A DNA stretch of 40,502 nucleotides from Acidobacteriota bacterium (GTDB taxonomy: Bacteria > Acidobacteriota > Holophagae > Thermotomaculales > Thermotomaculaceae): contig JAADGL010000063.1 of the NCBI GenBank assembly GCA_013152385.1, positions 1-40,502 of the forward strand, read 5' to 3'. Below are positions 1-40,502 of the stretch, piece by piece. The first letter of the stretch is position 1. Every line of letters starts with the position of its first letter. The position numbers and the translations under genes were made by a program. The notes beneath the pieces are model-generated. The model was given only the letters and a program-made list of their open reading frames with translations. It did no database searches and was not told the origin of the DNA.

Positions 1-1381
1 TGCCCGGGCCGCTTTTAATCCGCTTATCCCGCTTTTCATACCAGCCGATGGCGGCGGCGCCTTTATCAAGACACTCGTCCAGCCCGCAGGATTTGATAAT
101 CTGGGCAACCCCTTCTTTCCCTTCTCCCAGAGCCTGAAAAACCGGCGAGGTCTCCCCCACCTTGATATGCCATTTTTTAACAAAAGAAACGACATCCTGT
201 CCGGTTTTCCGTGCAATCATGTCAATGTGCTGGTTCAGGGCAAAATAGGTTTGAGATGCACCGTAGCCCCGGTACGCGCCTCCCACCGGTAGGTTGGTAT
301 ATACCGTGTGCCCGATGAAGCGGATATTCTCAATCTTGTTAAACAGCGGCAACACCTTGGAACCGCCGTTGGACAGCACTGTCAGGGCGTGGGAACCGTA
401 AGCGCCGTTATTCATCAGCGCGTCCATTTCAAGGGCGGTGATTTCACCGTTATTTTTTACCCCGGTTTTCAGTGTTACCCGCATGGGATGCCGGGTCCGG
501 GACGAAACAAAAACCTCCTGCCGGGTCAGGTAAATCCGTGACGGCCGGCCGGTTGTCCACGTGGCAAGCCCCACCAGCTGTTCCAGAAAAACCTCCTGTT
601 TTCCTCCGAAACCACCGCCGATGCGGGGTTTGATAACCCGGATATCCCGAATGGGAATATTCAGAACCCGGCTTACAATTCTCCGGACATGGAAAGGGAC
701 CTGCGTCGCGGTAATAATCACAAGGCGGCCCCGTTCGTCAAGATAAGCGGCGGAGGTATGGGGTTCAATGGCGCAATGGGCGGCATACTGTGTGTTGAAT
801 GTATCTTCAAGAATGAAATCCGCTTCTTTAAATCCTTTTTCAAGATCGCCGAATTTGATTTCCACTTCGGCGGCGAGATTCCGGGACGGGTCATACTTCA
901 CCGGAATCGGCATCTTCGCATCGTCTCCGTGTAGTTTCGGGGCTTCCGGATCCATAGCGGCCTCCGGGTCGAAAATGGGCGGCAGTTCCTTGTATTCCAC
1001 TTTAATTGCCTTCACAGCAGCATTTGCGGCTTCCTTTGTTTCAGCCGCAACCGCCGCCACCCGGTCTCCGACAAACCGCATCTTCTTATCAAACATTGCG
1101 GTATCGTAGGCGCTGGGTTCGGGAAAGCCCTGCCCGGCGGTGGTATGGAGCACTCTGGGTACATTTTCATGGTGGAAAATCTTTACCACCCCCGGGATTT
1201 TCAACGCATCCGCCGTGTCAATGGACAGAATCTCCGCATGGGCATGGGGGGAATACAAAATGGCAATATGAAGGGCGTCCTTCAATGGGAAATCATCGGT
1301 AAACATCGCATTTCCCTTTGCCAGAGAAAGGGAATCTATCTTCCGCACAGACTTTCCGACAGTATTAAAATTTTTACTCAT
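1..1381 (-). CDS. Xanthine dehydrogenase-family molybdopterin-binding (large) subunit, 3'-truncated by window edge
   Basis: This is the catalytic Mo subunit of a xanthine dehydrogenase/aldehyde oxidase-type hydroxylase; about 460 N-terminal residues of an expected ~750 are inside the window. Reading leftward from the ATG at 1381 gives MSKNFNTVGKSV, the usual start of the family. The family motif GGGFGGKQE (near 620-590) and a GGAYRGYGA segment (near 290-265), both of which line the molybdopterin site, are visible. The ATG overlaps the stop of the 2Fe-2S subunit gene by 8 nt and is preceded by an AAAGGA ribosome site, so the three subunits are one operon in the order FAD, FeS, Mo. The family is certain, but the substrate (xanthine, another purine or an aldehyde) cannot be read from the part present. 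The frame stays open to base 1. Confidence 0.93.
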   Translation of the reverse strand, partial: MSKNFNTVGKSVRKIDSLSLAKGNAMFTDDFPLKDALHIAILYSPHAHAEILSIDTADALKIPGVVKIFHHENVPRVLHTTAGQGFPEPSAYDTAMFDKKMRFVGDRVAAVAAETKEAANAAVKAIKVEYKELPPIFDPEAAMDPEAPKLHGDDAKMPIPVKYDPSRNLAAEVEIKFGDLEKGFKEADFILEDTFNTQYAAHCAIEPHTSAAYLDERGRLVIITATQVPFHVRRIVSRVLNIPIRDIRVIKPRIGGGFGGKQEVFLEQLVGLATWTTGRPSRIYLTRQEVFVSSRTRHPMRVTLKTGVKNNGEITALEMDALMNNGAYGSHALTVLSNGGSKVLPLFNKIENIRFIGHTVYTNLPVGGAYRGYGASQTYFALNQHIDMIARKTGQDVVSFVKKWHIKVGETSPVFQALGEGKEGVAQIIKSCGLDECLDKGAAAIGWYEKRDKRIKSGPG

Positions 1382-1838
1382 GGTGCTTTGTCCTTTCGGC
1401 GGCAAGCTGTACCGCTTGAATAATCTTCACATATCCGGTGCAGCGGCAGAGATTTCCATCCAGCGCCCGGCGGATTTCTCCGGTATCCGGTTCCGGATTC
1501 TCCCGTAACAGCGCATAAGTTGCCAGTACCATTCCGGGGGTGCAGAATCCGCACTGAACCGCTCCTGCATCCACAAATGCTTCCTGAATCGGCGCCGCTT
1601 TATCCCCTGCCAGTCCTTTTACCGTAACCACATTGCCGTCCATCGCCGATGCGGCCAGCACCTGGCAGGAATTTACCAGTTTCCCGTTGAGGAGAACCAC
1701 GCAGGCACCGCATTCGCCGTCTCTGCATCCTTCCTTCACTTCCGTAAACCCATAATTTCTAAGTACATCCAGTAATCTGTCTGTGGGAGAAAAATGGACC
1801 GAAATCCCTTTGCCGTTTACTGTGAATTTTGTCTTCAT
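1374..1838 (-). CDS. Xanthine dehydrogenase-type 2Fe-2S iron-sulfur subunit
   Basis: This 154-residue subunit carries electrons between the Mo centre and FAD. All ligands of the two [2Fe-2S] clusters are present: the plant-ferredoxin-like set C38, C43, C46 and C58 (CRDGECGAC...C), and the C-terminal four-helix set C96, C99, C131 and C133 (CGFC...CRC). The length is typical of CoxS/XdhC small subunits. Its ATG overlaps the stop of the FAD subunit gene by 4 nt (ATGA), and its own end overlaps the Mo subunit start by 8 nt, which indicates translational coupling and a 1:1:1 complex. The complex is expected in the cytoplasm, since there is no signal peptide. Confidence 0.96.
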   Translation of the reverse strand: MKTKFTVNGKGISVHFSPTDRLLDVLRNYGFTEVKEGCRDGECGACVVLLNGKLVNSCQVLAASAMDGNVVTVKGLAGDKAAPIQEAFVDAGAVQCGFCTPGMVLATYALLRENPEPDTGEIRRALDGNLCRCTGYVKIIQAVQLAAERTKHHE

Positions 1839-2656
1839 GATTTCCCTCCCGCAATCAGATTCAGCATGTCTTTCAGCGCGACTTCGGCGGCATGTTTGAG
1901 ATATTCACCGCTTCCGTGTTTCCTGTCTGGAAATTCCACCGGGAAATAATTATCAATATTCAGGTTGTCAAGATGCGAAAATAATTTTCCGTTGAGTGCT
2001 GTTTCCAGTTCTGTCAAACGGCGGAACCGTTCCCGGTTCCCCACCACCGCAATTCTCAGATTTTGAAACACCCCGTTTCTGCCGGCAGGTGCGGCAATGA
2101 CGGTAACGGTAAAAGCCGGGTAATCCACTTGAGTACGGGTTTCTCTGTAATGCAGGCCGATATGGGGATAATTTTTCATCAGAATCCGGGTAATCAGGGA
2201 GCCTGCCCGCAGTTCACGGCGGAGCAGATACTCCGGAAGGGAAAAGATTCCGTTTTCACGGCCCATGAGTTCCACCTTCGCGTTTAACAGAAGCAGCGGG
2301 CCGATAAGATCGGACCACGCCGGGAAAGCCGCCACACTGCCCCCTGCGGTGATCCGGTTTCTGAGCGGTGTGGACGCGGAATTTTTCAGAGACTGAACCA
2401 GGACATGGCCGGGGAAAACCGCCCCGGTTTCATGGATAATTTCACTGTAACTGCACATCGCCCCGATTTCAATTTTTTCCCCCTGCACCTCAATGCCATT
2501 CATCGGCAGGCGGGAAAGGTCTACAATGCTTCTGATACCCCGAAACCCCCTTCGGATCAATGCGGTTCCTCCGCTGTGAGGCGCTTTATCACCGTCTTTC
2601 ACCAGCCGGGCGGCTTCATTCAAATTTTCCGGATAATACCAGTTTAACTGTTCCAT
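1835..2656 (-). CDS. Xanthine dehydrogenase-type FAD-binding subunit
   Basis: This 273-residue protein belongs to the molybdopterin-dehydrogenase FAD-binding family (CoxM/XdhB type). It contains the two flavin-binding segments of the family, PHSGGTALIRRG (about 26-37) and TAGGSVA (103-109), followed by the usual region in which a substrate-side loop and C-terminal domain close over FAD. It passes electrons from the Fe-S clusters to NAD+ or another acceptor. It is the first gene of the leftward operon. The ATG at 2656 has an AGGGAG ribosome site about 6 nt upstream. A candidate promoter lies at 2696-2724. Confidence 0.93.
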   Translation of the reverse strand: MEQLNWYYPENLNEAARLVKDGDKAPHSGGTALIRRGFRGIRSIVDLSRLPMNGIEVQGEKIEIGAMCSYSEIIHETGAVFPGHVLVQSLKNSASTPLRNRITAGGSVAAFPAWSDLIGPLLLLNAKVELMGRENGIFSLPEYLLRRELRAGSLITRILMKNYPHIGLHYRETRTQVDYPAFTVTVIAAPAGRNGVFQNLRIAVVGNRERFRRLTELETALNGKLFSHLDNLNIDNYFPVEFPDRKHGSGEYLKHAAEVALKDMLNLIAGGKS

Positions 2657-2695
2657 GATGCTCCCTTTCTTCTATGAACATTTTTCTGACCACCC

Positions 2696-2724
2696 ATTTT
2701 CCCAAATCCCTTTCCACCGGTCAA
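2696..2724 (-). promoter_or_regulatory. Candidate sigma70-type promoter of the molybdenum hydroxylase operon
   Basis: On the minus strand TTGACC (2724-2719) is followed after 17 nt by GAAAAT (2701-2696). The -35 matches 5 of 6 and the -10 only 4 of 6. It sits about 40 nt upstream of the FAD-subunit ATG. Confidence 0.4.
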
Positions 2725-2844
2725 GTGCGGGGCGTATCTGCAGGTGTTCTGATCCTGATGCATATTTCGGGAATGGTGTAACGGAATCTGAAAAGGATTT
2801 TCAGGCTATGCTTGTAGACAGCCTGGAAACAGAATGGGGCGGTG

Positions 2845-2861
2845 TCCCCGTGCACCGGGGA
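2845..2861. repeat. GC-rich perfect inverted repeat
   Basis: TCCCCG - TGCAC - CGGGGA, six-base arms around a 5-base loop, in the divergent intergenic region. No T-run follows on either strand, so it is not a typical intrinsic terminator. It could be an operator or a remnant of a dispersed repeat. Confidence 0.35.
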
Positions 2862-2893
2862 AAACCGGAACAAAAGGGAAAGTGGCATCTTTC

Positions 2894-2922
2894 TTAACTT
2901 TGTCTTTGCAATGCGATATGAT
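2894..2922 (+). promoter_or_regulatory. Candidate promoter of the P-loop/MFS/phosphoesterase operon
   Basis: TTAACT (2894-2899), 17-nt spacer, TATGAT (2917-2922). Its expected start point, about 2929, leaves a short leader before the GTG start at 2955. Confidence 0.45.
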
Positions 2923-2954
2923 GTGTTCAGCATTTTTAATTTCGGGAGGAAGTT

Positions 2955-3719
2955 GTGGAGAAAAACACCTTCGATATTGTGATTGTGAATGGCAGGCCGG
3001 CAGCGGGAAAATCGGAAGTAATTGATTTCCTGAAGAATGTTCCCCTGAAGGAACGGGTTGAGAAGTTCCATATCGGGGAGTTCGAAGAGATTGATGATTT
3101 CCCCATTCTGTGGGAACGTTTTGAGGATGACGATTTGATGGAGGAAATGGGGCTGCCCCGGCTTATTTCCGATAAGGAGTTTGAGTACAACGGTGAAAAA
3201 TTGCCGGGATACACGTTTAAAGAACAATGGTTCTGGAATTTTCTGATTAAGAAGCTGAATCTGGCGTATGAAAAGAAACTCCGGGATAATCCGGACTACC
3301 ACAAAGATAAAACACTGCTGATTGAGTTTTCACGGGGCAGCCAGCACGGCGGGTTCCGGGAAGCCTACAATTATCTTTCGGACGAGGTGCTGTCAAAGGC
3401 GGTTACCCTGTATATCTCCGTAACCTGGGAGGAATCATTGCGGAAGAATCGGCGGCGTTACAATCCCGACCGGCCGGATTCCTGGCTGGAGCACGCACTG
3501 GAAGACAAGAAGTTGGAAATGATGTATAAGGAGTCCGACTGGGAGGATTTTTCTGCTGCGGATCCGGATTTCCTGCTTGTGAAAGGATATAAGGTTCCTT
3601 ATGCCGTGTTCGACAATATGCCGGAGAAGACGGACGACCCCGAGAAAATCCGCCCGCATCTCGAAGCGGTAATGGCCCGGTTATGGGAAAACCGGAAACG
3701 GAGCCGGAACAATGTTTGA
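2955..3719 (+). CDS. P-loop NTPase / kinase-like protein of unknown function
   Basis: This 254-residue cytoplasmic protein has a clear Walker A motif near its N-terminus, G13-R-P-A-A-G18-K19-S20, preceded by a hydrophobic strand (DIVIVN), as in small nucleoside/nucleotide kinases. A strand TLLIEFSRG near residue 116 is a candidate Walker B. An Arg-rich stretch (RKNRRRYNPDRPDS, about 161-174) resembles the lid of adenylate-kinase-like phosphotransferases. These features suggest ATP-dependent phosphorylation of a small molecule, but no substrate can be named. The GTG start at 2955 follows GGGAGGA at 2944-2950. The 3' end overlaps the transporter gene by 8 nt, so the two are co-translated. Confidence 0.8.
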   Translation: MEKNTFDIVIVNGRPAAGKSEVIDFLKNVPLKERVEKFHIGEFEEIDDFPILWERFEDDDLMEEMGLPRLISDKEFEYNGEKLPGYTFKEQWFWNFLIKKLNLAYEKKLRDNPDYHKDKTLLIEFSRGSQHGGFREAYNYLSDEVLSKAVTLYISVTWEESLRKNRRRYNPDRPDSWLEHALEDKKLEMMYKESDWEDFSAADPDFLLVKGYKVPYAVFDNMPEKTDDPEKIRPHLEAVMARLWENRKRSRNNV

Positions 3720-5178
3720 ACATACAAAGGAATTCCGCACCCGGCGTTTTCTGAACTGGTTTCCTCTGGGGCTGGCGTATGCGTTCCTCTATATGGGGCG
3801 CTATAATCTGACGGTTTCCAAAATTGCCCTGGGCAATATTATGACGAAAGAGGATTTCGGGATTATTTTCGGAATCGGAACTGTTGTGTATGCGTTTTCA
3901 TTTCTTTTGAACGGGCCGTTGACGGATAAAATCGGAGGCCGGAAGGGAATGCTGATTGCGATAATCGGCGCTTCCGTGATGAATTTTCTCATGGGACAGT
4001 ACGTCAGTACGATCAATCAGGCAACGGCGCAGGCGCACCATATCCGGCGGGTATTTTCGCTGCTTTATGCCGGGAATATGTATTTTCAGAGTTACGGGGC
4101 ACTTTCCATCGTGAAGGTGAATGCCCACTGGTTTCATGTTAATGAACGGGGAGGCTTTTCCGGAATATTCGGCACAATGATTTCGTCCGGTATTTTTTTC
4201 GCGTTTACGGTAAACGGCTGGATTCTGAGTATGGCAACCAGCGGGGGAGCCAGTATGGTTTCCGAAACGAAGGTTGTGTTTTATGCCCCGGCACTGGTGC
4301 TGTTTGTTATGTTTGTGGTTGAAATTTTTCTATTGAAAGACCGTCCCGCCCTTGCAGGTTTGAAGGATTTTGATACCGGAGATGCCAGCAGTGGCGAAGA
4401 GGGCGTGGATATTCCGATTTTTACGATTATGAAGCGGATTCTCACCAATCCCATTATTTTGACCATTGCGTTTATAGAGTTCTGTACCGGTGTGCTGCGC
4501 AACGGGATTATGCACTGGTTCCCCATTTATGTGAAAGAAGTGATGCACCTTCCGCCTCACCACTGGTTGAGAAACGGTTCGTGGGCGGACTGGCCGGTGG
4601 TGGCGGTGGTATTTGCCGCCGGTATTATTCTGTTTCTTCTTGCCATTAAAGCGAGGGGAAAACGCAAAGCGGCACTGTTGATTTCCGGCGCTCTGGTGGT
4701 GCTGGCACCTTTTCTGATGGCGGGCTGGGGCGGTATTCTGATGGTTGCCGGTGTAATTGGCGGCAATGTTGCAGGCTGGGTCAGCGATATTTTCTTTGAT
4801 TCAAAGCGGGCACCTGCCGCCGGCGGCCTTTATGCCGTGCTGGCGGTTGTGCTGTTGTTTATGTTTTTTACCATGAGCCATGTCTGGGCACTGGGTGTGG
4901 TGGTGTTTGTGGTTTCCACCTGTGTGATTGGTACTCACGGCCTCATGTCCGGTACCGCCACCATGGATTTTGGCGGCCGGAAGGGGGCTGCCACTGCGGT
5001 GGGCATGATTGACGGCTTTGTGTATCTTGGAACCGGGGTTCAGTCTTTTGCTTTGGGATGGATTACAACCCACAACTGGCACTGGTGGCCGCTGTTTCTG
5101 CTGCCGTTCGCGCTGGTGGGATTCTATCTGCTGACCAGAATCTGGAATAAGAAACCTTTGCCAAAAGGTGCGCACTGA
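3712..5178 (+). CDS. MFS transporter, organophosphate:phosphate antiporter (GlpT/UhpT)-like
   Basis: This 488-residue inner-membrane protein has about 12 hydrophobic segments. The opening RRFLNWFPLGLAYAFLYMGRYNLTVSK resembles the first helix of the OPA family (glycerol-3-phosphate or hexose-phosphate exchangers), and a loop between helices 2 and 3 carries the MFS signature GPLTDKIGGRKG. A second such loop, DFGGRKGAATAVG, opens the penultimate helix pair. The family normally exchanges a phosphorylated organic compound for phosphate; the substrate here is unknown. The gene overlaps the upstream P-loop gene by 8 nt and its stop overlaps the next start (TGATG), which fits one operon for handling a phosphorylated compound. 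Confidence 0.85.
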   Translation: MFEHTKEFRTRRFLNWFPLGLAYAFLYMGRYNLTVSKIALGNIMTKEDFGIIFGIGTVVYAFSFLLNGPLTDKIGGRKGMLIAIIGASVMNFLMGQYVSTINQATAQAHHIRRVFSLLYAGNMYFQSYGALSIVKVNAHWFHVNERGGFSGIFGTMISSGIFFAFTVNGWILSMATSGGASMVSETKVVFYAPALVLFVMFVVEIFLLKDRPALAGLKDFDTGDASSGEEGVDIPIFTIMKRILTNPIILTIAFIEFCTGVLRNGIMHWFPIYVKEVMHLPPHHWLRNGSWADWPVVAVVFAAGIILFLLAIKARGKRKAALLISGALVVLAPFLMAGWGGILMVAGVIGGNVAGWVSDIFFDSKRAPAAGGLYAVLAVVLLFMFFTMSHVWALGVVVFVVSTCVIGTHGLMSGTATMDFGGRKGAATAVGMIDGFVYLGTGVQSFALGWITTHNWHWWPLFLLPFALVGFYLLTRIWNKKPLPKGAH

Positions 5179-6860
5179 TGAAACGAGTTGTTTTTTTTCT
5201 GCTTGTTCTGTTTGCTGTTCCGGTTTTTTCAAAAATTCCACCGGTTCCAAAACATAAACTGCCGGACCGGTATCATTTACTTGTAAAAGGGGTTTCAGTG
5301 AACCGGTCCGGGAACAGACTGGGGTTTGATGTTAATGCCTCAAGAGATGTTTATTATGCCTATTTGACAGCGGGGATTTTGCCCGGCGCAAGTGCGATTG
5401 CTCCGGTTTACCGCATTAATACTTCCGGATTTCCACATTCCCCACAGTTTAAATTATCCCTGAATTTGAAGCGGGTTCGCCGTTTTCTGACAAATAAACA
5501 GACACTGCTTTATTATCGGCTGGAGGTGGTGGGAAAAAAAGGGCGCCTTGAATCATTTGAATCCCGTGTGCTGCTGGATAGAGACGGGACTCCCCTTGAT
5601 ACGGTGGTGTTTGGCCCCTATCTGGATATGCCGGAGAAAAATGAAGTCGTGATTTCATTTGAATTGAACCGGGCCCGGCCCGCCGCTCTGGTTCTGGATG
5701 GAAAACGGATTTTATCGAAAAAAAGTGTGAAACGGCATTTTTTTCGTTTCAAAAGTTTAAAAGCAGGCGTTCACAGCTACCGCATTGAAGACGACCCCCG
5801 TATTTTTCGGTTCAAAACGCATGACGGGCCGCAGGTGCGGTTCGCAATGATGAGCGATTCCAGGCAGGGCAGCGGCGGTGCGGAGTATAATCTCCACGGC
5901 TGCAACGGAGAGGTGATTCGTAAACTGTTTCTGTCCGCATGGCACCACGGCGCACAATTTATTCTTTTTCCCGGCGACCTGGTCAATGGGTATTGCTCCA
6001 TGGAGGATGAATTTGAAATGGAGCTGAAAGAATGGCGCTATGCCACCGAGCCGATTTCATCCATGATTCCGGTATACGCGGGAATCGGAAACCATGAGGC
6101 GCTGATCAATATGTACCGGAGCAACCCGTGGATCTTCTTTGATAAAAAACCGCCCCATTCAACAGAGGACGTTTTTGCCAGGGTTTTTGTAAATCCGCAG
6201 AATGCCGATTTTTCAGAAAGGCCGGGGCTGCCCTCCTACAAAGAAAATACATATTTTTTCCATAGAGGAAATTCGCTGTTCATTATGCTGAATACCAATT
6301 ACTGGGTAGGTGGGGATTTCCCGGAGGTGCAGGGTGGAAATACGGAAGGCTATATCATGGAGCGGCAGATGGCCTGGCTGAAAAAGGTACTGGAAACCGA
6401 AGGAAAAAGTGCGGCACATATCATTGTCGCAACCCACGAACCCCCTTTCCCGGTCTCCGCGCACATGGAGGACTCTATGTACTATGAGGGAGGAGGAAAG
6501 TCGTTAAATAGCGGGATTGACAGAAGATATGTGGTAAAACGCCGGAATCAGCTGCTGAAACTCCTTTCCGGCTACGGTGTACAGCTGATTTTGTGCGGAC
6601 ATGAACATACCTATTCCAGAGTGCTGATTAACGAAGACATTGCCCCTGTGACAGGGGATATCACCCAAATTATCAGCGGCGGTACCGGAGCGCCTTTCTA
6701 CGAGATGGCGAAAGATATTCCATGGCGGAAAAACCTGAAAGCATTTTCCCGGGAGAATCATTATATTCTTGTAGATGTGGATCAAGATATCCATGTCCGG
6801 GTAATCGGTATCAGCGGCCGGGTGCTGGATAAGTTTACAATCCGCCGAAAAGGCAGATAA
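5178..6860 (+). CDS. Secreted calcineurin-like metallophosphoesterase (purple acid phosphatase-like)
   Basis: This 560-residue protein starts with a signal peptide (MKRVVFFLLVLFAVPVFS) and a ~200-residue N-terminal part that may be a beta-sandwich, as in purple acid phosphatases. All five metal-binding blocks of the calcineurin-like fold are present: MMSDSRQ (about 222), FPGDLVNG (about 264), GIGNHE (about 301), ATHEPP (about 417) and CGHEHTYSR (about 473). It probably hydrolyses phosphate esters in the periplasm or outside the cell. Its ATG overlaps the transporter stop. A transporter for organophosphates next to an exported phosphatase suggests phosphorus or nucleotide scavenging; that is inference from context. 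Confidence 0.88.
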   Translation: MKRVVFFLLVLFAVPVFSKIPPVPKHKLPDRYHLLVKGVSVNRSGNRLGFDVNASRDVYYAYLTAGILPGASAIAPVYRINTSGFPHSPQFKLSLNLKRVRRFLTNKQTLLYYRLEVVGKKGRLESFESRVLLDRDGTPLDTVVFGPYLDMPEKNEVVISFELNRARPAALVLDGKRILSKKSVKRHFFRFKSLKAGVHSYRIEDDPRIFRFKTHDGPQVRFAMMSDSRQGSGGAEYNLHGCNGEVIRKLFLSAWHHGAQFILFPGDLVNGYCSMEDEFEMELKEWRYATEPISSMIPVYAGIGNHEALINMYRSNPWIFFDKKPPHSTEDVFARVFVNPQNADFSERPGLPSYKENTYFFHRGNSLFIMLNTNYWVGGDFPEVQGGNTEGYIMERQMAWLKKVLETEGKSAAHIIVATHEPPFPVSAHMEDSMYYEGGGKSLNSGIDRRYVVKRRNQLLKLLSGYGVQLILCGHEHTYSRVLINEDIAPVTGDITQIISGGTGAPFYEMAKDIPWRKNLKAFSRENHYILVDVDQDIHVRVIGISGRVLDKFTIRRKGR

Positions 6861-6934
6861 GCGGCGGATACCCGAATATGGGGTCTGCGGTTTGTGGAGT
6901 TTGTAACTGATTTAATTTTATTGTTTTTGTGAGC

Positions 6935-6963
6935 TTGAGTTTGCGGGCCGAAAACTTTATAAT
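6935..6963 (+). promoter_or_regulatory. nrdR operon promoter, predicted to give a leaderless mRNA
   Basis: TTGAGT (6935-6940), 17-nt spacer, TATAAT (6958-6963, perfect). The nrdR ATG begins at 6970, only 6 nt after the -10 box, where the transcript itself should start. There is no Shine-Dalgarno sequence upstream of the ATG. Confidence 0.65.
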
Positions 6964-6969
6964 ACAACT

Positions 6970-7431
6970 ATGCAGTGTCCGTTTTGCAAAGAGAACAGAG
7001 ATAGAGTGGTAGATTCGCGGGAGGTCAATGAAGGCCGGATGATCCGCAGGCGCAGGGAATGTCTGGAATGTCAGCGCCGTTTCACAACCTATGAGCGGAT
7101 TGAAGAAATGCCATATCTTGTGATTAAAAAAGACGGGCGCCGGGAAGAATTTGACCGGCAGAAGCTTCTGGGCGGCGTTCTCAAAGCCTGCGAGAAGAGG
7201 CCGGTGGAGATTGATAGAATCGAGGCTCTGGTTGATGACATTATTGCGAAGCTGTATGAGGTGGCGGAACGGGAAATTCCGTCAATGGATATTGGAGAAA
7301 TTGTGATGGAGCGTCTGAAAACACTGGATTCTGTTGCCTATGTCCGTTTTGCTTCGGTGTACCGGGAGTTTAAGGATGTGGATGAGTTCATGCAGGAACT
7401 TCAGACACTGGTTCGGAGAAAGAAAAAATGA
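6970..7431 (+). CDS. nrdR: Transcriptional repressor NrdR
   Basis: This 153-residue regulator represses ribonucleotide reductase genes by sensing ATP/dATP through an ATP-cone domain. The N-terminal zinc ribbon is complete (C3, C6, C31, C34; CPFC...CLEC) with the family signature RVVDSRE and [17 protein letters not shown]. The ATP-cone follows from about residue 47 ([20 protein letters not shown]) to about 137. The start is fixed by the universal MxCPxC opening. The promoter places the mRNA 5' end at or within a base or two of this ATG. The stop overlaps the hsp20 start by 4 nt (ATGA), so nrdR, hsp20 and lon are read together. No ribonucleotide reductase gene is present in the window. Confidence 0.97.
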
Positions 7432-7949
7432 TTTTTCCGCCGGATTTCTTTGCGGAACTTCGGAAAATTGAATTGGAAATGAAAGATCTGGTACAGCGTG
7501 CGGGGGGGAGCAGTCTCGGCCGCGGTCCTGCGTACGCGAGTTTGACACCGCCACTTGATATTTATGAGAAAGACGGGTATCTTGTTTTGATCATGGATGT
7601 TCCCGGTGTTGAGCCGGAAGATTTGAAAATCCAGTACAGCCATGGTTTTCTTATTATTGCCGGCCGGAAAGCGGCGCCGAAGTATGAGAGGAAACGGAAT
7701 TTTGTCTGTCTTGAACGAAACTTCGGAACATTCAGCCGTAAGATATACATCCAACGCCCGTTGGATTTTTCCGATGTTCATGCGGTGCTACAGGATGGGA
7801 TTTTGACGCTTCGCCTGAAACTGAGGGAGGAGCGCCGCGGCGGGCCGATTTCAATTCCTGTTGAACAGGCTGAAACCGATGAAACTGAAATGAAGAAGAC
7901 AGTTAAGAATATTGTGAATGATGAAAATGAGGAAGGAGAACATGAATAA
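7428..7949 (+). CDS. Small heat shock protein, Hsp20/alpha-crystallin family
   Basis: This 173-residue chaperone holds unfolding proteins in an ATP-independent way. The alpha-crystallin domain spans about residues 43-140: it opens with [21 protein letters not shown] and includes [17 protein letters not shown] and [11 protein letters not shown], with the closing GILTLRLKL segment. The acidic C-terminal tail ([10 protein letters not shown]) follows. It starts within the nrdR stop (ATGA) and its end overlaps the lon start, so it sits in an operon with the Lon protease, a sensible pairing of holdase and degradase. No CIRCE site precedes this operon. Confidence 0.93.
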
Positions 7950-10302
7950 TCTACAGGAGAATGCAGAGAAGTTTGAGATTAAGACACCGGATATTCTGCC
8001 GGTATTGCCACTCAGGGACATTGTTGTTTTTCCGTTTTTCGTAATTCCTCTGTCGGTGGGGCGGCCGGGTTCGGTGGAGGCGGTGAATGAGGCGCTGGCA
8101 ACCGATCGGTTTATTCTCCTGACTACCCAGAAAAGTCCGGATGTGGACGATGCGAAACCCGACGATTTGTATCCGGTGGGAACGGTTGCAGTAATTATTA
8201 AAATGCTGAAAATGCCGGATGGCACGCTGCGTCTGTTGGTTCAGGGCCTGCACCGGGCAAAAATTAAGAGCTTGAATGACGGAAAGCCTTTTTATAAAGC
8301 TGTTGTGGATAAGTTGATGGATCCGCCCATTGAACCGAATGTGAAACTTGAAGCATTGACCGCCAATGTGGTTCAGCAGCTGGAAAAAGCGGTGGGATTG
8401 GGGAAATCCATTCCGCCGGAGGTCATGTCCATTATTGCCAGTATTGAAGAACCGGGAAAACTGGCGGATTTTGTTGCCAACCATTTGACATTGAAGGTAC
8501 CGGAGGCTCAGGAGCTTCTGGAAGTCACGGATCCGATGGAACGGCTGAAAAAAGTAAATGAGCATCTGGTAAAAGAGATTACCCTTCTTGAAATCCAGAA
8601 AGAAATCAATCTGGAGGCCCGGGATGAGATTGACAAATCCCAGCGGGAATATTTTCTCCGGCAGCAACTGAAAGCAATTCTTCAGGAGCTGGGGGAGACA
8701 GATGATCTGGAGCAGGAGATTCAGGATTACCGGGAAAAACTCCAGTCTATTCCCCTTGATGAAGAAGCGGGGAAAGAGGTGGACAGACAGTTGAAGCGGC
8801 TTTCCCGGATGCACGGGGATTCCGCGGAGGCGTCGGTGGTCAGAACCTATCTGGACTGGATGATAGAACTTCCCTGGGGAAAATTTACGGAGGACAATCT
8901 TGATATCAACAAAGCGAGAAAGATTCTTGATGAAGACCATTACGGCCTGAAACCCATTAAAGAGCGGATTCTGGAATATCTCGCGGTTCGCAGAATTAAT
9001 CCGGATATGAAAGGTCCGATTCTCTGTTTTGTCGGCCCTCCGGGAGTGGGGAAAACCTCACTGGGCCGTTCCATCGCGAGGGCAATGGAACGGAAATTTG
9101 TCCGGCTTTCCATTGGCGGCATTAAGGATGAGGCGGAAGTTCGGGGCCATCGCCGTACCTATGTCGGTGCCATGCCGGGACGGATTATTCAGGGGATAAA
9201 ACAGGCGGGGTCCATGAACCCGGTGTTTATGATGGATGAGGTGGATAAAATCGGCGCGGATTTCCGGGGCGACCCTTCATCGGCATTGCTGGAAGTTCTG
9301 GACCCGGAGCAGAACAATTCCTTTCGGGATCATTATCTCGGTGTTCCTTTTGACCTTTCCGGCGTGATGTTTATTACAACCGCCAATCAGCTGGGCCCCA
9401 TTCAGCCGGCATTCCGTGACAGGATGGAAATTATCGAACTGCCCGGTTATACATTGGAAGAGAAAGTGGAAATCTGCCGCCGGCATATTATCCCCCGTCA
9501 GCTGAAAGCCAATGGAATGGACCGGAAGCGGGTTAAAATCTCCGTGGCGGCGATTCGGCGGATTATTCGGGGTTATACCCGGGAAGCCGGGCTTCGGAAC
9601 GTGGAGCGGGAAATCAATAAGCTGATTCGGAAACTGGTGTTCAAAATGGTGGCGGCGGGGCAGCAGGATGACCCGGAAGTTGTGTACCGCATCGGGCCGA
9701 AAGATGTTGAAGAATATCTTGGTGTTGAAAAAGTTACCGAAGATACCAGGCTGAAAAGAAACCGTGTCGGTGTGGCTACCGGCCTGGCCTGGACTCCGGT
9801 GGGCGGCGACATTCTTTTTATTGAAACTTCCATAATGAAGGGGAAAGGGCAATTGATTCTCACCGGACAGCTCGGTGACGTTATGAAGGAATCGGCGCAG
9901 GCTGCCTTGAGCTATATCCGTTCAAATGACTCAAAATACAAACTTTCGGATTTTCCTTTTGATGAGCGGAATATTCATATCCATGTTCCGGAAGGGGCAA
10001 TTCCCAAAGACGGCCCCTCTGCCGGAATTACACTGGCAACAGCGTTGCTGTCTTCGATGACCAACCGTCCGGTGAATGCTGCATTGGCCATGACCGGTGA
10101 AATTACCCTGCGGGGGGACGTACTTCCGGTCGGCGGGTTAAAAGAGAAGCTGCTTGCTGCGAAACGGGCGGGGATTCGTGAAATTGTTGTATCAGAGCAG
10201 AACCGGAGAAATATCGAGGAAATTGAACCCGAATATCTTACCGGGCTTAAACTTCACTACGTAAAAAAAGTGGATGAGGTTTTCAAGCTGGCAATTGTTT
10301 GA
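7942..10302 (+). CDS. lon: ATP-dependent protease La (Lon)
   Basis: This cytoplasmic AAA+ serine protease degrades misfolded and regulatory proteins. The start at 7942 gives 786 residues; an in-frame ATG at 7918 would add 8, but AAGGAG at 7933-7938 favours 7942 (its spacing to the ATG is short). The N-terminal substrate-binding domain begins at [13 protein letters not shown]. The Walker A motif GPPGVGKTS lies near residue 365 and the Walker B segment [10 protein letters not shown] near 433. The protease domain has the Ser nucleophile in PKDGPSAG (about S693) and the catalytic-Lys segment [14 protein letters not shown] (about 731-744). The length is typical of LonA. It overlaps the hsp20 end by 8 nt and converges on speE. 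Confidence 0.97.
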
Positions 10303-10338
10303 TTATGCCGGGTGCCGGTTTTCTTGTCCCCTGCTGTT

Positions 10339-11175
10339 TTACGGCAGTAATTCCCGGATAAACGGCGGGATTGTTAAGGCGTGACGGTGAGTGTCGCCGG
10401 TATAATATTTTAGTTTTCCGGCCAGAGCGGCTGCCCGTTGTACGTTGAAATCCCGGAGAGGGTCCGGCCCTTTGGATGCAAACCCGAAAGACCAGAGTCC
10501 GGTGGGGTAGGTGGGAACAGGGGCAAGGTACATCCGGCTTACCGGAAACACCTGATTCAGTGAGCTGAAAATGTCCCGAATAAGATTTCTGCTCAGCAGC
10601 GGAAATTCGGTCTGGGCAACAAGGATGCCGTTCTCGGTAAGCGCTTCCCGCACTGATGTATAAAAATCACTGTGAAACAGGCCTTCGGCAAAGGCAACAG
10701 GGTCGGTGGAATCTATCAGAATTATATCCCAGGCATTTTTCTGTTCCTGAATGAAGCGGATTCCGTCTGCAATATGGAGGGTGACACGGGGGTCGTCAAA
10801 TCCGCATGCAACAAAAGGCAGGTGTTTTCTGGACATATCCACCACCATTTTGTCGATTTCCACGATGGTAATGTCTTCAACTTCGCTGTGACGGGCAACT
10901 TCACGGATGGTACCGCCGTCCCCACCGCCGATAACCAGAACCCGTTTGGGGCGGGGATGCACGGTCAGCGGCACATGAGCAATCATTTCATGATAGAAGA
11001 ATTCATCCCGCTCGGTAAGCATGACCACATTGTCCAACATCATCAGGCGGCCGAAATCAAAAGTGTCATAGATGTCGCATTTCTGAAACTTACTTTCGGC
11101 GTGATCGAGAATGGTTTTCACGCGGAATGAAATCCGTAGATTTTCCGTTTGATCTTCGGTTACCCAGATGTTCAT
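10339..11175 (-). CDS. speE: Spermidine synthase (polyamine aminopropyltransferase)
   Basis: The enzyme moves the aminopropyl group of decarboxylated S-adenosylmethionine onto putrescine to make spermidine. The 278-residue protein has the family N-terminal beta-domain (MNIWVTEDQTENLRISF), the Rossmann nucleotide loop VLVIGGGDGG (GGGDGG at 83-88), the acidic EID segment after the next strand, and DSTDP near 157, which holds the catalytic Asp and amine-binding region. The ATG at 11175 has AAGGAG 7 nt upstream. It lies 29 nt after speD, which makes its second substrate, so the two form one operon. Nothing in the sequence tells putrescine from other diamines as the acceptor. Confidence 0.95.
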   Translation of the reverse strand: MNIWVTEDQTENLRISFRVKTILDHAESKFQKCDIYDTFDFGRLMMLDNVVMLTERDEFFYHEMIAHVPLTVHPRPKRVLVIGGGDGGTIREVARHSEVEDITIVEIDKMVVDMSRKHLPFVACGFDDPRVTLHIADGIRFIQEQKNAWDIILIDSTDPVAFAEGLFHSDFYTSVREALTENGILVAQTEFPLLSRNLIRDIFSSLNQVFPVSRMYLAPVPTYPTGLWSFGFASKGPDPLRDFNVQRAAALAGKLKYYTGDTHRHALTIPPFIRELLP

Positions 11176-11194
11176 GTGCCGGCTCCTTTTTAAT

Positions 11195-11210
11195 GCCTGA
11201 ACTTTCAGGC
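11195..11210 (-). repeat. Hairpin at the speD-speE junction
   Basis: GCCTGAA - CT - TTCAGGC, a perfect 7-base inverted repeat that includes the speD stop codon and ends about 20 nt before the speE start. It could slow ribosomes or protect RNA ends between the two cistrons. A short A-run rather than a T-run follows on the coding strand, so it is not an intrinsic terminator. Confidence 0.4.
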
Positions 11211-11603
11211 TGTTACGGGTTTATGGCGGATTTCTTTGATGTTCTGGTTTACCACCTGTACCTGCCCGCGTTTCAGTTCCATTGTGGAGTGATGTTCACA
11301 GTCCAGTTCTTTTTTCAGGAAGTCAAATGCAATCCAGGGGTCTACGGTATCTCCGCAGGTGAACAAATCCACCGCGGCATACCCGTATTCCGGCCAGGTA
11401 TGGATGGTTAGATGAGATTCGGCAATGATCACTACGCCGGATACGCCATGGGGGCTGAAGTGATGAAAATTGCTTGAAACGATGGTTGCACCGGCCAGTT
11501 CGGCCGCCCGGTTCATTAAATTTCCGATTTTTTCGGGGTTGTTCAGTGTGGTGGGGTTCGCGTTATAAAATTCCACAAGAATGTGGGTGCCCAAAGCTTT
11601 CAA
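11205..11603 (-). CDS. speD: S-adenosylmethionine decarboxylase proenzyme
   Basis: The 132-residue proenzyme self-cleaves to form a pyruvoyl cofactor and decarboxylates S-adenosylmethionine for spermidine synthesis. The residues known from the Thermotoga-type enzyme are all here at the same positions: the cleavage Ser63 in [12 protein letters not shown], His68 and Cys83. The start is TTG at 11603, preceded at 5 nt by AGGAGG; the family opening MKALGTH fixes it. An ATG-AAT-TGA triplet set lies between the ribosome site and the TTG, with its TGA overlapping the start codon. Upstream is a 24-codon leader ORF with a stronger ribosome site. speE follows directly. Confidence 0.95.
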
Positions 11604-11632
11604 TTCATCCTCCTTTTGTTGTTTTCAACAGG

Positions 11633-11707
11633 CTAACGGTTTGAATATTCGCGCTGCAATGCCACGTTTTCACGGTCATTCCATCCGAAAGTTGTGTCGG
11701 ATAGCAT
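11633..11707 (-). CDS. 24-codon leader ORF upstream of speD (putative leader peptide)
   Basis: On the minus strand an AAGGAGGT ribosome site (11718-11711) lies 3 nt before an ATG at 11707, followed by 24 codons and TAG at 11633. The peptide begins MLSDTTFGWND and ends REYSNR. It is too short for ordinary gene calls but has one of the best ribosome sites in the window. It lies wholly in the transcribed leader between the speD promoter and the speD start (gap 29 nt). It has no signal peptide or known domain. By analogy with other polyamine genes controlled by upstream ORFs (E. coli speFL, eukaryotic AMD1) it may couple speD expression to polyamine level. That role is inference; no similarity to those peptides is seen. 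Confidence 0.6.
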   Translation of the reverse strand: MLSDTTFGWNDRENVALQREYSNR

Positions 11708-11744
11708 AAAACCTCCTTCTTTTTTCCCCGTGCGGCTGTTTGTT

Positions 11745-11763
11745 CTGCACACGCAGGGTGCAG
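11745..11763 (-). other. Hairpin in the speD leader RNA
   Basis: CTGCAC and GTGCAG pair perfectly around a 7-nt loop, starting just downstream of the predicted transcription start and about 38 nt before the leader ORF ATG. It is likely the 5' stem of the speD leader. Confidence 0.4.
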
Positions 11764-11768
11764 GCGCT

Positions 11769-11798
11769 ATTTTATTCGACCGGAAAAGCTTCGGTCAA
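11769..11798 (-). promoter_or_regulatory. speD-speE promoter
   Basis: On the minus strand TTGACC (11798-11793) is followed after 18 nt by TAAAAT (11774-11769). A GACCG...CGGTC inverted repeat (11796-11792 and 11782-11778) overlaps the -35 and spacer and could be an operator. Confidence 0.6.
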
Positions 11799-11880
11799 GA
11801 AAAATTTTGTGGTTCCGCAAAGAAATTATTTTCAGACTCCGAACTGTATGGTTCTGACATTTTGAAGCCGGAAAGGCAGA

Positions 11881-11913
11881 CAAAAAAAGCCCGCCGGATA
11901 AACGGCGGGCTTT
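11881..11913 (-). terminator. Intrinsic terminator of groES-groEL
   Basis: Stem AAGCCCGCCG / CGGCGGGCTT (arms 11887-11896 and 11903-11912) with a GATAAA-side loop. On the minus strand a run of seven T follows directly. It lies about 23 nt after the groEL stop. Confidence 0.9.
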
Positions 11914-11935
11914 CGGGATTGACAAACAGAGGGAA

Positions 11936-13561
<1,626 letters not shown>

Positions 13562-13582
13562 TCAACTCCTTCTTTATAGTCC

Positions 13583-13861
13583 TTACTTGTCCAAAACGGC
13601 GAGAATTTCTTCTTCGCGCAGAATCAGATGTTCTTCGTCATTGATTTTGACTTCGGTTCCGGCATATTTCCCAATCAATACAATTTCGCCGGGTTTTACA
13701 GTCATGGGATGTTCTTTGTCTTTTCCCGGCCCAACGGAAATCACTTCCGCTTCCATCGGCTTTTCCTTTGCCGTATCCGGAATGATAATACCGCCGCGAA
13801 CCTCTTCTTTCGGTTCCATTCGTTTTACCAGTACTCTGTCGTACAACGGTTTAATTTTCAT
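13583..13861 (-). CDS. groS: Co-chaperonin GroES (10 kDa)
   Basis: The heptameric lid of GroEL. The start at 13861 ([15 protein letters not shown]) gives 92 residues, the usual length, and has an AAAGGAGG ribosome site 5-6 nt upstream. A longer frame opening at 13888 would begin inside the CIRCE operator and upstream of the ribosome site, so it is rejected. The mobile loop ([18 protein letters not shown]) that contacts GroEL and the terminal strand EEEILAVL are visible. First gene of the groES-groEL operon. Confidence 0.97.
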
Positions 13862-13881
13862 TTCTTCCTCCTTTAAGAGAA

Positions 13882-13908
13882 TTAGCACTTAAACGTTCCG
13901 ACTGCTAA
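13882..13908 (-). promoter_or_regulatory. CIRCE operator (HrcA-binding inverted repeat), slightly degenerate
   Basis: TTAGCACTT - N9 - GACTGCTAA, against the consensus TTAGCACTC - N9 - GAGTGCTAA: 16 of 18 arm positions agree. It lies between the -10 box and the groES ribosome site and overlaps the last bases of the -10. The cognate repressor HrcA is not encoded in this window. Confidence 0.88.
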
Positions 13909-13935
13909 TATAGAGAGAAGTATCTTTTTTGTCAA
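13907..13935 (-). promoter_or_regulatory. groES-groEL promoter
   Basis: On the minus strand a perfect TTGACA (13935-13930), a 17-nt spacer and TATATT (13912-13907). The -10 runs into the CIRCE arm, so repressor binding would block polymerase. Confidence 0.85.
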
Positions 13936-14141
13936 GATTGATATGGCGCGGACAGGGATGAAATACGATAAAAACAGCATGCTTCCAAATAGAATTGATT
14001 GATATATAAAAATAAATTAGATTATATTAAAATAAGTCAAAATGACTCAAAATCAAAAATATATAATAATGGGTTGGAATAAAATCTGATAGAGAGAGAC
14101 TAACATCCCGGGGGGTGATTTCCCCCCGGGGGATAATAAGC
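13936..14141. other. AT-rich intergenic stretch upstream of groES
   Basis: About 200 bases with no gene. Between roughly 13980 and 14095 the sequence is strongly A/T-rich, far more than its surroundings, with runs such as TATATAAAAATAAATTAG. It ends at a GC-rich hairpin (14107-14130). It may be a curved upstream element of the groE promoter or the trailer of the gene on its right. Confidence 0.5.
14107..14130 (-). terminator. Strong GC hairpin after the chalcone-isomerase-like gene
   Basis: CCCGGGGGG - TGATTT - CCCCCCGGG, a perfect 9-base stem about 12 nt after the stop codon of the leftward gene. No T-run follows, so it may stabilise the mRNA 3' end or work as a factor-assisted terminator. 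Confidence 0.5.
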
Positions 14142-14702
14142 TTATTGATTCAGCATTCCTTCTTTCAGGCCGCTGTCTGCAGGGTCGTCACAGAGCCAGA
14201 TGCCGAAGAGCGCTTTTTTGAATGCGAGTCCGGGGATTGTCCCCAGTTTCTTACCGTTAAAATAGACACTGACACCTTCCGACGGGATATAGATGATATC
14301 GTAGATGTCTCCTTCATGGACTTTGACGTTGAACATGGCGTTGAACTGATTGATTTCTTTCTGTATCGGTGCCATGTTGTCGTTGGTTGCGGCTTCGAAT
14401 CCTTCATTCCACGCGTTTACCATTTTTTTTGCCGAAACGCCGTCATAAATGAAGTGCATCCGGATCGCCATCGGTTTGTCCGCGTTGATGATTTCATTCT
14501 GGTTGTTGTTTTTTTGGGTCAGGTAGAGGCCGCCGGCATACACTTTGAACCAGAGTTTTTTTCTGAGTCCGGCACCGTTCAGAATCAGCGTGGTTTCACC
14601 GGCTTTCAGTGTGTCGGGGAGAGTGACACCGCCGATTTTTACGGCGAACGCGCTTGTGGACAGCAGGGCGGCTGCGGTTAAAAGAATCATCAGTTTTTTC
14701 AT
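14142..14702 (-). CDS. Exported chalcone isomerase-like protein
   Basis: This 186-residue protein has a signal peptide (MKKLMILLTAAALLSTSAFA) and then the bacterial chalcone-isomerase-like fold: GAGLRKKLWFKVYAGGLYL in the first half and the closing FKKALFGIWLCDDPADSGLKEG, both hallmarks of the Chalcone_3-type family. Bacterial members are periplasmic and may bind fatty acids; none is thought to make flavonoids. The frame runs up to 14735, but CAAGGAG directly before 14702 and the signal peptide fix the start. It lies downstream of a DUF6263-like exported protein on the same strand, with its own untranslated gap of about 70 nt. Function is unknown. Confidence 0.82.
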   Translation of the reverse strand: MKKLMILLTAAALLSTSAFAVKIGGVTLPDTLKAGETTLILNGAGLRKKLWFKVYAGGLYLTQKNNNQNEIINADKPMAIRMHFIYDGVSAKKMVNAWNEGFEAATNDNMAPIQKEINQFNAMFNVKVHEGDIYDIIYIPSEGVSVYFNGKKLGTIPGLAFKKALFGIWLCDDPADSGLKEGMLNQ

Positions 14703-14772
14703 ACTACGCTCCTTGTGTTTCAGATTATGGGTCAATACGGGAATTTTATCATATTTTTTGTCTGTTTCTTTT

Positions 14773-15714
14773 TTAATTTTGGGATTGCCCGTTTTCTCTG
14801 AGGGTTTGAATTGTTGTTTTTCCTGTCATTCGAATCGGTATGGTAATTCCCATGTCAATCATTGTCATTGTGCCCTGAAGTTCCTGCCGGAGGTCGGCAC
14901 TGGCAATCCATCCGCTGTTTCTGTTTACAGTTACCGTTCCCGTCTGGGTTCCGCTGAGCTGATATTGAATTTTTGTCGTACCGGTTTCAATGGGGGTTGA
15001 CGGTGAGGCGGTGGCCAGGGTGGCGTTGATGGCAAGCCGGACTTTTTCAGGTAAGATTTCAGCAATTTTATATGTTGTTGTCAGGGTGAGGCCGGAGAGA
15101 GTAGACATGCTGCTTTTTACGGTCCACTGATTTCCGGCTCTGATTTCTTTTCCCGCAATGGGTAGAAAAATGCTGTCCGGGCCGCCGCCGGTCATTCCGC
15201 TTTTGATTGAGGAAATGAGGGTTTGTGCCAGCTTAAGGCGGGCTTCCCTGCTTCCCTGCTTCAAACTGCCTGCGAGATGCCGGATCAATGTGTCCCAGCC
15301 TGACATGTTTTTGATTGTGCCGCTTTGCCTGTCCACTGTGATAACAATAGTCCGGCCGATCAGTTCCCGGTAAAATGTGCTCATTTCTTTTGACCCTTTT
15401 TCGGAGGAAGCTGTGGACTGTGGCGCGGTGTCGTATTTGTATGCCCAGCCGGCGCCTCTGCTGGATGCGATGATGCGTTTGTATTGCATGGCCAGGGTAC
15501 ATGTTTTTTTATTGGAGTCAACGACTTCGAATGAAAGGGTGATTCTGGTGGAATTGTCCACCTGCGTCTGCTGGCCCCCGACATCGCGGATCAATGTCTG
15601 GCTTCCGGAGATTCGGGTGATAAAACGGTCTCCTTTTTTAAGGTTCAGGGAAAAGGTACCGGAATGTGCCGGCAGGACTGTAGAAACAAGTATCAGAATC
15701 AGCAGGTTTCTCAT
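14773..15714 (-). CDS. Exported protein of unknown function (DUF6263-like)
   Basis: This 313-residue protein has a signal peptide (MRNLLILILVSTVLPAHSG) followed by beta-rich sequence. The pattern SLNLKKGDRFITRISGSQTLIRD..., a central segment on conversion to an internal unit (FLPIAGKEIRAGNQW), and the end with repeated TGT/TMT-type strands (TGTVTVNRNSGWI, GTMTMIDMGITIPI) resemble the DUF6263 family of secreted proteins, whose role is unknown. No catalytic motif or lipobox was seen. It follows the sensor kinase gene by about 30 nt on the same strand, so it may be co-transcribed, but nothing else links them. Confidence 0.6.
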   Translation of the reverse strand: MRNLLILILVSTVLPAHSGTFSLNLKKGDRFITRISGSQTLIRDVGGQQTQVDNSTRITLSFEVVDSNKKTCTLAMQYKRIIASSRGAGWAYKYDTAPQSTASSEKGSKEMSTFYRELIGRTIVITVDRQSGTIKNMSGWDTLIRHLAGSLKQGSREARLKLAQTLISSIKSGMTGGGPDSIFLPIAGKEIRAGNQWTVKSSMSTLSGLTLTTTYKIAEILPEKVRLAINATLATASPSTPIETGTTKIQYQLSGTQTGTVTVNRNSGWIASADLRQELQGTMTMIDMGITIPIRMTGKTTIQTLRENGQSQN

Positions 15715-15743
15715 TCAGGCTCCTTACGGTTTTGATTGTAGTA

Positions 15744-18700
15744 TCAGCCGAACAATGCGGCAAGCAGTTTTTCAATGTCATCAATCTTAAAAGGTTTTTC
15801 AAGCCGCCCGCAAAACCCGTATTCACTGAAATTAGCGATAATGGGGTCCTGGGCATATCCGCTGGTGACGGCGGCTTTCACATTCGGATCCAATTTCATA
15901 AGCTGTGAAATGGTTTCTTTTCCTCCCATTCCCCCGGGGATGGTAATATCCAGGAGAACAAGGTCATACGGAGAGCCCTGCTCCATGGCATTTTTGTATG
16001 CATTGAGAGCTTCTTTTCCGTCTGTGGTTATGGTGATGGAGTGGCCGAGGAACCGGAAAATTTCCTGAGCCACGTCCCGGATAATTTCTTCATCATCCAT
16101 CAGCAGAATATTCAGTGCCGGGGTTGTCTGGGCGATGGGAGCTTCCACCGGTGCCTGTTCATTTTCTTCGGAAGCCGGCAGCAGAATTGAAAAGCTGGTT
16201 CCTTTGCCCGGTATGGACTCCAGACTCAATCTGCCCCCGTGTCGTTTGACAATGGAATGGACTGTGGACAGGCCCAGGCCGCTTCCGTCTGCTTTTGTGG
16301 TGAAAAACGGGTCAAATATCTTTCCCTGGATTTCCGGGTCAATTCCCGGGCCGGTATCGGAGACGGTGATTCGAATATATTTTCCACTGGGTGTTCTTGA
16401 ACTTGAATCATCATTCTGCACATTTTCTGCCGAAACACACACGGTACCGCCGTCCGGCATTGCCTGCACGGCATTGATCAGCAGATTACTCATGATCTGT
16501 CGAAATTGCCCGGGGTCCGCGCTGGCTTTCCAGAGAGGAGAAGCAATTTTAATTTCGGCTTTTGTAGGTTTTCCCCTTAAATTGAAAGAAACACTTTCCC
16601 GTATCAATTCTTCCAGATCCACTGATTCAATGACCGGTGCCCCTCCTGAAGCAAAGGTTAACAGCTGTCTTGCAAGGGCTTTACAGGTATTTCCCGCTTT
16701 CTCCGCTTCATTGAGAAGTGATGTGATTTTCGGAGAATCTTTCAGCATGGCTTTTACCAGTGAAATGTTCCCGGTGATTCCTGTCATTTGATTGTTGAGG
16801 TCATGGGCAATGCCCCCTGCCAGCACACCGAGGGATTCCAGCCGCTGTGTTTTTTGCAGTTCATGTTCCATCTTTAATCGTTCCGTGATATCTCGAAAAA
16901 CGAGAACCAGCCCGAGGAATCCGCTGTCTTTCCATTGAATCGGGGAACAGCTGCAAAGCACAATATGTTCTTCGTTATTTTCACCGAGGAGGATAACGGT
17001 GGAAGAACGGCGAAACCCGCCTCCTTCCATTGCTTCTTTCATGTCGGGGAGCGGAAATGGGGTTCTGGTTTCCGGATCCAGCCCGCGGTAGACGGACCCG
17101 AGGGGTTTGCCGATGGCCCGGGATTCCGGATATCCGGTAAGTTCTTCTGCCACAGGATTCATCAGTTCGATTCTGAATTTTTTATCAGTTACAATGACCC
17201 CGCTGGCCATGCTGGTCAGGGTGATTCTCATTTTTTCATGTTCTGTGCGGGCTTCACGTTCTTTTTCAATAAACTCTGTAATGTCCTGAATGACGCCGAG
17301 GATATGGGTTGCGCGGCCGTTTTTATCGGTGACCCGCTCTGCCATGGAGCGGATGTAGCGGACCGCACCGTCATTGAAACGTCGGATCCTGAATGTCGTG
17401 TCATAGGGGGTTCCACGGATAATGAAATCCCGGAATTCTTCTTCCACCCGTTTCCGGTCTTCCGGATGGACAGCCCGTGCAACTTCCTCGAACGGAGTGA
17501 CGGCACCAATGGCGGTATAGCCGTAAATCCGGTATGCTTCGTCAGATGCGATGTAGTGATTGTTGATTAAGTCCACTTCCCAATTTCCGGCCCGGGACAA
17601 TTCCTGGGATTTCCGCAGCCGGGCTTCACTTTTCTGCAGCTTTGCCATGGCGGTTTTGCTTTCGGTAATATCCCGCCAGATCACAAAAATACAGTCTTCT
17701 TCATCCCATGGGATCCGGGTCAGTGTAATTTCGCACCAGAATTCTTCCCCGCTGAATTTTCTGTGCAGCCATTCAAACCGGGCATTTCCCTTTTCATAAG
17801 TTTCTTGAATAATTAACTTTGCCTTTTCTTCGGACAATTGTCCGTCCGGCTGAAATTCCGGGGACAGTTTCCATGGTGGGACAAACATCTCTGTTTTGTC
17901 CGAGGCATGAAACAGGGTCAGGAGCGCTTCGTTACAATCAATAAAACCTTCCCGGCTCAAAATACTCATGGCGTCTCTGGATTTTTCAAACAGTTGATGA
18001 AATTTTTCTTCGCTTTTTCTCAAAGCCGATTCCATTTCTTTTCTCGATTCGATCATCCGGTTTGCTTGCGCTGCCAGCAGTTTGAATTCGTCCAGTTTCA
18101 GAGAGTCGATGTCGATGGGGCGGTGCGCGACGGTGCAATCCCGGAAGAACGTGGAAAAAACGTCAAATTCCGAGCTGAGCTTGCTGCCCATTCTCTTTGT
18201 CATCAGGAAAATAATGCCGATAATTAAGAGAAATGCCAGTAGATTCAATTCTCCCTGCAGGCGAAAACGGCGCATTACTTCTGCTTTTCTGGCATTGATG
18301 GCCGCATTTACTTCATCCAGATAACTCCCGGTGCCGATCATCCATTTCCAGTCTGTTAGTCCTCGGATGTAAGACATTTTGGGTGTAACCTGTTTGCTGG
18401 TCAGTTTTCGCCAACTGTAGTAAATGAAATCTCCTCCGTTTTTGGTGGCGGCCCGATATTCTTCCTGGAGTACTTTTACTCCGTTGGGATCGGTGAGTTC
18501 CCACATGCTTTTTCCGTTTCTTACCCGTTTTCCATCACGAAGCAGGGGAATCCCGTCAAATGTGTTGATGAAAATATAGCCTTCTTTGCCGAATCTGAGG
18601 GATGCTGCGTATTGAAGAACCTGATGTTTCATCCACTCTTCCTGCCTGGACCGGGGTTCCAGAATTGCGATATACAAGCGGGCTCCCGGGATTTCGGCTG

Positions 18701-19220
18701 CTTCTCCGATGAGTCCGTCGGTTTCAAAAGGAGAACCTGATGTGTGGTTTAGGATGGCAAGTATCTGTTCATGGCTGAGGGCCGGAGTAATTGTGGAAAT
18801 AAGTTGTTTTTTTGTCATTGTGTCAATGGCGACAATGCCGAATCCGGTGGGAGGCTCAAGCTTTTTCAGGATGGCAATTGTCTGCCGCTGCCGGTTTTTT
18901 AGAGGGGTGTTTCGGGGAACTGTTTGCAGAGAAAGACGAATCAGTGCTTTTGCTTCAGTTGTCCAGTCTGAAATCAATCCCCGGATTTTTTCTTCCGTAT
19001 GAATCCGTTGATAATGTATGAAGCAGAAAACGGCTTCTACCCGTTGTTTCAGAATTGCTTTCTGACTGTTGAGATAATTTTTCCGGAGATTGGAAAACTC
19101 CGCCCTGGAGCGCCGCCATTCCATACCCAGCCGGAGCAGGCCGGACAAAATCGCGGAAATGACAACAAGCCACAAAACATAACGAAAAAAAACCGAACGG
19201 ACACTTTGACTTTTTCCCAT
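15744..19220 (-). CDS. Hybrid sensor histidine kinase (Cache - PAS x3 - kinase - receiver)
   Basis: A 1158-residue inner-membrane signalling protein. Transmembrane helices lie at about 11-32 and 326-341, and between them a ~290-residue periplasmic sensor of the Cache type (GKEGYIFINTFDGIPLLRDG; WKWMIGTGSYLDEV). Three PAS domains follow (about 402-520, 530-650, 662-782), each closing with a DIT[ES] segment. The kinase core has H806 in GGIAHDLNNQ, N916 in LLINAVQA, D955-T-G-P-G and GSGLGLS (979-985). The receiver domain (1037-1158) has acidic D1042/D1043, phospho-acceptor D1091, T1119 and K1142, so all key residues are intact. The Cache sensor suggests an external small ligand. No partner response regulator lies nearby; the attached receiver probably hands on to an unlinked protein or tunes the kinase. 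Confidence 0.93.
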   Translation of the reverse strand: MGKSQSVRSVFFRYVLWLVVISAILSGLLRLGMEWRRSRAEFSNLRKNYLNSQKAILKQRVEAVFCFIHYQRIHTEEKIRGLISDWTTEAKALIRLSLQTVPRNTPLKNRQRQTIAILKKLEPPTGFGIVAIDTMTKKQLISTITPALSHEQILAILNHTSGSPFETDGLIGEAAEIPGARLYIAILEPRSRQEEWMKHQVLQYAASLRFGKEGYIFINTFDGIPLLRDGKRVRNGKSMWELTDPNGVKVLQEEYRAATKNGGDFIYYSWRKLTSKQVTPKMSYIRGLTDWKWMIGTGSYLDEVNAAINARKAEVMRRFRLQGELNLLAFLLIIGIIFLMTKRMGSKLSSEFDVFSTFFRDCTVAHRPIDIDSLKLDEFKLLAAQANRMIESRKEMESALRKSEEKFHQLFEKSRDAMSILSREGFIDCNEALLTLFHASDKTEMFVPPWKLSPEFQPDGQLSEEKAKLIIQETYEKGNARFEWLHRKFSGEEFWCEITLTRIPWDEEDCIFVIWRDITESKTAMAKLQKSEARLRKSQELSRAGNWEVDLINNHYIASDEAYRIYGYTAIGAVTPFEEVARAVHPEDRKRVEEEFRDFIIRGTPYDTTFRIRRFNDGAVRYIRSMAERVTDKNGRATHILGVIQDITEFIEKEREARTEHEKMRITLTSMASGVIVTDKKFRIELMNPVAEELTGYPESRAIGKPLGSVYRGLDPETRTPFPLPDMKEAMEGGGFRRSSTVILLGENNEEHIVLCSCSPIQWKDSGFLGLVLVFRDITERLKMEHELQKTQRLESLGVLAGGIAHDLNNQMTGITGNISLVKAMLKDSPKITSLLNEAEKAGNTCKALARQLLTFASGGAPVIESVDLEELIRESVSFNLRGKPTKAEIKIASPLWKASADPGQFRQIMSNLLINAVQAMPDGGTVCVSAENVQNDDSSSRTPSGKYIRITVSDTGPGIDPEIQGKIFDPFFTTKADGSGLGLSTVHSIVKRHGGRLSLESIPGKGTSFSILLPASEENEQAPVEAPIAQTTPALNILLMDDEEIIRDVAQEIFRFLGHSITITTDGKEALNAYKNAMEQGSPYDLVLLDITIPGGMGGKETISQLMKLDPNVKAAVTSGYAQDPIIANFSEYGFCGRLEKPFKIDDIEKLLAALFG

Positions 19221-19247
19221 TCATTGACTCCAGTTAGATGCAATTCA

Positions 19248-19276
19248 ACTATAACGAAATACGGGCAAAGCTGCAA
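19248..19276 (-). promoter_or_regulatory. Candidate promoter of the sensor kinase gene
   Basis: On the minus strand TTGCAG (19276-19271), 17-nt spacer, TATAGT (19253-19248), placed about 28 nt before the ATG at 19220. Confidence 0.5.
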
Positions 19277-19338
19277 GGAAAAGCTGAGCGATTCCTGATA
19301 ATTCCCGGGCATGAACCAAACAGCTTCGGGCAGATCAA

Positions 19339-19998
19339 TCAATGGGAAAAGATAGCGGCGTCATCTGCGTGTCCCGCGCCCTGCTTCCAAAGGAGGGATG
19401 TGATAATGACCATTTCAGTGCAGCTATCTGAAAAAAGGAGTGAACCGGAACCGAAAGCGGCGGAGAGATCGTCAAAATTGCGGGAGTTGTGATAAGTTTT
19501 GTAATCCTGCTCAATGGCACGGAGATGGCTTTTTCCCAAATCCGGAACATGAAACAGCCGGACACAAATATCTCTGGGGGTGATTTTGCTGAATTGCATG
19601 GGGGTTCCGGCAAAAAAGAAACAGTCCAGCTTCTTTTCAACATAGTTTCGATAATCCGCGGCGTGAGGGGAAGCGGAATCCAGATAGGGATCACTCAATT
19701 GAGCGGTAATCGCCATCAGCCGGCCCAGTTTTTCGGCAAAAATCCCGAAATCCGGGTGAGAGGAAAGCATGGCGGAAAGTTCTTCACTGATTTTACAGCC
19801 TTCGTTTATCAGGTCATTCCGGGATTTTCCCGAAAGTTCGGATGAGGCGCCTTTGAGGTAGCGTTTCCGCTGGTGGTTCAGCACCAGCCGGACATCTGCT
19901 GGAAATGCGTGAAACGCGGTGATTGCCATGTATTCTCGGGTTGCCGGTGTCCATGCAAAGACCGATACCGTGAACAGCAAGAAGAAAATATATTTCAT
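19339..19998 (-). CDS. Exported helical protein, possible degenerate zinc phospholipase C/S1-P1-like
   Basis: A 219-residue protein with a short signal peptide (MKYIFFLLFTVSVFA) that leaves Trp as the likely first mature residue (WTPATREYMAITAFHAFP). Zinc-dependent phospholipase C and S1/P1 nucleases also begin with a Trp whose amino group binds zinc, and a segment FAEKLGRLMAITAQLSDPYL resembles their central metal-binding helix. The usual histidines of both segments are replaced here (R in the first, no H in the second). If the relationship is real, the zinc site is lost. No other function can be read. The gene lies alone, divergent from the hydroxyacyl-CoA dehydrogenase gene; its ATG has AGGAGG a few bases upstream. 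Confidence 0.55.
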   Translation of the reverse strand: MKYIFFLLFTVSVFAWTPATREYMAITAFHAFPADVRLVLNHQRKRYLKGASSELSGKSRNDLINEGCKISEELSAMLSSHPDFGIFAEKLGRLMAITAQLSDPYLDSASPHAADYRNYVEKKLDCFFFAGTPMQFSKITPRDICVRLFHVPDLGKSHLRAIEQDYKTYHNSRNFDDLSAAFGSGSLLFSDSCTEMVIITSLLWKQGAGHADDAAIFSH

Positions 19999-20069
19999 AA
20001 AATCCTCCTGTAATTCCCATATGTTACACGAAAAATCCTGTCTTTCAAGAATGAAATTTTTCTGGAAAC

Positions 20070-20095
20070 AAACAATAGGATTGTCCGGATTGTTT
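20070..20095. promoter_or_regulatory. Possible operator upstream of the hydroxyacyl-CoA dehydrogenase gene
   Basis: A 7-base inverted repeat AAACAAT...ATTGTTT with 12 nt between arms, overlapping a tandem GGATTGT-CC-GGATTGT. It ends 8 nt before the -35 box of the rightward promoter. Confidence 0.35.
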
Positions 20096-20102
20096 TCGAA
20101 GG

Positions 20103-20131
20103 TTGCGGTTTATTCTATTGAGTCGTAGAAT
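20103..20131 (+). promoter_or_regulatory. Candidate promoter of the hydroxyacyl-CoA dehydrogenase gene
   Basis: TTGCGG (20103-20108), 17-nt spacer, TAGAAT (20126-20131), about 35 nt before the ATG at 20166. Confidence 0.45.
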
Positions 20132-20165
20132 GAAACGGAGCATAAAATTGTTTTGGGAGGATAAA

Positions 20166-21020
20166 ATGGCAATTCGGAAAGTGGGTGTTTGCGGTTCGGG
20201 AACGATGGGAAATGGGATTGCGCATGTTTTTGCCGAAAAAGGTTTTCAGGTGGTGATGCGGGATGTAAAACCCGAATTTGTGGAACGGGGTTTGAATACG
20301 ATTTCGAAGAATCTGCAGCGGGGCGTGGATAAGGGCCGGATGTCCGCAGAGGAGAAGCAGCAGGTTCTGGATCGGATTCAGGGAACGGTGGAGTTGAATG
20401 ACCTGAAAGATTGTGATTTTGTGGTGGAGGCCATTACCGAGAATTACGATATCAAGAAAGCGCTGATTCAGGATTTGGATCAGCTGCTGGGTTCCGATGT
20501 GATTATTGCTTCCAACACCTCTTCCATCTCCATTACAAAACTGGCCGCGCTGACCGGCCGCCCCCATCAGGTGATCGGTATGCATTTTATGAATCCGGTG
20601 CCGGTAATGAAGCTGGTGGAGATTATCCGGGGTGCCCAGACGACGGATGAAACTATGAAAACCGTTCTGGAATTGACGGATAAACTGGGGAAAGTGGGTG
20701 CGGAAGTGAATGACTATCCCGGGTTCATTGCCAACCGGATTCTGATGCCCATGATTAACGAGGCGATTTTCGCGCTGATGGAAGGCGTGGGAACCGTTGA
20801 GTCCATTGATACTGTGATGAAGTTGGGAATGAATCATCCCATGGGGCCGCTGACGCTGGCGGATTTTATCGGCCTGGATGTATGTTTGTTTATTCTGCAG
20901 GTGATGTACGATGGATTCAAAGATCCCAAATACCGGCCGTGCCCGCTTCTGGTTAAGATGGTGGACGCGGGGTATCTGGGACGGAAGTCCGGGAAGGGGT
21001 TTTACGACTACAACCGGTGA
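20166..21020 (+). CDS. 3-hydroxyacyl-CoA (3-hydroxybutyryl-CoA) dehydrogenase
   Basis: This 284-residue cytoplasmic enzyme interconverts 3-hydroxyacyl-CoA and 3-oxoacyl-CoA with NAD(P). The N-terminal nucleotide loop is [15 protein letters not shown] (G10-x-G12-x-x-G15), and the catalytic His sits in [16 protein letters not shown], followed by the C-terminal domain ([17 protein letters not shown], ...[18 protein letters not shown]). Length and motifs fit the short, monofunctional Hbd/PaaH type used in butyrate metabolism, beta-oxidation or phenylacetate breakdown. The start at 20166 follows GGGAGG; the open frame reaches 20103, but that would run through the promoter. No thiolase or crotonase gene lies next to it. 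Confidence 0.93.
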
Positions 21021-21060
21021 AAAAAGGCGGCCGGGTGTCCGGTCGAGGGAGTAACAGCTC

Positions 21061-22893
21061 ATGTATTGTTTTGTTTGCGGGTTCTACAACCCTGAAGATG
21101 CCCCCGTATGCTCCAACTGCGGAACCCGTTTGATTACAAATGCGAATCCCCGGTTCGGTACGCTGGAAGAGTTTGATAAAGACAATATTATCGCCCAGGT
21201 CTTTTCCAAGTTTGAGAGCAATTTTTCCGATTTGTTTGAGGAGCTGGGGGAGATGAGGCGGAAGATTGCGGCACTGGATCAGGATGTGGTGGTGCTGAGA
21301 ACCGGCCTGTTGTCGCTGGTGGAGATTTTGTCCGAGAAGGGCCTGATTCAACGGGACAAATTTTCGCATATCTGGGAAAACCGGATTCTTTCGGATATCC
21401 AGAATAAGGAAGAGCGGGAACGATTTCAGGCTTACAGGGAAAATATCCTGATGATGTACCACGGACGGAACCGGGAGGGGTTTGAGCAACTTGTTCAGGA
21501 AGCCGAGGGGCTAATCGATGTCGGAGAACTGGATGAGGGGCTGGAGTTGCTGGAAAAGGCGCTGAAAAAGGACCCGGAAAATTACCGGCTCTCTTTTTAT
21601 CTGGGCCAGACTTATTATATGCGTTCCGACTTGAAACGGGCCCGGAGATTTTTTCAGCAGACCCTTGAAAGCCATCCCGGTGATTATGATGCCAATCTTT
21701 TCCTGGGCCTTGTTCATAATGATACCGGAGAGATTGAGGCGGCTGTGGAACATCTGAACAAAGCGGTGGAAATTTCATCTGAGTTTTATCTTCCGTTTTT
21801 CACCCTGGGCACAATTTTTTATTTTGAAGGCAATCTGAAACTGGCGGATTTTTTTCTCGGGATGGCATTGGAGCGGGAGAAACTTCCGGAGATTCTATTT
21901 TTTATGGCATTGGTGAAGAAGGATATGAATCAGCCGAAAAAGGCGGAAAAACTTCTGTTGGAAACCATTGAAACCGATCCGGGTTTTGAAGATGCCTATT
22001 ATTATCTCGGGATGGTGTATCTGGAACTGGGATGGTCAAGGAAGGCACAGGAGATGTTTGAAGAGGTGTTGCAGCTGAATCCCTCCCGGCTGGAACTGGT
22101 CCGCCCCTTTGAGATTGATGATGAAACCCTTTCGTATGTAAAACATAATGAAGAGATTATGAAACTCCTTGAGAAATGTGACAAGTTTGCGGAACGGCGC
22201 GAGCATCACCGGGCGATTGCTTATTGCAGGGGGCTTTTATCGGTGGAGCAGGGAAATCCCCTTGTGATGGTTCACCTTGCCATGTATCTGGTGGATAGTG
22301 AACAGCTGGAGGAAGCGGCGCTCCTTGCGGAACGGATTTTAAGCCAGGATGTGCCGGAAGGAATGGGGCTGGCGGCGTACAGTATCCGGCACAGTGCACT
22401 GAAGGCATCCGGACAGATGGAAGAAGCGGTTGGGCTGGCACATGAGATGATGGAGCGTTTTCCTTCGAACTATGCGAAGACGCTGGGTTATGTTCATCTC
22501 GCAATGGATCTCTGTGAACTGAAAAACCTGTCAGATGCTGAAGAATGTGCGAAAACCGGATTAAAAATTTCGGACAGGGATCTCCGGCACCATGCGCTGG
22601 ATGCGCTGGCATGGGTGAACTTCAGGAAGGGGAAGCTGGAGAAAGCCTATGAGCTCCTGGAAGAGAGCCTTTCACTGTCACCGGGAAATCCCATGGCATT
22701 ATATCACCTGGGAATTGTGCTGCTTTCCATGAAGAGAAGGAAGGAGGCGGAACAGATTCTGAAAAAACTTCTGGAACTCAGGGAAGAAGGGTCGCCTTTT
22801 CCCAAGCATTTGATTATGTCCATCCGCGACCATCTGTCTGCATTGAAAAAGCATGGAAACACTGACGGAACAGATCCGGAACCTGCCGAATAA
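21061..22893 (+). CDS. Zinc-ribbon and tetratricopeptide-repeat protein
   Basis: A 610-residue cytoplasmic scaffold-type protein. It opens with a zinc ribbon (C3, C6, C17, C20: CFVC...CSNC), then a probable coiled coil around residues 45-125 (heptad-like FEELGEMRRKIAALDQDVVVL), and then about ten tetratricopeptide-like repeats to the end (for example LDEGLELLEKALKKDPENYRLSFYLGQTYY and GWSRKAQEMFEEVLQLNP). Such repeats bind other proteins; no catalytic motif is present. Its stop lies 41 nt inside uvrC, so the two are read from overlapping frames, and a working link to DNA repair is possible but unproved. The ATG at 21061 is preceded by GAGGGAG at a longish spacing. Confidence 0.8.
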   Translation: MYCFVCGFYNPEDAPVCSNCGTRLITNANPRFGTLEEFDKDNIIAQVFSKFESNFSDLFEELGEMRRKIAALDQDVVVLRTGLLSLVEILSEKGLIQRDKFSHIWENRILSDIQNKEERERFQAYRENILMMYHGRNREGFEQLVQEAEGLIDVGELDEGLELLEKALKKDPENYRLSFYLGQTYYMRSDLKRARRFFQQTLESHPGDYDANLFLGLVHNDTGEIEAAVEHLNKAVEISSEFYLPFFTLGTIFYFEGNLKLADFFLGMALEREKLPEILFFMALVKKDMNQPKKAEKLLLETIETDPGFEDAYYYLGMVYLELGWSRKAQEMFEEVLQLNPSRLELVRPFEIDDETLSYVKHNEEIMKLLEKCDKFAERREHHRAIAYCRGLLSVEQGNPLVMVHLAMYLVDSEQLEEAALLAERILSQDVPEGMGLAAYSIRHSALKASGQMEEAVGLAHEMMERFPSNYAKTLGYVHLAMDLCELKNLSDAEECAKTGLKISDRDLRHHALDALAWVNFRKGKLEKAYELLEESLSLSPGNPMALYHLGIVLLSMKRRKEAEQILKKLLELREEGSPFPKHLIMSIRDHLSALKKHGNTDGTDPEPAE

Positions 22894-24613
22894 AACCGGC
22901 GTTTATGTGTTTCGGGATTCCGGTGGAACCATTTTGTATGTGGGGAAGGCGGTAAATCTGAAACGCAGGGTTCTGTCTTACCTTACAGACGAAAATCATA
23001 AATCCGTGATGCTGCGGAAAGAGGCGTCCGCTCTTGAGTTCTATGTGACCAATACCGAAGTGGAAGCATTGATTCTGGAGCACAATCTCATTAAAAAGCA
23101 CCGTCCCCGCCACAATATTCTTTTGAAGGATGACAAAACATATCCCTATATCGAGATGCGGATGACAGATGAGTTTCCCGGCATTTATTTTTCAAGGAAG
23201 TGCGGCCGTAATGGGAGCCGCTATTTCGGCCCGTTCCCTTCTGCCGGCGCGGTGCGCCGTATCATCGGAATTACGGAGAAGTTCTTTCAGCTTCGAACCT
23301 GCGGAAAGGATTTTTATCATCGGAACCGTCCTTGTTTGAAATATCAGCTGAAACGCTGTTCCGCTCCCTGTGCGGGGAAAGCGGATTTTGATGCGTACCG
23401 CCGTCAGGTGGAGAAAGCCGGGCTTTTTCTCAGCGGGAGCTATGAGGAACTGGAGAAAACACTGACGGCGGAGATGACAGATTGTTCCGAACAGCTGGCA
23501 TATGAAAAAGCGGCCCGGATCCGGGATTTACTGGATGAAATCCGCCGCTTCAAAACCCGCCAGTCCGTGCTGCTGGAAGGCGGAGTTTTTCTGGATGCGG
23601 CGGCGTGGGCCGAAGAGGGCAGCCGGGCTGCCGTTGTGGTTCTTCATTTCAGGGCGGGGCGCCTGCTGGATAAGACTGAGTATGTGTTTGACATTCAGGA
23701 AGAATTGTTTCGTCATGTTCTGGAGCAGCACATTTTCCGCCTGCGTCAGCCCCTTTCCCTTCTCCTTGTAAACCGGCCGGTTTCGGCTGTTGAAGTATTG
23801 GAGAGTTTTCATCGGCAGAAATTCGGTAAATCCATTGAAATCCGGCAGCCGAAGCGGGGCAGGTTTCTTTCTGTGATTTCGATGGCGGAGAAAAATGCCG
23901 GTGAAGTGCTTTTGAGGGCAGAACGGCGGAAGGAGGATCTGGAAGAACTGCGGCGGATCCTTGGATTGAAAAAAATACCGGAACAGATGGAATGTATTGA
24001 TATTTCCCATCTCGGCGGAAAGTTTATGGTGGCATCACTGGTTGTTTTCAGGAATGGTGAGCCGGATAAGAGCAGGTACCGGCGATTCCGCATTCAGCAT
24101 GGCGGCGGAAATGACGATTTCCGCTCTGTCGCGGAGGTGGTTCGGCGGCGATATGGTCGTATTCTTCGGCAGAAAGGCTGTTTGCCGGAGCTTTTGCTCA
24201 TTGACGGAGGGAAGGGGCAGCTCAGTGCGGCCCGTTATGAACTGGAAAAGCTGGGCGTTGAACATCAGATGGAACTGGCTTCGCTGGCAAAGAAAGAGGA
24301 GATGATTTTTTCGGCCCGCTATCCGGACGGCATTGCGCTGGATTTGCGGGAACCGGCAGCAAGGATTCTTATCCGGCTCCGGGACGAGGCACATCGTTTT
24401 GCCATTGCGTTTAACCGGCAGTTGAGAAAAAAGCACGCGGTGGCTCCCGTGCTGACGGAGGTTCCGGGGATTGGAAAGGAAAAGTCCCGGCGGCTGTTAA
24501 TTCGTTTCGGTTCCCTCCGGGGGGTTCTCAATGCGGCGGATGCGGTTCTGGCGGAAGAAATCGGACAGAGGGATATTCAGAATATCCGGGAATATTTTGG
24601 TAAGCCAAAATGA
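22853..24613 (+). CDS. uvrC: Excinuclease ABC subunit C
   Basis: UvrC makes both DNA cuts in nucleotide excision repair with UvrA and UvrB. The 586-residue protein shows the GIY-YIG nuclease domain (KTGVYVF...ILYVGKAVNLKRRV, about 14-47), a UVR motif for UvrB contact (around 205-240), the RNase-H-like domain with aspartates in ECIDISHLGG (about 380) and LLLIDGGKGQL (about 446), and the C-terminal helix-hairpin-helix region (VPGIGKEKSRRLL). The start at 22853 lies inside the upstream TPR gene and has no strong ribosome site, so translation is probably coupled. uvrA and uvrB are not in the window. Confidence 0.95.
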   Translation: METLTEQIRNLPNKTGVYVFRDSGGTILYVGKAVNLKRRVLSYLTDENHKSVMLRKEASALEFYVTNTEVEALILEHNLIKKHRPRHNILLKDDKTYPYIEMRMTDEFPGIYFSRKCGRNGSRYFGPFPSAGAVRRIIGITEKFFQLRTCGKDFYHRNRPCLKYQLKRCSAPCAGKADFDAYRRQVEKAGLFLSGSYEELEKTLTAEMTDCSEQLAYEKAARIRDLLDEIRRFKTRQSVLLEGGVFLDAAAWAEEGSRAAVVVLHFRAGRLLDKTEYVFDIQEELFRHVLEQHIFRLRQPLSLLLVNRPVSAVEVLESFHRQKFGKSIEIRQPKRGRFLSVISMAEKNAGEVLLRAERRKEDLEELRRILGLKKIPEQMECIDISHLGGKFMVASLVVFRNGEPDKSRYRRFRIQHGGGNDDFRSVAEVVRRRYGRILRQKGCLPELLLIDGGKGQLSAARYELEKLGVEHQMELASLAKKEEMIFSARYPDGIALDLREPAARILIRLRDEAHRFAIAFNRQLRKKHAVAPVLTEVPGIGKEKSRRLLIRFGSLRGVLNAADAVLAEEIGQRDIQNIREYFGKPK

Positions 24614-24732
24614 CGCGGTATTTCCCGTTCTCTGAAATGATCATGGGGTTTACGGTTTGAATTTTTCGGGAAAATGAAACTAATCGTCTGATTCGATTGA
24701 AAATGGCTTTTCTCCCGGGAAAAGGGTAAAAG

Positions 24733-24750
24733 TTGGCACCTTTCTCGCAT
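24733..24750 (+). promoter_or_regulatory. Candidate sigma54 (RpoN) promoter
   Basis: TTGGCACCTTTCTCGCAT: the invariant GG (24735-24736) and GC (24747-24748) are separated by exactly 10 nt, as required. It departs from the consensus at the base after TGGCAC and at the second base of TTGCA. No activator gene is adjacent. Confidence 0.5.
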
Positions 24751-24759
24751 GGTAAAGAT

Positions 24760-24816
24760 GCAGAAATGAATAGCCTCCATTTCTATCCCTCAAAAGCCGG
24801 TTTTTCCCGGCTTTTT
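24760..24816 (+). ncRNA. Predicted short RNA with an anti-Shine-Dalgarno loop
   Basis: From the start point expected 12 nt after the sigma54 GC, the RNA would be about 57 nt. A first hairpin AGAAATG / CATTTCT (24762-24768 and 24778-24784) has a 9-nt loop AATAGCCTC; the loop and the first stem base give CCTCC, complementary to GGAGG ribosome sites. A single-stranded ATCCCTC follows and then the terminator stem. If transcription reads through, the same CCTCCA could pair with the TGGAGG ribosome site of the next gene (24889-24894). No RNA family was recognised. Confidence 0.4.
24792..24816 (+). terminator. Intrinsic terminator between uvrC and the flavoprotein gene
   Basis: AAAAGCCGG - TTTTTC - CCGGCTTTT (24792-24800 / 24807-24815) followed by T. 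It may end the uvrC transcript, the predicted short RNA, or both. Confidence 0.8.
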
Positions 24817-24899
24817 CCTCGTTGGAGAGCAAAAGTTCCAGGCCGCTTTTCCATTGAATCCGATATAATCAATCCGGAAAGAAAAAATTGGAGGTTCAC

Positions 24900-25880
24900 T
24901 TGAAAACAAGAATTACGGAAATGCTGGGAATTCAATTTCCGGTAATTGCGGCGCCGATGTTTCTGGTTTCCAACCCCGAACTGGTTGCGGCGGTTTCCGA
25001 AGCCGGCGGGCTGGGAACGTTTCCGGCGCTGAATTACCGGACACCGGAGCAGTTTGAAGAAGGCCTGAAGCTTGTTCGTTCACTGACGGATAAGCCGTAC
25101 GGAGTAAACATTATTACAAATAAATCAAATATTTATCAGGAACAGCATCTGGAAATCTGTATCCGGCATAAAGTTCCGGTCATCATCACTTCCCTCGGTT
25201 CACCGAAACAGGTTATTGAGAAAGCCCATGAAATCGGAACAAAGGTGTTTTGCGACGTAACAAACCTGGATTATGCAAAAAAGGTAGAGAAACTCGGTGC
25301 AGATGCGGTTGTGGCGGTGGGCTATGGCGCAGGGGGCCATGCGGGGAAAATTGTAGGCAGTGTGCTGGTTCCGTGGCTTGTGGACAATCTGGATATTCCG
25401 GTTATCGCGGCAGGGGGAATTGCCAGCGGAAAAACTCTTTTGTCCGCGCTGGCGTTGGGGGCGGAAGCCGGTTATATGGGAACCCGGTTTATTGCCTGCG
25501 CCGAAACCGCTGTGAACGACGCTTACAAAGACAGTATTCTTGAATCCGGCCCGGAAGATATTATTTTCACCGCGCGGGTGACCGGAACCCATGCAAATTT
25601 TATCAACACGCCGTATCTTGAAAATCTCGGAACGGAACTTGGTTTTTTCGAACGGTTCTGGACACGGTTTTCCTTTACCCGTAAATGGTTTAAGATGTAC
25701 AAGGGCTATCGTGCGATGAAGGGAATGGGAGACTCCGCGTCCGTGAACAAAAAGAAGGCATGGAAAGATGTCTGGTCAGCGGGACAGACTGTTGGCCTGA
25801 TTCACGAAACAAAACCGGCAGCTGAAATATTGGCTGATGTGATTCGGGAATATGAGGCTGCAAAAAAGAAACTGCCGTAA
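24900..25880 (+). CDS. Nitronate monooxygenase-family FMN oxidoreductase
   Basis: This 326-residue TIM-barrel flavoprotein belongs to the nitronate monooxygenase / enoyl-ACP reductase II-like family. The opening TRITEMLGIQFPVIAAPM, the flavin phosphate-binding segments AVGYGAGGHAGK (about residues 140-151) and IPVIAAGGIASGK (about 166-178), and GAEAGYMGTRFIA are typical. Family members oxidise alkyl nitronates or act as NADH:flavin reductases; the substrate here is unknown. The start is taken as TTG at 24900, because the in-frame TTG at 24888 forms part of the ribosome site TTGGAGG. The aspartase gene follows after 28 nt. Confidence 0.85.
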   Translation: MKTRITEMLGIQFPVIAAPMFLVSNPELVAAVSEAGGLGTFPALNYRTPEQFEEGLKLVRSLTDKPYGVNIITNKSNIYQEQHLEICIRHKVPVIITSLGSPKQVIEKAHEIGTKVFCDVTNLDYAKKVEKLGADAVVAVGYGAGGHAGKIVGSVLVPWLVDNLDIPVIAAGGIASGKTLLSALALGAEAGYMGTRFIACAETAVNDAYKDSILESGPEDIIFTARVTGTHANFINTPYLENLGTELGFFERFWTRFSFTRKWFKMYKGYRAMKGMGDSASVNKKKAWKDVWSAGQTVGLIHETKPAAEILADVIREYEAAKKKLP

Positions 25881-25908
25881 GCAGGGTTTCAAAAAAGGAC
25901 TGGCAAAA

Positions 25909-27792
25909 ATGAAAGAAAGAAAAGAGCTGTTGAAAGCGACTGTTCTCTTTGAAAAATTGAATGAAGAGGAACTTGAAAAAATAGCTGCCTGTTTCACCGC
26001 AAAGAAATTCTCTCCGAAAGAAGTTTTGTTTCGGGAACATTCCCCGAGGAACCGCTTCATGGTGGTAATGGAGGGGGAAGTGGAAATCAGTAAGCGGGTA
26101 CATGCCGGAAAAGAGGTTCTGGCTGTGCTGTCCAAAGGAGATTTTCTCGGGGAAGCCATTTTTCTGGACGATACGGTTCATTCTGCCACCGCGACGGCAA
26201 AAACACCGGTCCGTGTGATGCAGCTGACCCGGGAACGGCTTCAAGTCATCCGCAGAGAGAATCCCCGGGTGTATTTTCTGATGGTGGAAGGGATTTCAAA
26301 GTTGTTGAGCCGCCGTCTGGAAAGTTCCAGCAAAAAACTGGTGAATCAGGGCGCGGACTACCATGCGGACGGATTTCGGATGGAACATGACCTGCTGGGG
26401 GAACGGGGGGTTCCCGCCCATGTGTATTACGGGGTTCAGACCCTTCGGGCTGTCGAAAACTTTCCCGTGACCGGTGTTCCCATCAGTCATTATCCCAACC
26501 TGATCAAAGCATTGGCAATGGTCAAAAAAGCCGCCGCTCTGGCAAACTTGAAACTGAAACTGCTGGCGCCTGAAATTGCCGATGCCATTGTCTCAGCATG
26601 TGACGATATAATCGGCGGCGCGTATCACCGGCATTTTGCCGTGGATGTTATTCAGGGCGGTGCCGGAACCTCCACGAATATGAATGCCAACGAAGTGATT
26701 GCCAACCTTGCATTGCAGAAGCTGGGAAAGAAGCCCGGAGAATATGACATCATTCACCCCAACAATCACGTAAACCTTTCCCAGTCCACCAACGACGCTT
26801 ACCCCACGGCATTGAAAATCGGGCTGCTGCTCTCCATTACCAGCCTTTTGGATGCTATGCGGTATTTGAAGTCCGCTTTCAGCAAAAAAGAAAAGGAATT
26901 TCGTTCGGTTATCAAAATGGGGCGTACTCAGCTTCAGGATGCTGTGCCGATGACGTTGGGCCAGGAGTTCGGTGCCTATGCAACTATGCTGGGTGAGGAT
27001 GTCCGGATGCTGAAAAAGGCTGCAAAACTTCTCAATGAAATGAACATGGGAGGTACTGCCATCGGTACCGGCATCAACGCAGATCCGGCTTATGCGAAAC
27101 TCTGCACCGAGGAACTGCGCAACGTCACCGGACTGGAACTGGAATTGTCCGGAAACCTTGTGGAAGCAACACAGGATACCGGTGTGTTTGTGCAGCTCTC
27201 CGGTGTGTTCAAACGAATTTCTGTGAAATTGTCAAAAATCTGCAATGATTTGCGGCTGCTCTCATCCGGCCCCCGGGCCGGGTTCAACGAAATCAACCTT
27301 CCCGCAATGCAGCCCGGTTCCAGCATTATGCCCGGGAAAGTCAACCCGGTGATTCCCGAAGTGGTCAACCAGATTGCTTTTCAGGTCATTGGAAACGATT
27401 TAACCATCACCATGGCGGCGGAAGCGGGACAGCTGGAGCTGAATGTCATGGAACCTATCATTGCGTTTAACCTTTTTCAGTCCATTGACATTATGCGAAA
27501 CGGAATGATGACGCTGGCAGATCGCTGTGTCCTTGGGATTACCGCAAACCGGGAGGTTTGCCGGGGGTATGTGGAAAAAAGCATTGGAATTGTTACTGCG
27601 CTGAATCCGTACATTGGTTATGAAAACTCATCCTCCATTGCCAAGGAAGCGTTGAAAACAGGGCGGTCGGTTTATGAACTGGTACTGGAACGGAATCTGC
27701 TTACAAAAGAGGAAATTGACCGGATTCTGTCTCCGGAGGCGATGCTCCACCCCCGCCGCTGGGCAGATGAGAAAAAGGGGAATGAGCATTGA
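25909..27792 (+). CDS. aspA: Aspartate ammonia-lyase with N-terminal cyclic-nucleotide-binding-like domain
   Basis: Residues 159-627 are a complete aspartase, which splits L-aspartate into fumarate and ammonia: EHDLLGERGVPAHVYYGVQTLR, TSTNMNANEV, HPNNHVNLSQSTND and the catalytic loop GSSIMPGKVNPVIPEVVNQ. The run AAEAGQLELNVMEPII favours aspartase over fumarase. Residues 11-118 are a Crp-type cNMP-binding domain (LFEKLNEEELEKIAACF; VVMEGEVEISK; GDFLGEAIFLDDTVHSATATA). In the phosphate-binding cassette the usual Arg is His91, so cyclic nucleotide binding is uncertain. There is no DNA-binding domain. The ordinary E. coli enzyme (about 478 residues) lacks this extension. The ATG at 25909 has AAAGGA at about 10 nt; a longer frame from 25852 would lie inside the upstream gene. 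Confidence 0.92.
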   Translation: MKERKELLKATVLFEKLNEEELEKIAACFTAKKFSPKEVLFREHSPRNRFMVVMEGEVEISKRVHAGKEVLAVLSKGDFLGEAIFLDDTVHSATATAKTPVRVMQLTRERLQVIRRENPRVYFLMVEGISKLLSRRLESSSKKLVNQGADYHADGFRMEHDLLGERGVPAHVYYGVQTLRAVENFPVTGVPISHYPNLIKALAMVKKAAALANLKLKLLAPEIADAIVSACDDIIGGAYHRHFAVDVIQGGAGTSTNMNANEVIANLALQKLGKKPGEYDIIHPNNHVNLSQSTNDAYPTALKIGLLLSITSLLDAMRYLKSAFSKKEKEFRSVIKMGRTQLQDAVPMTLGQEFGAYATMLGEDVRMLKKAAKLLNEMNMGGTAIGTGINADPAYAKLCTEELRNVTGLELELSGNLVEATQDTGVFVQLSGVFKRISVKLSKICNDLRLLSSGPRAGFNEINLPAMQPGSSIMPGKVNPVIPEVVNQIAFQVIGNDLTITMAAEAGQLELNVMEPIIAFNLFQSIDIMRNGMMTLADRCVLGITANREVCRGYVEKSIGIVTALNPYIGYENSSSIAKEALKTGRSVYELVLERNLLTKEEIDRILSPEAMLHPRRWADEKKGNEH

Positions 27793-27891
27793 TCCGGGAA
27801 ACCGGTGCATATGGCCGGGAAGGAGGTATATTCTCTTTCCCGAACCTCTGAAATCCACTGTATTTTTGGCTGTTTTGCCAGTCAAAAAGGG

Positions 27892-27920
27892 TTGACAAGG
27901 GCGGCGGACTCGGACATAAT
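27892..27920 (+). promoter_or_regulatory. Promoter of the coiled-coil gene and tRNA-Ala
   Basis: A perfect TTGACA (27892-27897), 17-nt spacer, CATAAT (27915-27920, 5 of 6), ending 20 nt before the ATG at 27941. Confidence 0.75.
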
Positions 27921-27940
27921 ACGCATTGAGGAGGGAAAAA

Positions 27941-28390
27941 ATGGATAAAGAAAAAACACGGGAACTGATGGATAAATCCCTTGAGTTTATCAAGGAAACT
28001 TCCGTCAAAATTCGCAAGCAGGCCAGAAAGAAATGGCGGATTTCCAACCTCAAGCTGGAGGTTTCAAGCCTGAAACACCAGATGTCGCTGATTTACAAAG
28101 ATCTCGGCCGCTACATTTATGAGTCTACAAAGGCAGACAACCTGGATAAAGAGAAGTATGAGAGTTTTTTCATTAAGCTGGGTGGCCTTGAAGAGAAGAT
28201 TAATGAAAAGCGTGAATTAATTCAGAAGATTGAAGAAGAAGAGATTCAGGAAGAAAACGAGGTAATTGTTACAACAGGAGAAGACGACGAGGAAATCAGT
28301 CAGTACCAGGAGAAGGATTCTGCCGGAAAAGACGCGGAAGAGGAAGAAAAAGCGAAGATTGACGGGGAAAGTGAAATCGCGGATGCATAA
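27941..28390 (+). CDS. Small coiled-coil protein of unknown function
   Basis: A 149-residue cytoplasmic protein, very rich in Glu and Lys. Residues 1-105 are predicted to be helical with heptad-like spacing (WRISNLKLEVSSLKHQMSLIYKDLG; LGGLEEKINEKRELIQKIEEEE), and the tail from about 105 is acidic and probably disordered (TTGEDDEEISQ...). No known motif is present. Its own sigma70 promoter and GAGGAGGG ribosome site argue that it is a real gene. It lies 12 nt upstream of tRNA-Ala and may share its transcript, which ends at the hairpin at 28495-28519. Confidence 0.7.
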   Translation: MDKEKTRELMDKSLEFIKETSVKIRKQARKKWRISNLKLEVSSLKHQMSLIYKDLGRYIYESTKADNLDKEKYESFFIKLGGLEEKINEKRELIQKIEEEEIQEENEVIVTTGEDDEEISQYQEKDSAGKDAEEEEKAKIDGESEIADA

Positions 28391-28402
28391 ATTCTGAAAA
28401 GT

Positions 28403-28478
28403 GGGGCTATGGTGCAGCTGGGAGCACGCTACACTGGCAGTGTAGAGGTCACGGGTTCGAACCCCGTTAGCTCCACCA
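28403..28478 (+). tRNA. tRNA-Ala (anticodon GGC)
   Basis: A full cloverleaf of 76 nt with an encoded CCA end. The acceptor stem GGGGCTA / TAGCTCC has one G-U pair, the D stem is GTGC / GCAC, the anticodon stem CTACA / TGTAG with loop CTGGCAG places GGC at 34-36, and the T arm is ACGGG-TTCGAAC-CCCGT. It reads GCC and GCU Ala codons. An antisense open frame across it (28217-28486) is an artefact. Confidence 0.97.
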
Positions 28479-28494
28479 TTTTTCAAAATAAACG

Positions 28495-28519
28495 GCGGGC
28501 CGGAAGGCCCGCTTTTTTT
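28495..28519 (+). terminator. Intrinsic terminator after tRNA-Ala
   Basis: GCGGGCC - GGAA - GGCCCGC (28495-28501 / 28506-28512) followed by seven T. It separates the rightward tRNA transcript from the convergent DUF5916 gene. Confidence 0.92.
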
Positions 28520-28549
28520 ATGAACCGTGTTTTTGAGAACAGTGTTTTT

Positions 28550-30772
28550 TCAGAGCCGCCACGCGTAAGCAATTTTGAAAAAGAGTGTGCGCTGAAAGGA
28601 TTCCATAGGGTTCAGTTCGGTGGCGCTGCGGCTGCCGGAGTAGCCGAGATAGAGCAGTGTCCGGGGATTTATCTTGTAACTCAGGAGTAGTTGAGGAAAC
28701 AGGGAGCGGGAAATTCGCGTGTTCAGGTCTCCGTATAGCCCCGGATTTTTCTCCAGGGTGGTGTATTGCAGGATACTGCGGATGAAGAGCCGTGTGGTGA
28801 AGTTGTAAACGAAGCGTCCCTGCAGTACGTTTGCGGTGTATAGATTCTGTCCCCATTCCTGCATTTTTTCCTGTTCCGCACTGGCTTCCAGCTGAATGTG
28901 GGTGTTGGCAAACCAGGTTATTTCGGTACTGAGCCGTTTCCAGTCTCCCAGACGGTTGTTGGTATAATCTATATTTTTACCGAAGAATCCGCGGACATGC
29001 CATGCCACTTTCTGCAGGCGGCCTCCCGAATAAATGCCGTAGTTATTGAAGTAGTGGTTGATTCCTTCGTAAAACTGCATTTCCATGTCATAGAAAAAAC
29101 CGAAATACGATTGTCCCGCCATACTGAAGTTGGTTTCGAGATGGATGGCTCTGTGCAGTATATTTCCTGAGGTATCTTTCTGAATCTCTGATACGATTCC
29201 CGGTCGAATCCGGGAAATAAATGCGCCGTCTTTTCCGTATGTTACGTGGTTGAGCGCAAATCCGGATTCTATGTAGTCCACCTGGGGGATAAATCCGATG
29301 TCTGCCCGGAAACCTTTGTCTTTCCGGTTGTGCCACAGGTTAAAGCTCCAGTTTCGCTCTTCATGGTCATAATTGAACATATAGGCATTCCCCGACAGGC
29401 TTTCACCGTTCAGTGCGCCGGAATTCGGATCATTTGGGTTTTTGGTGTCTGTGGTGGTAAGCTGGAATTCGATTGTATCACTATCTGTAAAATTGATTCG
29501 TCCGTCAGCGGAAATTACGGTGTTGTGATAACCGCCGCCGGCACGGTTGGTTACCAGAATGCCGATGGTGGAGTTTTTCAGGATGTCTTTCCGGATCCGC
29601 CCCACGGTGACGGTGGAAGCGTGGTTCCATGACGCGTAGCCGGAGCCGGTACTGCCGGGGAGCAGGATGTTGGTGATGGTATCTTTGGCATTGAAGAAAC
29701 CCCATACAAAGGCGCCTGATTTTCCCGATGCTTTGATACCGTAAGAAGGGTCTGCGATGGTTCGGGTGTGGACCAGGTGTTCCTTTGTCTGGAAAATATC
29801 GGCACCTTCGAGGAAGAACGGGCGTTTTTCTTCAAAAAACAGGGAAAATTGCCGATTGAAGCTCAATTGTGCTGAATCGGCTTCCACCTGGGAGAAGTCC
29901 GGATTCAATGCGGCGTTCAGTGTGATGTTGGATGTGGGAGCCCAGCGCAGGTTGAGGCCCAGTGATTCCGTTGTTCCGAGGTTATTCATCTGCTGCCCGA
30001 AGCTGTTTCGGCTATGATTCTGTGTTGCGGTGAGGGTGGGGTTGATTTCCAGGTTCCGTCCCGGATGAATTCCCCTGAATCCCTTCGCGTGACTCATCTG
30101 GCAGAAGAAGCAGTTTTTGTTCCGGTCCATCGGGCAGTTGCTGATCTGGTATCGAAAGTCTCTGGGATAGGAGCGGAAAAACCAGAACCCCCAGGTTTGA
30201 ACAGATGTTGTGTCGGGAAAACTGATGGAACGAAAGGGGATTGCCATTTCCACAACATAGCCGGTTTTGGTAATGCTCCCCGCCGAGTTCCATATTGTGT
30301 CCCATGACGGGTCTTCACCGCTCCCTTCCACCCGTTTCAAATCCATCTGTACCCCGAGAGGGTTTGAAAAAAATTCATACCCCCTTCTTTGATCATTGAA
30401 CGGGTCAATGGCGATGCCGACAAAATCATCCCGCCAGGCCTGGTCCCGGTCCGAAAGGTTTGCCCGGATAGAGGCGGGGTTCGGGTCTTCGGCAACAAAG
30501 GCAATGTAGAGGTTTTTACGGTCGTAGGTCAGGTAGGCGGTTGTTTTAACTTTCGGCTTGATGTTTTCGCCCGGGTCAATTTCATAGTTTAATTGTATTT
30601 TTGTGGCGTCTTTCCATTCTTTTCTGTGGAATTTTCCGTCAATCCGGATGGGAACAGCGGTTTGGTGGACAGAATAGCAGGGGGGCTGCCCGGAAATCCG
30701 GGAAGCATTCGCGGTGAACGGAAACAGCAGCAGAACCAATACGCTCATTGTCATCAGGCTGGAATGTTTCAT
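28550..30772 (-). CDS. DUF5916-type outer-membrane beta-barrel protein with carbohydrate-binding-like domain
   Basis: A 740-residue exported protein. After a signal peptide (about 1-24) comes a CBM9/DOMON-like beta-sandwich, about residues 35-200 (IRIDGKFHRKEWKDATKI; TYDRKNLYIAFVAEDPNP; DFVGIAIDPFNDQRRGYEFFSNPLG), then a DUF5916-type region (LNPDFSQVEADSAQLSFNR; FEEKRPFFLEGADIF) and a C-terminal set of alternating, aromatic-rich strands that ends in ...FFKIAYAWRL, as in outer-membrane barrels. Family members are common in diderm polysaccharide and protein degraders, but their job is unknown. The ATG at 30772 has GGAGGT 3 nt upstream. It is followed by the convergent tRNA operon. Confidence 0.85.
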   Translation of the reverse strand: MKHSSLMTMSVLVLLLFPFTANASRISGQPPCYSVHQTAVPIRIDGKFHRKEWKDATKIQLNYEIDPGENIKPKVKTTAYLTYDRKNLYIAFVAEDPNPASIRANLSDRDQAWRDDFVGIAIDPFNDQRRGYEFFSNPLGVQMDLKRVEGSGEDPSWDTIWNSAGSITKTGYVVEMAIPFRSISFPDTTSVQTWGFWFFRSYPRDFRYQISNCPMDRNKNCFFCQMSHAKGFRGIHPGRNLEINPTLTATQNHSRNSFGQQMNNLGTTESLGLNLRWAPTSNITLNAALNPDFSQVEADSAQLSFNRQFSLFFEEKRPFFLEGADIFQTKEHLVHTRTIADPSYGIKASGKSGAFVWGFFNAKDTITNILLPGSTGSGYASWNHASTVTVGRIRKDILKNSTIGILVTNRAGGGYHNTVISADGRINFTDSDTIEFQLTTTDTKNPNDPNSGALNGESLSGNAYMFNYDHEERNWSFNLWHNRKDKGFRADIGFIPQVDYIESGFALNHVTYGKDGAFISRIRPGIVSEIQKDTSGNILHRAIHLETNFSMAGQSYFGFFYDMEMQFYEGINHYFNNYGIYSGGRLQKVAWHVRGFFGKNIDYTNNRLGDWKRLSTEITWFANTHIQLEASAEQEKMQEWGQNLYTANVLQGRFVYNFTTRLFIRSILQYTTLEKNPGLYGDLNTRISRSLFPQLLLSYKINPRTLLYLGYSGSRSATELNPMESFQRTLFFKIAYAWRL

Positions 30773-30886
30773 GTGACCTCCGAAACAAGTTTCAACAATG
30801 TGAATACGGTTCGGAGCGGAAAATGGTTTACAGGAATCTGTCGGAATGACCTTGAAAGAACCAGTTTGACCGCCGGCCGCAGATTT

Positions 30887-32548
30887 TTATCCCCCTTTTC
30901 TGACAAGCAGTTCGTAAATCCGGGGTTCTTTCGCGGGGAGCATCCGGTTGGCGGCGGCGAGCATGAAATAATAGGAGACGGTACCATACACTGTCATCAA
31001 CAGCACCACCGGCAGAATTATCCAGGGCTGCTGCCAGAAGTGAATGATGACGAAACGCCCGATGAAAAGCGGCGCGGAAATGAGGAGTAAGACACCATTG
31101 ATAAGCAGTCTGACCAGGGAAAAAAGCCACTGACGGCCCTTCGGCAGGTTTGCTCTCAGCCGCTTTCCGGCGGCGATGATCGGAATCGGCATGAAAAGTG
31201 AAATGAGGTTGCCCACTCCGAAGAAAATCGGTGCCATGGGAAGAAAACATGCCCAGTCCGCGGCAAGGGATGGGGCCTTCACGCCTTTTAAAGAGAGGAT
31301 AACGCTCACCGGGACCAGAAGCAGCAGATAAAGAACAAAATAAGCAAAATTCTTTCCGGCAAACAGTTTCCATCTCGGGAAAGGGGACAGAAGAACGGTT
31401 CTCAGCCCGTCCCGTTCGATGGCAAGGCTGTTGAAGATAAACGGCCCCATGTACATCAGGAACAGAAACGGAACGCCGTATTCAATGGCCCGGATTGAGA
31501 ATCCGCTCTTTGGCGTGGAAAAGAGAATCAGTATGCTCAACGGCCCGGCAAGGACATTCAGGAGCATCATTTTCAGCCGGGGGTCCCGGGCAAGGTAGCG
31601 GGCCTCTTTTGCCGCAAAGGGCCAGAAGGGAAGCCGGCTGGTAATTATATTTTTCCCCTTTGTTTTTAAACGATGTTTTTTCCTTTTCCTGCGGCTGGTG
31701 CCGCTGCCGTTTTCCACCAGCTGTCGGAGGGAATGGCTTCCCAGTTTCAGGATCAGAAAGATTTCGATAATTGCGGCGGCGAGAATGAGAAGGCTGTTCC
31801 CTTTACCTGTCGCCCATGCCACCGGAGAGAGCCCCGGAAAAAAGAACGCAACGTGTTCAACAGAAGGCCAAACTGCTTTCAATTTCAGGAAAAGAATTTT
31901 GAAATAGGTGTCATCAATTTTCTTTTTACTGTAAATCCAGAATTGCAGTGTCAGCCATATGCCGACTAAAAGTCCGGAAATCAGGCGGACAAGGTCTTTG
32001 AAGTGACGGGAGCGCTGTAGGTTGAAAATCAGATAGTCCAGTGCTGTCAGCAACAGGAATACCTGAAAAATCCAGAGAATCATACCAGCCAGGCAGAGAA
32101 TGGCGGTGAGAGTGTATCCCTTGTACACCATTCCAAGTATCGAACCCGCAAAAAGGCCCAGTGGCGGCAGAACCGTCGGCCCTGCGATCCGGGCGATAAA
32201 CTCTGCAAGGAGAATCCGGGTTGTGCTGACCGGAGTGTGAAAAAGCGGTGTCGGGTCATTTCCCTGATTCAACCCCTTTGTAAAAACACTCAGGAGGGTA
32301 AAGATGAAGAGGAGAATCCCGCTTTCCCATGTCAGAAACTGCACCTGCTTTGAAGGGGAATGAAGTTGAAGGGACAAGCCGAGCCCGATTCCGAAAAAAA
32401 GAACAGCCATGATAAGAAAACTGCCGAAAAAGAGCAGTGTGCCTAATATGTTGCTGATTTTTTCAGTTTTCGGTGCCCGCCATGCCAGAATGAAGTTAAG
32501 GTGAAGCAGGGCACGGAAATTCCCGCTTTTTCTTATGGTGTCAGCCAT
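30887..32548 (-). CDS. ABC exporter permease, membrane subunit
   Basis: A 553-residue polytopic membrane protein with about 12 hydrophobic segments; the first starts at about residue 33 (ILGTLLFFGSFLIMAVLFFGIG). A basic cytoplasmic loop (SRRKRKKHRLKTKGK, near 283-297) splits it into halves, and LPFWPFAAKEARYLARDPRLKM resembles the second half-start of ABC-2-type exporter permeases. Its start overlaps the ATPase gene by 16 nt, so the two form one transporter. The substrate is not apparent. It is the last gene of the leftward suf cluster. The ~110 bases between it and the DUF5916 gene hold a GAAAC-AA-GTTTC repeat at 30782-30793 close to that gene's ribosome site. Confidence 0.8.
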   Translation of the reverse strand: MADTIRKSGNFRALLHLNFILAWRAPKTEKISNILGTLLFFGSFLIMAVLFFGIGLGLSLQLHSPSKQVQFLTWESGILLFIFTLLSVFTKGLNQGNDPTPLFHTPVSTTRILLAEFIARIAGPTVLPPLGLFAGSILGMVYKGYTLTAILCLAGMILWIFQVFLLLTALDYLIFNLQRSRHFKDLVRLISGLLVGIWLTLQFWIYSKKKIDDTYFKILFLKLKAVWPSVEHVAFFFPGLSPVAWATGKGNSLLILAAAIIEIFLILKLGSHSLRQLVENGSGTSRRKRKKHRLKTKGKNIITSRLPFWPFAAKEARYLARDPRLKMMLLNVLAGPLSILILFSTPKSGFSIRAIEYGVPFLFLMYMGPFIFNSLAIERDGLRTVLLSPFPRWKLFAGKNFAYFVLYLLLLVPVSVILSLKGVKAPSLAADWACFLPMAPIFFGVGNLISLFMPIPIIAAGKRLRANLPKGRQWLFSLVRLLINGVLLLISAPLFIGRFVIIHFWQQPWIILPVVLLMTVYGTVSYYFMLAAANRMLPAKEPRIYELLVRKGG

Positions 32549-33306
32549 GATGTTTCCCCGCTGTGGGGGTTTTCTCCCACCGTCCGGATAAAAACATCTT
32601 CAAGGGTCGCGGATTCGGTGAGGTTGAGGGATTTACGCAGTTCCGCAAGTGTGCCCACGGCAAAAAGTTTCCCATGATGAAGAATGGCAATACGGGTACA
32701 GAGCCGTTCCACCACCTCCATAATGTGGGAAGAAAAGAAAATCGTCATACCTTCCGAGACCATCTTTTTCAGCACTTCTTTGATATTTTTTAAAGCGATG
32801 GGATCAATTCCGGTAAATGGTTCATCAAGGAAGAGGAGCCGTGGCCGGTGAATCAGGGCACAGCCGAGAGACAGTTTCCGTTTCATTCCTTTTGAATAAT
32901 CCACAATCAGGGTACCGGCGGCATCTTCAAGTTCCAGCCACGAAAGCAGGTCCCGGGCACGCGCTTTTGCTGTTTCGGGTTCAAGCCCGTATATCCTTCC
33001 GGAAAAAGTCAACGCTTCAATTCCGGTAAGGCGCTCATAGAGAGAGGGTTCCTCCGGAACAACACCAATGGAGGCTTTTACTTTCAACGGTTCTCTGTAA
33101 GGGTCTTTTCCAAAGATCCGGATGCTGCCGCTTGTGGGACGAAGCAGCCCCACCGCCATGTTGATGGTGGTGGATTTCCCCGCTCCGTTCGGCCCGAGGA
33201 ACCCGAAAAACTCGCCTTCACTGACACTGAGATTGAGACCGTTTACCGCCGGTTTTCCATTGAATTTCCGGCTCAGGTTTTCGAAGCGGACAATTTCATT
33301 TGTCAC
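32533..33306 (-). CDS. ABC transporter ATP-binding protein
   Basis: A 257-residue ATPase of the ABC-2 exporter type. It has the A-loop/strand VRFENLSRKF, Walker A GPNGAGKST (about residues 40-48), Q-loop region VVPEEPSLYERLTG, the signature YSKGMKRKLSLGCAL (a common exporter variant of LSGGQ), Walker B LLFLDEPFTGID and the switch His in FFSSHIMEVVE. The GTG start at 33306 has AAGGA about 8 nt upstream. A longer frame would overlap sufU and is rejected. Only 17 nt separate it from the sufU stop, so it is probably transcribed with the suf genes. Confidence 0.9.
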   Translation of the reverse strand: MTNEIVRFENLSRKFNGKPAVNGLNLSVSEGEFFGFLGPNGAGKSTTINMAVGLLRPTSGSIRIFGKDPYREPLKVKASIGVVPEEPSLYERLTGIEALTFSGRIYGLEPETAKARARDLLSWLELEDAAGTLIVDYSKGMKRKLSLGCALIHRPRLLFLDEPFTGIDPIALKNIKEVLKKMVSEGMTIFFSSHIMEVVERLCTRIAILHHGKLFAVGTLAELRKSLNLTESATLEDVFIRTVGENPHSGETSWLTP

Positions 33307-33323
33307 AGGCGTGTCCTTTCCGG

Positions 33324-33767
33324 CTATTTCGGTTTTATTTGCTTTTTCAAAGCCAGTTCGGCGGTGGTCCAGGGGAGCAGGGCGCATTTAATACGGATGG
33401 GAAATTTCCGGACGCCGGAAAGCGCCTGCAATGTTTCCGGCCAGTTTGAGATTTCAACATCCCGCTCACCTTTGAGATAGGCTTTGACTTCTGTCACCAG
33501 TTTTTCGGTCTCTTCCACAGAACGGCCTTTGAGGATGTCAGACATGATGGAGCCGGATGCGGTGCAGATGGCACATCCTTTTGTACAGACCGAAATATCT
33601 GTTATTTTACCGTTATCCTGTTCAAATTTGATATCTACATGGTCACCGCAAAGGGGGTTGTAGCCCTCTTCCGTGCCGTCCGTGTTTTTCAGTTCGTGGC
33701 AGTTTCTCGGGTGTTCATAATGGTCCAGTATCAAGTCCCGGTACATGTTGTCCAGTGGCGTGGTCAT
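33324..33767 (-). CDS. sufU: Fe-S cluster assembly sulfur-transfer/scaffold protein SufU
   Basis: A 147-residue SufU/IscU-family protein. The zinc-binding residues are C40 and D42 (NPLCGD), C65 (KGCAICTASGSIM) and C128 (RIKCALLPW), matching the SufU type, in which it receives sulfur from SufS rather than building clusters itself. An extra Cys at 68 follows the usual pattern. It starts within the sufS stop (ATGA), so the two partners are made together. The family's long insert before the last Cys (about 95-120) is present, which separates SufU from IscU. Confidence 0.94.
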   Translation of the reverse strand: MTTPLDNMYRDLILDHYEHPRNCHELKNTDGTEEGYNPLCGDHVDIKFEQDNGKITDISVCTKGCAICTASGSIMSDILKGRSVEETEKLVTEVKAYLKGERDVEISNWPETLQALSGVRKFPIRIKCALLPWTTAELALKKQIKPK

Positions 33768-34975
33768 TTGTGGAAAACCTCCAGTGTTTTTTTAACTCCG
33801 GCAATGAGCCGGTCCACATCTTCTTCCGTGTTATAGATATAAAAACTTGCCCGCACCATTGCCATTTCATCCATGAAACGAATCAGGGGCTGGGCGCAGT
33901 GGTGGCCGGCACGGACGCAGATATCCATGTCGCCCAGTATGGTCGCAACATCATGGGGATGTACGCCTTCCACGTTGAAGGGCAGAATGCCGTTGTGAAT
34001 TCTGTCCGGTTTCCGGTAAAGTTTTACCTTCCCCAGGGCACGGAATTTTTCATCCGCCAGCTTTGCCAGCCGGGTTTCATGCGCCTGAATCCGGTCAAAC
34101 CCTATGTTTTCAAGGTAGTCAATGGCAGCATGAAGGGATACGGCACCTCCCATGAACGGGGTTCCGGCCTCGAATTTCTGCGGCGGTTCCGCATAGGTGG
34201 TTTTTTTAATGGTAACATTTTCTATCATGTCGCCGCCGGTCATGTAGGGCGGCATGGCGGCAAGGTGTTCCGGCTTTCCGTACAGGATGCCGAATCCGTC
34301 CAGTGCCAGCATTTTGTGGCCGGAAAGCACGAGAAAGTCCGGGTCGAAAGTGGAAATGTCCAGTTTATGATGGGGGACAAACTGTGCCGCGTCAAATACG
34401 GTCAGTGCGCCGGATTTTTTTGCAAGTTTCGTGACTTCCGCCATGTCCGGCGTGGTACCGAGGACGTTGGATGCCATGGTGCAGCAGATAAAACGGGTTT
34501 TCCCGGTGACGGCGGATTCAAGGGCAGTCATGTCAAGCTCCAGGGTTTCCCGGTCAAGTCCCACAACCTTCAGTATGGCGCCTTTCTTTGCCGCAAGCTG
34601 CTGCCAGGGAACAAAATTGGCATGGTGTTCCATGACGGTGACGACAATTTCATCCCCTTTTTGTACAGCCTGTTCTCCCATGGTGGCGGCGATAAGGTTC
34701 AGGGATTCGGTGGCGTTCCGGGTATAAACAATGCTTTCCGGAGCGGCTGCCCCGATGAATTCCGCAATCCGTTTCCGTGCCGCTTCGTAAGAGGCGGTTG
34801 CCCGTTCACTGAGGCGGTAAATGCCCCTGTGAATGTTGGCATAGTCAAAACGGTAAAAGCGGTCTGTTTTTTCCAGCACAACTGCCGGTTTCTGAGTGGA
34901 CGCGGCGGAGTCAAGATAGGTGAGGCCCGGGTTGTTTTCCAGCACCGGAAAATCTTTCCGAAAACGCTCAAGCAT
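33764..34975 (-). CDS. sufS: Cysteine desulfurase SufS (group II)
   Basis: This 403-residue PLP enzyme takes sulfur from cysteine for Fe-S cluster assembly. Visible features are the opening LTYLDSAASTQKP, the EHHAN segment with H118, the PLP lysine K221 in LSGHKM, and the reactive C360 in RAGHHCAQP. Next to the lysine the run is MLALDGFGILYGK, where group II enzymes usually have GPTGIG. The start at ATG 34975 (MLERFRKDFP) fits the family; an in-frame TTG at 34999 overlaps the sufD stop and would add 8 residues. It overlaps sufU by 4 nt. Confidence 0.95.
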   Translation of the reverse strand: MLERFRKDFPVLENNPGLTYLDSAASTQKPAVVLEKTDRFYRFDYANIHRGIYRLSERATASYEAARKRIAEFIGAAAPESIVYTRNATESLNLIAATMGEQAVQKGDEIVVTVMEHHANFVPWQQLAAKKGAILKVVGLDRETLELDMTALESAVTGKTRFICCTMASNVLGTTPDMAEVTKLAKKSGALTVFDAAQFVPHHKLDISTFDPDFLVLSGHKMLALDGFGILYGKPEHLAAMPPYMTGGDMIENVTIKKTTYAEPPQKFEAGTPFMGGAVSLHAAIDYLENIGFDRIQAHETRLAKLADEKFRALGKVKLYRKPDRIHNGILPFNVEGVHPHDVATILGDMDICVRAGHHCAQPLIRFMDEMAMVRASFYIYNTEEDVDRLIAGVKKTLEVFHK

Positions 34976-34995
34976 GGCGAGTTTCCCCCTTCGGT

Positions 34996-36093
34996 TCAAA
35001 TCGGCAACGCATCAATAATAGCATAAGATTTTTTCAGAAAACCTTTCTTTTGCGGTTCATTCATTCTGCGGAAAAAATAATCTAAATTTCCTTTTAAAAT
35101 CATGCGTTTGGCTTGATCAGACGGGATGCCCCTCGCATTCAGGTAAAAAAGCTGATTTTCGTCGAATGAATGCATCGCGGTACCGTGGGAGCAGGACACA
35201 TTCTGATTCTCGATTTCCAGCTGAGGATACCCTGCGGAGAATGCTTCCGGGGAAAGAATATAGTTTTTTGCCTGCTGGTAGGCACGGGCTTCTTCGCTTC
35301 CGGGTTTTACGTGAATCAGGCCGTTCAGCGCAGAACGGCTGTTCCCCGCCGCGTATGTGACAGTATGCATGTCGGACTCGGTTTGCGGCGCGGAATGAAT
35401 GGCTTTCAGCACGGTATCGTTGACGGCGGAGCCTCCCGCAATAACTGCCTGATGCAGTTTCAGTCCGGCTCCCCTGCCGGAAAGGTCAAAAGATGCTTCA
35501 CTTCGAATATGTCCCGCCGGTGCCTGGAGATTGGAAAAAAGTAATTTTGCATTTTCCGCCAGCAGTACCCGGGTCCGAATAATTGCGAAAGCATTTTCCG
35601 ATGCCGAAGACGACAGATTCAGCTTCAAAGATGTGTTTTCCGGAAGATAAACCCGGATTTGGGCACTGATGAGGCTGTCGGCACCGGCTGCGTCCACATG
35701 AACCGTTAATTCGGCATTGATACCGGGATTCAGCAGAATCCGGATATCGGCCGGGCGTATTTCCCGGGCTTCTCCTGTGGAAACAGTGAGTTCGGGAACC
35801 TCCGGTGTTTTCTGCAGGATGAGAAAATCCGGGGCGGCATTGTCCCGCACCAGCCGGGAAAAAATGTCATCCTGAAAAGAGAAAGATTTGTGCCGGAAGA
35901 GTGCTTCCGCCTCTTTTTCCGAGGGGCCGTTTTCCTGCCGGACGGCGGTAGCGGTCAAATCGGCCCCCAGGCCGGATTCCGGCAGATGCCCTTCATCGAG
36001 AATCTTCTTTAGCTCATCTTTTTTCATACGGAAATACCGCCAGTCTTCATGAAGGCGGGTGGGGAATCGTTTCAAATCCGCTTGGATACTCAT
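34996..36093 (-). CDS. sufD: Fe-S cluster assembly protein SufD
   Basis: SufD forms the SufBC2D scaffold complex. This 365-residue protein is beta-helix rich and shows the family C-terminal pattern: EIENQNVSCSHGTAMHSFDENQLFYLNARGIPSDQAKRMI. The His in SCSHG corresponds to the conserved cluster-related histidine. The N-terminal half is less conserved, as usual. The ATG at 36093 has AAGGAG 6 nt upstream; an ATG at 36114 overlapping the sufB stop (ATGA) would add 7 residues, and both could be used. It lies between sufB and sufS in the same operon. Confidence 0.92.
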   Translation of the reverse strand: MSIQADLKRFPTRLHEDWRYFRMKKDELKKILDEGHLPESGLGADLTATAVRQENGPSEKEAEALFRHKSFSFQDDIFSRLVRDNAAPDFLILQKTPEVPELTVSTGEAREIRPADIRILLNPGINAELTVHVDAAGADSLISAQIRVYLPENTSLKLNLSSSASENAFAIIRTRVLLAENAKLLFSNLQAPAGHIRSEASFDLSGRGAGLKLHQAVIAGGSAVNDTVLKAIHSAPQTESDMHTVTYAAGNSRSALNGLIHVKPGSEEARAYQQAKNYILSPEAFSAGYPQLEIENQNVSCSHGTAMHSFDENQLFYLNARGIPSDQAKRMILKGNLDYFFRRMNEPQKKGFLKKSYAIIDALPI

Positions 36094-36110
36094 ATTGTTC
36101 TCCTTGACAT

Positions 36111-37511
36111 TCATCCGATGGAACCGTCCATTTCCAGCGCCACCAGCCGGTTCAGTTCCACCGCGTATTCCATCGGCAGTTCTTTTGTAAAAGGTTCCAG
36201 AAATCCATTGACAATCAATGAGGATGCTTCGGTTTCCGAAAGCCCCCGGTTCATCAGATAAAAAAGCTGGTCGTCCTGCACCCGGGATACCGTGGCTTCG
36301 TGGGTCAACCTTGTTGACGGGTCATAAATTTCCATTCGGGGGTAGGTGTCACTTCTGGACTTGTCACCGAACATCAGCGCGTCACAGCGGACATCGGATA
36401 CGCAGTTTTCTGCCCCGGGAACGGTTTTCACCCAGCCCCGATAGGATGCCCGGCCCGTTCCTTTGGAAATCGACTTGGAAATAATCCGGGAGGTGGTGTT
36501 GGATGCCAGGTGAAAAACCTTGGCGCCGCTGTCCTGATGCTGGCCGTCCCCGGCCATTGCCACCGTGAGGATTTCCCCGTGGGCGCCTTCACCTTTCAGG
36601 AGGACGGCGGGATATTTCATCGTCAGTTTGGACCCGATATTGCCATCCACCCACTCCACAACCGCATTGCGGTATGCGGCGGCCCGTTTGGTCACAAGGT
36701 TCAGCACATTATTCGACCAGTTCTGGATGGTGGAATACCGGATTCTTGCGCCATCCAGCGCGATAAGCTCCACCACGGCGGCGTGGAGGGAGTCGGCGGA
36801 ATACGTCGGGGCGGTACACCCTTCGATATAATGAACATCGGAGCCTTCATCTGCAATAATCAGGGTACGTTCAAACTGGCCCATGTTCTTCGCGTTAATT
36901 CTGAAGTATGCCTGAAGTGGGGTGTCCACTTTTACACCTTTGGGAACATAAATAAAACTGCCGCCGGACCAGACGGCGGAATTCAGTGCCGCAAACTTGT
37001 TGTCCGTGTACGGGATAATCGTACCGAAATACTTTTTGACCATCTCGGGATACTCCCGGAGTGCCGAATCCATATCCAGGAAAACAATTCCCTGTTTCGC
37101 GAATTCTTCTTTCATGGAATGATAAACCACTTCGGATTCATACTGGGCCGTAACGCCGCCGAGGAATTTCCGTTCCGCTTCCGGAATTCCAAGCTTTTCA
37201 AACGTGTCTTTGATATCAGCAGGCACGTCATTCCAGGTACTGCCGCCCTTTGCCTTTACAAAATAGTGAATCTTTGAAAAATCAATGGCATTTATCATGT
37301 CCTGATTGCCCCACCACGGCATCGGCATCTCCATAAATCTTTTGTAGCTTTTCAGGCGGAATTCCAACATCCATTCCGGTTCGTTTTTCATGGCGGAAAT
37401 AGCACGGACCACATCTTCGTTCAGCCCTGCCGCCGCCTTGTACAGATAATCTTCCGGGTTGGAAAACCCGTATTTATAGTCTTCGTTAATCGTTGTAAAA
37501 TTGTCTTTCAT
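36111..37511 (-). CDS. sufB: Fe-S cluster assembly protein SufB
   Basis: SufB is the main scaffold on which the new Fe-S cluster is built. The 466-residue length is normal. The N-terminal region ([44 protein letters not shown]), the core beta-helix with [21 protein letters not shown], and the C-terminal segment [21 protein letters not shown]...[24 protein letters not shown] are all typical. Cys in [12 protein letters not shown] is the usual cluster-ligand candidate. It follows sufC by 17 nt, and a GGAGGA-type ribosome site precedes the ATG at 37511. Confidence 0.96.
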
Positions 37512-37528
37512 GGTGAAATCCTCCCCCG

Positions 37529-38272
37529 TCAGGAGATTCGGCTTGTGAGAAAATCGTATCCGTCCGATTCAATTTTATCCGCCAGCTCCATGCCTCCGTC
37601 CTTTGCCAGAGTTCCGTCGGCAAGGACAATTACCCTGTCCGGATTGAGGTAATTGAGCAGCCTCTTGTAGTGGGTAATCAAAAGAATCGCGGTACCGTTT
37701 TCCCTGGCCATGTTGATTCCGTCCGCCACCACCTTCATTGCGTCCACATCCAGCCCGGAGTCCGGTTCATCCAGAATTGCCAGCTTCGGTTTCAGCATCA
37801 GAAGCTGAAGAATTTCCAGCCGTTTTTTTTCACCGCCGGAGAATCCGTCATTCAGATATCGGTACAGAAAACTCTGGTCAATTCCCAGCTTTTCCAAAAT
37901 CCTCAACAGCTCTTTCTGAAAGAGGTCATAATCCAGCTTCCCTTCGTTCAGTGCCCGCGTGGCGGTTTGGAGAAACTTCACAACCGTTACCCCCGGTACT
38001 TCCACAGGCTGCTGGAATCCGAGGAACATTCCCATCTTTGCGATTTTGTCCGCCGAAAGCCCGACAATAGACTCACCGTCAAAAACAGCCTCCCCACCGG
38101 ACACGCGGTAGGCGGGATGGCCCATCAATGCGTAAGCAAGGGTTGATTTTCCCGTTCCGTTCTTTCCCATCACAACCGTGAGGGTGTCCGGCGCCACTTC
38201 CATACTGAGATTCCGGAGAATTTCCTTATTCTCAATGGAGACAGAAAAATTGCGTATACGTAACAGCGACAT
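37529..38272 (-). CDS. sufC: Fe-S cluster assembly ATPase SufC
   Basis: SufC is the ABC-type ATPase that drives conformational change in the SufBCD complex. The 247-residue protein has Walker [10 protein letters not shown] (about residues 35-43), the Q-loop [13 protein letters not shown], the signature [12 protein letters not shown], Walker [18 protein letters not shown] and the switch His in LITHYKRLL. It has no membrane part. The ATG at 38272 has AAGGAG 7 nt upstream. First structural gene of the operon, 46 nt after the Rrf2 regulator. Confidence 0.96.
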
Positions 38273-38318
38273 ATTGGTACTCCTTAATTTTAAAAAATCT
38301 GTTAGTCGGGAGACAGGG

Positions 38319-38768
38319 TTACATCCCCATCTGCTGCAGCCGTCCCGCCATCTTCTTTTCCTCCTGAATCAGGTCGGACAGTGAAATGGAAGACGTGAGC
38401 TTTTCAATATATTTATCTATGGATTGCATCACGGGTCGAAGGGCGCAGTCCACGGAATGAGAACATGGGTTGTTTTTTCTTACATTGGGGCACACATGAT
38501 TGTCAAACTCTTTGACCTCCAATGCCTTCAAAATATCGAAGACGGAAATTTCCGTACTCTCCCGTGAGAGCGAATATCCGCCGTTTTTTCCCCGGGCTGC
38601 CTGAATCAGCCCGCCTTTTCGGAGCTTGAACAGAATTTTCCCCACATAGCCGACCTTCAGGTTCTCAAATTCCGCGAGAACCGGGGCCTGAACCGGCTCC
38701 CCTTTACTTCTCTGCGCAATGGATAACATCAATTTCAAACCATTTGTCTGCAACGCTGTAAAATTCAT
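38319..38768 (-). CDS. Rrf2-family transcriptional regulator with three cysteines (SUF operon regulator)
   Basis: A 149-residue winged-helix regulator. The N-terminal DNA-binding domain contains VGYVGKILFKLRKGGLIQAARGKNGGYSL, the Rrf2 wing signature. Three cysteines follow as C93-x8-C102-x5-C108, the place where IscR and NsrR bind a [2Fe-2S] or [4Fe-4S] cluster; the wider first spacing is closer to NsrR-like proteins than to IscR. It lies first in the suf cluster and has an inverted repeat in its own promoter, so it probably senses Fe-S status (or NO/oxygen) and represses itself and suf. The start at 38768 follows AGGAGGG; the open frame to 38858 would cross the promoter. Confidence 0.93.
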   Translation of the reverse strand: MNFTALQTNGLKLMLSIAQRSKGEPVQAPVLAEFENLKVGYVGKILFKLRKGGLIQAARGKNGGYSLSRESTEISVFDILKALEVKEFDNHVCPNVRKNNPCSHSVDCALRPVMQSIDKYIEKLTSSISLSDLIQEEKKMAGRLQQMGM

Positions 38769-38787
38769 AATCAACCCTCCTGTTTCC

Positions 38788-38815
38788 AATATAGCAAACA
38801 TTACTAAAAAGTAAA
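38788..38815 (-). promoter_or_regulatory. suf operon promoter
   Basis: On the minus strand TTTACT (38815-38810), 16-nt spacer, TATATT (38793-38788), about 20 nt before the Rrf2 gene ATG. Confidence 0.55.
38801..38814. promoter_or_regulatory. Perfect inverted repeat in the suf promoter (candidate Rrf2 operator)
   Basis: TTACT - AAAA - AGTAA lies across the -35 box and spacer of the suf promoter, where bound repressor would block polymerase. It is the only clear dyad upstream of the regulator gene. Confidence 0.5.
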
Positions 38816-38939
38816 GAGAAAAAATGAAAAAAATTCGAATAGCGCCCGAAACGCACAACAGGGAAGGGAACGCGGGCCTTTCCCGTTTTCAAAGATTAAC
38901 CGTATATTTGTTCTTTTACCGGTACTTGTACTTTTTTCC

Positions 38940-38969
38940 TGTTGTGAACAACAGAGTGTAGGTTATAAT
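38940..38969 (+). promoter_or_regulatory. Proline dehydrogenase promoter with overlapping inverted repeat
   Basis: TTGTGA (38942-38947), 16-nt spacer, perfect TATAAT (38964-38969). A TGTTG - TGAA - CAACA inverted repeat (38940-38953) covers the -35 box and may be an operator. Confidence 0.5.
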
Positions 38970-39006
38970 TCTTTCCGTTGGAACAATTGATCCGATGGGG
39001 AGAAAA

Positions 39007-39915
39007 ATGGGATTCAAAAAAACAATTGTCAATCTGATGCCGAATCCGCTTGTAAAAGTCTTTGCCGCCCCGTATGTCGCGGGAACCGGCCTTGAAAGCG
39101 GGTTGACAACGGCAGAGCGGTTCTGGGAAGAGGACAAACTCCATTCAACCATTGACCTGCTGGGAGAAGAGGTCTATGACCACGACGAAGTGGAAGGCGT
39201 CGTATCCATCTATCTGGAGGCGGTGAAACAACTTCGGGGTAGAAGCTACGCAACCGTTTCGCTGAAACCGACCCAGCTCGGAATCTTTGAAAGCGAAGGC
39301 TATTGCCTTGGAAACATGCGGAAGATTATCTCCGCTGCCGGAAAACATAACCTCCATGTTACCATTGATATGGAAGATCACCCCTACACCGACGTGACCT
39401 TACGTTTCTTTCACGAATTGCGGGAAGAATTTGACAACGTCGGCACAGTGCTTCAATCCCGCCTCTTTCGTACCCGGGACGACATCCTTTCATTGCCGAA
39501 AAAACCATGCAAAATTCGAACCTGCATCGGGATATACAGTGAACCGGCAGACATTGCGCTTCAGAAAAAATCTGACATGAAAGAACAGCTTTTCCAGAAT
39601 ATGCAGCTTCTTTTGGAAAATGGCCACTATCCGGAAATTGCGACCCATGACGTGGCCTTGATCAACCGCTGTCTGAATTTTCTCAAAGAAAACAAAATTC
39701 CATCGGAACGCTATGAATTTCAGATGCTCATGGGTGTTCCCCGGAAAGCAATTCAGAAAAAACTCCTGAATCAGGGCGAAATTGTCCGCCTCTACGTCCC
39801 CTTCGCGGAAAAATGGAAATACGCCCTGGCATACTGCAAACGCCGCCTTTCCGCCAATCCCATGATGGCAGCCTACGTCCTGAAAAACATAGTCGGAAAA
39901 TCCACAGGGAGATAA
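39007..39915 (+). CDS. Proline dehydrogenase (monofunctional)
   Basis: This 302-residue FAD enzyme oxidises proline to pyrroline-5-carboxylate and passes electrons to quinone. It has the family TIM-barrel segments: YATVSLKPTQLG, HVTIDMEDHPYTD, LQSRLFRTRDDI, the EPADIAL segment and EIATHD (equivalent to IATHD), and the closing YEFQMLMGVPRKAI...VRLYVPFAEKWKYALAYCKRRL. The start at 39007 follows GGGGAG; an in-frame ATG at 38995 has no ribosome site. No P5C dehydrogenase domain or neighbour is present, so the second step must be encoded elsewhere. It is divergent from the suf operon. Confidence 0.93.
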   Translation: MGFKKTIVNLMPNPLVKVFAAPYVAGTGLESGLTTAERFWEEDKLHSTIDLLGEEVYDHDEVEGVVSIYLEAVKQLRGRSYATVSLKPTQLGIFESEGYCLGNMRKIISAAGKHNLHVTIDMEDHPYTDVTLRFFHELREEFDNVGTVLQSRLFRTRDDILSLPKKPCKIRTCIGIYSEPADIALQKKSDMKEQLFQNMQLLLENGHYPEIATHDVALINRCLNFLKENKIPSERYEFQMLMGVPRKAIQKKLLNQGEIVRLYVPFAEKWKYALAYCKRRLSANPMMAAYVLKNIVGKSTGR

Positions 39916-39971
39916 GTGTTCTCCGTGTAGTTCGCTTTAATGTGCGAGTGAATGTGATTGAAAAGGCAGGG

Positions 39972-40003
39972 CAAAACGGGGACTGGCAGCCTGTCCCGTT
40001 TTG
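39972..40003. repeat. Strong palindrome next to the transposase remnant (REP-like or terminator)
   Basis: CAAAACGGG(g)AC - loop - GTCCCGTTTTG: arms of 11 pairs with one bulged G and a 9-nt loop. It lies just downstream of the leftward transposase stop and about 55 nt after the proline dehydrogenase stop. On the plus strand the right arm ends in TTTTG, so it could also end the rightward transcript. REP-associated transposases normally have such palindromes nearby. Confidence 0.6.
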
Positions 40004-40006
40004 TTC

Positions 40007-40502
40007 TCACCCGGTCAGCCGTCTCAGCGAATAAACACCCGGCCCCGTTCCCACTGTGTAGGCTCCCCGGCCCTTCTTCTGAATAATTGTTCCCCCGAAG
40101 AGGCTGTATGCTTCCCGGATAAATCCCCTGGAGCCAATCACCAGCCCGTCGGAAAAATGACGGATCCGGTAACGGAGTATATCCGATTCTTTCAGCTCAA
40201 ACCCGGCAGCTTCCGCTTCTTTAAGCAGTTCCGGGGAAATCTTCCCGGTTTTTCCCTCTATTGGAATCCATCCCGCCGTTCTGATACAAATATGCCCGGT
40301 AAAGGGCAAAGGCTTTTCTTCTGTTTGAAAAGGGAAGGCCGTCCCATGACAGGAATCCATCCCGGTTCCCGGTCTGTACCCGATAAGCCATACCGCAGAA
40401 GCGGTAGTCTTCCGGCCTCTCCACCATCTCTGCCCGAACCGGGTTCAGGTCAATGTAGGCCAGACAGGCAAGGAGCGCTTCTCCCGATTCCAGCCAGGTA
40501 CT
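40007..40502 (-). pseudogene. REP-associated-type (IS200-like Y1) transposase, 3' part, frameshifted
   Basis: From base 40502 leftward one frame gives LAYIDLNPVRAEMVERPEDYRF, the hallmark C-terminal part of REP-associated tyrosine transposases, continuing to a stop at 40221. The family's last domain continues instead in a second frame: GKTGKISPELLKEAEAAG and LRYRIRHFSDGLVIGSRGFIREAY, ending at the TGA at 40007-40009. Moving from the first frame to the second needs a net +1 shift close to a GGGAAAAACCGGG run near 40240-40255, so a one-base insertion is the simplest reading. The catalytic HUH/Tyr part lies outside the window. It is probably inactive unless the shift is a sequencing error. Confidence 0.8.

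Follow-up and report, generated by a model that had tools for sequence, protein, structure and literature searches.

Organization of the speD locus

Does the short open reading frame (ORF) lying in front of speD in this Acidobacteriota genome encode a regulatory leader peptide and, if so, how might such a peptide act on the gene that follows? The question has a precedent outside the bacteria, upstream-peptide control of S-adenosylmethionine decarboxylase, the enzyme encoded by speD, being textbook knowledge in animals and plants. Together with SpeE, SpeD produces spermidine. In the window, the whole stretch of 40,502 nucleotides analyzed here, the initial annotation had described a promoter, a hairpin, a Shine-Dalgarno (SD) sequence and a 24-codon ORF upstream of speD, in that order, and each of these elements was recovered where it had been placed. 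The locus comprises the following features, listed in the direction of transcription:

11885-11914, minus strand: intrinsic terminator 3' of groEL, with 12 pairs, 8 of them G-C, and a T tail
11769-11798, minus strand: promoter TTGACC-N18-TAAAAT of the leader-speD-speE unit (TTGACC at 11798-11793, TAAAAT at 11774-11769)
11745-11763, minus strand: 5' leader hairpin CTGCAC-CCTGCGT-GTGCAG, close to the transcription start
11711-11718, minus strand: leader SD sequence AAGGAGGT, of which GGAGG or GAGG is kept in 7/7 loci
11633-11707, minus strand: leader peptide ORF of 24 codons, MLSDTTFGWNDRENVALQREYSNR, with the stop TAG at 11635-11633 and C as the next base
11609-11614, minus strand: speD SD sequence AGGAGG, 18 nt past the leader stop
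11205-11603, minus strand: speD, S-adenosylmethionine decarboxylase of the Bacillus type, 132 aa, TTG start at 11603 (PF02675, TIGR03330)
10339-11175, minus strand: speE, spermidine synthase (curated model NF002010), found after speD in 7/7 loci

The promoter is sigma-70-like, with 10 of 12 consensus matches where 0.2 such sites are expected in shuffles, and the other speD-bearing genome of the genus (G001) carries TTGACC-N18-TAGAAT at the equivalent place. With the terminator of groEL on one side and a promoter of its own, leader-speD-speE constitutes a separate transcription unit in the window. An Rfam scan of the window at gathering thresholds returned a tRNA as the sole match, the leader matching no Rfam family or riboswitch. 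Elsewhere in the window, positions 25852-27792 of the plus strand encode a 646-aa protein in which a CRP-like cyclic-nucleotide-binding domain at the N-terminus is followed by a complete aspartate ammonia-lyase; such a combination is unusual and suggests a ligand-regulated aspartase.

Distribution of the leader

An SD-led ORF occupies the equivalent place in 7/7 speD-bearing genomes of the window's family, a conservation sample of seven partly related sequences from two genera, and is missing from both family genomes that are without speD and true speE. Searched against the nine family genomes, a profile of the leader peptide finds exactly the seven speD-linked places (E 1e-7 to 1e-22), every copy lying at speD and the two genomes that lack speD giving nothing significant. 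The same profile detects no leader homologue in the 84 remaining class genomes; the exact C-terminal pattern was not found in the other genomes of the phylum that were searched, and 0/80 speD loci from other phyla have a homologous leader upstream of speD.

The genes upstream of the leader, with families assigned by reading translated sequences, vary between genomes and include groEL in the window and, elsewhere, divergent fumarase-like or GcvT-like genes, a radical-SAM-like gene and an ATPase gene, whereas the order leader-speD-speE is constant across loci, which indicates that the leader travels with speD. The two family genomes without speD and true speE (G002 and G003) are near-complete and belong to the window's own genus, which points to a loss of spermidine synthesis by the SpeD/SpeE route within the genus. 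As a separate observation, several genomes of the deltaproteobacterial type (L035, L061, L077) display an ORF resembling a cupin-domain regulator directly upstream of speD, possibly a protein-based regulator of speD in those genomes.

Sequence conservation and selection

The leader of the second window-genus member reads MLSDSFFGSNDRENVALQRDYSNR, and the leaders of the sister genus comprise 29 codons, as in MVSDLSYDRCVGKKVWGINNFLQRDYTNG. Both genera share an N-terminal M[LV]SD and a C-terminal LQR[DE]Y[ST]N[GR] immediately followed by the stop, with LLR in one member; conservation thus resides mainly at the two ends, the middle being variable. The 15 nt that separate leaders of 24 and 29 codons are a multiple of three and keep the frame, whereas the spacer between leader and speD (15, 16, 29 or 31 nt) varies by other amounts.

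Comparison of the leaders of the window's genome (G000) and G001 gives pS of 0.54 and pN of 0.09 in frame, with P=0.003 in a permutation in which the same substitutions are placed at random and amino-acid changes counted; the other two frames display the reverse pattern. Among the sister-genus pairs, 4/6 reach P<0.01 and the remaining two are non-significant (P=0.40 and 0.12), within-genus tests overall giving P<0.01 in 5/7. Between genera, the last nine codons yield P values of 0.0006 to 0.03, and Arg is retained through different codons (CGC/CGT versus AGA). The initial annotation had named a dominance of synonymous changes in related genomes as the signature to look for, and frameshifts or stops as evidence against the ORF: synonymous changes do dominate, and the ORF is intact in 7/7 speD-bearing relatives. 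Comparative sequence analysis confirms that the leader ORF is real and that its peptide is under purifying selection. ORFs of this kind are also scarce in the home genome, where SD-led ATG mini-ORFs of 10-45 codons outside longer ORFs number two in about 210 kb, one being the leader itself and the other reading as the ribosomal protein gene rpmH; the background rates for mini-ORFs and for stop codons derive from samples of 160-210 kb.

Stop codon context and spacing to speD

All seven leaders end in TAG followed by C. Among sampled genes, TAG accounts for 9.5% of stops in the home genome and 17% in the sister genus, and TAG-C is rare at about 1% (2/148 and 1/115, respectively), a statistic that was found after looking and concerns seven related sequences, and is thus to be read as a clue, not a test. 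A C at position +4 is a documented inefficient termination context in bacteria (PMC5289835). The E. coli leaders speFL and mdtU also stop at TAG, but with T as the next base, and the stop of Salmonella orf34 is UGA (PMC6386406). The leader stop and the core GGAGG of the speD SD sequence are 4-5 nt apart in the sister genus and 19-21 nt apart in the window's genus, and speD itself has a TTG start and a good SD sequence of its own in 7/7 genomes.

RNA structure of the leader region

Of the elements described initially, the 5' leader hairpin stands as a feature of the window but not as a conserved one: the hairpin of G001 differs (TGCGC-TTT-GCGCG) and the leaders of the sister genus lack one, the structure being probably mRNA-stabilising or incidental. 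A further 6-bp hairpin, ATCCGA/TCGGAT, lies within leader codons 2-9 (about 11702-11682, minus strand); it is kept with a G-U pair in G001 (ATCCGA/TTGGAT) and is absent from the sister genus.

A conserved RNA structure was considered and rejected: the RNAalifold consensus, computed from an alignment whose codon register is lost in part, reaches -2.5 kcal/mol, and the structures predicted for individual leaders differ between species. Around the leader stop and the speD start, dinucleotide shuffles fold at least as well as the native sequences (z 0.3 to 2.0), and the fold of the whole leader in the window, with z=-1.67, is not convincing; the prediction for G000 has the speD start paired (0.97) and the speD SD sequence partly paired (0.59). 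Since no conserved RNA structure was found, the peptide is the conserved element. There is no terminator-like site on the minus strand between leader and speD. Two classical schemes were likewise discarded, (i) a trp-type transcription attenuator, given the lack of a regulatory codon run and of a terminator/antiterminator, and (ii) simple codon-starvation attenuation, given the lack of a run of Met or other codons.

Comparison with known leader peptides

The initial annotation had seen no similarity to known leader peptides, and this holds for SpeFL (PF10940), to which the leader is unrelated by profile and by pairwise score. Three leader variants remained without a Pfam hit at thresholds up to E=10, whereas E. 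coli SpeFL matches PF10940 with E=4e-5; pairwise scores are not above those of shuffles (P 0.94 and 0.83), the HIRRxxH sensor is absent, and the downstream genes are speD and speE, not speF. MdtU was rejected on similar grounds (P 0.96 and 0.12 versus shuffles; speD downstream, not mdtJI). The sister-genus leader resembles TnaC (P 0.03) and MAGDIS, the peptide of the mammalian AMD1 upstream ORF (uORF; P 0.01), in a set of eight comparisons, resemblances attributed to chance, neither being seen with the leader of the window itself. With the ORF intact in all seven genomes, synonymous changes dominant and the sequence unlike SpeFL, a regulatory leader peptide is well supported; a short SD-led ORF, a conserved peptide and a fixed place before one operon, as expected of bacterial regulatory leader peptides, are all found here.

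Functional parallels with these systems are partial. SpeFL/orf34 is likewise the leader of a bacterial polyamine gene, with a C-terminal part near the stop and, in E. coli, a TAG stop, and SpeFL inhibits RF1, ornithine being the signal on which it blocks release (PMC8429421); however, it is a 34-aa ornithine sensor with HIRRxxH that activates speF via Rho and an RNA structure spanning hundreds of nt, whereas here the target, speD, begins 15-31 nt past the leader stop and conserved structure is lacking. MdtU, from E. coli mdtUJI, is a spermidine-linked bacterial uORF conserved mainly at its C-terminus and ending in TAG, and it makes an exporter inducible by spermidine (PMC7815308), but it precedes that exporter with its stop 106 nt upstream, is Rho-dependent and induces. 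TnaC, from the E. coli tna operon, belongs to the 24-residue class and is a ligand-dependent termination-arrest leader (PMC8429421), yet it senses tryptophan, inhibits RF2 and has a Rho-based readout, no homology being shown here. At AMD1, when spermidine is elevated, ribosomes pause at the MAGDIS stop codon and initiation is blocked (PMC13025110, PMC4505036). The leader shares with it a short conserved-peptide ORF in the 5' leader of an S-adenosylmethionine decarboxylase gene and a proposed action at the stop that would block downstream initiation; it differs in that MAGDIS relies on eukaryotic scanning, has six residues and no homology to the leader, its polyamine dependence being shown where that of the leader is inferred.

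The leaders end in EYSNR or DYTNG, E. coli SpeFL in HFFNAR (L130:2719-2823) and MdtU in HWRNAL (L131:2109-2210), a common ending of the form [HDE]-aromatic-x-Asn-(Ala)-x followed by TAG, although the overall similarity is not significant; the shared ending possibly reflects convergence on RF1 inhibition, or chance.

Proposed mechanism and alternatives

The initial annotation had proposed that the leader senses polyamines or S-adenosylmethionine (SAM) by ribosome stalling, which is plausible from its position and by analogy. The reading favored here, held tentatively at a probability of about 0.45, is a cis-acting, polyamine-linked leader peptide whose arrest at the stop limits speD initiation. 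The mechanism would comprise (i) translation of the leader from its strong SD sequence; (ii) a ribosome at UAG-C in which LQR[DE]Y[ST]N[GR] would adjoin the peptidyl transferase centre, with M[LV]SD deeper in the tunnel; (iii) a slowing of RF1-dependent release by the nascent peptide, most likely with a polyamine; (iv) a stop-parked ribosome that would cover the speD SD sequence in the sister genus or abut the initiation site in the window's genus; and (v) less speD initiation when the ligand is abundant. Pointing to such slowed termination are the strong SD sequence of the leader, selection on the peptide chiefly towards its C-terminus, the weak RF1-type stop and its short distance from the core of the speD SD sequence. 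The arrest and the repressive direction are inferred, as is the ligand, for which spermidine comes first, followed by SAM or dcSAM, spermidine being the natural feedback signal as the product made by SpeD and SpeE. A more specific version, with the leader as an independent bacterial counterpart of the AMD1 uORF that would sense spermidine at an RF1-decoded weak UAG-C and block speD sterically, with neither Rho nor an RNA switch involved, the ending shared with SpeFL and MdtU being convergent, is a possibility of rather low probability.

At the longer spacing of the window's genus, simple covering of the SD sequence would be only marginal; it is here that the steric-blocking model is least convincing, so that an activating or coupling role is retained as an unlikely but serious alternative. 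Leader translation would then raise expression by delivering ribosomes to speD, through termination-reinitiation at the weak TTG or by opening weak pairing over the speD start, the peptide only tuning termination or release. The 15-31 nt between leader stop and speD start, the TTG in 7/7 genomes and the predicted pairing in G000 are consistent with such a role, and translation of orf34 activates Salmonella SpeF (PMC6386406); however, the good SD sequence of speD in every genome makes coupling unnecessary, the local folds do not exceed shuffles in stability, and pure coupling leaves the selection on the amino acids of both peptide ends unexplained.

The conserved Arg of the C-terminal block and an Asp-Arg pair could serve a stall at an internal codon, not the stop, in response to translation stress or another signal (arginine, ornithine, methionine/SAM status or a ribosome-targeting compound), Arg codons being used in this way in Salmonella orf34 (PMC6386406), but the leader has no diagnostic amino-acid run, its Arg codons are non-consecutive, the window's leader is without an internal Met, and conserved alternative RNA hairpins or a terminator are lacking, all of which leaves this reading with a small probability. 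A small protein acting in trans, for instance a partner or inhibitor of SpeD/SpeE, would also account for a conserved peptide with a strong SD sequence and a fixed operon position; it is distinctly improbable for a product of only 24-29 residues with conserved ends and a variable middle, whose stop context and nearness to the speD SD sequence are conserved too and which has no copy away from speD in the nine family genomes. That the ORF is a chance frame, conserved through recent common descent or on account of the promoter or an RNA structure, as its short length might suggest, is very improbable indeed: frame 0 alone has pS far above pN in most pairs, indels between genera keep to multiples of three within the ORF but spacer lengths do not, and hardly any other SD-led mini-ORF occurs in about 210 kb of the home genome.

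Significance

On the evidence of its sequence and distribution, the leader is a new leader-peptide family, so far restricted to one bacterial family. No bacterial speD leader peptide was found in the open-access literature searched, an absence that is no proof. If arrest of the ribosome at the leader stop is true, nascent-peptide feedback by polyamines on S-adenosylmethionine decarboxylase would have arisen separately in bacteria, and the compact layout of the locus, comprising a peptide, a weak stop and the speD SD sequence within about 30 nt, would offer a simple system for the study of polyamine detection by the ribosome.
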